The position numbers were made by a program, and so were the translations under genes. From Bacteroidales bacterium (GTDB taxonomy: Bacteria; Bacteroidota; Bacteroidia; Bacteroidales; P3): a stretch of 54,363 nt of DNA. The notes below the pieces were generated by a model. That model was given only the letters and a program-made list of their open reading frames with translations, did no database searches and was not told the DNA's origin. Numbering within the stretch: the first letter of the stretch is position 1; the number at the start of each line of letters is the position of its first letter. Location of the stretch: positions 1 through 54,363 of the forward strand of contig JAKSMO010000009.1 of the NCBI GenBank assembly GCA_024400545.1. Direction: 5' to 3'. Below are positions 1-54,363 of this stretch, piece by piece.

Positions 1-444
1 GTCCTTCACCACCTGGAAATAGTTGCCCCAGGGGTCCTGCACAAAGAAAGTAGGCGCGCCGTTAGGCATCTTGGCCAGCGGACCCACCTTGCCGTACTTA
101 GCCTTCAGTTGGGCATGGAACTTCTCGGGGTCGTGACTCTTAATCTTAGCGGCAAAAATGCCGAGGTCGCCCACCTGAATGTTAAAGTTGATAGGCTGGG
201 GCTTGCGGTCCGAATACTGCCAGATCTCGAAGCCGCCGCCACCCTGCAGATTCACGGCAATGCAGGCATGGCGTTTCTGCGCCTTGTTGCCCGTGTAGGG
301 GAGCATACGCTCGGCCACCGTGTCGTCCTCCAGGATGCGAACATCCATTTGGAACATCTCAATATACCATTTCCAAGCCTCGGCAAAGTTCTCACAGCCC
401 ACACCAACCTGCTGAATACCAGCAATTATATAGTTACTTTCCAT
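1..444 (-). CDS. VOC family (glyoxalase/bleomycin-resistance fold) protein, partial
   Basis: The minus strand is open from an ATG at 444 to the left edge of the window (148 codons, no stop), so the C-terminus is missing. The protein begins MESNYIIAGIQQVGVGCENF, has the short beta-alpha repeats of vicinal-oxygen-chelate proteins, and contains the typical late motif FFVQDPWGNYFQVV seen in VOC enzymes just before the last metal ligand region. A Bacteroidota-type promoter lies about 25 bp upstream. The substrate cannot be predicted: VOC proteins include glyoxalases, epimerases, dioxygenases and binding proteins. It is transcribed away from the phosphorothioation operon's end and is not evidently part of it. 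Family call is confident; function is open. Confidence 0.85.
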   Translation of the reverse strand, partial: MESNYIIAGIQQVGVGCENFAEAWKWYIEMFQMDVRILEDDTVAERMLPYTGNKAQKRHACIAVNLQGGGGFEIWQYSDRKPQPINFNIQVGDLGIFAAKIKSHDPEKFHAQLKAKYGKVGPLAKMPNGAPTFFVQDPWGNYFQVVKD

Positions 445-468
445 GCGATAAATGCTAATTATTATTGT

Positions 469-477
469 GCAAAGATA
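469..477 (-). promoter_or_regulatory. Bacteroidota -7 promoter element for the VOC gene
   Basis: On the minus strand this reads TATCTTTGC, matching the TAnnTTTGC consensus of the primary sigma factor of Bacteroidota. A start site about 5-7 nt downstream leaves a leader of roughly 20 nt before the VOC start codon. Confidence 0.6.
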
Positions 478-653
478 CGAAAAAAGAGCGAATTGAAACA
501 AAAAAAGTAAGCCTCTAATCAGTTCGTTTCCGTAGTTACAACAGTAGAAATGTCCACACTATGTCTATCTCATTATATATTTAATAATCGCATCGGAATT
601 CTTGTCAAGTTGATCAACTCTATCCCAAATTAATTATTTTCCGTTTACATAAC

Positions 654-1625
654 TCACTCACAGTTATAACAATTCAATAGTGACTTAACCAAATTGTATC
701 CATTCATACTTTCACAATTATCCCCACTCAAATAATCCATGATTCTTTTCCTTTCGAAAATCAATGGATTTCCAACAAAGTGCGAACTAAACCTAACTCG
801 CCCATTTTCTGCAATATAATGATAAGGGAAAAATACCACTGTTTGAGAACTAATATTTTGTAAATGAATAAATTCATTCCAAGACTGAGGTTCACCACAT
901 TTTTTTCGAATATCGTTTGCGCAACTACACTGACAATAAAATACCATTCGATTACTAGAGTGGTCTTTAAATGGAATGTGGGCAACTAAGTCAACCCCGC
1001 ACTCCTGATTCCCGGTAGCATAATCTACGGATTCATACACATCACCATTCAACTTGGCTGCTACTGCTTTAATTTTGTCTTGCGCTGATCCTGAAATTTG
1101 TGAATTCTTCCCAATTGGAATAATCTCAGAATGCCTCGGCAAAAACGTTCTTAACACATTTTCAGAAATAAGTTCAAACTCCTTGGTTAATTCAAATTCA
1201 ATAAGGTCAAACCCATGGACTACCGATAGATTTGATGAAATTAACAATTGAAGATACAAAACACAATCATTATTTATATCATCTTTTAGTCGAACAGCAC
1301 TGAAAGTATCTTTACAAAGCTCAAACGGATATTTATCACCAAATACAGATATACGACGCAATATCTCCGATAAACAATCATCAACATATGTTTCAAATTC
1401 ATCATCTCTAGCTGAAATACTTCCTGTTTGCATAATGGAACTTGTGTTCGTATGGAAAAGATATTTAATAATATCGCTCTTCCCTATTTCCTCTTTCTTC
1501 GAAAAGACTAGCAATTCAACATAATCTGCATAGTAAGTTATACCATCTAATTTCTTCGCTTCTGGAAAGGAAATTTTCCCTTCAATTCTATCTCGAATTG
1601 CATTTAATTGACTATTCGTCATCAT
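654..1625 (-). CDS. Restriction-endonuclease-like protein, last gene of the phosphorothioation operon
   Basis: This is a 323-residue soluble protein that I cannot assign to a named family with certainty. Its C-terminal third holds a pattern like PD-(D/E)xK nucleases: GVDLVA (Asp near residue 212) in a beta-hairpin context, then VFYCQCSCA about 20 residues later (Gln232, Ser234). In a canonical enzyme this second strand would carry (D/E/Q)xK, so the catalytic lysine appears replaced or displaced. The N-terminal 170 residues look helical and have no recognisable motif. The start overlaps the upstream ParB-like gene by 14 nt, so the two are translationally coupled. Position and fold suggest a nuclease or DNA-sensing effector acting with the phosphorothioation genes. 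That role is inference. Confidence 0.6.
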   Translation of the reverse strand: MMTNSQLNAIRDRIEGKISFPEAKKLDGITYYADYVELLVFSKKEEIGKSDIIKYLFHTNTSSIMQTGSISARDDEFETYVDDCLSEILRRISVFGDKYPFELCKDTFSAVRLKDDINNDCVLYLQLLISSNLSVVHGFDLIEFELTKEFELISENVLRTFLPRHSEIIPIGKNSQISGSAQDKIKAVAAKLNGDVYESVDYATGNQECGVDLVAHIPFKDHSSNRMVFYCQCSCANDIRKKCGEPQSWNEFIHLQNISSQTVVFFPYHYIAENGRVRFSSHFVGNPLIFERKRIMDYLSGDNCESMNGYNLVKSLLNCYNCE

Positions 1626-2697
1626 CCTCAGAAATTGCTTTTATATAACTTGTGATCTTTGACGCAATCTTTCTAATTGCAGATAAATCGTTCAAAATCG
1701 ATTGATCAAATTTATCAATATTTACAACCAGGTCATCCGCATTTTCCAACTCTTGCAGCGCCATTTTAAGAGAGCGTTGAATCTGAGTACCGAAATCATC
1801 AGTCATCATATACGCTCTTTCGATAGTTACACCCTTATTTTGAAAAGCGTCCAACGCTACAGCATTTCCAAGGATTGCATTAAGCATTTTAAGACTTTCA
1901 CTATCACCTTTGATCCTTGACTGGCCTTCCGTCTTCTCAAACCACCAATGTACCAACAATTCTAGGTTATCTAAATTAACATCATCTAGATTATCTTCCG
2001 ACAGATTAACATTCAAAAACTTACGAATATTCTCTTTATTTAATCCATCCACTAAATAATTCAGATGGAATGAAATATCCGATAAACCTTCAATGGAATA
2101 AAATCCTTCGTCTTCTACCTTAAGATATATTGAGAAGGCTCTTAATAATCGTGCCACATAGGGAGACGTGCTACCTATCACCTTAGCTATCTTTTTACAG
2201 TCTGCTGTATAGTCACCCGAAGCCATACGAGTATAGTACTCATATAAATATCTTCCTTTTTGAAGTTGTCCCCATGACTGCTTTCCTGTAACATGAACAA
2301 ATCCCAAATAATTTAAAATAGATTCCCTTCTAGGGAATATCAAGCACGGCAACTTGTCTGGTGCAGGAACCCGAACAGAACTGGCAATTGATTGAACACT
2401 TGACTTCTTATACTTTGCCAGACTTGGATCTTTCAATAGTTTAACCGAGCAAAGCCTTCTATTTCCTTCAACTACAGTATAGCCTCCATCGTCATTCTTA
2501 ACAACCAGCAATAGTTCTCCTGAAAAAAAACCACTTTCTCCTATTGCCTCCATTAGTTCAATAGTTGAGGCCTCTAACAATAAATAATTAATTATATCGA
2601 CTTCACTATCGCCTCTCTTTGATAGAGGAAGTCTCGGATTAGATTTGTCTAAATGCAATTGTGACACAGGGATTTCCTGCATTATGCCTTTTTCCAT
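1612..2697 (-). CDS. ParB/Srx-fold protein of the phosphorothioation operon
   Basis: The N-terminal domain carries the ParB/sulfiredoxin signature: an opening strand (QEIPVSQLHLDKSNPRLP) and, near residues 76-86, VVEGNRRLCSVK, which corresponds to the ExxRR nucleotide-binding motif. The rest is helical and unrecognised, ending in an acidic EDDDE tail. Known ParB-fold relatives include CTPase clamps, nucleases and IbrB, which pairs with the DndC-like IbrA. DndB is a distinct regulator that is not found here, so this protein may take a regulatory or targeting role. I chose the ATG at 2697 (two bases after the previous stop, with GAAAGAGAAA upstream) rather than the ATG at 2715, which would overlap the previous gene. 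Fold confident; activity unknown. Confidence 0.75.
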   Translation of the reverse strand: MEKGIMQEIPVSQLHLDKSNPRLPLSKRGDSEVDIINYLLLEASTIELMEAIGESGFFSGELLLVVKNDDGGYTVVEGNRRLCSVKLLKDPSLAKYKKSSVQSIASSVRVPAPDKLPCLIFPRRESILNYLGFVHVTGKQSWGQLQKGRYLYEYYTRMASGDYTADCKKIAKVIGSTSPYVARLLRAFSIYLKVEDEGFYSIEGLSDISFHLNYLVDGLNKENIRKFLNVNLSEDNLDDVNLDNLELLVHWWFEKTEGQSRIKGDSESLKMLNAILGNAVALDAFQNKGVTIERAYMMTDDFGTQIQRSLKMALQELENADDLVVNIDKFDQSILNDLSAIRKIASKITSYIKAISEDDDE

Positions 2698-2699
2698 AA

Positions 2700-4277
2700 T
2701 TATTTCTCTTTCCAATATTGTACAACATCAAATACACCTGCTTTGGTGTATTCTTTAATATTCGAAATGGCTTGGCCATTCTTTAGTGATTCAAGATTCC
2801 GTTTAGCTTTATCACCTTCTTTATCACTCAATCCTAGGAACTTGTTTGTTGCCTTAGTATTGGCCATGTCGTTGATGGGAAGCAAGAATGCTGTTTCGCA
2901 TTCTTGTGAAAAATCAAAATTGCCTTGGTTATACTCAGCTATTCCCTGAGACAAAAGGAAAACGGACACACCATAAGAGCGAATCTTTCGCAGTAACACT
3001 TCAAGAATCTCTAGCGACTTCTTTTCTCTGAATAGGTCATGAGCCTCATCAATAACCAGCACATAGCGCATACTTCTATAACCTTCAACAACATTAGAAC
3101 TACCTAGATTGGTAAAAATGTTGAAAATGTAGTTGATAATCAGGAACACCGACGTAAAACGCACAGTACTATCTAAGTCGCCCGACAATGAAAGATAGTA
3201 GTTTTTATTCAAGAACTTGCCTGGGTCTTTTTCTGTATTTGAGAACAGTTCGTAATCGTTACTAAGGCGGTCAAATAACTCTGTTAAACTATCGCGTTTG
3301 TCACCCATCTTCTCAAAGACAATATCGCTAATCTGTTTCAAAGATGGAACTTGACCATTGCTTTGGATAAACGCCTCTTTTGTCGCGTCTTTCAACGTCT
3401 GCTGCTGGACTTTGCCAATATTTGAGTATTTGGCAATTATATCAACAAACTTATTGATACCTACAGATCGATTCTTCTCGTTGATTGTATCAATAAATGT
3501 GAGCGGATTTAGAGGGAACGGCTCTGTCGGTGCGTTTATGCACTTAGTTTGGGTAACCTCAAAGAAGTCCTTCATTTTCTCTTGATCCTCAACGCTGATG
3601 CCTTTGAAATCCAGAAACAAGAAATTAACCTGACCTTGAGTTCTTACAACCAATTGACGAAGAAATTCCTTAGCAAACTCTGTTTTACCAGAGCCCGACT
3701 TACCTGCGACTGCAATATGCTGGTTGTTATAGAGTGGTCCGTTAAGACAGAACTTAATTTCCTCCTTAGTCATCGGATTATATCCAATCTTTATTTCGAT
3801 AAGACCGCAAAATTCCGTTTTGTCAAGATGGAGATTGTTATTCTTTACAGCATCAAGAGATACTGGAGCATCTTCAATAGCGTCAATTCCTTTGCCCAAA
3901 TACTCTATCAGGAAGTCGAGAAAAGTATATTGGGGGTTACTCTTAAAAAGGTAGTCCAATCGCTCCAATCCGTCATCAATATGAAGTTTTATATACTTGG
4001 GTATATAATCATCATTTTTGCTAATTCCATAGTGTTGGCAAATTAAAGCTACATAATAGTCTCTCATGTCAGCTTCGAACAACACATTTTCTTTATATTC
4101 CTTACCTTGTGAATCGTATTTATTAAAATCTTGTGGAACGAATTTCCTTCCTAATGACAAAGAAAAGCCCAATGCAATTCTCGCAATAACATTCTCGCGA
4201 GGAATTGTAGGCAATTTTTTCGTCAACTCAGATACAACCTCCTTGTTGGCCTTCGATGTTGTAATATTAATTTGCAT
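2700..4277 (-). CDS. dndE: DndE fused to a HerA/FtsK-like ATPase
   Basis: The first roughly 125 of 525 residues match DndE, the small protein of DNA phosphorothioation: LPTIPRENVIARIALGFSLS corresponds to the conserved helix of DndE, followed by the late motif KLHIDDGLERL. DndE is usually a stand-alone protein of about 110-130 residues. Here it runs directly into a P-loop ATPase with Walker A AGKSGSGKTEFAKE (about residue 192) and Walker B VLVIDEAHDLF (about residue 406), as in HerA/FtsK DNA-pumping ATPases. I used the ATG at 4277, because it begins MQINITTSKANKEV like DndE and overlaps dndD by 11 nt. The longer frame from 4328 only adds residues lying inside dndD. Its likely role is DNA binding or translocation during sulfur insertion. 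Confidence 0.85.
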   Translation of the reverse strand: MQINITTSKANKEVVSELTKKLPTIPRENVIARIALGFSLSLGRKFVPQDFNKYDSQGKEYKENVLFEADMRDYYVALICQHYGISKNDDYIPKYIKLHIDDGLERLDYLFKSNPQYTFLDFLIEYLGKGIDAIEDAPVSLDAVKNNNLHLDKTEFCGLIEIKIGYNPMTKEEIKFCLNGPLYNNQHIAVAGKSGSGKTEFAKEFLRQLVVRTQGQVNFLFLDFKGISVEDQEKMKDFFEVTQTKCINAPTEPFPLNPLTFIDTINEKNRSVGINKFVDIIAKYSNIGKVQQQTLKDATKEAFIQSNGQVPSLKQISDIVFEKMGDKRDSLTELFDRLSNDYELFSNTEKDPGKFLNKNYYLSLSGDLDSTVRFTSVFLIINYIFNIFTNLGSSNVVEGYRSMRYVLVIDEAHDLFREKKSLEILEVLLRKIRSYGVSVFLLSQGIAEYNQGNFDFSQECETAFLLPINDMANTKATNKFLGLSDKEGDKAKRNLESLKNGQAISNIKEYTKAGVFDVVQYWKEK

Positions 4278-6393
4278 GGTTGTACTTCTTATAGGTTTCA
4301 AATAAGCTATCAGGTTCAACGCTCTCAAACGAAGAACCTTTTTCGGTATTCTTAATCAAATATGATTTGCTGACAATACTCTTAATGTACCCGTACTCAA
4401 CCTCAGTCAACTCTTTTTCAAGCAATGGGAACAATATTACCTGCTTGGATACCTGAGGATAAAATAATGTGAGAATATTGCGAGTATGTTGAACATCATA
4501 TTTCTGCATAGGGCTATCGATGAATACCGGGAATTTGATGTCCGTCTCATCAACCAAAGCACTCAGCAAGGCAGATGCGAACATCTGCTTTTCACCCATT
4601 GACAATTCTCCTTTATCAATCTTTTTACCATTAGAACTGTACAGATTGATGTCCACATCATCGCCCTTACTATTGATATCTACAACAACACGTGATACCA
4701 AATTTTTCTTATGAAGATAGCTTTGCAGTTTCTTCGTCAAACTTTCCTCTAGAGCCTTCTTCTTTTCTTCTTTAAAAACAAGTAAGAATTTCTGCAGTTT
4801 ATTGATAAGGCGGCCAGCCTCATTATCAACTGCCTTATTGTCTTCACCAACTTGAATCTTCTTGGAGAGTATTTCTTTGCGCTTCTTATTGGCAATAATT
4901 CTATCATTTGCCACTTCGCATTCTCTTTGAAGGATAGCAATCCGACCGACAATTTTATCTTTCTCTTCGTTCAATCTTTGCTGTTCATCTCGAAGTCTTG
5001 ATACATAGTCGCTCTCCTTATTTTTCTCAGCCTCCCTAATTCTTTTCTCAATTGAAAATATTTGACCTTTGCACTTTTCATATTGGGATTGTAATTTTTC
5101 AAATTCATCTTTTGTGCCTTTGATTTTGCTCACCAAAGTATTTAACTCGCCAACCTGAATGTCACTAAAGTCATGCAATACAGTAAAGTTATCGAACCTA
5201 TCTGCATTATCCACATTTGAGAAATGCTTTATGATAAGTTCCTTTATGGTAGCTTCATAGAAATTCCTAATTTGAATAGGAATTTGAACCTCATTTTCTA
5301 GACTGAACCTGGATTTTTCTGTATCCAATTCATCCAACAAAGCAACCGTCTTGGATTCAACTCCTTCTAATTGAACACTTGTTTGTTTGTACAACTTTTC
5401 TTCTTCAACTTGCTTTAGCAAGTCAGAAACAAGATTACCACTCAAACCCAAAGGGATGTACTTATATAGATCTTTTAAACCCTCACTAATTTTATCTCTT
5501 TGCTCAACTAGAGAATCTCTTTCGCCCAACAATTTTTGATACTCATCTTCTGACATTAAGTCACCTTCACGAACAAGCCTACCTGAAATCTCTGACAACT
5601 CATGTTCCTTTACCCCTTTAAGATCATCCTCGCGGCCTATTTCTTCTTGATTATTTAAAATAAGATTCTCATCATTTTTCAAATCTGCAATAATCTGATT
5701 AAATTCTTTCTGGTCGTCAAGATTTGCAGACTGCTTTCTATAGTCATCTTGTATTCTTTCGAGCTCGTTTTTCAGGTCATCATATTTTTGGATGCCAAGA
5801 ACCTGAGAATAGGCCTTACTCAATTCTCTTCTTTGTTCAGCCGTGTTAATTTGCGCAAAGGAAACAATTTTTTCAGCATCGAAGAAGAAGAATTTAGCAA
5901 TCTCTATAGGTAAGATATAGTCACGCACAAACATTTCTTCCTCTTTCGTTTTTTCTTCTTTTGTACCGCTGAACAAATCGTTCAGTCTGCCGTCGATAAA
6001 AATTTGCAACTCATCATCAGCCTGAGTCAACGCATTGTACGAGCGCTTTACTGTAATTTCAGTACAAGTGATATCAGGAATATCCACATCAGTAAATGTT
6101 ACAGCAACAGAAAATTCCGATTGGCCATTTTCCTCTGCCGTTTTATTCAGGCTTGTCCCTATATACTTGCCATAACCGCCATGCGAATTAATCTCCTTTT
6201 TGTACATATCATCCACATCGCCCATCTTCTGTCCATACAGACACCAAACAAGCGACATCAAAAAGGTTGTTTTACCGAAACCATTGTTACCACTAACAAT
6301 AACAATATTTCGGTCACCATCAGGAGTAAGATTGATGACATTCTTTCCGTTGTAGATACGGAAATTATTCAGTTCTATTTCCTTAATTATCAT
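4267..6393 (-). CDS. dndD: DndD, SMC/RecN-like ATPase of DNA phosphorothioation
   Basis: This 708-residue protein has Walker A SGNNGFGKTT at residues 34-43, a long central coiled coil (about 200-540, rich in E, K, L, Q) and a C-terminal ABC lobe with signature LSMGEKQMFASAL followed by Walker B FPVFIDSPM. This is the split-ATPase plan of SMC/Rad50/DndD proteins, at the usual DndD length. In known systems DndD is the ATPase that helps nick or open DNA so that DndC-bound sulfur can replace a non-bridging phosphate oxygen. The gene overlaps dndC by 4 nt (ATGA) and the DndE-ATPase gene by 11 nt, so the three are one translationally coupled unit. Confidence 0.93.
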   Translation of the reverse strand: MIIKEIELNNFRIYNGKNVINLTPDGDRNIVIVSGNNGFGKTTFLMSLVWCLYGQKMGDVDDMYKKEINSHGGYGKYIGTSLNKTAEENGQSEFSVAVTFTDVDIPDITCTEITVKRSYNALTQADDELQIFIDGRLNDLFSGTKEEKTKEEEMFVRDYILPIEIAKFFFFDAEKIVSFAQINTAEQRRELSKAYSQVLGIQKYDDLKNELERIQDDYRKQSANLDDQKEFNQIIADLKNDENLILNNQEEIGREDDLKGVKEHELSEISGRLVREGDLMSEDEYQKLLGERDSLVEQRDKISEGLKDLYKYIPLGLSGNLVSDLLKQVEEEKLYKQTSVQLEGVESKTVALLDELDTEKSRFSLENEVQIPIQIRNFYEATIKELIIKHFSNVDNADRFDNFTVLHDFSDIQVGELNTLVSKIKGTKDEFEKLQSQYEKCKGQIFSIEKRIREAEKNKESDYVSRLRDEQQRLNEEKDKIVGRIAILQRECEVANDRIIANKKRKEILSKKIQVGEDNKAVDNEAGRLINKLQKFLLVFKEEKKKALEESLTKKLQSYLHKKNLVSRVVVDINSKGDDVDINLYSSNGKKIDKGELSMGEKQMFASALLSALVDETDIKFPVFIDSPMQKYDVQHTRNILTLFYPQVSKQVILFPLLEKELTEVEYGYIKSIVSKSYLIKNTEKGSSFESVEPDSLFETYKKYNHAN

Positions 6394-7730
6394 TTTTTAG
6401 CCTCCTTTTCAACAAAGTCAACTAATCTTTGCTCAATTTCATTTTTCAGGCCTCTTCTTCTCTGCATCAACGACTTACTCTTTTGCAAGAGTAATAACTG
6501 AGAAATCAGTTCCCCCTCAGATGGGTCGTCCTTACAAATATCTCTTAAGATATCTGCTTCTAACTGTCTTTTCGAATTGGTGTCCATGGCTAATTCGCTT
6601 TTATATATAGAATTATATATTTCTGAGACTCGATTACCAAAATTAAAATCACGATACCAATTCACCTGTACCGCAATCAGTTCCTGGTCTGTAATCAATT
6701 TTATCTTAGGGTCATGTTTTTGAAGTTCATATTGGACTTGCAAAAGTCCTTTAAGCATCTCGGCACGATATTCAAAAGTATAAGGTCCCATTTGGTTGAC
6801 AGCCTCCCGGCCGTCTCTTCGATGAGGAAATCGATTTGAGATGATATTACGCTCACTGTCCAATTTTAGCCGAAAGTCATAAAGAGGTTGCATCCACTCT
6901 CGTCCGCTTTTAATTAATGAGCGCATTGACTTGTCATCCTTGACAACAGTGCAAGTCCAACACCCAAAACGGCTCTGTCCACATGAACCATGGCTTTTGT
7001 CTGTAACTACCGTAGGACATTCATAATCATCTGCACTTGCATCAAGATAGATATTAAATAGAATCTTATTGTCAAATCCCCAAGGAGAAGGCATAGCATT
7101 GATAATATACCAGACCTCTTCCAGCATTAAATCTTTGATAGGTGCATAGACATAAGTATTCTTTAGCAAAGTATGATGAGTCAAACGTTTGCCTCTGATT
7201 TCATGTTTCTGGATTGACCTAGCACGAGTTTGGCTCTCGGCCTTTCTTGTACCTATCAGAACTATAGCTTCACCATACTCATCAACTTGGTCAATGATGA
7301 ACTGAGCCGTTGGTTTAATTTTCATCTTCTCAGTACACCAACGGAAAGCAGTATTTGGTACTGGGTATCCCTTACCAATCACATTAACCCAAAATGAATC
7401 CTCTAATTTAGGGATTGTTTTTCGTACATAAACAGGCAAATCCTCATTTCTTGCACCTTCTGATATCTTATCCAATACTTCATCAACATAAGTTGCAATA
7501 ATAGGATTCTCAACAAGTGTGTCATTGCACACTACATATATCGGCCTTCTCAATTGAAATGGGGCCAAGACCTCATTTCTTATCTTCCTAAGAGCTAACC
7601 AAACCAGTGTCAATAGAGCTGTCGAGTCCTTACCTCCACTAAAACCAATAATCCATGGACGATTGGTTTCATCAGCATATAAGTACTGATCAACAATCTC
7701 ATCAATAATATAATCGATTCTCTTTGACAT
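6390..7730 (-). CDS. dndC: DndC, phosphorothioation sulfurtransferase (PAPS-reductase fold)
   Basis: The protein (446 residues) starts with a PP-loop, GFSGGKDST at residues 29-37, as in ATP pyrophosphatases and PAPS reductases. It continues with FRWCTEKMK near 130 and four cysteines at about 238, 250, 257 and 260, in the segment HGSCGQSRFGCWTCTVV, the typical DndC iron-sulfur ligand set. These features separate DndC from plain PAPS reductases. DndC adenylates the backbone phosphate or carries the sulfur in DNA phosphorothioation. The sulfur donor is normally DndA/IscS, and no cysteine desulfurase gene is present in the window, so a housekeeping desulfurase is presumably used. It is the first intact gene of the operon. 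Confidence 0.95.
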   Translation of the reverse strand: MSKRIDYIIDEIVDQYLYADETNRPWIIGFSGGKDSTALLTLVWLALRKIRNEVLAPFQLRRPIYVVCNDTLVENPIIATYVDEVLDKISEGARNEDLPVYVRKTIPKLEDSFWVNVIGKGYPVPNTAFRWCTEKMKIKPTAQFIIDQVDEYGEAIVLIGTRKAESQTRARSIQKHEIRGKRLTHHTLLKNTYVYAPIKDLMLEEVWYIINAMPSPWGFDNKILFNIYLDASADDYECPTVVTDKSHGSCGQSRFGCWTCTVVKDDKSMRSLIKSGREWMQPLYDFRLKLDSERNIISNRFPHRRDGREAVNQMGPYTFEYRAEMLKGLLQVQYELQKHDPKIKLITDQELIAVQVNWYRDFNFGNRVSEIYNSIYKSELAMDTNSKRQLEADILRDICKDDPSEGELISQLLLLQKSKSLMQRRRGLKNEIEQRLVDFVEKEAKK

Positions 7731-7917
7731 TTATCACTATTTACTAATAAAATTCGATTCAATTAAAAATCAACGTAGTTCATCCCGAGTCTCTTTCTTT
7801 AACAAAAACAACGTTATTTCTTTATCAATCTCTGCCCATTTTACCGCTTATACAAGCCTAGAATTTGCATACATTATGTACAATCTTCAATATCATTTTC
7901 ATACCTTTTATTAGGCA

Positions 7918-8091
7918 CTAATTCCTCAAATAGTTCACCACCCTGACAATATGATTACATACATAGAATCCTATTTCATACAATATCATAACTCCCAATA
8001 GCAACACCGGTTTATGCAGTGCAGGACAACCAGTCTTGTTCCAATTCATATTTGCGAACAAATATTTATAGTATGTTATGTCTTTCAACAT
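7918..8091 (-). pseudogene. Remnant of an HNH-endonuclease-type gene (N-terminal fragment)
   Basis: A short minus-strand frame of 57 codons starts MLKDITYYKYLF and contains ALHKPVLLLGVMILYEIG. This resembles the (A)PHKPxLLL motif at the N-terminus of a large family of HNH restriction endonucleases, including proteins annotated as phosphorothioated-DNA-binding. The frame then drifts and stops at 7918. A second open stretch in another frame (about 7876-7955) encodes GELFEELVPNKRYEND before a stop, consistent with a decayed gene. No HNH motif is visible, so the nuclease domain is lost. It lies between the dnd promoter and dndC. The call rests on one motif recognised by eye. Confidence 0.45.
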
Positions 8092-8160
8092 CGTCTATTA
8101 CATTATAATTCATCGCAATGCAAAACATCATTCGTTATTATTGTGCACATATTGCATTTT

Positions 8161-8169
8161 GCAAATATA
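8161..8169 (-). promoter_or_regulatory. Promoter element likely driving the dnd operon
   Basis: The minus strand reads TATATTTGC here, a perfect TAnnTTTGC match preceded by an A/T tract. Transcription would start near 8155, giving a leader of about 425 nt before dndC that includes the HNH-gene remnant. I saw no better element closer to dndC, although the 7735-7900 region is too AT-rich to exclude one. Confidence 0.5.
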
Positions 8170-8749
8170 CGACTTTTTTTTTATATATTATTTATTTGTT
8201 TTCGACCGATTATGAAATCAACCAGCACAGATATAGGGCTATTGGTTCATCTGTTCCTGGCTCTTAGTTTCTTTTGGCTACACCTTACAGTTGGTTTCTG
8301 ATTACTTTTGATACGTCAAAAAAACTCAGCCTGAAAATGTGCAATTGGAGTCTTGGGGAAAGAATCCTCAACACAAAGAATTCCATTTCACAGAATTTAT
8401 TAACTTAACGTTTCCTGACTTTGTTGCTGATATCTTCAATTTTACCTGTTTATGCACAATAGTTATAAAAATGAGAATTCCGCCACGTTGATTCTCTAAG
8501 CTGCCGACTAGACTTTGTCACAGTGACACTTGGATTCTTTAACTTCAGTCCCAAACATATAGTAGGGAGGTTGCAAAAATACTATGCCATCGGCCTGATT
8601 TACGCCACATGGGGTCGCACGGGGTCGCATGGGGACAACAATGCCCAACAATACCCGCATCAGGTTACATTCCCGCAATTATCACACCTCCACATCCTCC
8701 CCCGCGCCAGCCCAAGATCCCACATTTTTCCCCCGCACCAATTCCCCCA

Positions 8750-8813
8750 AAGCTCCGTCGCGCCCGACGGAGCTTCTTCGGAGCTTCTTCGGAGCTTCTT
8801 CGGAACTTCTTCG
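8750..8813. repeat. 11-bp hairpin followed by 11-nt tandem repeat (x4)
   Basis: AAGCTCCGTCG (8750-8760) pairs perfectly with CGACGGAGCTT (8765-8775) around a 4-nt loop. The right arm runs into four tandem copies of GAGCTTCTTCG at 8770-8780, 8781-8791, 8792-8802 and, with one change, 8803-8813. The unit length is not a multiple of three, so any reading frame across it would shift with copy number. No gene is evident. Confidence 0.8.
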
Positions 8814-9174
8814 GCCCCAAATCCGCATTCCCCACTCCAACCAGCAAAGCCCAATAAATGACGCACAAGTGGTCACTTTATCACGAATAAAGCGAATGGA
8901 CGAATGTTTTATGAATGGTGGGCCAGGTCTGGCCGAGAATGGGAGAATGGCATGCAAGTGGAAAGTTGAAAGTTGAAAATTGAAAGTTGGCTGGCGCGGT
9001 CAAATCAACAAAAAACAAATCAACAAATCAACTTTAATCTACTACAGAAAGCACGAAATAAACGGAAATTTTTTCTTGTTACGGATGTTTGTCGCAGTGG
9101 TGAAAACTCACAGAAACGGCCTTGCGCTGCAAGGCGGGAAGACACGAAAAAGGGCGCAGAAGTATAGCGGCTAT

Positions 9175-9204
9175 GTTGTTTAGTAGCTTAGTGGCTTAGT
9201 TGTT
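9175..9204. repeat. Left arm of a perfect 30-bp inverted repeat
   Basis: The 30 bases here are the exact reverse complement of 14209-14238. The two arms enclose about 5 kb holding the palindromic element, the methyltransferase/DUF262-HNH cassette and the MBOAT gene. The right arm is embedded in a longer array of related units, so this may be a dispersed intergenic repeat family. Confidence 0.75.
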
Positions 9205-9363
9205 GCCCCCCAACAAGTCATCACCCTCGGTTACTCAAAGTACAGCCTTCCAGTCTGCCCCTAAAACCATATACCCCTAAACCCCAAAACCCATATACTC
9301 ATATACCCCTATACTCATATACCTTTGTAGATAGCTATCTGATTTTCATAAATCATCAAGATT

Positions 9364-9507
9364 TGGGTGCAGGATGGTGCAGGTTGTTCTATAACTTTCG
9401 TATATAGGGGGGAAAACATTCCCTATAGATAAATATCATTTATATAGGAGATGTTTTCCCCCTTATAGAAAAATGTTGTAAAAGTAGGTGCACCATCTTG
9501 CACCCCG
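9364..9507. repeat. MITE-like imperfect palindrome
   Basis: The two halves are diverged inverted copies over about 60 bp. The tips read GGGTGCAGGATGGTGCA on the left and, reverse-complemented, GGGTGCAAGATGGTGCA on the right. The core stem 9403-9419/9451-9467 is 17 bp with one G.T pair (GGGGGAAAACAT against ATGTTTTCCCCC), and an inner CCTATA/TATAGG stem closes the loop. There is no ORF and no obvious target-site duplication. A miniature inverted-repeat element or the gene for a hairpin RNA would both fit. Confidence 0.6.
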
Positions 9508-9611
9508 GGCGGAAATGGGAGTGGGGAATCATGGAATATCGGTTTTCTCACTCGAGAGCCTCTTTTCTTGCCAATTCCCAAAAAATAATCTTTTTTATCA
9601 CATTTTTTTCG

Positions 9612-9620
9612 TATATTTGC
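9612..9620 (+). promoter_or_regulatory. Promoter element for the structured leader and methyltransferase cassette
   Basis: TATATTTGC matches TAnnTTTGC exactly and is preceded by a T-rich tract. Start of transcription is expected near 9625, about 310 nt before the methyltransferase start codon. Confidence 0.65.
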
Positions 9621-9624
9621 AATT

Positions 9625-9935
9625 ATGAAACATCGGCAACAAGAGTTTGTTGTCAATTGAATAATAATGCATTGACTATTATTTGCGTTCGTCGGAATAG
9701 CGTCGGAAACTATCTTCGGAATAAGAACACAAAAATAGTGGTTAGGCACATTCTGTGAGGAATGGAGCCAATCCGCTCAATAAGAAGAGTCAATGTTCAT
9801 GCTTAAGGCATGGACATTTCTTATTGAGCGGTAAGGTTCCAATCCGACGCAGCCTTGACGAACGCATAAGAAGGTTCATGCCTTTTTTATGCGCAATCGT
9901 AAGTGGTAGATTGATGCGTCCAACAATCTACCGAT
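9625..9935 (+). ncRNA. Candidate structured leader or non-coding RNA upstream of the methyltransferase gene
   Basis: Several helices can form, read directly from the sequence: CAACAA/TTGTTG (9638-9653); GCGTTCGTC 9685-9693 with GACGAACGC 9857-9865; GCGTCGGA 9700-9707 with TCCGACGC 9843-9850; CATTC/GAATG within 9745-9769; a large hairpin with a 14-bp stem (9773-9786/9818-9831) extended by a further 10-bp helix; CGCATAA/TTATGCG (9863-9869/9887-9893); and GGTAGATTG/CAATCTACC (9905-9913/9924-9932), ending 3 nt before the start codon. The two long-range helices enclose the inner hairpins in nested order, as in a folded RNA. No match to a known RNA family is recognised. It could be a cis-regulatory leader, an independent RNA or DNA-level hairpins. 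Ends are approximate. Confidence 0.55.
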
Positions 9936-11129
9936 ATGGCAAACACTAATCTAACAAAGGCTAAGAACGCAAAGCAAGATGAATTCTATACTCAATATGA
10001 GGATATTGAAAAAGAGGTGAGAGCATACCTCGAATACAACCCCGACACATTTCGGGACAAGGTTGTGTTGCTACCATGCGACGACCCAGAATGGAGCAAC
10101 TTTACTAAGTTTTTCGCCCTTCATTTTGAGGATCTTGGGCTAAAAAAGCTAATCAGTACCAGCTATGCACCCGACAGCAAACAGTTGAAGATTGGCTCGC
10201 AACTTACACTATTTGAAAAAGAAAGTCCTCAATTTGACCCTACAAAAACCCAAATTAAAGGCAAGATTTTTGAACTTGACAGAGACATTGACGGTAATGG
10301 GCACATCGACATAGATGACTTGCAATGGCACTATCTTGAAGGTGACGGCGACTTCAAGAGCGAGGAAATAAAAGCACTGCGTGACGAGGCCGACATTATT
10401 GTTACAAATCCCCCATTTTCTTTATTTCGAGAGTTTTTGGCTTGGATACTTGAAGGTGACAAGAAATTTATAATCATTGGGAACATGAACTCTGTTACGT
10501 GTAAAGAGATATTTCCATTTTTCATGGACAACATTATTTGGTATGGTTGCTCTATAAGTAGTGGTGATAGAGAATTTGGTGTTCCTGATTGTTATCCAAT
10601 AGATGCTTCCGGATGGAGAATTGACGAAAATGGAAACAAATACATTCGAGTAAAGGGTGTAAGATGGTTCACAAACCTTGATCACGGCCGACGCCACCAA
10701 CCATTATCTTTGATGTCGATGAACGACAATTTGAAATTCAGTAAACATAAAGAACTAAAAGGGAAGAAATATCAAACGTATGACAATTTTAATGCAATTG
10801 ATGTTCCATTCACAGATGCCATTCCTAGCGATTATGACAAGCCAATGGGTGTTCCAATTTCCTTTTTAGACAAGTATTGTCCCGAGCAATTTGAAATACT
10901 TGGACTGTCTCAAATAGGTTGTCATGACAAATTGCCTGACATAAAAAAATATAATGATTATAAGGAGATGCGATGCTCTGATAATCAACCGACTGGTTCT
11001 TCTGGAGGAAAAACAAATGAAAATGCAGTGCTACCAGGAAAAGGATCAAAAAAAACTTATTATCTTGGATCTTCTGGAGAGATTGTTCATTCTGAATATA
11101 AAAGAATATTTATTCGTAAAAAACAATAA
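9936..11129 (+). CDS. EcoRI-family adenine-specific DNA methyltransferase
   Basis: The 397-residue protein opens [20 protein letters not shown] and continues with the [12 protein letters not shown] segment, both typical of EcoRI-type N6-adenine methyltransferases. The catalytic motif IV is NPPF at about residues 158-161 ([15 protein letters not shown]). It would modify a short palindrome using S-adenosylmethionine, but specificity cannot be read from sequence. The next gene (DUF262-HNH) begins two bases after its stop, so they form a probable operon under the promoter at 9612. A hairpin ends three bases before the ATG and could hide the ribosome-binding region. More AT-rich than the core genes to the right. 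Confidence 0.9.
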
Positions 11130-11131
11130 AC

Positions 11132-12292
11132 ATGGAAGCAAAATTACAACAATTCACAATCAAAGAGATTTGCGAAGGTTTTGTGTACAATGAGTTAGAA
11201 GGCAAAGGCCTTTATGGCTTAAATGGGAAACTAACCATCCAACCCGAATACCAACGCAACTACATTTATGCTGATGGGAAAAGAGACAAAGCTGTTATAA
11301 AATCCATTTTAAAAGGTTATCCTATTGGCTTAATTTATTTCAACGAACTGGAAGATGGAAGATACGAAGTACTTGATGGTCAGCAAAGAATCACTTCAAT
11401 CGGTAGGTTTATGACCAACAAACTTGACATTTCCGATGATGACGGAAATATGAAAAGCATCAATGGCCTAGCCGAAGACAAGAAACTGTTGATTGAAAAT
11501 ACGTCTTTACTAGTTTATATCTGCAAAGGGACTGAATCTGAGATAAAAGAATGGTTTCAGACAATCAATATTTCTGGCATTCCTCTTAACGAGCAAGAAA
11601 TGCTCAATGCCATTTACTCTGGTCCATTTGTAACACTTGCAAAAGCAGAATTTTCGAACTCTAACAATGCGAATTTGCAGAAATGGAAGTCCTACATATC
11701 TGGCGACGTAAAAAGACAGCAAATATTGCAAACTGCATTGGACTGGGTTAGCCATAGTGATATCAGCCAATATATGAGTCATCACAGACTTGACAATAAT
11801 ATCAGTGAGCTGAAAACCTATTTTTCGGCTGTAATCGATTGGGCATCATCATTATTTGACGAAATTTACCCCGAAATGCAAGGGCGTGAGTGGGCTAGAC
11901 TTTACGAATCATACCACAGCAATCCTTACGACCACACCGCACTATCTGAAAGAGTTGCGGAGCTGATGGAAGACCCTTGTGTGACCGACAAAAAAGGTGT
12001 TTTCGAATATGTTCTAGGTGGCGAGAGTGACAAAAAGTTATTGAATATTAGAATCTTTAATGATGTTGTCAAACGAACTGTTTATCAAAAGCAACAAGCA
12101 AATGCTGAAGCCAAAGGTGAATCTAACTGCCCCTACTGCACTCTTGAGGCTGGGGCTAATAAAGATAAAATCTGGCCTTTAAAGGATATGGATGCCGACC
12201 ATGTAACAGCATGGAGCAAAGGCGGTTCGACCGACATTGATAATTGCCAAATGCTATGTAAAACACACAATAGACTAAAAGGGAATAGATAA
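11132..12292 (+). CDS. DUF262 (GmrSD/ParB-like) plus HNH nuclease
   Basis: The N-terminal half is a DUF262 domain: a conserved [19 protein letters not shown] segment and [14 protein letters not shown], the DGQQR nucleotide-interacting motif shared with GmrS and ParB-like proteins. The C-terminal 50 residues are an HNH nuclease with two zinc-type Cys pairs: CPYC, then [12 protein letters not shown], and [10 protein letters not shown]. The total of 386 residues is shorter than fused GmrSD enzymes (about 600). Downstream of a methyltransferase it is the probable restriction partner or an NTP-gated nuclease of a defence cassette. DUF262-HNH proteins are known to cut modified DNA (GmrSD) or to act in other anti-phage systems, so whether methylation protects or licenses cleavage is open. 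Confidence 0.88.
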
Positions 12293-12311
12293 TTGGCCCA
12301 TTTTAGACCAT

Positions 12312-12563
12312 TTAGGCAATTAGAGCCTCCCGGTAACTAGCTTGTAACGCGTCGAGGGAATTAATTTCGGCGAATTTGGAAGACTGCACCTGTTCAGAGA
12401 AACGACGCATCGGCACAAGGTGGTGACTTCCAGTCACGATTTCAGCCGATTGTCGTATACTCCGCACTTGGTGCGGGGGAATCAGATGGTGGCTTTCGGA
12501 CACAACCTCACTCGTAGCAGCTTGCGTGTTGATTCCGCCAATGGGTTCAGGAGAGAGATTCAT
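12312..12563 (-). CDS. Small hypothetical protein with duplicated SHHLxP motif
   Basis: An 83-codon minus-strand frame contains two related segments, EVVSESHHLIPPHQVRSIRQ and EIVTGSHHLVPMRRFSEQVQ, followed by a helical tail SLDALQASYREALIA. It is short and no promoter or clear ribosome-binding site is seen. In favour of coding is the protein-level internal repeat and the amphipathic C-terminus. It fills the space between the defence cassette and the MBOAT gene. I do not recognise a function. A decayed fragment or chance frame is possible. Confidence 0.35.
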   Translation of the reverse strand: MNLSPEPIGGINTQAATSEVVSESHHLIPPHQVRSIRQSAEIVTGSHHLVPMRRFSEQVQSSKFAEINSLDALQASYREALIA

Positions 12564-12641
12564 GCGGGTGATTGGGGTTGGGGGATTGTTTTTTTAACAG
12601 ACTTGTTGAAAAGGAATTTTTGATAAGTCGGGACAATTTCG

Positions 12642-12650
12642 TATCTTTGC
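12642..12650 (+). promoter_or_regulatory. Promoter element of the MBOAT gene
   Basis: TATCTTTGC fits TAnnTTTGC. With a start site 5-7 nt downstream, transcription would begin only about 3-6 nt before the ATG at 12661, so the mRNA may be nearly leaderless. Confidence 0.6.
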
Positions 12651-12660
12651 AGTTTGTATT

Positions 12661-14100
12661 ATGCTGTTTAACTCGATAGAATTTCTTGTATTTCTGCCAA
12701 TTACGTTTATCCTCTATTGGCTGCTGCACCGAAATTTGCGGTGGCAGAACCTCTTTGTGGTGGCTGCCTCGTATGTTTTTTATGGCTGGTGGGACTGGAA
12801 ATTCTTGCTGCTTATTGCCTTTACCACGCTGTGCAGCTATGCCTCGGGAAGAATGATAGCGTCGTGCGCCGAGAAGTCGGCCAAGGCCAAGGCGGTAATG
12901 TGGACCAACATTGCCATCAACCTGCTGATTCTGGGCGTGTTTAAATACTACAATTTCTTTGCCCAGTCGTTTGCCGACGCTTTCTTGGGGGGCAACGCCG
13001 ACGGGATGCTGCTGCACTTGGTGCTGCCCGTGGGCATCTCGTTCTACACCTTCCAGGCACTGAGCTACAGCATTGATGTTTATCGTGGTACGATGCACGC
13101 CACTCGCGATGTGGTGGCCTTTACGGCCTATGTGAGTTTCTTTCCTCAGCTGGTAGCCGGCCCTATAGAACGAGCCACCTCGCTCCTACCCCAGTTTGAG
13201 CATAAGCGCCATTTCGACTACCGCACCGCCGTGGACGGTCTGCGACAGATGCTGTGGGGATTTTTCAAGAAGATGGTGGTGGCAGACAGCTGCGCCCTGT
13301 ATGTGGATGAGATCTTTGCCCATCCCGACTGGTATAACGGCGCCACCCTGCTGACGGCGGCAGTGCTCTTCACGATACAGATTTATGGCGATTTTTCGGG
13401 TTATAGCGACATAGCCATTGGCTGTGCCAAGCTGTTCGGCATCAGGCTCCGACGCAATTTCAACGTGCCCTATTTCAGTCGCGACATCGCCGAGTTCTGG
13501 CGCCGCTGGCATATATCGCTCACCACATGGTTTCGCGACTATATCTACATTCCGCTGGGTGGAAGCCGAGTGCCCAAGGGCAGGGTGGTGCTGAACACTT
13601 TTGTCATCTTTTTGGTGAGCGGCATGTGGCATGGTGCCAACTGGACTTTTCTGGCCTGGGGCGCCTATCACGCGGTGCTCTTCCTGCCCCTGATACTGCT
13701 GGGCAAGAACCGCAAATACACCAATGTGGTGGCTGCCGAGCGCAAGCTCCCCACCATAAAAGAGCTTGGGCAGATGGTGCTCACATTTTTGCTAGCCGCC
13801 ATGGGCTGGGTGCTGTTTAGAGCCAACAGCATAGAGCAGGCCATGGAGTACTACAGGCTGATGGTGGTGAACTTTGGGCACGGCGGGCCCAACATCACGG
13901 CACCCATCGACCTTTGGCTGCTGATAGTGGGCATAGCCCTGCTGACGGTGGTGGAATGGTGCAACCGCCATGAGGAACACGAGTTTGTGCGCCAGCCCCG
14001 CAACCGCTTTCTGCGTTGGGGACTATACATAGTGTTGATTTTCATGATTGGGGCCTTTATGGTCACCAACGAAATGCCTTTCATCTATTTCCAATTCTAG
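12661..14100 (+). CDS. MBOAT-family membrane O-acyltransferase (AlgI-like)
   Basis: This is a 479-residue polytopic membrane protein with about ten hydrophobic segments. It carries the AlgI/DltB-type signatures FWRRWHISLTTWFRDYIYIP and GMWHGANWTFLAWG; the histidine in the latter is the catalytic residue of MBOATs. Such proteins move acyl groups from the cytoplasmic thioester pool across the membrane to a periplasmic or extracellular acceptor. The next gene is an SGNH-like single-pass protein, the usual second component that completes transfer to the polymer. Acceptor not determinable: exopolysaccharide, O-antigen, or peptidoglycan are possible. No alginate genes are nearby. Confidence 0.9.
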   Translation: MLFNSIEFLVFLPITFILYWLLHRNLRWQNLFVVAASYVFYGWWDWKFLLLIAFTTLCSYASGRMIASCAEKSAKAKAVMWTNIAINLLILGVFKYYNFFAQSFADAFLGGNADGMLLHLVLPVGISFYTFQALSYSIDVYRGTMHATRDVVAFTAYVSFFPQLVAGPIERATSLLPQFEHKRHFDYRTAVDGLRQMLWGFFKKMVVADSCALYVDEIFAHPDWYNGATLLTAAVLFTIQIYGDFSGYSDIAIGCAKLFGIRLRRNFNVPYFSRDIAEFWRRWHISLTTWFRDYIYIPLGGSRVPKGRVVLNTFVIFLVSGMWHGANWTFLAWGAYHAVLFLPLILLGKNRKYTNVVAAERKLPTIKELGQMVLTFLLAAMGWVLFRANSIEQAMEYYRLMVVNFGHGGPNITAPIDLWLLIVGIALLTVVEWCNRHEEHEFVRQPRNRFLRWGLYIVLIFMIGAFMVTNEMPFIYFQF

Positions 14101-14204
14101 CCATGATGAGAAGAATTTATAAATTTAGAATAAAAAATAAAAAGTGGGCTGGCGCATAATCAACTTTAACTTTGACGTTAACGTTAACTGGCTGCCGCCC
14201 ATCA

Positions 14205-14330
14205 ACTAAACAACTAAGCCACTAAGCTACTAAACAACTAAGCTACTAAGCCACTAAACAACTAAGCCATTAAACAACTAAGCTACTAAGCCACTAAACA
14301 ACTAAGCCATTAAACAACTAAGCCACTAAA
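14205..14330. repeat. Array of AACTAAGCCACTAAGCTACTA-type short repeats
   Basis: Units such as CAACTAAGCCACTAAGC, AAGCTACTAAACAACTAAGC and AAGCCATTAAACAACTAAGC recur with small changes over about 125 bp in the gap between the MBOAT and SGNH genes. The part 14209-14238 is the exact inverted copy of 9175-9204. A higher-order period of about 46 bp is visible between the GCCATTAAACAAC blocks. Confidence 0.75.
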
Positions 14331-14380
14331 CGAGTGGGAAGTGGAAAACTTTCAACTTTCAGAGAATTGAACCATTGAAA

Positions 14381-15298
14381 ATGAAGAAATTGATTATACG
14401 CCTAATAACATTCCTACCCATTGCCGCAATATGCTATGTGGCGATGATATGGCTGCTGGGCGACATGGGCTGGGTGCGCAACGGCAAGATGGAGATGGGC
14501 GACTACGGCCACCTGAACACCCGAGTGAAGGATGTGAGGAACTACAAGGATATCGACATCCTGTTTCTGGGCTCCTCGCACTGCTACCGCACCTTCGACA
14601 CCCGATTCTACCGCCAGCAGGGGTTCAGTTGTTTCAACCTGGGATCGTCGAACCAGACACCCATGCAGACTTACGTGCTGCTGAAGCAATATCTGGACAG
14701 CCTGAATCCGAAATTCGTTGTGTTTGAGGTGCACCCCGACATTATGAAAAACGACGGCGTGGAGAGCGGCATCAACCTGCTGGCCAATGTGCCGCTGAGC
14801 CGGGAGGCCGTGAATATGGCTTACAAACTCAACAACATGAAGGTGTGGAACACACTGATACACTCATTCTACGACCAAAAGATATGCCGACGGCTGGCCG
14901 ACTTCAGCGAGGACACGGTGATGGGTGCATATGTGTATGTGCCAGGCGGATTCTGCCAGGTTGACACCAACGAGTTTCAGGTGAAGAGATACCCCAAGAC
15001 CCTGATATACCTCTACGACCAACAGCTGATAGCCTTGCAAAAGTGCATCAAACTATTCACCGACCGCAACATACCCTACCTGCTGGTAGAGGTGCAGGAT
15101 GCCGAGCAGCTACGCACAGCCTACACCAACCACGATTCATTTGAACAGCAGATGCAGCTCCTTGGCCCCTACCGCTACAAGGTGCTGCCCATGGTGGATA
15201 CCATACACTTTTTTAACAGCAACCACCTGGACAAACCCGGCATTGAAATGTTTAACAACGACCTGGTGGCCGACCTAAAAAAACGATTAATCAAATGA
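14381..15298 (+). CDS. SGNH-like membrane-anchored protein, partner of the MBOAT acyltransferase
   Basis: I start at the ATG at 14381; an upstream TTG at 14375 is in frame but less likely. The 305-residue protein has an N-terminal membrane anchor (residues 4-26) and then a periplasmic domain. DILFLGSSHCYRTFD (GSSH near residues 64-67) corresponds to the nucleophile block of SGNH esterase folds, and a late His follows in FNSNHLDKPG. This resembles DltD/AlgJ-type partners of MBOATs. It probably receives acyl groups and places them on an envelope polymer. The gene overlaps anmK by 4 nt (ATGA), which suggests co-transcription. Confidence 0.7.
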   Translation: MKKLIIRLITFLPIAAICYVAMIWLLGDMGWVRNGKMEMGDYGHLNTRVKDVRNYKDIDILFLGSSHCYRTFDTRFYRQQGFSCFNLGSSNQTPMQTYVLLKQYLDSLNPKFVVFEVHPDIMKNDGVESGINLLANVPLSREAVNMAYKLNNMKVWNTLIHSFYDQKICRRLADFSEDTVMGAYVYVPGGFCQVDTNEFQVKRYPKTLIYLYDQQLIALQKCIKLFTDRNIPYLLVEVQDAEQLRTAYTNHDSFEQQMQLLGPYRYKVLPMVDTIHFFNSNHLDKPGIEMFNNDLVADLKKRLIK

Positions 15299-16353
15299 AA
15301 ATCATAGGACTCATGTCGGGCACATCACTCGACGGCTTGGATATTGCCTACTGCGACATCAACGACGGTCATTTCCAACTCATTGCCGCCGAAACCTATC
15401 CCTATGACGAGCAATGGGTGAAATGGTTATCGACCTTGGAAACTGCCACAGCCTACGAATATGCCCTTATCGACGTTGAGCTGGGTCATTATTTTGGCAA
15501 GATGGTGAACCGTTTCCGCCACGACCACCCCGGCCCCGTTGACGCCATAGCCTCGCATGGCCACACTATTTTCCACCAACCGCACCTGGGTCTCACCACC
15601 CAGATTGGCGACGGCGACGCCATAGCCGCCGAAACGGAGCTGCCCGTGGTGTTCCGCTTTCGCAACCTTGACGTGGCCCTTGGTGGCCAGGGGGCTCCGC
15701 TGGTGCCTATTGGCGACAGGCTGCTGTTTGGCCAATACGACGTGTGCCTGAACCTGGGGGGCATTGCCAACATCTCCTACGAGGGCTACAACCAACTGCG
15801 CGAAGCCTACGATATTTGTCCGTGCAACATGGCGCTGAACTATCTGGCCCGCCTGGTGGGCAAACCCTACGATAAAAACGGCCTGATGGCCCGCAACGGA
15901 AAGACAAACGCCGACCTGCTGGCCCAGATGGACAACCTGGACTACTACCGCCAGCCGCTGCCCAAATCGCTCGGCAAAGAATGGTTTGTGAGCGAGTTTC
16001 AGCCTTTGCTGGACACCAAGGGGCTGATATTGCGCGACCTGCTATGCACCACGGTGGAACATATCGCCCGCCAGATTGCTTCGGCCGTGAAGGGCCGCGG
16101 ATTGGAGAGTATGCTGGTTACGGGCGGGGGATCAAAAAACAAGTATCTGATAGCACGCATACAGGCACTGGTGCCCAACTGCCGCATCACGGTGCCCAAC
16201 GCCGACATTATCGACTACAAAGAGGCCATTATCTTTGCCCTACTGGGCTATTTGCGACTCAGCAACAAGGCCAACTGCCTTAGCAGCGTGACCGGCGCCC
16301 GCATAGACAACTGCGGAGGCTGCATTGCCGGCCTTGTGCCACGGCAGCACTAG
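15295..16353 (+). CDS. anmK: Anhydro-N-acetylmuramic acid kinase
   Basis: The 352-residue protein starts MKIIGLMSGTSLDGLD, the phosphate-binding loop of AnmK, and has the later motifs NLGGIANISY and VTGGGSKNKYLI of this hexokinase-fold kinase. It converts 1,6-anhydro-MurNAc released from peptidoglycan to MurNAc-6-phosphate for recycling. Length is normal. The start overlaps the preceding SGNH gene by 4 nt. Its TAG stop shares a CTAG palindrome with the stop of the convergent hemW. Confidence 0.95.
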   Translation: MKIIGLMSGTSLDGLDIAYCDINDGHFQLIAAETYPYDEQWVKWLSTLETATAYEYALIDVELGHYFGKMVNRFRHDHPGPVDAIASHGHTIFHQPHLGLTTQIGDGDAIAAETELPVVFRFRNLDVALGGQGAPLVPIGDRLLFGQYDVCLNLGGIANISYEGYNQLREAYDICPCNMALNYLARLVGKPYDKNGLMARNGKTNADLLAQMDNLDYYRQPLPKSLGKEWFVSEFQPLLDTKGLILRDLLCTTVEHIARQIASAVKGRGLESMLVTGGGSKNKYLIARIQALVPNCRITVPNADIIDYKEAIIFALLGYLRLSNKANCLSSVTGARIDNCGGCIAGLVPRQH

Positions 16354-17444
16354 TCGAGAAACAACGCCGCCGACATCCCATCGGCATGGAGCAGGCCCTC
16401 GCGGGTGGGGCGATAGTGCGTAGGGGTGTCCTCAATCAGCTTATGGGCCACAAAGCGGCCGATAGCTTTCTGTAAGAAAGGTTTGAATTCGGCAGGAACC
16501 ATCTGCTTGTCGATACCCGCGGTGGTGCGCAGGGCGGTCATGATATATTCGTTAAAGGCATCGGTGGGGCTGAGGGCTTCGGTGTCGTACTCTTGATTGC
16601 TGATGTACCGTTGCACATCGGCCACATTCCACCTACGGCAACGGCCATCGAAGCTATGGGCAGCAGCCCCCACACCCAGATAAGGGGTGCGGTCCCAATA
16701 ACGACTGTTGTGCCTAGACTGCATACCGGGCTTGCAGAAATTGGAGATCTCGTATTGCTCGAACCCCTGTGCCGCCGCCCAGGAGAGCAAGGCATAGTAG
16801 TGCTGGAGAGCCATTTGCTCCGAGGCAGGAACAATCTTGCCCAACTCAATCTGGCGTTGCAGCATAGTGCCATCCTCCACGGTGAGCGAATAGGCCGAGA
16901 AATGACTGACCGGCAAGGATTCCAGCTGACGAAGATTATGGCGCCAGGCCTCCAAATCCTGACCGGGAAGACCATAAATGAGATCGATGCTGATATTGTC
17001 GAACCCCGCCTGGCGGGCATTGATTACTGCCGCCTGGGCCTGCGCCGCATTGTGGCGACGGTTGAGCACACGCAGATCGTCATCGTGAAACGACTGAATG
17101 CCAATACTCACCCTATTGAAAAAATGCAGAGAGCGCAAATCGGAAAGGAACTGGGGAGTGAGATCTTCGGGGTTGGCCTCGATGGTGGCCTCTTGGATCT
17201 GCGAAGTGTCGAAATGCGCCCGAATGGTGTCCACGATGGCCGACAACTGGGCGATAGACAAGATGGTGGGGGTGCCGCCCCCAAAATACACGGTGCGGAG
17301 GGGATGAGGCTGCTCGGCACAGCGACCGCGCAGCTCGGCGCACAAAGCATCCACATACTGCTGTTTTTCGCCCATGGTAACAGCAGAATAGAATGCGCAA
17401 TAGGTGCATTTGCGATGGCAGTATGGGATATGGATGTAGAGCAC
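16350..17444 (-). CDS. hemW: HemW, radical SAM heme chaperone
   Basis: The protein (364 residues) has the radical-SAM cluster CxxxCxxC at Cys9, Cys13 and Cys16 (HIPYCHRKCTYCAF), then YFGGGTPTIL and the C-terminal HemN_C-like domain. The cysteine spacing and length fit HemW, formerly called oxygen-independent coproporphyrinogen oxidase-like, which inserts heme into respiratory proteins. The start is two bases after the meaB stop, so both are in one minus-strand operon. The stop codon overlaps that of anmK. Confidence 0.92.
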   Translation of the reverse strand: MLYIHIPYCHRKCTYCAFYSAVTMGEKQQYVDALCAELRGRCAEQPHPLRTVYFGGGTPTILSIAQLSAIVDTIRAHFDTSQIQEATIEANPEDLTPQFLSDLRSLHFFNRVSIGIQSFHDDDLRVLNRRHNAAQAQAAVINARQAGFDNISIDLIYGLPGQDLEAWRHNLRQLESLPVSHFSAYSLTVEDGTMLQRQIELGKIVPASEQMALQHYYALLSWAAAQGFEQYEISNFCKPGMQSRHNSRYWDRTPYLGVGAAAHSFDGRCRRWNVADVQRYISNQEYDTEALSPTDAFNEYIMTALRTTAGIDKQMVPAEFKPFLQKAIGRFVAHKLIEDTPTHYRPTREGLLHADGMSAALFLD

Positions 17445-17446
17445 GG

Positions 17447-18556
17447 CTAATTGCTGCTATTGTGGCTATCGAGCAAGGCTTCGGCAGCGGCATAGGCCGA
17501 CACCTTATTATCTAGAATATCCTGGCAGATGGCATCCATGCGGGCTTCCATACCGGGCGCATTGTAAAATCGGTCGCGCAGGCCATTCTCGATGGTCTCG
17601 CGCAAGATACGCAGATTCTGTTGCTGGCGTTTGTGATAGAAATAACCGTTAGACTTGGTGAAAGTGACATACTCCATCACCTTGTTCCACAAATCGGGCA
17701 CACCCTGATGCGTATAGGCCGAACACAGCATCACCTCGACCATCCAGCCACTTTCGGGCATGGGGAACAGGTGAAGGGCATTGCGATACTGGGTGGCGGC
17801 CAATTCGGCCTTCACGGGGTCGATATCGCACTTGTTGATGGCTATCATATCGGCCATTTCCATGATGCCTCGCTTGATGCCTTGCAACTCATCGCCCGTA
17901 TTGGCCAGCTGCAACAGGAGGAAGAAATCGACCATAGAATGCGCCGCCACCTCGCTTTGGCCAACGCCCACGGTCTCGACAATCACCACGTCGAATCCGG
18001 CGGCTTCGCAAAGCACTATGATCTCACGGGTTTTGCGGGCCACGCCGCCCAAAGAGCCTGCCGAAGGACTGGGGCGGATAAAGGCATTGGGATCGACAGA
18101 AAGTTCCTCCATGCGGGTCTTATCGCCTAAAATACTGCCTTTTGAACGCTCGCTGCTGGGATCGATGGCCAGCACGGCCACCTTGTGATTATGCGAGGTG
18201 AGATATTTTCCCAAAGCCTCGATGGTGGTGCTCTTGCCAGCGCCCGGCACACCCGTGATGCCCAGTCGCACCGACTTGCCGGCAAAAGGCAGACAACGTT
18301 CGATAACCTGCTGCGCCTTGCGCTGATGCTCAATCAAAGAACTCTCAACCAGCGTGATAGCACGGCTGAGCATTGTGCGGTCGCCATGCATAATGCCACT
18401 CACCAACTCCTCGACAGTAGGCTCCACGCGCTTGCGCGCCTTCATGCGTTGGAGATATGTATTGTTCACCTGATCAGGCTGTTGCACGCCTTCTTGCACA
18501 CTGAGGGCCGATTGATAGTCGAAATTACTGTATAAATGCTTGTCTTCGGGTGTCAT
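17447..18556 (-). CDS. meaB: MeaB/ArgK-type G protein chaperone of methylmalonyl-CoA mutase
   Basis: This 369-residue P-loop GTPase has Walker A GITGVPGAGKSTTIE, the LAIDPSSERSKGSILGDKTR switch region, the ETVGVGQSE segment and NKCD for guanine recognition. These are diagnostic of MeaB/MMAA. It loads and protects adenosylcobalamin in methylmalonyl-CoA mutase, which Bacteroidales use for succinate-propionate interconversion. The mutase genes are not in the window. First gene of the meaB-hemW operon. Confidence 0.93.
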   Translation of the reverse strand: MTPEDKHLYSNFDYQSALSVQEGVQQPDQVNNTYLQRMKARKRVEPTVEELVSGIMHGDRTMLSRAITLVESSLIEHQRKAQQVIERCLPFAGKSVRLGITGVPGAGKSTTIEALGKYLTSHNHKVAVLAIDPSSERSKGSILGDKTRMEELSVDPNAFIRPSPSAGSLGGVARKTREIIVLCEAAGFDVVIVETVGVGQSEVAAHSMVDFFLLLQLANTGDELQGIKRGIMEMADMIAINKCDIDPVKAELAATQYRNALHLFPMPESGWMVEVMLCSAYTHQGVPDLWNKVMEYVTFTKSNGYFYHKRQQQNLRILRETIENGLRDRFYNAPGMEARMDAICQDILDNKVSAYAAAEALLDSHNSSN

Positions 18557-18574
18557 TTCGGGGTAATTTTAAAA

Positions 18575-18582
18575 CAAAAATA
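18575..18582 (-). promoter_or_regulatory. Probable promoter element of meaB-hemW
   Basis: The minus strand reads TATTTTTG, fitting TAnnTTTG, about 19 bp before the meaB start. The surrounding tract is very AT-rich, so the match has limited weight. Confidence 0.4.
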
Positions 18583-18658
18583 AAAACGTAAAAAATTCAT
18601 TTATAGTATAGATAAAAAATAATTTTGAAAAAAATTTTGTCAATTCAAAAAAAAGTAG

Positions 18659-18667
18659 TAATTTTGC
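18659..18667 (+). promoter_or_regulatory. Promoter element of the tRNA-Met gene
   Basis: TAATTTTGC matches TAnnTTTGC, with the mature tRNA beginning 33 bp downstream. Confidence 0.6.
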
Positions 18668-18699
18668 ACCCGCTTTCGAGAGATAAAGCAATACCGAAT

Positions 18700-18773
18700 G
18701 GCGGGATAGCTCAGCTGGTTAGAGCGCTGGATTCATAACCCGGAGGTCATCAGTTCAAGTCTGATTCCCGCTA
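18700..18773 (+). tRNA. tRNA-Met (anticodon CAT), elongator type
   Basis: A full cloverleaf can be drawn: acceptor GGCGGGA/TCCCGCT, D arm GCTC/GAGC, anticodon stem CTGGA with anticodon CAT in the loop TTCATAA, and T arm ATCAG/CTGAT around TTCAAGT. The first acceptor pair is a G.T wobble. CCA is not encoded. CAT could also denote tRNA-Ile2 (lysidine-modified), but the body resembles elongator Met of Bacteroides. It lacks the three G-C pairs of initiator tRNA. Confidence 0.93.
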
Positions 18774-18776
18774 CAC

Positions 18777-18808
18777 AAAAGCCTTAACAATCTGGTTAAG
18801 GCTTTTTT
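18777..18808 (+). terminator. Intrinsic terminator of the tRNA transcript
   Basis: AAAAGCCTTAAC pairs with GTTAAGGCTTTT around a 6-nt loop and is followed by a T run. Confidence 0.85.
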
Positions 18809-18969
18809 CTTTATATACTATATTCCATAATATACGTTTGATTTGTCCAATGGCGAACCCGCCCTTGGACCGCCCCTACCCCAAGGCATAAAGGCAGAAT
18901 GCAGGGAAAAACCAACTAATTTTTCGGAAATTTATGAAAAAAAAGGGTTTTTCCCTTATAAAAATATTG

Positions 18970-18978
18970 TATATTTGC
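18970..18978 (+). promoter_or_regulatory. Promoter element of the FGE-domain gene
   Basis: TATATTTGC fits TAnnTTTGC about 77 bp before the ATG at 19055. Confidence 0.6.
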
Positions 18979-19054
18979 CACATAACAGATCACACAATAG
19001 TGGTTGGCAATACCAGCACACTCATTTGATTTTAAGAACAATAAAACAACGATT

Positions 19055-21244
19055 ATGACGACTAACATTCTACTAAAAAAAGTCTTTTTCATGGTATTGC
19101 TCTTGTTTGCCGGTTGCATTTTGCACGCACAAGAGAAATTCGACAGGTTGTTTTTCGACATTAACGGCGTGAAATTTGAAATGGTGTATGTGCAGGGCGG
19201 CTCGTACCTGATGGGCAGCACGCCGGAGATTATTCAGCTGGCGAGAATTCCACAACAAGACGAAGTGGACGATATGGACATCGTGAAGACCTATTGCGAC
19301 GAGATGCCCCGCCACGGTGTGGAGGTGAAAAGTTTCTACATGGGGCAATACGAGGTGACCCAGGAGCTTTGGACTGCCGTGATGGGAAACAATCCATCGA
19401 ATTTTATAGGCAAGGACCTGCCGGTGGAACAGGTTTCGTATTACGACGTGCAGGAATTCATCGCACGACTCAACGAGCTCACCGGCGTAACTTTCCGCCT
19501 GCCTACCGAGGCCGAATGGGAATATGCGGCACGCGGAGGAAGCAAATCGAAAGGATACCTCTTTCCGGGCAGCAACGACCTGATGACAGCAGGATGGACG
19601 CAGATAAACTCGGAAAGCGAGACTCACCCCGTGGGCATGATGCCGCCTAACGAGCTGGGACTATACGATATGGCCGGCAACGTGTGGGAATGGTGCTCAG
19701 ACTGGTACAGCCCGTTAGAGTACCTTTGGCATATAACAGACCATGGCATACGGCCCAAATACATAGAAAACGACAACCAACTGCTCCTTTGGGGCTACAA
19801 TTACGAACACGATATCGTGCACAGTTTGACCACCGAGCACAATCTTGCAGTCCGCCAAGGCTACAATTACGAACACGATATCGTGCACAGTTTGACCGGA
19901 AGATATCCTAACATAGAGGCGCATAATAGCCTGACTGCCATAGACCCCGACGAACCCGTTCGCCTGTATGGCATCTGGCACACCGACTTTGTGGAAACAA
20001 CCTTCGACCCGCAAGGCCGCAACACCGGAGACTACCGGGTGGGGCGTGGCGGCAGTTGGGCCGACGAAGCAGGAAAACTGCACACGGCCTACCGCAATTT
20101 CTGGGTGCCCGACCGCACAATCAGCAACTTAGGATTCCGACTAGTGATCACCTACAACAACAGCACCTTGTCGGGCTGGATGCCCAACCAATATTATATC
20201 GACTCCATAGCCGACGGCAAAGTATATACCTCCACCACCACGCAAAATCTGGCCTTGCAGGCATCGGGAACACTACCCCACGAATTTAGCGTAACGCCAA
20301 CCAACAAAGTGCGATTCTCGCAAGGAAACCTGCAATACAACGCAGTACACAACAGTTGGCGCTTTGCCGAGAAGCAGACCGACTTTATTGGATATGACAA
20401 CGTTGAATACGATGAGAAATATCCCGGATGGATAGACCTTTTTAGCTGGGGGACAAGCGGCTACCGAGACCGCCCACCCTATTATTTCTCCGCCAACGCC
20501 CAATACTACGGCAACGGAACGAACAAAAACATCGACCACACCTCGTACGACTGGGGTATCTACAACCCCATTATCAACGGCGGGAACACCCGCGGCGAGT
20601 GGCGCACACTGAGCACTTACGAATGGAACTACCTATTTACGGGCAGACCCAACGCATGGAAACTGCGCACACAGGCTATGGTTGACGAGGTGCAAGGCTT
20701 GGTGCTGCTGCCCGATAACTGGATTGAGCGAGGACTGGACACCTTCCAGCCCAACAAGATATACCAATTCTCGGACGAATCGTGGAAAGTAATGGAGCGA
20801 GCCGGCGCAGTATTCCTGCCCGCCGCAGGCTATGGCAACATGAGGAAATACACTGCCGCACAACCTATTGAAAGCGAAACACTAATCGAGGGCGTGAATG
20901 TGGCCTATGGCACCCTAATGCCAGAACACCACGAGGACATCAGGAAAAAGGCGGATGATGCCGGCACCCCTATGCCCGAGACTCTGGCCGAAAAGGATTT
21001 TTTCAAACGCGCATTATACAGACCGGCGCTTGAAAGCGAATATGGCATTGGCGCTTATTGGACCACCACGCATTACGACAAATCAAACGCCATGAGCGTG
21101 TATTTCACCTTTGGCCAGGCAGCATTTATCCGAACCATGCAGCGCACGTGCCGATGCTCGGTAAGGCTGGTGAAAGATGTGGAGCCGGTATCGGGAAACG
21201 GCAACACCTCAAAGAGGGGCAAAAGCAAGAAAACAACCGAATAA
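19055..21244 (+). CDS. Secreted protein with formylglycine-generating-enzyme (SUMF1) fold plus C-terminal Bacteroidota module
   Basis: I take the ATG at 19055, which gives a signal peptide (FFMVLLLFAGCILHAQ; cleavage after HA or as lipoprotein at Cys) and 729 residues. Residues about 35-380 are an FGE-sulfatase domain: MVYVQGGSYLMGSTPE, YEVTQELWTAVMG, RLPTEAEWEYAARGG, GNVWEWCSDWY and RGGSW. In most secreted members this fold is not a true formylglycine enzyme but a structural or binding domain. The C-terminal half starts NKVRFSQGNLQYN, a module common in secreted Bacteroidales proteins with two-part FGE-like architecture. An exact 39-bp segment is duplicated inside the FGE domain (see repeat). 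Substrate and role unknown. Confidence 0.8.
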   Translation: MTTNILLKKVFFMVLLLFAGCILHAQEKFDRLFFDINGVKFEMVYVQGGSYLMGSTPEIIQLARIPQQDEVDDMDIVKTYCDEMPRHGVEVKSFYMGQYEVTQELWTAVMGNNPSNFIGKDLPVEQVSYYDVQEFIARLNELTGVTFRLPTEAEWEYAARGGSKSKGYLFPGSNDLMTAGWTQINSESETHPVGMMPPNELGLYDMAGNVWEWCSDWYSPLEYLWHITDHGIRPKYIENDNQLLLWGYNYEHDIVHSLTTEHNLAVRQGYNYEHDIVHSLTGRYPNIEAHNSLTAIDPDEPVRLYGIWHTDFVETTFDPQGRNTGDYRVGRGGSWADEAGKLHTAYRNFWVPDRTISNLGFRLVITYNNSTLSGWMPNQYYIDSIADGKVYTSTTTQNLALQASGTLPHEFSVTPTNKVRFSQGNLQYNAVHNSWRFAEKQTDFIGYDNVEYDEKYPGWIDLFSWGTSGYRDRPPYYFSANAQYYGNGTNKNIDHTSYDWGIYNPIINGGNTRGEWRTLSTYEWNYLFTGRPNAWKLRTQAMVDEVQGLVLLPDNWIERGLDTFQPNKIYQFSDESWKVMERAGAVFLPAAGYGNMRKYTAAQPIESETLIEGVNVAYGTLMPEHHEDIRKKADDAGTPMPETLAEKDFFKRALYRPALESEYGIGAYWTTTHYDKSNAMSVYFTFGQAAFIRTMQRTCRCSVRLVKDVEPVSGNGNTSKRGKSKKTTE
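19793..19897 (+). repeat. In-frame 66-bp duplication inside the FGE-domain gene
   Basis: The same 39 bases occur at 19793-19831 and 19859-19897, encoding GYNYEHDIVHSLT twice with a 22-codon period. Identity at the DNA level is complete, which points to a recent tandem duplication or an assembly artefact. Confidence 0.9.
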
Positions 21245-21382
21245 ACCCGCTTTAGGAATCAATATGGCGCCCACTTGCCATACTCCTTGGGACAATTGGT
21301 GAACGGGCCGCCCATTGAGCCCCACAACTGCTACGGCAAACAGCAAGGCATTGCCCCTGACCCAGAGATGTATCGCTCATGT

Positions 21383-21444
21383 TACGGTGATGCTACGGTT
21401 ATATTACGGTAAATGAGCGGTACGCAGAGCGTAGCATCACCGTA
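21383..21444. repeat. 15-bp perfect inverted repeat between convergent genes
   Basis: TACGGTGATGCTACG (21383-21397) and CGTAGCATCACCGTA (21430-21444) are perfect inverted copies. Related ACGGT/ACCGT words continue on both sides. The 400-bp gap 21245-21656 holds no gene. Confidence 0.8.
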
Positions 21445-21578
21445 GAATGACCGTAGGATGACCGAACCATGAACGATAGCAAGGGGTATTTGTGCCGGAA
21501 AGTGGGCCACGCACCTTTGCCCTTGGGGCCGTGAAAATACGTGCCACATATTTGCGACCATTGTGCCTATTATAAAAG

Positions 21579-21625
21579 CACTTGCGCCATTGCAACGATC
21601 AATACGTTAACAAATGGCGCAAGTG
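21579..21625. terminator. Hairpin between convergent transcripts, probable terminator
   Basis: CACTTGCGCCATT (21579-21591) pairs perfectly over 13 bp with AATGGCGCAAGTG (21613-21625). It sits 31 bp beyond the stop of the SPOR gene and could end transcripts arriving from either side, though U runs are weak. Confidence 0.5.
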
Positions 21626-21656
21626 ATAATATTCGAAAACTTCAGTTGGGATACCT

Positions 21657-22118
21657 TTAGATATCGTCTTCAGATTCAGGGACCATCTCTTCCCAATTGA
21701 TCTGGGTAGGATAGATATTGTCGCGAATAATGGTTCCGGGGAATTCATTTTTGAGTCGCAGCAAAAAGACGTAGGCTTCCAAACGGGTGCGAAAATCGCC
21801 CACCTTTACCTTAAAATTAGGCTCGTCGAACACCACATAAGCCTCCACACCGGGATAATTGTTGCGGATGCGTTCCTTCATATCGAAGGCACGGTTCTTT
21901 GACGAAGTGCCGCTAAGCGAAGCCACCTGGATGCGATAGCCGGGAATGGTGCGGACGCGCTCGTTGAGTTCAATATGTTTCTGAACCAACTGCGACACAG
22001 CCACATCGCCTTTGATTTCGATATGGCCCTTGCTACGATTGGTGCTATAATAGTTTTGAGCCTGTAGCGCCACACAAAACACTGCGGCAAAGAGTATTAA
22101 TGAGAAAAAACGTTTCAT
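21657..22118 (-). CDS. SPOR-domain secreted protein
   Basis: The protein (153 residues from the ATG at 22118; another ATG lies two codons upstream) has a signal peptide MKRFFSLILFAAVFCVALQA and a C-terminal SPOR domain: YRIQVASLSGTSSKNRA, then VKVGDFRTRLEAYVFLLRLK, the two halves typical of this peptidoglycan-binding fold. SPOR domains bind glycan strands lacking stem peptides, usually at division sites. The gene follows the universal stress gene with a gap of nine bases from its stop and is probably co-transcribed. Confidence 0.85.
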   Translation of the reverse strand: MKRFFSLILFAAVFCVALQAQNYYSTNRSKGHIEIKGDVAVSQLVQKHIELNERVRTIPGYRIQVASLSGTSSKNRAFDMKERIRNNYPGVEAYVVFDEPNFKVKVGDFRTRLEAYVFLLRLKNEFPGTIIRDNIYPTQINWEEMVPESEDDI

Positions 22119-22127
22119 AATCATAAG

Positions 22128-22943
22128 CTATTTGGCCAGGCCATTCACCTGCTTGGGACGAACAGAAACCACAGGACGAGTGGAGAGCGTGAGCATCTGC
22201 TGCGCATAGTTGCCCAGCAGCAGACTGGTGAAGGACGACTCCTGCTCGGTCATGATCACAATCATGTCGGCATTAATTTCTTCGGCATATTCAAGCGTGG
22301 TGATGGTGAGATTCTTGGGCACACTGACGCACTTGTTCACATGCTTGATTTCATGCTTGTCAAGGTAAGAATCCACCATATTCACATAGCCGTCAACAAT
22401 GCTCTTAATCGACTTACTATCGGAAGTATAGAGGCCTAAGACATGCAATTCGGAATTGAAGATCTTGGCAAATTGTGCGGCAGTGCGCAACTTCTGACGA
22501 GTGTCGGGCGAATTGTCGATAGGCACAACAATACGCTCCAAGGCTTTATTGAAGTTGAAATCCTCACGCAGGGTGAGCACGGGGACTTCGCTTTCGGCAA
22601 TGGTGCGATAAGTGTTGCGGCCAATCCAGTTTTTCTCGAAACCCGACAAGCCGTGGGTTCCCACTATAATCAGCACGCCATCGTCCTCTTTGCACTGAGC
22701 ACAAAGCTCCTGCGACACTTTGCCATGCCGAATCACATAGTCCATTTTTATACCCTTGAAAAGATGCGAAACACCAGCAATACGGCGCTCAATCTCCTCA
22801 CGTATAGGAGCTTCGTCCTGATCTTTATCTTTCACATAAACCAAACGCAAATCACATCCAACCCTGTTAGAGATATCAATGGCCAGGTCAACTGCCTTGG
22901 CCGAACCTGCTGAGAAATCAAAACCTACGATAATTTTACTCAT
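22128..22943 (-). CDS. Universal stress protein with two Usp domains
   Basis: I start at the ATG at 22943 (MSKIIVGFDFSAGSAKAVDL); an upstream in-frame ATG at 23051 would add a charged, low-complexity extension lying across the promoter. The 271 residues contain two UspA-type Rossmann domains (about 1-140 and 145-271). The first has VGTHGLSG, a G-2x-G-like ATP-binding loop; the second is degenerate (TEQESSFTSLLLG). Usp proteins bind nucleotides and act in stress or growth-arrest physiology. Confidence 0.88.
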   Translation of the reverse strand: MSKIIVGFDFSAGSAKAVDLAIDISNRVGCDLRLVYVKDKDQDEAPIREEIERRIAGVSHLFKGIKMDYVIRHGKVSQELCAQCKEDDGVLIIVGTHGLSGFEKNWIGRNTYRTIAESEVPVLTLREDFNFNKALERIVVPIDNSPDTRQKLRTAAQFAKIFNSELHVLGLYTSDSKSIKSIVDGYVNMVDSYLDKHEIKHVNKCVSVPKNLTITTLEYAEEINADMIVIMTEQESSFTSLLLGNYAQQMLTLSTRPVVSVRPKQVNGLAK

Positions 22944-22969
22944 AACAAAAACATTTTTATTTTTGGGTA

Positions 22970-22977
22970 CAAAATTA
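22970..22977 (-). promoter_or_regulatory. Promoter element of the usp-SPOR operon
   Basis: The minus strand reads TAATTTTG here, 26 bp before the usp start, within a long A/T tract. Confidence 0.5.
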
Positions 22978-23338
22978 CTATTTTTTTTTGAATTCGCAAC
23001 ATTTCTAATATTTTTTCTTTCCAATAACGCCATCACAATTCTTGATTGCAAAACATAAACAACTTATTTTATGGCAATTACAAAAATCGCTAGCCACATT
23101 ATACCTCGAGCCTTTTTTTTGTGACACAATGAGACAAAAAAGCAGATGGGCATTTTTAAGCCGCCCCAATTATCATCGAATAGTTGCCTTCAACCATTTC
23201 AAAACCAGATTTTGCAAGCGCGTTGAAACCAGCTAGCGAATGCCATTTTAAACCTCTTTGAAGGCACAAAATTCACAACTTGTTAATATCTTTATTAAAA
23301 AATAATAAAAAAGTATTTTTCAAATGGAAAAAAAATTG

Positions 23339-23347
23339 TAATTTTGC
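23339..23347 (+). promoter_or_regulatory. Promoter element of the rnf operon
   Basis: TAATTTTGC fits TAnnTTTGC, 48 bp before the rnfB ATG. The 340-bp gap upstream (23052-23338) contains no gene. Confidence 0.65.
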
Positions 23348-23394
23348 ACAATATATAAATTAAATCAGAATAATAACAAAACACTTATAAAACA

Positions 23395-24282
23395 ATGACC
23401 AACATGATTTTGACTGCAGTCGTGGTACTCGGCGCCATTGGTGTCATCTTTGCCATTGTACTGTATTTCGTGGCCCAAAAGTTCAAAGTTGTTGAAGACC
23501 CCAAAATCGACGAGATCGCCGAAGTACTGCCTGGGGCCAACTGCGGCGGATGTGGTAAGGCAGGTTGCCGTGCCATGGCCGAAGCCTTTGTAAAACAGGG
23601 CAACATGGACGGGCTGAAATGCCCCGCCGGCGGCGACGCCGTAGCAGAAAAGGTGGCTGCCATCCTCGGATGCACCCCCGAAGTTTCCGAACCCCAGATT
23701 GCCGTAGTGCGTTGCAATGGCACTTGCTCCAACGCAAAGGCCAAGAACAACTACGACGGTCTTAAGAGCTGCGCTTTTGCCAACAGCGTTTATGCTGGCG
23801 AAAGCGGCTGTATGTTTGGCTGCCTTGGCTATGGCGACTGCACCAGAGCCTGCTCATTTGGCGGCATCGTAATCAACCCCGAAACCGGTCTGCCCGAAGT
23901 TGACCCCGACAAGTGCACCGCTTGCGGCGCCTGCGCAAAGGCTTGTCCTCGCAGCGTGATCGAAATCCGCAACCGTGGCCGCAAGGACATGCGCGTGTTT
24001 GTGGCTTGCCGCAACAAGGAAAAAGGCGGTGTGGCTAAGAAAGCTTGCGACGCAGCATGCATCGGCTGTGGCAAATGCGCCAAGACCTGCCCCTTCGGAG
24101 CCATCACCGTGGAGAACAACCTGGCTTACATTGATTTCAACATCTGCAAATCGTGCCGCAAGTGCGTGGCTGAGTGCCCCACTGGTGCTATCCATGAGGT
24201 AAACTTCCCTCCCAGACCTGTGAAGAAGGAAGTTCCCGCAGAAGCTCCCGCAGCAGAACAGACTCCCGCTAACAACCAATAA
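23395..24282 (+). CDS. rnfB: RnfB, ferredoxin-type subunit of the Rnf complex
   Basis: An N-terminal membrane helix (residues 4-24) is followed by the four-Cys [4Fe-4S] motif of RnfB (GANCGGCGKAGC and a later Cys). Three ferredoxin-type motifs come next: CTACGACAKACP, CIGCGKCAKTCP and CKSCRKCVAECP. The 295-residue protein ends in a Pro/Ala-rich tail. RnfB accepts electrons from reduced ferredoxin at the cytoplasmic face and passes them into the Na+/H+-pumping ferredoxin:NAD+ oxidoreductase. First gene of an operon reading B-C-D-G-E. Confidence 0.95.
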   Translation: MTNMILTAVVVLGAIGVIFAIVLYFVAQKFKVVEDPKIDEIAEVLPGANCGGCGKAGCRAMAEAFVKQGNMDGLKCPAGGDAVAEKVAAILGCTPEVSEPQIAVVRCNGTCSNAKAKNNYDGLKSCAFANSVYAGESGCMFGCLGYGDCTRACSFGGIVINPETGLPEVDPDKCTACGACAKACPRSVIEIRNRGRKDMRVFVACRNKEKGGVAKKACDAACIGCGKCAKTCPFGAITVENNLAYIDFNICKSCRKCVAECPTGAIHEVNFPPRPVKKEVPAEAPAAEQTPANNQ

Positions 24283-24309
24283 TCACTAACCCAAATAAAG
24301 AAACGAACC

Positions 24310-25641
24310 ATGAAGACTTTCAAAATGGGTGGTGTTCACCCCGAAGAAAATAAAATCTCTACCAATGCCGTCATCGAGCAGATGCCCCTGCCCAAACAGG
24401 TGGCAGTGCTCATGAACCAGCACCTTGGCGCTCCCGCCACTCCTATCGTGGCCAAGGGCGACAAAGTGAAAGTCGGACAGCTCATTGCCGAAGCTCAGGC
24501 TTTTATGTGCGCCAACATTCACTCCCCCGTGAGCGGTACTGTCAACAAAATCGACACCTGTAAGGATATCGTAGGCCTGCCTAAGACTGCCATCTATATT
24601 GATGTTGAAGGCGACGAGTGGATGGAAACCATCGACCGCACTCCCGACATCAAGCGCGAATGTAACCTCGAACCCAAAGAAATCGTTGCCAAACTTAAAG
24701 AAATGGGCATCGTTGGTCTGGGTGGTGCCACCTTCCCCGCACATATCAAATACAGTGTGCCCGAAGGCAAGAAGGCCGAATATCTGATCATCAATGCTGC
24801 CGAGTGCGAGCCTTATCTCACCTCCGACCATCGCGTAATGCTTGAGCATGCTGAGGAAATCTGCATTGGTGTAAGCATCCTGCGCAAAGCCTTGGGTGTG
24901 CCCAATGCTTATATCGGCATTGAGAGCAACAAGCCCGAGCCCATCCGCGTAATGACCGAAATGGCTAAGAATTTTGAGGGCATCATTGTGGAACCTCTCG
25001 TAGTTAAATACCCCCAGGGCGCCGAAAAACAGCTCATCAACTCCATCACCGGCCGTAAGGTACCCAGCGGCAAACTGCCTATTGATGTGGGTTGTGTGGT
25101 AAGCAACGTGGGAACCAGCTTTGCTGTGTATGAGGCCATTCAGAAGAACAAGCCCCTTATCGAGAACATCCTCACCGTGACCGGTAAGAAACTGCCCAGC
25201 CAGCACAACTATCAGTGCCGTATCGGTATCACCTACAACGATATCATTAAGCACGCCATCGAGGCACTGCCCGAGACCACCGGTAAGGTGATTAGCGGCG
25301 GTACCATGATGGGTAAGGCCGTGAGCAATCTTGACGCACCCACCACCAAGGGCGCAAGCAGCGTGCTGGTGATGGACGAGGCTGAGGCACGTCGTGCTCC
25401 CGAGAGCAACTGCATCCGTTGCGGCAAGTGCATGAATGCCTGCCCCATGGGTCTGGCCCCCTACCTGTTCTCGGCATTGGTGAAGAACGAACGCATCGAA
25501 GAAGCCAAGGAAAACAACATCCTCGACTGCATCGAGTGCGGTTGCTGCTTCTTCAGCTGCCCCGCCAACAAGCCCCTCACCGACGAGATCCGCTTGGGCA
25601 AGAACAAAGTGCGCGCTATGATGGCTGCTCAGAAGAAATAA
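24310..25641 (+). CDS. rnfC: RnfC, NADH- and FMN-binding subunit
   Basis: The 443-residue protein has the Rnf/Nqr-type flavin/NADH domain (GLGGATFPAHIKY, AAECEPYLTSDHR) and two C-terminal four-Cys clusters, CIRCGKCMNACPMG and CIECGCCFFSCPAN. It is the cytoplasmic subunit where NAD+ is reduced. It lies 27 bp after rnfB with its own start context. Confidence 0.95.
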   Translation: MKTFKMGGVHPEENKISTNAVIEQMPLPKQVAVLMNQHLGAPATPIVAKGDKVKVGQLIAEAQAFMCANIHSPVSGTVNKIDTCKDIVGLPKTAIYIDVEGDEWMETIDRTPDIKRECNLEPKEIVAKLKEMGIVGLGGATFPAHIKYSVPEGKKAEYLIINAAECEPYLTSDHRVMLEHAEEICIGVSILRKALGVPNAYIGIESNKPEPIRVMTEMAKNFEGIIVEPLVVKYPQGAEKQLINSITGRKVPSGKLPIDVGCVVSNVGTSFAVYEAIQKNKPLIENILTVTGKKLPSQHNYQCRIGITYNDIIKHAIEALPETTGKVISGGTMMGKAVSNLDAPTTKGASSVLVMDEAEARRAPESNCIRCGKCMNACPMGLAPYLFSALVKNERIEEAKENNILDCIECGCCFFSCPANKPLTDEIRLGKNKVRAMMAAQKK

Positions 25642-25704
25642 CTGAGACCACCATTTCAAATCAACAAATAAACAAAACAACGAATCAACATATAATATAT
25701 TAAT

Positions 25705-26661
25705 ATGAATCTATTAAATATATCTGGTTCTCCTCACGTTCACAGCGACGAATCCACTAAGAAAATCATGTGGCGTGTAAACATGGCCTTGATACCCGCA
25801 TTGGTGTGCAGTATCGCATTCTTCGGCCTGAACGCACTCATCATCAGCCTGGTATCGGTGGCCTGCTGCTGCCTGTTCCAGTGGCTTATCGAAAAATTCA
25901 TTCTTAAAACTCCCACAACTGTATGCGACGGTTCGGCCGTAGTTACCGGTTTGTTGCTGGCATTCAACGTGCCTGCCACCACTCAGATGTTTGGTCTTGT
26001 GGCTATTGGCGCACTTGTGGCTATCGGCGTAGGCAAAATGACCTTCGGCGGTCTTGGCAAGAACCCCTTCAACCCCGCATTGGTCGGCCGTGTTTTCTTG
26101 CTCATCTCCTTCCCCGTACAGATGACCACATGGCCTGTTGCCGGCAACCTCTTCCCCATGAGCTTCGACACCGTTGCAGGTGCTACCCCTCTGGGTCTTT
26201 TGAAAGAAGGTGGCGAATTGAACTTCACTGTGCTTGATGCTTTCCTCGGTACCATTGGTGGTTCGATGGGTGAGGTCAGCGCCATCGCTATTTTGATTGG
26301 TGCCGCATACCTGCTTATCAAGAAGGTTATCACCTGGCATATTCCCGTATCGTTCATTGGCACCGCTTTTGTAGTCAGTGCTATCATGTGGCTCTGCGGT
26401 GTAGATGGTGTGGCAGATCCCTGCACCACTATCCTCACTGGCGGTATCATGCTGGGTGCCTGCTTTATGGCCACCGATATGGTTACCTCGCCCATGACCA
26501 AGATGGGTCAGCTCATCTTTGGTTTTGGTTGCGGCCTGCTCACCATTATCATCCGTACTTGGGGTGCTTATCCCGAAGGCGTGTCCTTCGCCATCCTGCT
26601 CATGAACGCAGCTACCCCCCTCATCAACAAATGGTGCAAGCCCACCCGCTTTGCCTGCTAA
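25705..26661 (+). CDS. rnfD: RnfD, membrane subunit with covalently bound FMN
   Basis: This 318-residue protein has about eight to nine hydrophobic segments and the motif GKNPFNPALVGRVFL typical of RnfD/NqrB. The segment DTVAGATPLG contains the Thr expected to bind FMN through phosphoester linkage. It forms the ion-conducting membrane core. Confidence 0.94.
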   Translation: MNLLNISGSPHVHSDESTKKIMWRVNMALIPALVCSIAFFGLNALIISLVSVACCCLFQWLIEKFILKTPTTVCDGSAVVTGLLLAFNVPATTQMFGLVAIGALVAIGVGKMTFGGLGKNPFNPALVGRVFLLISFPVQMTTWPVAGNLFPMSFDTVAGATPLGLLKEGGELNFTVLDAFLGTIGGSMGEVSAIAILIGAAYLLIKKVITWHIPVSFIGTAFVVSAIMWLCGVDGVADPCTTILTGGIMLGACFMATDMVTSPMTKMGQLIFGFGCGLLTIIIRTWGAYPEGVSFAILLMNAATPLINKWCKPTRFAC

Positions 26662-26693
26662 CTGATTTATCCGACAATAGAAAATAAAGAATT

Positions 26694-27257
26694 ATGGCTA
26701 AGAAAGCTCAATCTACATTAATTAATATGTTGCTGTCACTCACCATCATTGCTGTGGTGGCAGCTGCCGCACTGGCCGCAGTTAGCAATGTGACGGCCGA
26801 TCCTATTGCACAGGCCCAGAAACAAAAGAAAGAAGATGCTATCAAAGCTGTGCTTCCCGCTTTTGACCAACTCGAAGAGATGGAAATCGAAGGAGTGTCT
26901 TGCACAAAAGCCCTTAACGCTGCTGGCGAGTTTACGGGCATGGCCATTGAGGCTAAGAGTGCCAAAGGCTTTGGTGGTGACTTGGTTGCCATGGTAGGCT
27001 TCGATGCCGAAGGCAACATCACCGGCTATCAGATTTTGCAGACTGCCGAAACTCCCGGCTTGGGAGCCAAGGCTGGCGAATGGTTCCAGGAAGGCCAGAA
27101 GGGCAACGTGATTGGCAAAAATCCTGCCAACGGCCTTATGGTAACTAAGGACGGTGGCGATGTGGATGCCATCAGTGGTTCCACCATCACCTCCCGCGCA
27201 TTCTGCGACTTGATCAACAATGCTTACGCAATTTTCCAGAAAGGAGGAAATGAATAA
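26694..27257 (+). CDS. rnfG: RnfG, periplasmic FMN-binding subunit
   Basis: A single N-terminal membrane helix is followed by the FMN-binding domain. The flavinylation motif near residues 157-166 reads DAISGSTITSRA, where the final Thr of SGST corresponds to the FMN-linked Thr of the S(T)GA(S)T motif. The late Gly-rich segment TPGLGAKAGE is also typical. 187 residues; its stop overlaps the start of rnfE by one base. Confidence 0.94.
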   Translation: MAKKAQSTLINMLLSLTIIAVVAAAALAAVSNVTADPIAQAQKQKKEDAIKAVLPAFDQLEEMEIEGVSCTKALNAAGEFTGMAIEAKSAKGFGGDLVAMVGFDAEGNITGYQILQTAETPGLGAKAGEWFQEGQKGNVIGKNPANGLMVTKDGGDVDAISGSTITSRAFCDLINNAYAIFQKGGNE

Positions 27258-27841
27258 TGAAAGCTGTAGATATTATTAAAAACGGTCTCATTAAAGAGAA
27301 CCCCACATGGGTGCTTATCCTGGGTATGTGCCCCACCCTGGCCACCACTTCCAGTGCCATCAACGGTATGTGCATGGGTTTGGCCACCGCATTTGTGCTC
27401 ATGATGTCCAACATCGTCATCTCGCTGCTCAAATCGCTCATCCCCGATAAAGTGCGTATCCCCGCTTTCATCGTAGTTATCGCCACCTTCGTCACCATCG
27501 TACAGTTGGTGATGCAGGCATACCTGCCCGACCTTTACGACACCCTCGGCCTGTTTATCCCCCTCATTGTGGTAAACTGCATTGTGCTGGGTCGTGCCGA
27601 AGCATTCGCTTCGAAGAACAACGTATGGCATTCCCTTCTCGACGGCTTATTCATGGGTTTGGGTTTCACCTGGGCTCTCACCCTCATTGGCCTCGTTCGC
27701 GAAATGCTGGGTGCCGGCGCTATTTTCGGCCACAACTTCATTGGTGGTTCTGACGGCATGTTGCTCTTCATCCTGGCTCCTGGAGGCTTCTTAGTTTTAG
27801 GTTTCTTGATGGCTCTCGTACAGAAAATCCAGAAAAAGTAG
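27257..27841 (+). CDS. rnfE: RnfE, integral membrane subunit
   Basis: The 194-residue protein has six hydrophobic segments and the motifs NPTWVLILGMCPTLATTSSA and VVNCIVLGRAEAFASKN that identify RnfE rather than its homologue RnfA. RnfE and RnfA form a pair binding a [2Fe-2S] cluster in the membrane. In most Bacteroidales rnfA follows rnfE directly, but here the next 136 bp are non-coding and an unrelated gene follows. Confidence 0.93.
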   Translation: MKAVDIIKNGLIKENPTWVLILGMCPTLATTSSAINGMCMGLATAFVLMMSNIVISLLKSLIPDKVRIPAFIVVIATFVTIVQLVMQAYLPDLYDTLGLFIPLIVVNCIVLGRAEAFASKNNVWHSLLDGLFMGLGFTWALTLIGLVREMLGAGAIFGHNFIGGSDGMLLFILAPGGFLVLGFLMALVQKIQKK

Positions 27842-27977
27842 TTAAAAAATGTTAAATATAAGCCTTAGGGGGTGACCAAAACGCCTTTTTTGAGTCTTAT
27901 ATACACAAGAAATTTAAATGAACATTTTTTATTTATTTTTTTGAAACGAGAATTTAGAAACTAAAAACAATAAAATC

Positions 27978-28424
27978 ATGAAGAAAATTGCACTTTTGAC
28001 AGTAATTTTGTTCACGTTCGTTGGCGGAGGAAAGGCATTGGCTCAGGACTGCGACGCAATTCTGGCACCTTTCTTTCAATTGAACAACATGAACAAGGAC
28101 GATTACCCCGCAGAGAAAGCAGCATGGTTTTGCATCTTATCGCAGAACTCATTCTACCTTTCCACAACTGCACCCCGCGAAGCACATGTGTATGACCTCA
28201 CTGACCTTACCGACCTTACCACAGGTGAGAAAGTAAGCAGCGACTTTGTACCCGACCTGAATACGCTGAGCTACTATCGCTACAATTTCTCTCATTTCAG
28301 ACACATGAGTGGCGATCGTGCATGCTATTTCCGCTATGGGAGACGAAGCGACCATACCTACCTGGTGCTTCGCGAAACCAACGAGGCTTACCTCACGGCT
28401 CTTCACGAATATAATAATAGATAG
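27978..28424 (+). CDS. Small secreted hypothetical protein
   Basis: The 148-residue protein has a clear signal peptide (MKKIALLTVILFTFVGGGKALA) and no domain I recognise. A short DLTDLTDLT tract from a 9-nt triplication lies mid-protein. It is placed just before a large T9SS-type cargo protein with a 26-bp gap and may be co-transcribed with it. No C-terminal sorting domain is seen. Function unknown. Confidence 0.7.
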   Translation: MKKIALLTVILFTFVGGGKALAQDCDAILAPFFQLNNMNKDDYPAEKAAWFCILSQNSFYLSTTAPREAHVYDLTDLTDLTTGEKVSSDFVPDLNTLSYYRYNFSHFRHMSGDRACYFRYGRRSDHTYLVLRETNEAYLTALHEYNNR

Positions 28425-28450
28425 TTATTAACCCTCAAAAATACACCACT

Positions 28451-31400
28451 ATGAAAAAGACAATATTACTCACACTGGTGATGACCGTTTTAGGCTGTTT
28501 AAACTTGATGGGTCAAACAACTATCCATTATGACTTAAACAACGACATTCACGACTCTATCATCGAGCTCGCCGCCAACATGGAGGTTTCGGTCAGCGAT
28601 GATGGTAGTATCGACGGTCCCTACAACCACGGTCACGACTATCATGTCACCATTCGTTTGCGTTGCGACACCCTCGACTCCACAGCAATGAAGAGTGCCA
28701 GCATATCCATCAATACTCACATTATGGATATCCACTGCGACGACACCCTTTATGTGTACGATGGCGACGCTGTTGACCCAGCCCGCTTGTTCTGGAAAGG
28801 CAACAACTGCTGGAGAAACACCGAGCAAGAGACCTTTTATGTCACACCTACCAATCCTAATGGTTCCATTACCATAAGATTCCGTGCCGTTCCTCGCGAC
28901 ATGACTACTTGGACAGGATCCAACGATGGTTTCAAAGTAACCATGCACTGCGCCAAGCCTTGTGAGAAAGTGACCGCTGTGATTGATAGCTTGTATGAAC
29001 ATACCGACCTCATCACAGGTGCTGTTATCGACACCGCCTACATGCGTTGGGTTCCCGCTAACGTTGATACCATCTTCTACTTTGTTGACGTTCACTCCAC
29101 CGACTCGTTGGGCAGAGACACCATCATAAGAGTGCAGACCGACAGCATCATCCGAGTTGACACCGTTTCTTTTGTTTGGGCTGCATTGGCCTGCCAAGGA
29201 CAAGGACTCAGACTGCATGGCCACGGCGAATACACCGACTACATTGCAGAATATCAGCCCACCGACGACAATGTGATCTTCAAATGGGACTTGGTAGTCG
29301 ATTCCTTAACACGAATTGGCAGCAGTGGCGGTAAACTGGCAAAAACCAACAAATTCCAACGTGCCGACTGCTATAATGTAACGCTATTGCTAACAGACCA
29401 ACGAGGATGCGAATCCAACCCGAAGGCTAGCGTACAGGTTCGCGTAGCACAAAACCCCATCAAGACGATCTTTGACCTTGACGACATCTGCAACAACGAC
29501 TCTTTGCTCGTGAACGTAGGTTACGAAGGCGAACAAGGAACCCTTACCCTTAAGAAGATTGAATACACCAAGACAGTTACCAAAGTGTACCAGAAGAGAA
29601 CCTTTATCCCTGACGGCCCCAACTGCGGAGGTGAGACAGACAAATGCTATAAAGCTGCCGTCACATTCGACGAATACAATCCTGGCCAAGAAATCACCTC
29701 GGCAAGCGATATCTGCTCCATTTGCATTAACTATGAACACACCTTCATGGGCGACTACCGACTGGCTATTGAGTGCCCAATCTTCGACGAAAACGTATCA
29801 CAGACTCGAGGCAGAGCTGTACTCAAATACGGTAAATTCTGCACTGGCTCCGACTGCGACCCATTAGCCACAGCCGAATCCCCCGACGGTACAGGTGCTG
29901 GTGGTGGTATGAACTCCGGTATTCCTATTCGTAGCTGGGATGGTACTGGCCCAAATACTTGCGACTCCCTCTATAATCCCTTTGGTAAAGGATGGAACTA
30001 CTGCTGGTCTCGTAATGGCAACTACCAATTAGTCACCGGACATTGGGCTGACGATGGCGCTGACCAACAAGGCATGTACATTTCTAGTGGTCCTACCGTA
30101 ACTCCCGCCGTTGACGATCGCCCAGTTGTTCCTGGCTATTTCATTTCCCACCCAGGTGAGCATTCAACCGAAGCACTGACCCAAACCCGCGACTCGAGCG
30201 ACCACAACGGAAAACTCAACTACTATCGTCCCGCAAGTGATTTCAGCGATCTGATCGGTTGCCCTCTTAATGGTGAATGGAAAGCCGTAGTTTGCGACTT
30301 CTGGGGCGCAGATAATGGCTGGGTATTCAACTGGAGTATGGATATTTGCGGAGCATCCCACAATGAAGGTTGCGACTATCAGGTCGGCATCGACTCTGTG
30401 GTTTGGCATCCCGACACCAACCGCATCCTCCATCCTGAGGACTTCCGCGACAATAAGTACAAAGGACTAATCATCAATGGCAAGGCATTCGACCCCACAT
30501 CGGCATACATATCCTCGCCCGACACTGCTGGACTATTCCGCATCCGCCTGTCAATTTACGACGAGTACGGCTGTCGTTGGGACACCCTTACCAAAATCAC
30601 CTCCTACTACACTCCTCTGCCCAACCTTGGCAACGACACCACCCTCTGCGGTGTTAACTCCACTGTGCTGGATGCTACCGACAGATACATCAACAGACCC
30701 AACACTAACTACCGCTATATGTGGGAGCCTTACGGCCAAACCACTCCTACCATCGTAACCGAGACCAACACGGGCCACGATACCCGCTATGTTGTGCAGG
30801 TTGTAAATGATATGGATAACAAAAAGTGCGCAGCCCGCGACACCATCATCGTGGCCGTTCGTCCTCAGCCTAAGCCCAACTTCGACCCCGGCTTCTATCC
30901 CCTCGAAGGTTGCGAACCTCTCACTATCAACTTCACCAACACCACTACCGACGGACACCTCTATCGTTGGGACTTTGGCGATGGCACATACTCTACTCTT
31001 AAGAACCCCAGCCACACCTACGGCTCCGGTATCTATGACCTTAAGTATTATGTAGAGAGCGATGGTGGTTGTAAAGACTCACTCATCTATCACGACCTCA
31101 TCACTGTATTCCCCCAGGCAAAAGCTTCTTTCTCCTGGGAGCCCACCTTCCCCACCGTGCTTCATCCCACCATCACCCTCAACAACACCACCGCACCCGA
31201 CGAAGGATTCAATAAATATTTCTGGGAAATTCAGTACGACAAGAACAACCCATACTCTGTTGAGACCTTTACCGACCGCAACCCGTCCTACACCTGGACA
31301 GCCGACGACGGACGTGACATCTCCGGTGCTTACACCGTTCGACTCATCACCCGTGCCGACAACCACGGTCCCAGCGGTGTGCTTACCTCTTGTGGCGACA

Positions 31401-31714
31401 CTGTGGAGAACACCATCCTCATCATCAACGACAATCTGAAGTTCCCCAATATCGTCACTCCTAATGGCGACGGTATCAACGACCGCTTCGTGATTGGCAA
31501 CCTTGTTGAAGGCTTGGCTTATCCTATCAACCAACTCGAAATCTTCGACAAATGGGGTTCGCGTGTATTCCACGCCGACAATATCTCGAAAGAAGAAGAT
31601 TTCTGGGATCCCGCCCGCAATAATATTCCTGCCGGCACCTACTTCTACAAGTTCTCCGGCAAGGGTTATCAAGGCAACATTGAACACAATGGCGTTATCG
31701 AAGTTGTTAAATAA
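28451..31714 (+). CDS. Large secreted protein with CUB-like, P-like and PKD domains and a type B T9SS sorting domain
   Basis: The 1087-residue protein has a signal peptide (MKKTILLTLVMTVLGCLNLM), a CUB-like N-terminal region (DDTLYVYDGDAVDPARLFWKG), and a mid-region resembling a proprotein-convertase P domain (ICINYEHTFMGDYRLAIECP; LNGEWKAVVCDFWGADNGW). A PKD domain follows (YRWDFGDGTYSTLKNPSHTY). The last 85 residues, NIVTPNGDGINDRF onwards, are the gliding/type B C-terminal domain read by the type IX secretion system. It is expected at the cell surface or released. Partner of the following, similarly built gene. Binding target unknown. Confidence 0.85.
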   Translation: MKKTILLTLVMTVLGCLNLMGQTTIHYDLNNDIHDSIIELAANMEVSVSDDGSIDGPYNHGHDYHVTIRLRCDTLDSTAMKSASISINTHIMDIHCDDTLYVYDGDAVDPARLFWKGNNCWRNTEQETFYVTPTNPNGSITIRFRAVPRDMTTWTGSNDGFKVTMHCAKPCEKVTAVIDSLYEHTDLITGAVIDTAYMRWVPANVDTIFYFVDVHSTDSLGRDTIIRVQTDSIIRVDTVSFVWAALACQGQGLRLHGHGEYTDYIAEYQPTDDNVIFKWDLVVDSLTRIGSSGGKLAKTNKFQRADCYNVTLLLTDQRGCESNPKASVQVRVAQNPIKTIFDLDDICNNDSLLVNVGYEGEQGTLTLKKIEYTKTVTKVYQKRTFIPDGPNCGGETDKCYKAAVTFDEYNPGQEITSASDICSICINYEHTFMGDYRLAIECPIFDENVSQTRGRAVLKYGKFCTGSDCDPLATAESPDGTGAGGGMNSGIPIRSWDGTGPNTCDSLYNPFGKGWNYCWSRNGNYQLVTGHWADDGADQQGMYISSGPTVTPAVDDRPVVPGYFISHPGEHSTEALTQTRDSSDHNGKLNYYRPASDFSDLIGCPLNGEWKAVVCDFWGADNGWVFNWSMDICGASHNEGCDYQVGIDSVVWHPDTNRILHPEDFRDNKYKGLIINGKAFDPTSAYISSPDTAGLFRIRLSIYDEYGCRWDTLTKITSYYTPLPNLGNDTTLCGVNSTVLDATDRYINRPNTNYRYMWEPYGQTTPTIVTETNTGHDTRYVVQVVNDMDNKKCAARDTIIVAVRPQPKPNFDPGFYPLEGCEPLTINFTNTTTDGHLYRWDFGDGTYSTLKNPSHTYGSGIYDLKYYVESDGGCKDSLIYHDLITVFPQAKASFSWEPTFPTVLHPTITLNNTTAPDEGFNKYFWEIQYDKNNPYSVETFTDRNPSYTWTADDGRDISGAYTVRLITRADNHGPSGVLTSCGDTVENTILIINDNLKFPNIVTPNGDGINDRFVIGNLVEGLAYPINQLEIFDKWGSRVFHADNISKEEDFWDPARNNIPAGTYFYKFSGKGYQGNIEHNGVIEVVK

Positions 31715-34700
31715 CATAGACAATCTGCCTATATCAGCTAAGGGTGTCCTGCAGGACACCCTTTTGCTGATATTTTTCGTTTTGGCCATTCCGCATTGCC
31801 AGGCTCGACATCGCGATACCCTGGGAGTTGGTTCCTCAGCCTTCTTTGTGCAAAACCTTGGTCAGTGGAAAGGTCCAATTCTTTACAAATCTAATCTTCG
31901 CAATGCCATCCTCTATGCCGAAACCAATCGGTTCACTTTCATTCTCCATGCCTCTGACCCCGATAAAGAGGAACACACAACCCATCCCCATCTCCCAACC
32001 AAAAGCCACATATATCGTGTAGCTTTTGTGGATGCCAATGCCGATGTGGATATTCAACATCAGGACATCGATCCCAATACCGGCTACGACAACTACTACT
32101 ACGGCAAAGATCCTTCGCGTTGGGTCACGCATCTGCCCCATTACACCACACTCCTCTACCGTAATCTTTATCCGGGCATCGATATGGATGTCCACACCGC
32201 CACCTCGGCACTGAAAACCAACTTTTACATTTCACCTGGAGCCCATCCCTCCACCATCGTGATGAACTACGACGGCGTTGAAAAGCTATACCTCAGCGGC
32301 ACCAATCTCATTGTTCGCACGTCCGTAGGCGAAGTGGTAGAAATGAGTCCATACGCCTATCAAGAAACCGACACCGGACGCACCGAAGTCGCTGCCCGTT
32401 ATCAAATACGTGGCACCGAAGTGCGTTTTGTAATACCCAACTACGATACCACACTCCCCCTTACCATCGACCCCATACTCCATTTCTCCACATACACCGG
32501 CTCCACTGCCGACAACTGGGGCACAACAGCAACTTACGACTCTCACAAAAACACCTATACCGCCGGCCTTGTATGGAACAATCCCGGCACCTACCCCATA
32601 TCCACTGGGGCATACGACAATACCTATAACGGCAATGCCGACATTGGAATCTTCAAGATTGACACCTCTGGCACCCAAAGAATATTTGCCACCTATTTAG
32701 GCGGAAGTCTTGCCGACATGCCCCACAGTATGTACGTGAACACTTTCGACGAACTGGTGATATTCGGCACCACCGGATCGGACGACTTTCCTGTCACGCC
32801 CAATGCCTACGACACCTCTTTCAACGGAGGAAGAACATTATATTACGAAGGCTCCGACCTCATTAGTTTCGAGAATGGTTCCGACATCTTTGTTTCCCGC
32901 CTTTCGGCCGACGGAACCCAGCTGCAGGCGTCCACCTATATTGGTGGTTCCGACAACGACGGATTGAACTACCGCAACAGCTTCACCTACCGCGAAATCA
33001 TGTGTGGCAACGATTCGCTGCACTACAACTACGGAGACGGAGCCAGGGGTGAACTCATTACCGATGATATGAACAATGTGTATATCGGCTCCACCACCTT
33101 TTCCGAGAACTTCCCCACCACCTCAGGCAGCATACAACCCATGCCCATGATGAAACAAAACGGGGTGGTTTTCAAGCTCGACTACCGATTCCAAAACCTG
33201 ATATGGTCCACTTATTTGGGTGGTAGTGACAACGATGCCGTTTACTCCATTGATGTAGATAGCAACTACAATGTCATCGCCTGCGGAGGCACCAGCTCAT
33301 GGAATTTTCCCGTCACCCCCAATGCCTATCAGCACACCTTTGGCGGCGGCACTGCCGATGGCTTTATCACAAAAATTTCCTACAACGGAGACCAATTGCT
33401 AGCCAGCACCTTCTTTGGATCGAGCGAATACGACCAAGTGTATTTTGTCCGCACTTCAAAAAACAACTCTGTTTACATCTATGGACAAACCAAGGCCCCC
33501 GGTTCTACCATGGTGCACAATGCCAACTATAATGTGCCTGGCGCCGGCATGCTGCTAGCCCACCTCAGCCCCAATCTAAACTCACTCCATTGGTCCACAG
33601 TATTCGGCACCCCACTTGGCCACCCCAACCTCTCCCCTACCGCCTTTGCCTGCGATGTTTGCAACCGCATATACGCTGCCGGATGGGGACGCGACTGGGT
33701 GCATAACTGTGTGCAGGATTGGAACATGGGTGGGTCCACCGGAATGGAAGTCAGCTCCGACGCCGTGCAGTCCACCACCGACGGCGAAGACTTCTACATC
33801 ATTTCCCTTGACCAAGATGCCGACCATATTGAGTTTGCCACTTTCTTTGGCGAGTTGCACGACCCCGACATCAGCAACTACCATGGCCGAGACCATGTGG
33901 ATGGAGGAACCTCACGTTTCGACAAATTTTCCACCCTCTACCAGAGTGTTTGCGCCAGCTGTGGCGGTAGCAATAATTTCCCCACAACCACCAATGCATG
34001 GTCGAATACCAACCTTAGTTCCAACTGCAACAATGCGGTATTCCGCCTGAATGTCCACAACGACTTCCCCGTAGCCGAATGCCTCCAACCCCAAGTGGGC
34101 TGTTATCCTCCCTATACCATTCAATTCACCAACACCGGACGAGGCACCTCCTTCCATTGGGATTTTGGCGACGGATCCACCTCCACCGACACCCATCCCC
34201 AGCATACCTATACCGAAAGCGGAATTTTCCGGGTGAGACTCATTGCTTTTCGCACCAATGGCTGCCAAACTTCCGACACCCACTACCTCAACGTGCAGAT
34301 ACTCTCGCCTGAAGGGCATACACTTTCATCCCAAGTGTCCTGCACCCACGAGCCTATTACTGTCGGCACCCATCCTCTGCCAGGCTGTACCTACCAATGG
34401 ACCACACCGGGGGTTTCCGACCCCAACATTGCCAACCCCTATGTCACCCAAAGCGGCACATACATCCTCGTAACCTCCACCCCCGAAGGGTGCACAGAGA
34501 CCGACACCTTCAAGATACAATACTACGACATCATCGACACACTCATCCTCCATTCGCCCACATGCCCTGGAGGTGACAACGGCTATGCCGAGCTGACGCT
34601 ACTACCCGATGCCGCTGATAGCACTATTATCTATTGGGATGGTATTGCGGGTGGCACAACCTCGCCCAATTTTGCAGCCAGCAGCAACACGCATACCCTC

Positions 34701-35489
34701 TATATCGAGAGCAAGGGATGCACCTATTCCACCACATTCCGCATCACCGACCCGCCTTCGCTCCAATACAACGTCAAATCTGCCACAGCTGTTTGCAATG
34801 ATGAGTGCGACGGCTGGATCAAAGTAACCTATGGCTATCCCGGACAATCCACCCGCGACACCCTTGTGGAAGGCCTCTGCGATGGCGAGCACACCATTTA
34901 TTTCACCGACACAGCCGGATGCCCCTATTCCGCTTCGGCCACCATCATTCGCGACACCGCGCTCAGGAACCTCAAAATTTGGGCCGACGACTCCTCCTTC
35001 TTCTTATCCGAAAGCGTGCGGCTCCACGTCACCCCCGTCGAAGGTGCCACCTACTCATGGCACGACCCCTCCACCATCGACAACCCCAACAGCCACAGTC
35101 CCCTCGTCACCCCTGTCGATACCATCACCGTATATGACTGCCAAGTGACCGACGAATATGGTTGCAGCTGGTTTGGCAGCATAATGCTGCATTGCACCGA
35201 AGTCAATTGCGGACGTCCAAACATATTTATCCCCAACGCATTCTCACCCAACGGCGACGGGCAGAACGACCGGCTCTGCTTTAGTGGCGACTTTGTGCTC
35301 GATTTCTACCTGGCCATTTATTCTCGTTGGGGCGAAAAGGTGTTTGAGACCAACGATATTCACGACTGCTGGGATGGCCGCTACAACGACAACTGGTGCT
35401 TGCCTGGCGTTTACACATACTACTGCCGAGTAAAATGCGAAGCAGGTTTCCAAAACCTCCTCAAAGGCGATATCACACTTATACGATGA
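31689..35489 (+). CDS. Large secreted SBBP-repeat protein with PKD domain and type B T9SS sorting domain
   Basis: I take the ATG at 31689, overlapping the previous gene by 26 nt. It is the only ATG before the signal sequence TLLLIFFVLAIPHCQA and gives 1266 residues. The central part carries SBBP-type beta-propeller repeats (FATYLGGSLADMPHS, DDFPVTPNAYDTSF, IWSTYLGGSDNDAVY and others). A PKD domain follows (FHWDFGDGSTSTDTHPQHTY), then Ig-like stretches, and the type B sorting domain IFIPNAFSPNGDGQNDRL at the C-terminus. The cryptic upstream frame back to 31494 is only a shadow of the previous gene. A terminator-like hairpin lies in the signal-peptide codons. It ends in an ATGA overlap with the next gene. 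Confidence 0.82.
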   Translation: MALSKLLNNIDNLPISAKGVLQDTLLLIFFVLAIPHCQARHRDTLGVGSSAFFVQNLGQWKGPILYKSNLRNAILYAETNRFTFILHASDPDKEEHTTHPHLPTKSHIYRVAFVDANADVDIQHQDIDPNTGYDNYYYGKDPSRWVTHLPHYTTLLYRNLYPGIDMDVHTATSALKTNFYISPGAHPSTIVMNYDGVEKLYLSGTNLIVRTSVGEVVEMSPYAYQETDTGRTEVAARYQIRGTEVRFVIPNYDTTLPLTIDPILHFSTYTGSTADNWGTTATYDSHKNTYTAGLVWNNPGTYPISTGAYDNTYNGNADIGIFKIDTSGTQRIFATYLGGSLADMPHSMYVNTFDELVIFGTTGSDDFPVTPNAYDTSFNGGRTLYYEGSDLISFENGSDIFVSRLSADGTQLQASTYIGGSDNDGLNYRNSFTYREIMCGNDSLHYNYGDGARGELITDDMNNVYIGSTTFSENFPTTSGSIQPMPMMKQNGVVFKLDYRFQNLIWSTYLGGSDNDAVYSIDVDSNYNVIACGGTSSWNFPVTPNAYQHTFGGGTADGFITKISYNGDQLLASTFFGSSEYDQVYFVRTSKNNSVYIYGQTKAPGSTMVHNANYNVPGAGMLLAHLSPNLNSLHWSTVFGTPLGHPNLSPTAFACDVCNRIYAAGWGRDWVHNCVQDWNMGGSTGMEVSSDAVQSTTDGEDFYIISLDQDADHIEFATFFGELHDPDISNYHGRDHVDGGTSRFDKFSTLYQSVCASCGGSNNFPTTTNAWSNTNLSSNCNNAVFRLNVHNDFPVAECLQPQVGCYPPYTIQFTNTGRGTSFHWDFGDGSTSTDTHPQHTYTESGIFRVRLIAFRTNGCQTSDTHYLNVQILSPEGHTLSSQVSCTHEPITVGTHPLPGCTYQWTTPGVSDPNIANPYVTQSGTYILVTSTPEGCTETDTFKIQYYDIIDTLILHSPTCPGGDNGYAELTLLPDAADSTIIYWDGIAGGTTSPNFAASSNTHTLYIESKGCTYSTTFRITDPPSLQYNVKSATAVCNDECDGWIKVTYGYPGQSTRDTLVEGLCDGEHTIYFTDTAGCPYSASATIIRDTALRNLKIWADDSSFFLSESVRLHVTPVEGATYSWHDPSTIDNPNSHSPLVTPVDTITVYDCQVTDEYGCSWFGSIMLHCTEVNCGRPNIFIPNAFSPNGDGQNDRLCFSGDFVLDFYLAIYSRWGEKVFETNDIHDCWDGRYNDNWCLPGVYTYYCRVKCEAGFQNLLKGDITLIR
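31731..31773 (+). terminator. Terminator-like hairpin inside the 5' coding region of the SBBP gene
   Basis: AAGGGTGTCC (31740-31749) pairs perfectly with GGACACCCTT (31754-31763) around TGCA, and ATATCAGC (31731-31738) pairs with GCTGATAT (31766-31773) to extend the stem. A T-rich stretch follows. It begins 17 bp after the stop of the upstream gene, so it may partly terminate that transcript while coding for the signal peptide of the next. Confidence 0.6.
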
Positions 35490-36316
35490 AAGACCAATTT
35501 GTAATAGCCTACCTTGCCGACCTCACCATGAACGAAACCGTGGTGAGCCATGCCGCCGCCTTGGCTCGAATGCTCAACAAAGGGCTTATTCTCCTATATG
35601 TGGAAGACCCTGCATACAAAAACACGCCATTCACACAAATTGGCCAAACGCTCAAAAGCATAGAAGAGCAGTATGCCGATGTGCACCCGTCACATATAGC
35701 CCTGCGTGGCAACACCAAAGATGTCATCAGCATCCTCCCCACCAAATTCAATGGCGTGGTGGCTGTGGCCGGTGTCAATGCCAAAGCCCATCGTGGCAGC
35801 CTCACCCACTACCGACAAGTGCTGCGAATTTTTGCCCAATGCCAGATAGCCTACCTTACCGTACAAAGCCCCTGCACCTCGGCACCAAGCTACCGCCAAG
35901 TGGCCTACAGCGTTGACTTTCGAAAAGAGAGCAAAGAAAAACTCATCTGGGCATCCTACTTTGCCCGCTTCAACGACAGCCAGCTCAATGTGATGCACTT
36001 CGACTATTCCGACGAAGGGCTTCGTAAAAAATGGAAAAACAACATTCTGTTCATGCAGAAATTTTTCAAAGGGCTGGGTGTGCAATACCAAAGCCATGTG
36101 GTAACAGGACGAACCCTATTTCCCGAAACCCTCGTGTGCCAAACCGCAGCACAAAAAGGCATGGACCTGCTCATCTCAACCACCACCGACACCCGCGATC
36201 TCGACATCATTGAGTGGTTTGCCGGCGTTTCCGAACATCGCACCATCCGCAATTCACACCAGATACCTGTGCTCTTTATCAATCCGCGCAACGATATCTA
36301 TGTGCTTTGCGACTAA
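35486..36316 (+). CDS. Universal-stress-like two-domain protein
   Basis: The start at 35486 overlaps the previous stop as ATGA; the longer upstream frame is a shadow of the preceding gene. The 276 residues form two Rossmann-like halves: FVIAYLADLTMNETVVSHAA then LILLYVEDP, and YSVDFRKESKEKLIWASYFA then LLISTTTDTRD. This resembles Usp proteins but without a clear G-2x-G-9x-G(S/T) ATP loop, so nucleotide binding is doubtful. Tight coupling to T9SS cargo genes is unusual for a Usp. Confidence 0.65.
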   Translation: MKDQFVIAYLADLTMNETVVSHAAALARMLNKGLILLYVEDPAYKNTPFTQIGQTLKSIEEQYADVHPSHIALRGNTKDVISILPTKFNGVVAVAGVNAKAHRGSLTHYRQVLRIFAQCQIAYLTVQSPCTSAPSYRQVAYSVDFRKESKEKLIWASYFARFNDSQLNVMHFDYSDEGLRKKWKNNILFMQKFFKGLGVQYQSHVVTGRTLFPETLVCQTAAQKGMDLLISTTTDTRDLDIIEWFAGVSEHRTIRNSHQIPVLFINPRNDIYVLCD

Positions 36317-36347
36317 CCATCGATTACACACTAATACAAAAAATAAC

Positions 36348-37358
36348 ATGAAACACAGAAGCCTCATTCTTTCATTGCTTACCGTCCTTGTCTTTGTTGG
36401 CTGCCACACCAAAAGCACCACCCAGCAGACTGCCGACCCCAAATCCATGGCCGACTCTGTGGCCACCGTATATTTCACAAGCGAAATCTCGCCCGAATCG
36501 TTGGTTAGAGTTTTCGAGCAACTGGGCGTCAACCCCGAAGGTCCCGTATGCGTAAAAATATCCACTGGCGAGAGCAACAAAACCAACTACCTCCGTCCCA
36601 CCTTTATCCGCAACCTGGTGGAGCGTGTTGATGGTACCATTGTGGAATGCTGCACCGCTTACGGTGGCAACCGCCAAGACCCCCAAAAACATTGGCAAAC
36701 CATACATGAACACGGCTTCGACTCCATTTTCCGTTGCGACATCATGGATGAATTTGGCGAAATGCGCATCCCCGTAACCGACACCACACACATCAAATAC
36801 GATATCGTGGGCGACCACCTCAAAAACTACCATTACATGATCAACCTGGCCCATTTCAAAGGCCATACCATGGGTGGTTATGGCGGAGTGCTCAAAAACG
36901 CTTCTATTGGTGTAGCTTCCACCTCTGGCAAAGCCTATATCCATTCTGCCGGCCGTTCGGAACATCCCGTCAAAGCATGGATGCCCGGCAACTTGGCCAC
37001 CGGCCCTGGACAGGATCTCTTTATTGAATCAATGGCGGCAGCTGCCCAAGCCGTACACAACTACATGGAAGGTCGCGTAGTGTATATCAACGTGATGAAC
37101 AACCTCTCTGTAGATTGCGACTGCATGCCCAAACCAGCCAAGCCCAGACTGAAAGATATCGGCATTGCCGCTTCGCTCGACCCCGTAGCTGTTGACCAAG
37201 CATGTCTCGACATGGTTTTTGCCATCGAACCTACCGAGGATAACAACAATGCCCCCCTCATGCGCCGCATCAATAGCCGCCACGGCACCTATCTGCCCGT
37301 TTATGCCGAAAAAATCGGCCTTGGCACACGCCGTTACCAACTTATAGAAATTCAATAA
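36348..37358 (+). CDS. DUF362-domain lipoprotein
   Basis: Starting at the ATG at 36348 gives a lipoprotein signal (LTVLVFVGC lipobox) and 336 residues. The DUF362 domain is seen in VCVKISTGESNKTNYLRP, FKGHTMGGYGGVLKNASIGV and LDPVAVDQACLDMVF. The usual DUF362 proteins with C-terminal ferredoxin motifs are cytoplasmic iron-sulfur proteins. This one lacks the ferredoxin part but keeps Cys residues in CDCMPKP. Function unknown. A good terminator follows. Confidence 0.8.
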   Translation: MKHRSLILSLLTVLVFVGCHTKSTTQQTADPKSMADSVATVYFTSEISPESLVRVFEQLGVNPEGPVCVKISTGESNKTNYLRPTFIRNLVERVDGTIVECCTAYGGNRQDPQKHWQTIHEHGFDSIFRCDIMDEFGEMRIPVTDTTHIKYDIVGDHLKNYHYMINLAHFKGHTMGGYGGVLKNASIGVASTSGKAYIHSAGRSEHPVKAWMPGNLATGPGQDLFIESMAAAAQAVHNYMEGRVVYINVMNNLSVDCDCMPKPAKPRLKDIGIAASLDPVAVDQACLDMVFAIEPTEDNNNAPLMRRINSRHGTYLPVYAEKIGLGTRRYQLIEIQ

Positions 37359-37376
37359 ATTACACTTATCACATAC

Positions 37377-37413
37377 AAAAACACTCCACATCGTTTGGAT
37401 GTGGAGTGTTTTT
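37377..37413 (+). terminator. Intrinsic terminator after the DUF362 gene
   Basis: ACACTCCACATC (37381-37392) pairs with GATGTGGAGTGT (37398-37409), flanked by A and T runs that can act in both directions. The rest of the gap up to 37800 shows no gene. Confidence 0.88.
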
Positions 37414-37806
37414 GTTATATGCAATTTATATGAGTAGCTTGGCCTAGTCAGTCGAATCCTTATGCGGCTTAGCCTTAGCCCCAGTGTAGCATCGCATCAA
37501 ACCCACTCCATTTTGTTAGGAAACCTTCTACTCTTAGTACTAGTAATACGATTAGAAAAGGGAACATATGGGATGGATATGGGATTTGATGTGATACTAC
37601 TGTGATGCCACCAATGGAGACGAATGCCGTTTTTGAAGGAACTATTGAATCACCAAATGAGCGTGATGTGATGTGGTGACGAGGGCTGCGATGTTTGACC
37701 GCGAAAGTACGAATTGGGTGCGCGGTGCGCGGATATTGATGGCAAGAAGATTTTGTTTCAAAAAAGAAAAAACAAAAGCATCTGCCATTATGTCCGATTT
37801 TTTTCA

Positions 37807-37815
37807 TATCTTTGC
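37807..37815 (+). promoter_or_regulatory. Promoter element of dnaG
   Basis: TATCTTTGC fits TAnnTTTGC, preceded by a T run. Leader of about 95 nt to the dnaG ATG. Confidence 0.65.
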
Positions 37816-37916
37816 AATATCAAAAAAAAGTGAGTTATCAAATAATACATTATTTTAGAACGCATTAGAATATAAGCCAACCATTCATGGCATAAGATTT
37901 GACGTAAAAAGCACGA

Positions 37917-39962
37917 ATGATAAACAAAGAGACCATACAACGCATAATGGACACGGCCCGCATAGAAGAGGTGGTGGGCGAATTTGTATCGTTGAAGAAA
38001 CGCGGTGCCAACTATATTGGCTGCTGTCCTTTCCACAACGAGAAAACCCCCTCGTTCTATGTGTCGCCAAGCAAGGGCATTTTTAAATGTTTCGGCTGTG
38101 GCAAATCGGGCAATGTTGTAGGCTTTTTGATGGAACATGAACATTACAGCTATCCCGAAGCCCTACGCTATCTGGCTCAGAAATACAATATTGAAATTGA
38201 GGAAGAGCAGATGACCGAGGAGCAGAAGGAACGTCAAACCGAACGCGACGGACTGTTTCATGTGAGCGAATTTGCGCAGAAATACTTTGCCGACCTGCTG
38301 TATAACGACGAGATGGGCAAAGCCATTGGGTTGAGTTACTTTCACCAGCGTGGACTAAGCGACGAGATTATCAAAACCTTTGGCCTGGGCTACTGCCTTG
38401 ACGAATGGAGCAATTTCACCAACCACGCCCGCAAAAACGGATATTCCGACCAAGCCCTCGAGAAAACCGGACTAACCATATTTAAAGAAGGGGGCAAATG
38501 TTTTGACCGATTCCGCGGACGTGTGATGTTTCCTATCTACAGCATCTCAGGTCGTGTGCTGGGTTTTTCGGGCCGCATTCTTTCCAAAGATAAAAGCTCA
38601 GCCAAATATGTAAATTCGCCCGATTCGGATATTTACAACAAGAGCAACATCCTTTACGGAATATACCAGGCACGCAATGCCATTACGCGAGAAAACAAAT
38701 GCTATCTGGTGGAAGGCAACATCGACGTGATTTCGATGCACCAAAGCGGTGTTTGCAACACGGTGGCCTCGTGCGGCACATCGCTCACCATAGAGCAGAT
38801 ACGCATTATCAAGCGCTACACACCCAACGTGACCGTGCTCTATGACGGCGATGCGGCAGGTATCAAAGCCGCCATTCGCGCTTTCGACCTGTTGTTTAAA
38901 GAAGGCATGCACGTGCGTGTGGTGCTTTTCCCCGATGGTGACGACCCCGACAGCTACGCCCAGAAATATGGCTCCACCCAATTGCAGGAGTATTTGCGCA
39001 ACAACGAGGAGAACTTTGTGAAGTTCAAGACCCAGGTGCTGCTTGACAGTGTGCAAAACGACCCCATTCGCAAGACGGAGGTACTGAAAGAGATTACAAA
39101 TACCATAGCCCTGGTGCCCGACGTATTAGAGCGACAAGAATATATTGCCCAAACGGCTTTTAAGCTGCGCATGTCGGAGCAAGTGCTGGCCATGGAGGTA
39201 ACCAAGAGCATGGCAGCCAACGCGCAGGCCGAGTTTAAAGCCGAAGCTCGCAGAGAGCAACAAAACTCCAGCACCCCCACGGGTACTGCCCCTGTGCCCC
39301 CGCCCTTAGAACCCGGGCCCGAGGACTACGAGAATCAGCCAATAACGCCCCCAATAGTAGCCCCACGGCAAGTATTAGCCAATGAAAACACGGCAGAATA
39401 TCAGGAACGACAAATAGTAAAACTATTGTTGACCTACGGGGCCAAAAGACTGATGACCAAATACATCAACGAAGACAACGAAGAGGTGGAAATGATGATT
39501 CCGCTGGCCAACATTGTGGTGGAAGATATCATGGCCGACGACCTGAAATTCGACAACCCCACATACCAACAAATCTTTGACGATTTTAGCAATGCCGTGG
39601 CCAACGAAGACCCGCTGCCCGACGCCAACCATTTTGCCACACACAGCGACAATATGGTGCGCAACACTGCACTGTCGCTAATGATAGAGCCCTACACTAT
39701 CAGCAAGCATTGGTTGGAGAAGAAGAATATTGCGGTGCCTACCATCGAGACCCACCTGTATGCCGACATGGACGAGTCGATACTCTCGTTCAAACTGAAG
39801 AAAGTGGAACAACGATTGGAAGAGAACGCTTATAATATGAGAGAAACCAAGAATGAAGACGACATGATTATCCTTATAAGCGAGCGTTCTCAGCTGCTGG
39901 AAATGCGGCAAGCCATTGGTATAAAGTTAAGAAGAGTAGAATCTTGTAAATCAAAATCATAA
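37917..39962 (+). CDS. dnaG: DNA primase
   Basis: The 681-residue protein has the N-terminal zinc-binding domain (CPFHNEKTPSFYVSP then FKCFGCGKSGN), the primase catalytic core, and a TOPRIM segment with YLVEGNIDVISMHQSG and VTVLYDGDAAGIKAA carrying the acidic metal ligands. A Pro-rich linker (PTGTAPVPPPLEPGPEDYE) precedes the C-terminal helicase-interaction domain. It makes RNA primers at the replication fork. Not in the classical rpsU-dnaG-rpoD operon; a sigma54 activator gene follows 7 bp downstream. Confidence 0.96.
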   Translation: MINKETIQRIMDTARIEEVVGEFVSLKKRGANYIGCCPFHNEKTPSFYVSPSKGIFKCFGCGKSGNVVGFLMEHEHYSYPEALRYLAQKYNIEIEEEQMTEEQKERQTERDGLFHVSEFAQKYFADLLYNDEMGKAIGLSYFHQRGLSDEIIKTFGLGYCLDEWSNFTNHARKNGYSDQALEKTGLTIFKEGGKCFDRFRGRVMFPIYSISGRVLGFSGRILSKDKSSAKYVNSPDSDIYNKSNILYGIYQARNAITRENKCYLVEGNIDVISMHQSGVCNTVASCGTSLTIEQIRIIKRYTPNVTVLYDGDAAGIKAAIRAFDLLFKEGMHVRVVLFPDGDDPDSYAQKYGSTQLQEYLRNNEENFVKFKTQVLLDSVQNDPIRKTEVLKEITNTIALVPDVLERQEYIAQTAFKLRMSEQVLAMEVTKSMAANAQAEFKAEARREQQNSSTPTGTAPVPPPLEPGPEDYENQPITPPIVAPRQVLANENTAEYQERQIVKLLLTYGAKRLMTKYINEDNEEVEMMIPLANIVVEDIMADDLKFDNPTYQQIFDDFSNAVANEDPLPDANHFATHSDNMVRNTALSLMIEPYTISKHWLEKKNIAVPTIETHLYADMDESILSFKLKKVEQRLEENAYNMRETKNEDDMIILISERSQLLEMRQAIGIKLRRVESCKSKS

Positions 39963-39969
39963 TAAAGTA

Positions 39970-41268
39970 ATGGACATTCAACAAATTAAACATAAATACG
40001 GAATTGTTGGCAATGACCCCAAATACTTAGAAGCCTTAAACAAGGCCGTGCAGGTGGCTCCTACCGACCTCAACATACTCATTTATGGAGAAAGCGGCGT
40101 AGGTAAGGATATATTTTCTAGAATAGTGCACGAACACAGCAATCGCAAACACGCCAAAAACGGCAGCGGACTGGTGTGTGTGAACTGCGGAGCTATACCT
40201 AAGGGAACAATTGAGAGTGAGTTGTTTGGCCATGTAAAAGGCGCATTTACCGGTGCCGACAAAAATCGTAAGGGCTATTTTGAAGAGGCTGATGGCGGCA
40301 CAATATTCCTGGACGAAGTGGGTGAGCTGCCCCTGGACATGCAGGTGCTGCTGCTTCGCGTAATTGAGAACGGCGAATTGATTCCGGTAGGCGGATCCAC
40401 ACCTATCAAAGTAGATGTGCGCATTGTGGCGGCCACCAATGTGGATTTGGAAGAAGCCAAGAAAAAAGGCAGATTCCGCGAAGACCTTTACTACCGACTG
40501 AAACAAATACCCATCTATATACCCCCACTGCGTGAACGCAAGGACGATATACCGCTGCTATTCAGAAAATTCTCCAACGACCACGCCGAGAAATACAACA
40601 TGCCCCCCATCACACTCAACGACGATGCGAGAAGCTACCTGATTGGGTATCATTGGGGAGGCAACATCAGAGAGTTGAAGAGCCTGGTGGAAGAAATTTC
40701 GTCGTTGGAAACCACCCGCGACATAGACCTGAACATCTTGAAGCGATACATCCAATATGTGCCCGAAGAGAAGATGCCGGTGCTGGTGAGCAATACTGAT
40801 GAGAAACTGTCGTTCTCGGAACGCGACATCCTTTACAAAGCCTTGGATATGAGCAAGCAGATTAACGACCTGCGTAAGGAAATTAACGATTTGAAGATGT
40901 ATATCGGCCAGTTGGCCGACGGCAGAGGGTTCAGCCCCATTGCCGCCCCCATCGCTCACCCCCAATTCCCTATGATTGAGGAGAACAACTATCCAACCGA
41001 CGGCACCCTGCATGTGCTTGCTCCAAACAAAGATATGGTGCAGCCGGAAGACGATTTTTTAGAATCTTTTGAAGTGGAAGAAAAAAACGAGGATAAGGAG
41101 TCGTCGCCTATATCGATAGAAGAGATGGAAAAGATGATGATCATCCAATCGCTGCAACGCCACAACAATCGTAGGGCTTCGGTAGCCAAAGAGCTGAAGA
41201 TATCGGAAAGAACCCTTTACCGAAAGATAAAAGACTACGGCATAGAATCCAAACGGAAAAAGAGATAA
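39970..41268 (+). CDS. Sigma54-dependent transcriptional activator without receiver domain
   Basis: The AAA+ domain starts almost at residue 10: Walker A YGESGVGKD, the sigma54-contacting loop GAFTGA, Walker B GGTIFLDEVGELP and the arginine-finger region FREDLYYRL. The C-terminus (SIEEMEKMMIIQSLQRHNNR then ELKISERTLYRKIKDYG) is a Fis-type helix-turn-helix. There is no N-terminal receiver or GAF domain, so control must come from a partner protein, expression or ligand at the AAA+ domain. Members of this family adjacent to aroA/dnaG are common in Bacteroidota, where targets often involve envelope functions. Confidence 0.9.
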   Translation: MDIQQIKHKYGIVGNDPKYLEALNKAVQVAPTDLNILIYGESGVGKDIFSRIVHEHSNRKHAKNGSGLVCVNCGAIPKGTIESELFGHVKGAFTGADKNRKGYFEEADGGTIFLDEVGELPLDMQVLLLRVIENGELIPVGGSTPIKVDVRIVAATNVDLEEAKKKGRFREDLYYRLKQIPIYIPPLRERKDDIPLLFRKFSNDHAEKYNMPPITLNDDARSYLIGYHWGGNIRELKSLVEEISSLETTRDIDLNILKRYIQYVPEEKMPVLVSNTDEKLSFSERDILYKALDMSKQINDLRKEINDLKMYIGQLADGRGFSPIAAPIAHPQFPMIEENNYPTDGTLHVLAPNKDMVQPEDDFLESFEVEEKNEDKESSPISIEEMEKMMIIQSLQRHNNRRASVAKELKISERTLYRKIKDYGIESKRKKR

Positions 41269-41281
41269 ACCCTTTCATTCA

Positions 41282-42523
41282 ATGAAGACCAACGACGTGC
41301 ATGTAGAGTTGCCCACCTCAAAGAGCATGAGCAACCGCTGGCTGATAGTGAACCACATTATCGACCAGGCCTATATGCTGCGCAACCTTTCCACCTCCGA
41401 CGATACCCAGTTGCTGTCGGTGCTGCTCACCCAACTCAGGCATGGCACAAGCAAAACGTTTTATTGCCGCAATGCCGGCACCGCAGCACGCTTCATGATG
41501 GCGCTGCTGGCTTTCACCCCCGGCAAATGGATGCTGACAGGCGACGATAGATTAAAGCAACGCCCTATGGCACCTCTGATTGATTGCGCCAGGGGTTTGG
41601 GAGCCGAGATACGATGCCTAGAGGAAGAAGGCTTTTTGCCCGTTGAAATCACCGGAGTGATACCTGACCACAAAATGGCCAACATCGACCCCGTGATGAG
41701 CAGTCAGTTTGTGAGTGCCATGCTAATGGCCGGATGCCTACTGCCCGACGGTTTGCGACTCACGCTCACAGGCCGCGCCAGCTCGCGCCCCTATATTCAA
41801 ATGACGCAGGCTGTGCTCAAACAAGCCGATATAGCCAACAGCGTGAGCGCCAACAACCGAGTGTATAAGGTTGCCCCCGTGACGCCTATACACAGTATGA
41901 AACACAAAGTGATAGACATTGAGCGCGATTGGTCGTCGGCAGCCTACGTTTATGGGGCAGCGGCGCTGATGCCGCATGTGAGACTTCGTATGCAGGGGCT
42001 TTCGCTGTCCAACTCATTTCAGGGCGACAAAGTGGTGGCCGACATATTTTCTCACCTGGGTGTGGTGACCCGCGAGATGAAATCGCCCTACAAAGCCAGC
42101 GTTCGTTCCGTGACGGTGGAAGGCAACGGGATGGCCGACAGCTCATTGGAATACAATTTTATAGATTGTCCCGACCTACTACCCGTGGTGATAACCGTTT
42201 GTGCTGCATTGGGGGTAAATGCGAAGCTCAAAGGTGTGAAGAACTTGCGACTGAAAGAGTCGGACCGGCTGGCTGTGTTACAAAAAGAATTGCACAAGAT
42301 GGGAGGTGTGATGGATGTGACCGAAAACGAAGTGACGATACACCCATGCGAACTCAACCCCACAGAACCGGTGTGCGCACACGACGACCATAGAATAGCC
42401 ATGGCATTCGGCATCCTCAGCATAAAATACCCGCAACTAGTTGTGGATAAGCCACAAACAGTGAGCAAATCGTGGCCCGACTTTTGGAATCAGTTGGTAG
42501 CTATCAAAGAAAAAAGGAAATAG
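41282..42523 (+). CDS. aroA: 3-phosphoshikimate 1-carboxyvinyltransferase (EPSP synthase)
   Basis: The 413-residue protein has the EPSPS hallmarks: ELPTSKSMSNRWLIV, RNAGTAARFM (usually GNAGTAxR), LKESDRLAVL and HDDHRIAMAFG. It joins shikimate-3-phosphate and phosphoenolpyruvate in aromatic amino acid synthesis. Length is slightly below the 420-430 average. It starts 13 bp after the sigma54 activator gene, so they are likely co-transcribed. Confidence 0.95.
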   Translation: MKTNDVHVELPTSKSMSNRWLIVNHIIDQAYMLRNLSTSDDTQLLSVLLTQLRHGTSKTFYCRNAGTAARFMMALLAFTPGKWMLTGDDRLKQRPMAPLIDCARGLGAEIRCLEEEGFLPVEITGVIPDHKMANIDPVMSSQFVSAMLMAGCLLPDGLRLTLTGRASSRPYIQMTQAVLKQADIANSVSANNRVYKVAPVTPIHSMKHKVIDIERDWSSAAYVYGAAALMPHVRLRMQGLSLSNSFQGDKVVADIFSHLGVVTREMKSPYKASVRSVTVEGNGMADSSLEYNFIDCPDLLPVVITVCAALGVNAKLKGVKNLRLKESDRLAVLQKELHKMGGVMDVTENEVTIHPCELNPTEPVCAHDDHRIAMAFGILSIKYPQLVVDKPQTVSKSWPDFWNQLVAIKEKRK

Positions 42524-42640
42524 CCTGCCGTGTGCATTGAGCAGACGTTTAGGTACAAAATGTGCCTAGAAAAAGAGCCCATTTATTGGAATTGAGAAAA
42601 AAGAAAAACGTTTTTTTTCTTGGATATTCGGAAAAGTTTG

Positions 42641-42649
42641 TATATTTGC
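42641..42649 (+). promoter_or_regulatory. Promoter element of topA
   Basis: TATATTTGC fits TAnnTTTGC; leader of about 100 nt to the topA ATG. Confidence 0.65.
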
Positions 42650-42753
42650 AAAATATTTCGTGCGTACAATATATTATTTATATTAAGCACAAACAATTGA
42701 TACTAACATAAGATACAACAGAAAAACAACAACGACAATAAATAATATAATAT

Positions 42754-45099
42754 ATGAAGAATCTTGTAATTGTTGAGTCTCCTACCAAAGTGGGCACCAT
42801 CGAGAAATTCCTCGGCAAGGACTATGTGGTGAAGTCGAGCAACGGCCATATCCGCGACCTGGCAAAAAAGGAAATGAGCATCGATATTGAGAACCAATAC
42901 GAGCCGGAATACCAGATTACTGAAGAGAAACACAAGCTGGTGGCCGAACTGAAAAAGGCTGTGAAGGAGGCCGACATGGTTTGGTTGGCATCCGATGAAG
43001 ACCGCGAGGGAGAGGCTATTGCCTGGCATTTACAGGAAACGCTGAAACTCAATGCGGCAAACACCAAACGAATTGTATTCAACGAAATCACCAAGAACGC
43101 CATTCTCCATGCTATTGAGAATCCCCGTGATATTGACATTAATCTAGTTGACGCCCAGCAAGCCCGCCGCGTGCTCGACCGCCTGGTAGGCTATGAAATC
43201 AGCCCCATTCTTTGGGCCAAAATCAAGCCCGCACTGAGTGCCGGCCGTGTGCAGAGCGTTGCCGTGCGACTGATTGTGGAGCGCGAAGAGGAAATCAGAA
43301 ACTTTGAGAGTCAGAGCTATTTCCGTGTAACCGCACAATTCCACCCCACAAGTGGTCGTATGCAGGTGGTGGCAGAACTGAGCCGCCGTTACGACAACGA
43401 AGATGAAGCATTGGCATTCATGCAAAGCCTGATTGGGTGTTCTTATAAGGTGCAGACTATCGACACAAAGCCTGCAAAACGCACTCCCGCACCTCCTTTT
43501 ACCACCTCTACCCTCCAGCAGGAAGCCAGCCGCAAGCTGGGCTACAGCGTAGCACGCACCATGCAGATTGCCCAGCAGCTGTATGAAAGCGGTTATATCA
43601 CCTACATGCGTACCGACAGCGTGAACTTGAGCGATCTGGCACTGGAAATGGCAAAGGACAAGATTACCAACCTTTATGGTGAGAACTATGTAAAGACCCG
43701 TCGCTACCAGACTAAAACCAAGGGTGCACAAGAAGCGCACGAAGCTATCCGCCCCACCTACATGGAGAACACTACGGTGAACGCCGATGCGGCTCAGCGT
43801 CGTTTGTACGAACTGATTTGGAAGCGCACCATTGCATCGCAGATGTCGGACGCCGAAATTGAAAAGACAATTGTTGAGATCAACATCAGCGGCCACGAAG
43901 AGAAATTTGTATGCCAGGGCGAGCAGGTTCGTTTTGACGGTTTCTTGAAAGTGTATATGGAGAGTACCGATGATGAGCCCGAAGATAGCCTTGACAGCAG
44001 CCGTTCGCTCCCCAAACTTATCGAGGGCATGCAGCTGAACCTTGATATTGCCGAAGCACTGGAGCACCACACCCAGCACGCTCCGCGTTACACTGAGGCA
44101 AGCTTGGTCAAGAAACTTGAAGACCTTGGTATTGGCCGTCCTTCGACCTTTGCCCCCACCATCAGCACTATCCTCAAGCGTGAATATGTAATTAAGGAAG
44201 ACCGCGATCCCCATACCGTTGAATGCAAGGCCATGATATTAAAAGACGGCTCTGTATCCACCGAAAACCGCACTGAGAAAACCGGCGCCGAAAAGGGAAA
44301 ACTATTCCCCACCGATATCGGAAGCGTGGTGAACGCATTCCTGATGGAACATTTTACCGACATCATCGATTACAATTTCACCGCTACTGTGGAGAAAGAC
44401 TTTGATGATATTGCCGCCGGTAAAAAAGAGTGGCGCAAGGTTATCGACAAATTCTATGTGCCTTTCCACAAGAATATCCGTCAAACCCAACAAACCAGCC
44501 ACCGCAACACTGGTAGCCGCCTGATTGGCGTTGACCCGAAGAGTGGCAAAAACTTGTATGCCAAGATTGGCCGCTACGGCACTTTGGTACAGTTGGGCGA
44601 CACTTCCAACGAGGAGAAGCCCAAGTTTGCAAGCATGAAGAAGGGTCAAAGCATCGAAAACATCACCTTGGAAGATGCATTGGCACTCTTTGAACTGCCC
44701 CGTACCGTTGGCCAGTTTGAGGATCAGGATGTGATTGTCAGCATTGGTAAATTTGGTCCTTATGTTCGTTTGGACAAGAAGTTTTACTCGCTCTCTAAAA
44801 ACGATGACCCATACGAGGTTTCGCTGGAACGCTGCATTGAAATCATCAAGGTGAAACGTGTGGCCGAAGAAGAAAAAGAGCGTCTGCGTGCCCTTTATCC
44901 GCATGAAATTGGTGTGCACGAGGGCGAGGTGGTTAGCAGCAACATTGGCCGCTATGGCCCCTACCTCACCTACAAAAACGAGAACTTCCGCCTTCCCAAG
45001 GCAGCAAATCCCTTGGAGATGAGCATTGAAGAGGCTGTTGAAATCATCACCAACGCTGGAGTGAAAAAACCTCGTGGCCGCAAAAAAAAGACTGAATAA
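42754..45099 (+). CDS. topA: DNA topoisomerase I
   Basis: The 781-residue protein shows the TOPRIM domain (VIVESPTKVGTIEKFLG; DEDREGEAIAWHL), the type IA core and the active-site Tyr in SGYITYMRTDSVNLS. Zinc-ribbon repeats are missing. Instead the C-terminus has three Topo_C repeats (LYAKIGRYGTLVQLGD, VIVSIGKFGPYVRLD, NIGRYGPYLTYKNENF) and a basic tail RGRKKK, typical of Bacteroidota. It relaxes negative supercoils. Confidence 0.96.
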   Translation: MKNLVIVESPTKVGTIEKFLGKDYVVKSSNGHIRDLAKKEMSIDIENQYEPEYQITEEKHKLVAELKKAVKEADMVWLASDEDREGEAIAWHLQETLKLNAANTKRIVFNEITKNAILHAIENPRDIDINLVDAQQARRVLDRLVGYEISPILWAKIKPALSAGRVQSVAVRLIVEREEEIRNFESQSYFRVTAQFHPTSGRMQVVAELSRRYDNEDEALAFMQSLIGCSYKVQTIDTKPAKRTPAPPFTTSTLQQEASRKLGYSVARTMQIAQQLYESGYITYMRTDSVNLSDLALEMAKDKITNLYGENYVKTRRYQTKTKGAQEAHEAIRPTYMENTTVNADAAQRRLYELIWKRTIASQMSDAEIEKTIVEINISGHEEKFVCQGEQVRFDGFLKVYMESTDDEPEDSLDSSRSLPKLIEGMQLNLDIAEALEHHTQHAPRYTEASLVKKLEDLGIGRPSTFAPTISTILKREYVIKEDRDPHTVECKAMILKDGSVSTENRTEKTGAEKGKLFPTDIGSVVNAFLMEHFTDIIDYNFTATVEKDFDDIAAGKKEWRKVIDKFYVPFHKNIRQTQQTSHRNTGSRLIGVDPKSGKNLYAKIGRYGTLVQLGDTSNEEKPKFASMKKGQSIENITLEDALALFELPRTVGQFEDQDVIVSIGKFGPYVRLDKKFYSLSKNDDPYEVSLERCIEIIKVKRVAEEEKERLRALYPHEIGVHEGEVVSSNIGRYGPYLTYKNENFRLPKAANPLEMSIEEAVEIITNAGVKKPRGRKKKTE

Positions 45100-45119
45100 T
45101 TTATATTATCGAATAACGG

Positions 45120-45179
45120 ATTATGAATTATGAGTGAGCTGAGGCATTATTTGCAATAGGCCCACTCGTAATTCGTAAT
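45120..45179 (+). repeat. 17-bp hairpin downstream of topA
   Basis: The arm at 45120-45136 pairs along its full length with 45163-45179, two of the pairs being G.U, around a 26-nt loop. There is no strong T run, so it may be a weak terminator or a dispersed intergenic repeat (words such as GAATTATGAGTG / CACTCGTAATTC). Confidence 0.6.
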
Positions 45180-45249
45180 TTATGGTAACTTTGGAATATT
45201 TGCAATTTATAATAATATTTGAAGTAGCCTTATAATTTGAGTACATTTG

Positions 45250-47190
45250 ATGGTTTTAAGTGTCGTCATAGTCAACTACAATGTCAAGTACTTCCTTGAG
45301 CAATGTTTGGAATCTGTGTATAACAGTAACCTCAACTTACAGGAAGGCACCGACAAAACACTGGAGTTGGAGGTTTTTGTTGTTGATAATGCCTCGGTGG
45401 ATGGTTCGGTAGAGATGGTAAAAGAGAAATACCCACAAGTACGCTTGATTGCCAACACCGACAATGTGGGTTTTGCAAAAGCCAACAACCAAGCTTTGCG
45501 TATTGCAACGGGCGACTACATGCTGCTGCTGAATCCCGACACCGTGGTAGAGCGCGATACTTTTTGCAAATGCATCGATTTTTACACCACCCACCCCGAC
45601 TGCGGCGGCTTAGCCGTGAAAATGATTAACGGAGAGGGCACCTACCTCAAAGAGAGCAAACGTGGCTTTCCCACCCCTGCTACCTCGTTCTACAAGATTA
45701 GCGGACTCATACGCATATTTCCCCACTCACGACGATTTGCAGCTTATTACATGGGGCACTTGAGCGACAATGAGACCAACCAGGTGGATATTCTCCCTGG
45801 AGCATATTTGATGATAAGTCGGCAAGCCCTGGAAAAAGTAGGACTCCTTGACGAGAGCTATTTCATGTACGGTGAGGATATTGATTTCTCTTGGCGAATC
45901 AAATTGGCTGGCTATCAGAATTATTACTTTCCCGAAACGCGCATCATCCACTACAAAGGCGAATGCACCAAACATGGCAGCATGAACTATGTTTATACGT
46001 TCTATAATGCTATGTCTATTTTTGTAGAACGTTATTTTTCGGGTAGTAATGCGCGCATCTTCAACATGATGCTGCACCTTGCCATTTGGGGAAGAGCCTC
46101 GCTTTCGTGGATAAAGCGTTTGGTGCAGAACATTGCACTGCCTTTGACAGATTTTATGATTGCCTTCGCAGGCTTTTTGGCCATCAAGCATGTATGGGCT
46201 GCCGAATGGGCTGCGAATGTGAACTACTATCCCCCGGAATATACCTGGGTGGTGATACCCATATATATATTGCTGCTTATGTTGGGCAGTTGGATGTACG
46301 GAGGCTATGAACGCCCTGTGCGACTGATGCGCATAGTGAAAGGTATGGCCGTGGGCAGCACATTGTTGCTGGTGTTTTACTCCTTGCTTAACGAGACTCA
46401 GCGCTATTCAAGAGCCTTACTGCTATTGGGTTGCGCATGGACTATAGTATCTTCATTGGGTATTCGAGGCATCATGAGTCTGCTACATATCAAGGGTTAT
46501 GAATTGAAGACAAAAGCCTCCCGCACTTGTATTATAGTTGGCAGCAAACAGGAGTCGGAACGCGTTCGTCAACTATACGAGATGCTTGGCTGCGCTAAGA
46601 TAGCCACTGTGATGGACGAGAATACCGACTGCAACAAACTGAATGACACAATAATATGTTATAAAGCCGATGAGGTGATTTTTTGCAGTAAAGACCTCAG
46701 TATTAAACATATTATCGACCTTATGACTCAATTGGGTCAATTGTCCGGCCGACGCCAGCAGACTGAATTCAAAATTGTGCCCAGTGAGAGTGACTTCATC
46801 ATCGGCAGTAACAGTATCAACAGTTCAGAAGACTTATATACCGAAGAATTGCACACTATTGTTTCTTCGCTCAACAGGCGCAACAAACGGCTGCTGGACA
46901 TCTGTTTGGCTGTTTTTTCCCTCATATTTTCGCCCGTCCTTTTTTTGATACAACACCAAAAAGACCATTTCTTTGCCCATTGCTGGCAAGTGCTTTGCGG
47001 TAAAAAAACTTGGGTAGGAACCGAAGGAAACGAGACCCGACCTGGGATTTTTGCTCCCCAAAACGCACTTCCTGGCAAAGTGGACAATCTGAACGACGAC
47101 TTACGCCAACGCCTCGAACTGAGGTATCTGCGCAACTACAAACTATCTACCGACCTTCAAATCTTCTTCAAAAACATCCGTAACATTTAA
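45250..47190 (+). CDS. GT2 glycosyltransferase with membrane segments and a vestigial sugar-transferase tail
   Basis: The first 280 residues are a family 2 glycosyltransferase of the rhamnosyltransferase type (VLSVVIVNYNVKYFLEQCLE; NPDTVVERD as the DxD-like site; FMYGEDIDFSWRIK). Four to five membrane segments follow (about 300-400), then a Rossmann-like nucleotide-binding domain (TCIIVGSKQESERVRQLYE). The C-terminus resembles a shortened polyprenyl-phosphate sugar transferase (NKRLLDICLAVFSLIFSPVL) lacking the catalytic loop with conserved Arg/Glu residues. Total 646 residues. I use the ATG at 45250, not the TTG at 45247. Likely role: surface glycan synthesis. Confidence 0.8.
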   Translation: MVLSVVIVNYNVKYFLEQCLESVYNSNLNLQEGTDKTLELEVFVVDNASVDGSVEMVKEKYPQVRLIANTDNVGFAKANNQALRIATGDYMLLLNPDTVVERDTFCKCIDFYTTHPDCGGLAVKMINGEGTYLKESKRGFPTPATSFYKISGLIRIFPHSRRFAAYYMGHLSDNETNQVDILPGAYLMISRQALEKVGLLDESYFMYGEDIDFSWRIKLAGYQNYYFPETRIIHYKGECTKHGSMNYVYTFYNAMSIFVERYFSGSNARIFNMMLHLAIWGRASLSWIKRLVQNIALPLTDFMIAFAGFLAIKHVWAAEWAANVNYYPPEYTWVVIPIYILLLMLGSWMYGGYERPVRLMRIVKGMAVGSTLLLVFYSLLNETQRYSRALLLLGCAWTIVSSLGIRGIMSLLHIKGYELKTKASRTCIIVGSKQESERVRQLYEMLGCAKIATVMDENTDCNKLNDTIICYKADEVIFCSKDLSIKHIIDLMTQLGQLSGRRQQTEFKIVPSESDFIIGSNSINSSEDLYTEELHTIVSSLNRRNKRLLDICLAVFSLIFSPVLFLIQHQKDHFFAHCWQVLCGKKTWVGTEGNETRPGIFAPQNALPGKVDNLNDDLRQRLELRYLRNYKLSTDLQIFFKNIRNI

Positions 47191-47194
47191 TATC

Positions 47195-47896
47195 ATGAAA
47201 AAGTTAGCACATATTTTACTCCTTGCCCTGGCAATGATATGCGCATCCAATGCCACTGCCCAACGCATACACGGTTATGTTAACGCTGGTATGGCAGGTG
47301 CAGAAATCGAGGGCGACGAGTTAAAAGGAATGAAACATTGGGGTTTTACCGGAGGTGTGGGTGCTATTGCCCAAATCACCGACAATGGAATGTTCAGCCT
47401 TGCAATAGAAGCTGATTACAGCTGCCGTGGCGTAACTAACCGCCAGACGGTAAAAGAAAATTACTATAATATTCTGATGGACCTTCATTATGTTGACATT
47501 CCGCTTACGTTTTTTTATCACGATCCATACGGCGGACTCAACATTGGATTGGGTTTTGTTTACGGCCGATTGGTATCGCAGCCCAGTGGCCAAATACGAT
47601 ACAATCCCAATTTTTTTGTGCCCGACACGACCAACATGATGTTTCTCAAAAATGATTTTTCACCTGCTATTGAGATTCGATTCGATGTTTGGCGCGGTTT
47701 GCAATTCAGCGCTCGATACCAGTATTCTCTGCTAAAAGTGAAAGAAAATTGGATGTTTCATGATGTTGCAAACAACAAGACTTGGTATAACGACTGCTAC
47801 AACTCTTCGCTCCTGCTGCGCCTAATCTGGCAGTTTGGCGATGACGACACCTATACCGGACACAAGAAAGGCAAAAAAAGCAAACGTCGCTATTAA
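47195..47896 (+). CDS. Outer-membrane beta-barrel protein (PorT/OmpA-like fold)
   Basis: The 233-residue protein has a signal peptide (MKKLAHILLLALAMICASNATA) and alternating amphipathic strands with aromatic ends: LAIEADYSCRG, VDIPLTFFYHDPYGGLNIGL, and FSARYQYSLLKV. This is typical of small Bacteroidota outer-membrane barrels such as PorT-like proteins. The tail is Lys-rich (KKGKKSKRR), unlike the usual barrel-ending Phe. It starts 4 bp after the glycosyltransferase stop. Function not assignable. Confidence 0.72.
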   Translation: MKKLAHILLLALAMICASNATAQRIHGYVNAGMAGAEIEGDELKGMKHWGFTGGVGAIAQITDNGMFSLAIEADYSCRGVTNRQTVKENYYNILMDLHYVDIPLTFFYHDPYGGLNIGLGFVYGRLVSQPSGQIRYNPNFFVPDTTNMMFLKNDFSPAIEIRFDVWRGLQFSARYQYSLLKVKENWMFHDVANNKTWYNDCYNSSLLLRLIWQFGDDDTYTGHKKGKKSKRRY

Positions 47897-47906
47897 TTTT
47901 GGATCC

Positions 47907-48329
47907 ATGAAGATAGCATTATTCCCAGGCTCTTTCGATCCCATTACATTGGGCCACAAAGCCATTGTTGAACGTGCGCTGGCATTATTCGACAAAGTGA
48001 TTGTTGCGGTAGGTGTCAATAGTGAAAAAAAATACATGTTTTCCACCGAGCAACGTGTAGCGAGGATTAACGAAATGTTTGCCAACGAGTCACGAGTGGA
48101 GGCCAAAGAATACTACGGAATGACTATCGATTTCTGTCACGAAGTAGGTGCCCAGTTTATCGTGCGGGGTATCCGCAATGCCCAAGATCTCGAATATGAG
48201 CAAACCATTGCTGCCGTCAATCAAAAGCTAGACCCTTCGATTGATACTGTTATTCTGCTTGCCGACTTGCAACACCGAGATATCAGCAGCACCCTTGAGC
48301 GAGAAAAACTAACACACTGTCATCAATAA
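47907..48329 (+). CDS. coaD: Phosphopantetheine adenylyltransferase, slightly short at the C-terminus
   Basis: From the ATG at 47907 the protein starts MKIALFPGSFDPITLGHKAI with the nucleotidylyl-transferase HxGH motif (TLGH), and has FIVRGIRNAQDLEYE and DISSTLERE, the ISSTxxR motif of CoaD. At 140 residues it lacks the last 12-15 residues (hydrophobic C-terminal helix) usual in Bacteroidota. It makes dephospho-CoA from 4'-phosphopantetheine and ATP, the fourth step of CoA synthesis. The junction with recG is abnormal on both sides (see findings). Confidence 0.9.
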   Translation: MKIALFPGSFDPITLGHKAIVERALALFDKVIVAVGVNSEKKYMFSTEQRVARINEMFANESRVEAKEYYGMTIDFCHEVGAQFIVRGIRNAQDLEYEQTIAAVNQKLDPSIDTVILLADLQHRDISSTLEREKLTHCHQ

Positions 48330-48344
48330 AAATCATATCACACC

Positions 48345-50432
48345 ATCAACAGAGAAATAATATATCTGAAAGGAGTTGGCCCACAGAAAGCCGACATTCT
48401 CGCCAAAGAACTTGCCATACATACCTTTGACGACCTTCTGCATTATTTCCCGTTCAGAATGGTCGATCGGTCGAAAGTAAGCCACCTCAACAATTTCGAC
48501 CCCAACGAACCATATCTTGTTTTTCGTGGACGGATTACCGAGATGCACTCCATCACTACCGGACGCTCGGTACGATTGGAAGCCACCTTCTGCGATGGCA
48601 CAGGATCTATGACACTCGTTTGGTTTCAAGGCATTAACTGGATAAAAGATTATATAAAACCCAACATTATCTATAATGTTATGGGCAAGCCAACCATGTT
48701 TGGCTCCACACTCCAAATAGCCCACCCTGATATTGAAGCCGCTCCTGCAAGCGACCAAGCTCTCCCACATGCCTTTCTGCCAGTTTACCATTCTACCGAA
48801 AAAGCTAAAGCAAAAGGTATCACCACCAAAGCAATAGCTAGAATGACTGAGAACCTACTTGCTGTCATGCCTCCATACCTTCCCGAAACTCTGCCGCAAA
48901 ACATTATTGCCAAATATCATTTGATGGGACGCACACAGGCTTTGCGGAATATGCACTACCCCGAGACCATTGAACTTTGGCAACAAGCGGTATATCGTGA
49001 GAAGTTCGAGGAGCTTTTTTATCATCAACTGGACTTTCAATATTCAAGAACTTCACGATTAAGAAGCTCCATTGGTCGAATTTTTGGCGTTGTGGGAGAA
49101 AAATTCAATCAATTCTACAACACAAAACTTCCTTTTCCGCTCACAGGAGCACAAAAAAGAGTTATCAAGGAGATTCGCGCCGATATGCGTAGTGGCCGAC
49201 AAATGAATCGGTTGCTGCAAGGCGACGTGGGCAGCGGCAAGACGCTGGTGGCATTAATGACTATTCTCATTGCCCTCGACAACAATTGCCAGGCTTGCTT
49301 AATGGCACCTACAGAGATTCTTGCCACCCAACATTTTCTCAATTTTCAGAAAATGCTCGACGGACTTGACATCCGTGTGGAGCTACTTGTAGGATCAATC
49401 AAGGCAAGTCAAAAAAGGAAAATAAAGCAGCAGTTGGCCGAAGGTCAGATAGATATTCTTATCGGTACTCACGCACTTATCGAAAAGGATGTAATATTCA
49501 AACAATTGGGATATGTTGTCATTGACGAACAACATCGATTTGGCGTTGAGCAACGCGCTAAATTGTGGGCTAAAGCAGTTGTGCCACCCCATATCTTGGT
49601 GATGACAGCAACTCCAATACCTCGCACCTTGGCCATGACACTTTACGCCGACCTAGATTGCTCAATAATTGACGAACTGCCACCAGGACGCCAGCCTATA
49701 CAAACCACGCATGGCACTGATGCCCACAGATTGTTATTATTTAATTTCATGCGCCAACAAATTGAGCTCGGGCGCCAGGTATATGTTGTTTATCCGCTTA
49801 TCAACGAAAGTGAAAAAAGCGATTTGAAAGACCTAATGGATGGCTATGAAAGTCTTTCACGCAGTTTCCCTATGCCGCAATACCAGCTGAGTATTGTGCA
49901 TGGTCAGATGCCGGCTGAAGCCAAGGCCTATGAGATGGACCGATTCAAACGAGGCGAAACAAACATAATGGTCTCCACTACAGTAATTGAGGTGGGCGTG
50001 GATGTGCCCAACGCCACAGTAATGGTAATCGAAAACGCCGAACGGTTCGGGCTCAGTCAACTACACCAACTCCGCGGACGTGTGGGACGAGGTGGAGGAC
50101 AGTCATACTGCATCCTGATGACCAAAGACGAACTCAGTCGCACCAGCCAACAACGCATTCAAACCATGTGTGCAACGACTGATGGTTTCGCTATAGCCGA
50201 AGCCGACTTAAAACTCCGCGGTCCTGGCGATCTGCAAGGTTTACAACAAAGTGGTATGCTGGAAATGAAGTTGGCCGATTTGGTTGACGACGAACCCCTT
50301 GTTTGCGCCACCCGCGATGAAATCCATGCCATACTTGAAATAGACCCAGAGTTGCAACTTCCCGAAAACCAAATGCTACTCCAACATATCTCAATCAACA
50401 AACTACTTCCCCATTGGGACAAAATTAGCTAA
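48345..50432 (+). CDS. recG: ATP-dependent DNA helicase RecG, start codon unclear
   Basis: The protein has the RecG wedge/OB domain (FRGRITEMHSI), helicase motifs LLQGDVGSGKTLVAL, VIDEQHRFGVEQR (DEQH), MTATPIPRTLA, STTVIEVGVDVPNATVM and QLRGRVGRGG. It remodels stalled forks and recombination intermediates. The first ATG is at 48459, but the frame upstream codes for NREIIYLKGVGPQKADIL and DDLLHYFPFR, conserved RecG N-terminal sequence. No ATG, GTG or TTG is present between the in-frame stop at 48327 and that homology. ATC at 48345 would give M-NREIIYLKGVG and a normal 695 residues. Either a rare start, a small deletion or a sequence error applies. Confidence 0.9.
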   Translation: MNREIIYLKGVGPQKADILAKELAIHTFDDLLHYFPFRMVDRSKVSHLNNFDPNEPYLVFRGRITEMHSITTGRSVRLEATFCDGTGSMTLVWFQGINWIKDYIKPNIIYNVMGKPTMFGSTLQIAHPDIEAAPASDQALPHAFLPVYHSTEKAKAKGITTKAIARMTENLLAVMPPYLPETLPQNIIAKYHLMGRTQALRNMHYPETIELWQQAVYREKFEELFYHQLDFQYSRTSRLRSSIGRIFGVVGEKFNQFYNTKLPFPLTGAQKRVIKEIRADMRSGRQMNRLLQGDVGSGKTLVALMTILIALDNNCQACLMAPTEILATQHFLNFQKMLDGLDIRVELLVGSIKASQKRKIKQQLAEGQIDILIGTHALIEKDVIFKQLGYVVIDEQHRFGVEQRAKLWAKAVVPPHILVMTATPIPRTLAMTLYADLDCSIIDELPPGRQPIQTTHGTDAHRLLLFNFMRQQIELGRQVYVVYPLINESEKSDLKDLMDGYESLSRSFPMPQYQLSIVHGQMPAEAKAYEMDRFKRGETNIMVSTTVIEVGVDVPNATVMVIENAERFGLSQLHQLRGRVGRGGGQSYCILMTKDELSRTSQQRIQTMCATTDGFAIAEADLKLRGPGDLQGLQQSGMLEMKLADLVDDEPLVCATRDEIHAILEIDPELQLPENQMLLQHISINKLLPHWDKIS

Positions 50433-50439
50433 TCTAACA

Positions 50440-50820
50440 ATGACACTCAAAGCAATACAAGGCGATACACTCTCCTCTGGCGAGCTCAAACTTTACGGGT
50501 TTAATGAAAACGAACAACCCGTTGGATGCATTGAACTCTACAACTACGACCCCATCAATCGGCGTTCTGCCGTGGGTATTGTGGTAAGCAATGAATTTCG
50601 CCACCAAGGATACGGTAAGGCCATGGTAGCAGAACTAACCAACTTCTGCAAGCACAACACGTCACTCCATCAGCTTTATGCTGATATTGCTGCCACCAAT
50701 GCACCCAGCATCCATATATTTTCCAGTGCAGGCTACCAGCATTGCGCCACACTCAAAGATTGGGTGATGCGGGGCGAGAATTATATCGACACATATCGAT
50801 TCCAACTTATTCTTAATTAA
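50440..50820 (+). CDS. GNAT-family N-acetyltransferase
   Basis: The 126-residue protein has the acetyl-CoA-binding loop EFRHQGYGKAMV (RxxGxG/A) and the late IHIFSSAGYQHCATLKDW segment typical of GNAT proteins modifying small molecules or peptide amines. It starts 7 bp after recG and is likely in the same transcript. Substrate unknown. Confidence 0.88.
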   Translation: MTLKAIQGDTLSSGELKLYGFNENEQPVGCIELYNYDPINRRSAVGIVVSNEFRHQGYGKAMVAELTNFCKHNTSLHQLYADIAATNAPSIHIFSSAGYQHCATLKDWVMRGENYIDTYRFQLILN

Positions 50821-50829
50821 TAATCCTTT

Positions 50830-51846
50830 ATGAAAAAAATCTACAAGATTTTGATTTACGCTGTAGCCGGACTAATGATACTGCTGGTCTCTGGCCTTAT
50901 CATGCTTCGAAGTCAACATCTTCACATCAGTGAAGACACGCGCATATACATCCCCAATCAAGCATCGTATAATGATTTATTAGACACACTATCCACCCAC
51001 AACTGCTTACCTAATAAAGCCTTTTTTGGCACTGTGGCTCGAGTACGAGGACTCAACAACCACATTAAGCCTGGCAGCTATGTTCTCCATCCCAAGATGA
51101 GTGTAGTCAGTGTTGTCCAAAACCTGTACAATGGCAACCAAACTCCTATTCGACTCACAATACCAAAGAAACGCACACCCGAGCAGCTATGCCAATATTT
51201 AGGTCAAAAGCTCGCAATGGATGCGGACTCATTACTTACTTTAATCACTAGCGATAGCATTTGTCAAATTTATAACGAAACTCCAGCCACGATAATCGGC
51301 CTTTTCACACAAAACACCTATGAAGTTTATTGGACCATCTCGCCACAAGGACTGTTAGACCGCATGAAACGAGAGAGTGATACCTTTTGGGCATCACGCC
51401 AATCGCAACTCCAGGCGCTACAAATGACTCGGCAACAAGTACTCACCATAGCGTCTATTGTTGATGAAGAAACCAATTGTAACGAGGAGAAAGCCGACAT
51501 AGCATCCGTTTACTTGAATCGTTACCGTATAGGTATGCCCTTACAGGCCGACCCCACAGTAAAATATGCTATCGGAGATTTCAGTATCCGACGTATTATG
51601 GGATCTATGCTTAAAATTGATAGTCCTTACAATACTTACCTTTATTCTTCACTACCACCAGGGCCCATCTGTATTCCCGCTGTTTCGTCTATTGATGCAG
51701 TGCTCAAAAACAAGAAAACCGACTATTTTTTCTTCTGTGCTAAGGAAGATTTTAGTGGAAGACATAATTTTTCTTCAACAATTTTACAACACCAAATCAA
51801 TGCTCAAAAATTCCATAAAGCATTGAACGAAAGAAATATAAAGTAA
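50830..51846 (+). CDS. mltG: MltG, endolytic murein transglycosylase
   Basis: The 338-residue protein has one N-terminal membrane helix (residues 7-27), then a YceG/MltG domain with a LysM-like subdomain. The catalytic Glu is in IASIVDEETNCNEEKADIAS (usually IASIVExE), followed by VYLNRYRIGMPLQADPTVKYA and SPYNTYLYSSLPPGPICIP. It cleaves nascent glycan strands to set their length. The Glu-Glu pair is preceded by Asp, as in other Bacteroidota. Confidence 0.94.
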   Translation: MKKIYKILIYAVAGLMILLVSGLIMLRSQHLHISEDTRIYIPNQASYNDLLDTLSTHNCLPNKAFFGTVARVRGLNNHIKPGSYVLHPKMSVVSVVQNLYNGNQTPIRLTIPKKRTPEQLCQYLGQKLAMDADSLLTLITSDSICQIYNETPATIIGLFTQNTYEVYWTISPQGLLDRMKRESDTFWASRQSQLQALQMTRQQVLTIASIVDEETNCNEEKADIASVYLNRYRIGMPLQADPTVKYAIGDFSIRRIMGSMLKIDSPYNTYLYSSLPPGPICIPAVSSIDAVLKNKKTDYFFFCAKEDFSGRHNFSSTILQHQINAQKFHKALNERNIK

Positions 51847-51918
51847 TTTGAATTTTTACAATTGTAAACAAAAGAAGAAAAAAATTAAAAAAAAGTTTTG
51901 TAATTTAAAAAAAAGTCG

Positions 51919-51927
51919 TACTTTTGC
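51919..51927 (+). promoter_or_regulatory. Promoter element of the SRP RNA gene
   Basis: TACTTTTGC fits TAnnTTTGC and lies 5 bp before the first base of the folded SRP RNA, which calibrates start-site spacing in this window. Confidence 0.75.
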
Positions 51928-51931
51928 AATT

Positions 51932-52027
51932 GGGTAAGTCTTATACGACCAGCTCCCATTGAATCCCCCAGGGTAGGAATACAGCAAGGGTGTTTGGTTG
52001 TAGCGGTGCGATATAAATAGCTTACCC
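51932..52027 (+). ncRNA. ffs: Signal recognition particle RNA (small bacterial 4.5S type)
   Basis: The ends GGGTAAG (51932-51938) and CTTACCC (52021-52027) pair perfectly and are followed by a run of seven Ts. The apical part contains CCCAGGGTAGGAATACAGCA, matching the conserved Ffh-binding loops (GGAA-type tetraloop region and AGCA asymmetric loop) of bacterial SRP RNA. Length of about 96 nt is normal. It guides Ffh-dependent targeting of membrane proteins. Confidence 0.9.
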
Positions 52028-52034
52028 TTTTTTT
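52021..52034 (+). terminator. Terminator of the SRP RNA
   Basis: The 3' strand of the closing helix is followed directly by TTTTTTT, so the terminal stem itself serves as the intrinsic terminator. Confidence 0.7.
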
Positions 52035-52042
52035 GTGCATAT

Positions 52043-52864
52043 ATGTCAACATCGATTATACTAGCTTATTTACTCATCATTGTTGGAGTTATTGTGTGGG
52101 TTATTCTAATGCCCCGACACAAACAAATCCCGCAACAGATAATGAACTACATCACCATCTTTGGTGGTGCTTTTCTATTTGCGTCCTGTTTCATTAACCT
52201 GGTTCCACACATTTTCATTGGAGAAGATCCCTATCGATTCGTAACCCCTAACCTACATTTTAAGGTTGCAGCAGCAGTCATGCTAGGATTCCTCATCCAG
52301 CTTATGCTGGAGCAACTCACCAAAGGAGTCGAGCATGGCCACAACCATTGCCCTTGCTGCGAAGACGAGATCGAGCATCACCATCATCAGCCACATCCGG
52401 GCCATTGCCACCATAACAGTCATATACATCCCACGGCAGGCTTGTTGATTGGCCTATCCCTTCACGCATTCTTAGAGGGTATGCCACTAGTTGACCTTGA
52501 TGGTGATATTCACCAAGGACTACTCTATGGTATAGTCCTCCACAATATACCCATCGCCTTGGTTCTCGTAGGACTCTTTATGAGCAACAAATATTCTCTG
52601 TTAAAATCATTTGGTCTGCTCATGATTTTCGCCATTATGACTCCGTTAGGATCCTTATGCAACAACTACCTTCTGCCACAAAACGAAGTGCTACAGAACG
52701 TAATTATGGCCGTTGTGGTAGGCATACTGCTGCATGTTTCGGTCAGCATACTTTTCGACCACGACCACAATACATTTTCTTGGACCAAACTTTGCATAAT
52801 CCTTATAGCATTCATCGCAGCCTACTTCACACCTGGCTGTCCTGAAATATATCCAATTTTCTAA
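52043..52864 (+). CDS. ZIP-family metal transporter
   Basis: The 273-residue membrane protein has about seven to eight hydrophobic segments and a His-rich cytoplasmic loop (EHGHNHCPCCEDEIEHHHHQ). The ZIP core motifs follow: GLLIGLSLHAFLEGMPL (helix IV metal site His, Glu) and GIVLHNIPIALVLVGLF (helix V HxxP). It would import zinc or iron. The start lies only 15 bp past the SRP RNA, so it probably depends on readthrough or an unseen promoter. Confidence 0.9.
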   Translation: MSTSIILAYLLIIVGVIVWVILMPRHKQIPQQIMNYITIFGGAFLFASCFINLVPHIFIGEDPYRFVTPNLHFKVAAAVMLGFLIQLMLEQLTKGVEHGHNHCPCCEDEIEHHHHQPHPGHCHHNSHIHPTAGLLIGLSLHAFLEGMPLVDLDGDIHQGLLYGIVLHNIPIALVLVGLFMSNKYSLLKSFGLLMIFAIMTPLGSLCNNYLLPQNEVLQNVIMAVVVGILLHVSVSILFDHDHNTFSWTKLCIILIAFIAAYFTPGCPEIYPIF

Positions 52865-52868
52865 TCTC

Positions 52869-53978
52869 ATGACTACGCAAGAAAGCATCAAAGACCTCAT
52901 AGAACGCAAAGATACTTTGCGAAAATTTTTAAATATTGATACACTGCAAAGCCAAATAGCTGAAGAAGAAAAAAAGACAGAAGACCCTGACTTTTGGAAC
53001 ACTCCCAAAGAAGCACAAAAGATCATGAAAGCAATTCAAGGAAAAAAATCTTGGGTTACAGCTTTCAACGAAGTCAACGGAAGTTGCGATGACTTGCAGG
53101 TATTGGCTGAGTTTTTTGAAAGCGGAGATGCAACAGAAGAAGAAGTATTAGAACAGTTAGCTACTACACAGGCATTAGTTGAAGCCCTTGAGTTGAAAAA
53201 TATGTTGCAGGGGGAAAGCGACCATTTTGCAGCAGTACTCTCCATTAATGCAGGCGCAGGAGGAGTTGAAGCGCAAGACTGGGCAGAAATGCTTATGCGC
53301 ATGTATATCCGATATGCCGAAACTCACAACTATAAAGTAGCAATTTCAAACAGTCTGGATGGTGAAGGCGCAGGAATCAAGAGCGTGACCATGCAAATAG
53401 AAGGTGACTATGCGTTTGGCTATTTAAAAAGCGAAACCGGAGTACACCGCCTAGTTCGCGTAAGTCCTTTTAACGCACAAGGAAAACGCATGACCTCCTT
53501 CGCATCAGTAAGCGTAACACCTCTCGTGGATGATACAATTGAGGTAGTCGTTGATATGTCGCGCCTTTCTTGGGATACCTTCCGTAGCGGTGGTGCCGGT
53601 GGTCAGAACGTAAATAAAGTAGAGAGTGGAGTAAGACTACGCTACCAATACAAAGACCCTTATACCGGAGAGGAAGAAGAAATACTTATTGAGAACACTG
53701 AGACACGCGATCAGCCCAAAAATAAAGAGAATGCGATGCGCCTTTTACGTTCACAACTCTATGAACGTGAGCTACAACACCGCATGGAAGAACAAGCTAA
53801 GATTAAAGCCAGCCAAAAGAAGATAGAATGGGGATCACAAATACGTAGCTACGTCATGGATGACCGTCGCGTAAAGGATCATCGAACAAACTATCAAACA
53901 GGTGATGTGATGGGCGTTATGGATGGCAAAATAGACAACTTCATCAAAGCATACCTCATGGAGTTTGGCGGAGAATAA
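52869..53978 (+). CDS. prfB: Peptide chain release factor 2
   Basis: The 369-residue protein has the RF2 recognition motif SPF (LVRVSPFNAQGKRMTSF) and the catalytic loop SGGAGGQNVNKVESGVRL containing GGQ. It releases peptides at UGA and UAA. The whole length is in one frame from the ATG at 52869, so the programmed +1 frameshift used by many bacteria for RF2 autoregulation is not present. It starts four bases after the ZIP gene. Confidence 0.96.
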   Translation: MTTQESIKDLIERKDTLRKFLNIDTLQSQIAEEEKKTEDPDFWNTPKEAQKIMKAIQGKKSWVTAFNEVNGSCDDLQVLAEFFESGDATEEEVLEQLATTQALVEALELKNMLQGESDHFAAVLSINAGAGGVEAQDWAEMLMRMYIRYAETHNYKVAISNSLDGEGAGIKSVTMQIEGDYAFGYLKSETGVHRLVRVSPFNAQGKRMTSFASVSVTPLVDDTIEVVVDMSRLSWDTFRSGGAGGQNVNKVESGVRLRYQYKDPYTGEEEEILIENTETRDQPKNKENAMRLLRSQLYERELQHRMEEQAKIKASQKKIEWGSQIRSYVMDDRRVKDHRTNYQTGDVMGVMDGKIDNFIKAYLMEFGGE

Positions 53979-54003
53979 GAACAACAATGCCATAGAATAA
54001 CAG

Positions 54004-54033
54004 AAAAGAGTCATAAAAATGACTCTTTTTTTT
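54004..54033 (+). terminator. Intrinsic terminator after prfB
   Basis: AAAAGAGTCAT (54004-54014) pairs with ATGACTCTTTT (54019-54029), followed by more Ts. It begins 25 bp after the prfB stop. Confidence 0.88.
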
Positions 54034-54296
54034 ATTATCTATTTAAAGAAATAGAATATATCAAAAAAAAGACAGTAAAATAATAAAGAGCAGTGAACTA
54101 TAAGAAACCAAATGAAGGAAACCGTCAACCGAGGAGAGGATAATCACTTTATAAATTCAAGTAAACGAAGCAAACGGAATACATTTATAACTAAATACAG
54201 AGCATTTCATACAAAGATGACATCTAGCTAATCCCCACAATCAGCCAGAAGCCACCTTCTCGTCAGCATCAGTAGTGAGGAATCGGCAAATTACTT
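54005..54296 (-). ncRNA. Possible minus-strand small RNA
   Basis: A promoter on the minus strand (54303-54311) points leftwards into a gap with no ORF of any size I would trust. The first 75 nt of the transcript could fold: a segment at 54278-54290 (minus) can pair imperfectly with 54230-54241 (GTGGGGATTAGC), enclosing an AGAAG/CTTCT hairpin. The prfB terminator read backwards could end it, giving about 290 nt. No family is recognised; a 6S-like RNA or simple leader relic are alternatives. Confidence 0.3.
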
Positions 54297-54302
54297 CCGC
54301 CT

Positions 54303-54311
54303 GCAAATATA
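54303..54311 (-). promoter_or_regulatory. Minus-strand promoter element
   Basis: The minus strand reads TATATTTGC, a perfect TAnnTTTGC, following a T tract. No gene start is found downstream in the window. Confidence 0.55.
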
Positions 54312-54337
54312 CGAAAAAAACTCAGAAAAACAAAAAA

Positions 54338-54363
54338 AAGGGGAGTCAAAGATGACTCCCCTT
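54338..54363 (-). terminator. Intrinsic terminator at the right edge
   Basis: AAGGGGAGTCA pairs with TGACTCCCCTT; on the minus strand the hairpin is followed by a long T run, so it likely ends a minus-strand gene lying beyond the window. Confidence 0.75.

Follow-up and report, generated by a model that had tools for sequence, protein, structure and literature searches.

The 5' end of the restriction-modification transcript analyzed here is probably a cis-acting RNA switch, and its core is a member of a Bacteroidales family of RNAs of about 220 nt. The window, which is the whole analyzed stretch of 54,363 nucleotides from a Bacteroidales bacterium, carries this leader directly upstream of a methyltransferase gene. 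The unrelated genes behind the leaders of this family, the fixed distance to the ATG, the intrinsic terminator and the covarying alternative pairings together point to a cis-acting switch. A cis-regulator was among the functions proposed in an initial annotation of the sequence, and it is favored by the covariation, by the position directly before start codons and by the competing pairings. An RNA leader common to unrelated restriction-modification systems, helicases and surface-modifying enzymes would mean a shared control of phage barriers at the RNA level in a major gut order, and, should it be a riboswitch, a new ligand class and a readout of the condition that arms bacterial defenses.

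RESULTS

The leader and its cassette

The minimum free energy (MFE) of positions 9625 to 9935 (311 nt) was −117.8 kcal/mol, compared to a mean of −72.8 kcal/mol with a standard deviation of 4.8 for 100 dinucleotide shuffles, none of which was as stable (z = −9.3). The two long-range pairs and the 14-bp stem with its extension were all found where the initial annotation had put them (Table 1), and so was the last stem, a 9-bp hairpin with its end 3 nt upstream of the ATG at position 9936. The 5' strand, alpha, is the most conserved block and has two alternative partners, one of which is contested by the stem preceding the ATG. Within the element there is also a terminator-like hairpin. Short hairpins akin to the 5' hairpin of the window were seen by eye ahead of many cores of the relatives. 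In the window, a short reading frame is located upstream of the core at 9625 to 9660.

Table 1. Features of the leader and of the cassette behind it, in positions of the window
Feature	Position	Strand	Evidence
Probable −7 promoter box TATATTTG for the leader transcript	9612..9619	+	Sequence; Bacteroidetes-type motif
5' hairpin, start of the predicted transcript	9635..9654	+	MFE structure
Alpha, conserved 5' switch strand	9669..9687	+	Nearly invariant block; partner is beta or gamma
Core of the RNA family	9669..9891	+	Model R1, 225 positions; 238.5 bits
P1, 5' strand GCGTTCGTC	9685..9693	+	Helix 1: 96.3% of cells paired; double changes in 10/10 pairs
P1, 3' strand GACGAACGC	9857..9865	+	Complementary to 9685-9693; covariation
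P2, 5' strand GCGTCGGA	9700..9707	+	Helix 2: 94.3% paired; double changes in 7/9 pairs
P2, 3' strand TCCGACGC	9843..9850	+	Complementary to 9700-9707; covariation
Beta, first partner of alpha	9729..9747	+	Duplex −14.4 kcal/mol; swap z −5.9, 52 clusters
P4 hairpin	9773..9831	+	14-bp stem 9773-9786/9818-9831 plus apical extension; MFE; covariation helices 5-9
P4, 3' strand, candidate antiterminator	9806..9821	+	Partner 9869-9883; duplex −18.5 kcal/mol; swap z −12.9
Intrinsic-terminator-like hairpin with T run	9868..9888	+	Helix 10: 89.8% paired; double changes in 6/7 pairs
Gamma, second alpha partner; also 5' arm of start-codon hairpin	9898..9917	+	Alpha:gamma duplex −20.7 kcal/mol; swap z −4.6
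Gamma:delta start-codon hairpin, 9 bp	9905..9932	+	9905-9913/9924-9932; swap z −18.0; hairpin census
EcoRI-type adenine methyltransferase, 397 aa	9936..11129	+	PF13651 EcoRI_methylase, E 1.7e-125
GmrSD_N (formerly DUF262) + HNH protein, 386 aa, probable nuclease	11132..12292	+	PF03235 + PF01844; PADLOC REase_II

The methyltransferase/DUF262-HNH cassette that had been recognized behind the leader was recovered with the Pfam families listed in Table 1. We take the TATATTTG stretch upstream of the leader to be a Bacteroidetes-type −7 box; among 174 relatives, 139 had a TANNTTTG promoter box at a distance of 15 to 160 nt upstream of the core, compared to 248 of 3,480 shuffles. Upstream of this promoter is a strong inverted repeat (9360 to 9510), the 9402 to 9468 hairpin of which attracts chance miRNA matches. 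Directly to the left of the cassette, genes of the Dnd phosphorothioation type occupy 2700 to 7730 on the minus strand, encoding DndC, an ATPase resembling DndD/PbeC and a fusion of a DndE domain with a HerA/DndH-like ATPase. To the right, between 12661 and 15298, a frame for an MBOAT-like O-acyltransferase and an SGNH-like frame were identified by eye, and a small signal recognition particle (SRP) RNA of the Bacteroidales type (RF04183), which assigns the window to a genome of this order, is at 51925 to 52031.

Covariation of the core

The core was compared in 74 sequences (72 of them distinct, and five also in the seed of the covariance model R1, which was built from six sequences). Standard pairs made up 89.7% of the cells and double changes occurred in 55 of the 58 pairs, with the rows fitted to R1, so that the percentages are biased toward the model structure. 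The covariation score was 0.570, compared to 0.197 for shuffled data (none of 500 reached the real value) and to 0.047 to 0.084 when the partners were slid, and this excess is not explained by the slid controls or by the number of pair types. Compensatory changes keep both long-range stems, P1 and P2, in the relatives. As the comparison showed, the conserved core comprises P1, P2, P4 and the terminator hairpin, and its joining segments are A-rich and conserved. The stability of the fold and these double changes bear out the folded RNA of the initial annotation, which had made its reading depend on covariation and on conservation in homologous loci; the pairings are conserved there and covary.

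Distribution of the family

When 190 genomes from the family of the window were searched with the element by blastn, near-full-length leaders were found three more times, in two genomes, together with some partial ones; beyond four leaders and a few partial ones, the matches were mostly to a generic promoter region. R1 yielded matches at an E value of 0.01 or better in 70 of these 190 genomes, some of them weak only. A total of 86 strong matches were taken with their flanks, which together with the window gave 87 loci, each with one full-length R1 match; the window had an additional antisense match that results from its palindromes. Across the order, 23 of 393 genomes had a match with an E value of at most 0.001 under stricter filters, and nine families were represented in addition to that of the window. 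Across the phylum, the sole match under stricter filters among 296 genomes was the genome of the window itself.

A pattern composed of the 5' block and GNAAAC retrieved at least 118 stretches from named GTDB genomes. Among the 80 of these listed, 79 carried Bacteroidales, Bacteroidia or member-family names and one was labeled Chloroflexi. R1 confirmed 78 of the 80 pattern loci listed, 75 as a whole and 3 truncated by the end of the locus, but neither the one labeled Chloroflexi nor L226. As the pattern draws on little of the model, this confirmation by R1 is an independent check. No confirmed copy was outside the Bacteroidales among the phylum-wide genomes and the listed GTDB pattern loci. Three patterns had zero exact matches in a viral contig collection, and blastn zero matches in plasmid and phage records, both searches being such that diverged copies would escape. 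A short pattern, the 5' block with one mismatch, hit 38 of the 393 order genomes and was discarded, as the reversed control was at least as frequent among the matches listed.

The initial annotation had called such a structure unusual for a restriction-modification leader. This holds against what was searchable, but the leader is common within the Bacteroidales and is therefore not peculiar to this one cassette. Matches of at least 700 bp to the EcoRI-type methyltransferase in the family genomes had an R1 match directly upstream in 48 of 89 cases and none in 41. A second scan of 18 R1-negative EcoRI-type loci yielded six clear leaders, one weak one and five of a diverged sister type, with none recognized in the others, so that the 48 cases counted among the 89 are a minimum. 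The sister leader (L315, L316, L323, L325 and L337), missed by R1, is also located ahead of EcoRI-type methyltransferase genes; its 5' block is AGCGTTYTGC/AGCGTTTGCTATTTATTCGGCAC and its layout is that of the family, including the P4/terminator mimicry and the start-codon hairpin. Other strong hairpins, unrelated in appearance, are upstream of the EcoRI-type methyltransferase genes of L324 and L340.

Genes behind the leader

A reading frame of at least 100 aa began within 180 nt in 78 of the 87 family loci and in 9 there was none; 69 of these first genes were scanned as an alignment. Pfam families, which overlap within proteins in this tally, were EcoRI_methylase (44), Eco57I (8), N6_Mtase (7), C5 (6), Acyl_transf_3 (3), ResIII (3), D12 (2, L034 and L160), Type ISP (2) and others found once. 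By our own tally, at least 61 of the 69 are restriction-modification proteins. Left out of the alignment were the duplicates L038 and L133 as well as L145, L151, L157, L167, L172, L175 and L177; in a separate scan of L145, L151, L157, L167, L172 and L177, a hexapeptide transferase was found for L172, a GDSL hydrolase for L157 and no family for the other four. From the 75 loci of the pattern set, 66 first genes were scanned, with 48 EcoRI_methylase proteins, two each for N6_N4_Mtase, glycosyltransferase, DUF4268 and sulfatase, and single cases of HsdM, C5, Acyl_transf_3 and Type III; a Type III methyltransferase gene is behind the copy of Bacteroides rodentium JCM 16496 (L212). Further, one of the two DUF4268 genes was scanned with PADLOC and assigned to PDC-S11. 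Nine further loci from the order contributed MmeI, a Tsp45I nuclease, a ResIII-HNH helicase, an SNF2 helicase, SPFH, GDSL and N6_N4 proteins. All these gene samples lean toward close relatives, and some species occur in both the family set and the pattern set.

Several different genes may be preceded by the leader in one genome. G008 contains three copies ahead of three different methyltransferases, namely a D12 methyltransferase operon, a C5/Eco57I-like fusion that is followed by another gene, and a C5 methyltransferase (L122). By their predicted products, the regulated genes appear to be mostly phage barriers, that is, restriction-modification, helicases and surface modification.

Some other genes were also observed at these positions. 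Large proteins of 770 to 837 aa are encoded behind the leader in L236, L242, L258, L220, L169, L170 and L197; those of L236, L258, L220 and L169 had no Pfam or PADLOC match, those of L236, L258 and L220 also no NCBIfam or PDB-sequence match, and it is possible that the large proteins are new restriction or defense enzymes. In genome G501, leader-like RNAs (L347 and L349) are followed by small helix-turn-helix proteins of 68 and 76 aa. Leader-like RNAs are also located ahead of subtilase-dockerin genes in L037 and L363 and probably in L038, the core of which is identical to that of L037.

The hairpin at the start codon

The hairpin census covered 181 loci, partly near-duplicates, from the family (87), the order (19) and the pattern scan (75). 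A contiguous stem of at least 8 bp that ended 0 to 7 nt before an ATG was present in 152 of the 181 loci, and one of at least 10 bp beside an ATG in 132. In two sets of control stretches, taken further downstream, the corresponding counts were 12 of 167 and 13 of 161 for 8 bp and 3 of 167 and 1 of 161 for 10 bp. A more permissive hairpin finder had been dropped in favor of contiguous stems with controls, because it was positive for 170 of the 181 real loci but also for 126 of 158 control stretches. Judged by eye, the two arms of the hairpin were altered together into a different sequence in L192 and L253. The remaining 29 of 181 loci had no 8-bp hairpin by the ATG for various causes, which were contig edges, imperfect stems or the lack of such a gene; no hairpin-abutted gene at all was found in, for example, L036, L037, L038, L118, L151, L167, L177 and L203. 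This indicates that some copies may act otherwise, and those without a start-codon hairpin might function by termination alone or in trans.

Competing pairings

In a swap test, the strand of each cluster representative was paired with its own partner strand and with the partner strands of other clusters (52 clusters, 20 draws). The own partner was better for P1/P2 (z = −20.5), for P3 (z = −12.1) and for the four pairings with swap z values in Table 1, and four unrelated region pairs used as controls gave z values of −1.3, −1.0, −0.9 and 0.0. An earlier, smaller test with 39 and 30 representatives had resulted in the same ranking with a weaker alpha:gamma (z = −2.7; 74 of 20,000 permutations). 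Because the own partners are preferred, the test supports two partners each for alpha and for gamma, as well as a strand that competes for the terminator. Three sets of mutually exclusive pairings are thus maintained by covariation: alpha pairs with either beta or gamma, gamma with either alpha or delta, and the 3' strand of P4 either within its own hairpin or with the terminator. P3 would make a pseudoknot with P2.

The 52 representatives were also folded at four transcript lengths, with nested structures only and a pairing counted at five or more expected pairs. Alpha:beta was present at 115 nt in 50 of 52, P1/P2 at the terminator in 48 of 52, and alpha:gamma before delta had been made in 50 of 52. 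Full-length leaders contained gamma:delta in 49 of 52 and alpha:gamma in 3 of 52 with this nested folding. The end states of the window are balanced, with −111.3 kcal/mol for alpha:gamma and −111.0 and −109.4 kcal/mol for gamma:delta, a gap of about 2 kcal/mol that is within the error of the method.

DISCUSSION

A model for the switch

These pairings can be combined into a possible order of events. Alpha:beta would form first in transcription, and the formation of P1/P2 would then free alpha. Alpha may take gamma before delta exists, leaving the start region open, and gamma:delta, the predicted stable end state in most relatives, would close the start codon. Pairing of the 3' strand of P4 with the terminator would allow the polymerase to read through, and transcription would otherwise stop near position 9888. 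A common cellular signal that acts on the pseudoknotted core may set the output of the downstream defense or surface gene. A broader interpretation, which we offer tentatively, is that an undescribed class of Bacteroidales RNA switches responds to one common signal, either of infection or of the state of the cell, and in this way coordinates a barrier regulon of repeatedly captured defense genes. This regulon may comprise Type I, II, IIG, III and ISP restriction-modification systems, helicase-nucleases and enzymes that modify surface glycans, an extent that is equally tentative.

Alternative explanations

What sets the switch may be considered in two ways. The cis-acting switch could be a riboswitch in the strict sense, with the pseudoknotted core directly binding a small metabolite or ion, a narrower reading that is conceivable but falls short of even odds. 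Among the features by which riboswitches are recognized, a conserved and covarying structured core located ahead of genes was found, and mutually exclusive structures that may affect the terminator or the start codon are indicated by comparison and calculation only. The core is separate from an expression platform with two levels, one core is common to many unrelated genes within a genome, the joining segments are of the A-rich and conserved kind, and the patchy presence with swapped cargo suggests an order-wide signal; but the regulated genes are without a common metabolite or pathway and no known riboswitch model matched. Alternatively, a host or phage protein or small RNA may set the switch in trans, for instance, a general antitermination or RNA-binding factor. 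Such a factor would suit the intrinsic terminator, for which another strand competes, and the regulated genes, which are mostly phage barriers, but the covarying stems leave little constant single-stranded sequence beyond short A-rich joints, and we regard this explanation as rather doubtful. That the leader merely holds the expression of a dangerous or foreign gene low and steady, without sensing, agrees with the folding of 49 of the 52 representatives, in which the start-codon hairpin is the stable end state. A simple hairpin would be sufficient for this purpose, however, and alpha:beta, alpha:gamma and the exchange at the terminator level are hard to explain without switching, so that passive insulation is unlikely.

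Readings other than cis regulation fared worse. The initial annotation had also suggested an antitoxin-like RNA, or else a guide or effector RNA that works together with the DUF262-HNH protein. This protein shares the cassette with the leader, and the few copies without a hairpin-abutted gene could act in trans, but no evidence pointed to an antitoxin-like RNA. Against this, close relatives precede genes without an HNH or DUF262 partner, such as C5 and D12 methyltransferases, Type ISP enzymes, acyltransferases and glycosyltransferases, and also sulfatase-like genes; C5, Eco57I-like and EcoRI-type methyltransferases are all first genes within one leader cluster of 19 members, and the hairpin at the start codon is a feature that acts in cis. 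Because related leaders carry varying cargo, a role as guide or effector RNA of the HNH protein was rejected, and the whole interpretation is very improbable. The palindromes might also mimic an RNA structure and belong to a DNA element, namely a recombination or attachment site or a mobile repeat, as similar leaders with different cargo and a patchy distribution (70 of the 190 family genomes) would permit. Only one copy, apart from the antisense match, was present in each of the 87 loci, with about 4 to 5 kb downstream covered where the contig allowed, which indicates that no repeats flank the cargo there; the element keeps a fixed orientation and a fixed distance to the ATG, and the viral scans and the plasmid and phage records as searched gave zero matches. 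A DNA recombination site was rejected because of the covariation, the fixed orientation and the single copy per locus, and an integron-type cassette site because copies flanking each cassette are absent from these loci; a DNA element of any kind is highly unlikely. The leader is best regarded as a cis-acting switch.

Comparison with known systems

At the curated gathering score, Rfam 15 assigned only tRNA and SRP RNA in the whole window and the loci of 40 relatives. At E values up to 10, only short hairpin families below threshold were found in 9400 to 10000 of the window, and only small-RNA and miRNA hairpin families below threshold in 8360 to 8730 of L034. The Bacteroidales RNA motifs in Rfam 15 include Bacteroidales-1 and others (PMC2864571). 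Bacteroidales-1 and similar motifs come from the same bacterial order and are, as generally described, of comparable size, but no Rfam model reached the threshold on the leader. A full-text literature search that did not cover the 2017 set of "224 candidate structured RNAs" found no description of this leader family. In that 2017 paper, a D12-methyl RNA motif reportedly precedes genes for D12-type DNA methyltransferases. Going by this description alone, the motif resembles the leader in that two D12 genes, of L034 and L160, are behind the latter; it could be related to the leader family, and this is the main doubt concerning novelty.

An IscB/HEARO-type guide RNA has no counterpart here, as IscB was absent from the first-gene families of the relatives and the partner in the window is GmrSD_N plus HNH. 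Likewise, no reverse transcriptase family of a retron-like RNA was found in the 69 and 66 first genes or the two genes of the window.

Riboswitches with a terminator and platforms that sequester the start site, as they are generally known, share with the leader a conserved core capable of a pseudoknot, competing strands, an intrinsic terminator, a hairpin over the start codon and several genes per genome under one leader type. The leader differs in that its genes are restriction-modification, helicase and surface-modification genes and not a metabolic set, and in that it has both platforms in series. Four-strand attenuators, for instance, the trp leader as it is commonly described, exchange 1:2 and 3:4 for 2:3 as alpha:beta and gamma:delta would be exchanged for alpha:gamma. 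In contrast to trp-type attenuators, the leader has a large structured core between the exchanging strands and no conserved leader peptide was seen, stops being present in all three forward frames in 173 of 181 cores.

When and how strongly restriction-modification genes are expressed by their hosts is a long-standing question, for which the usual answer is control proteins specific to one system, and control proteins and antisense RNAs of these systems adjust the expression of methyltransferase and nuclease. Each of these regulators is specific to one system, whereas the leader is common to unrelated ones.
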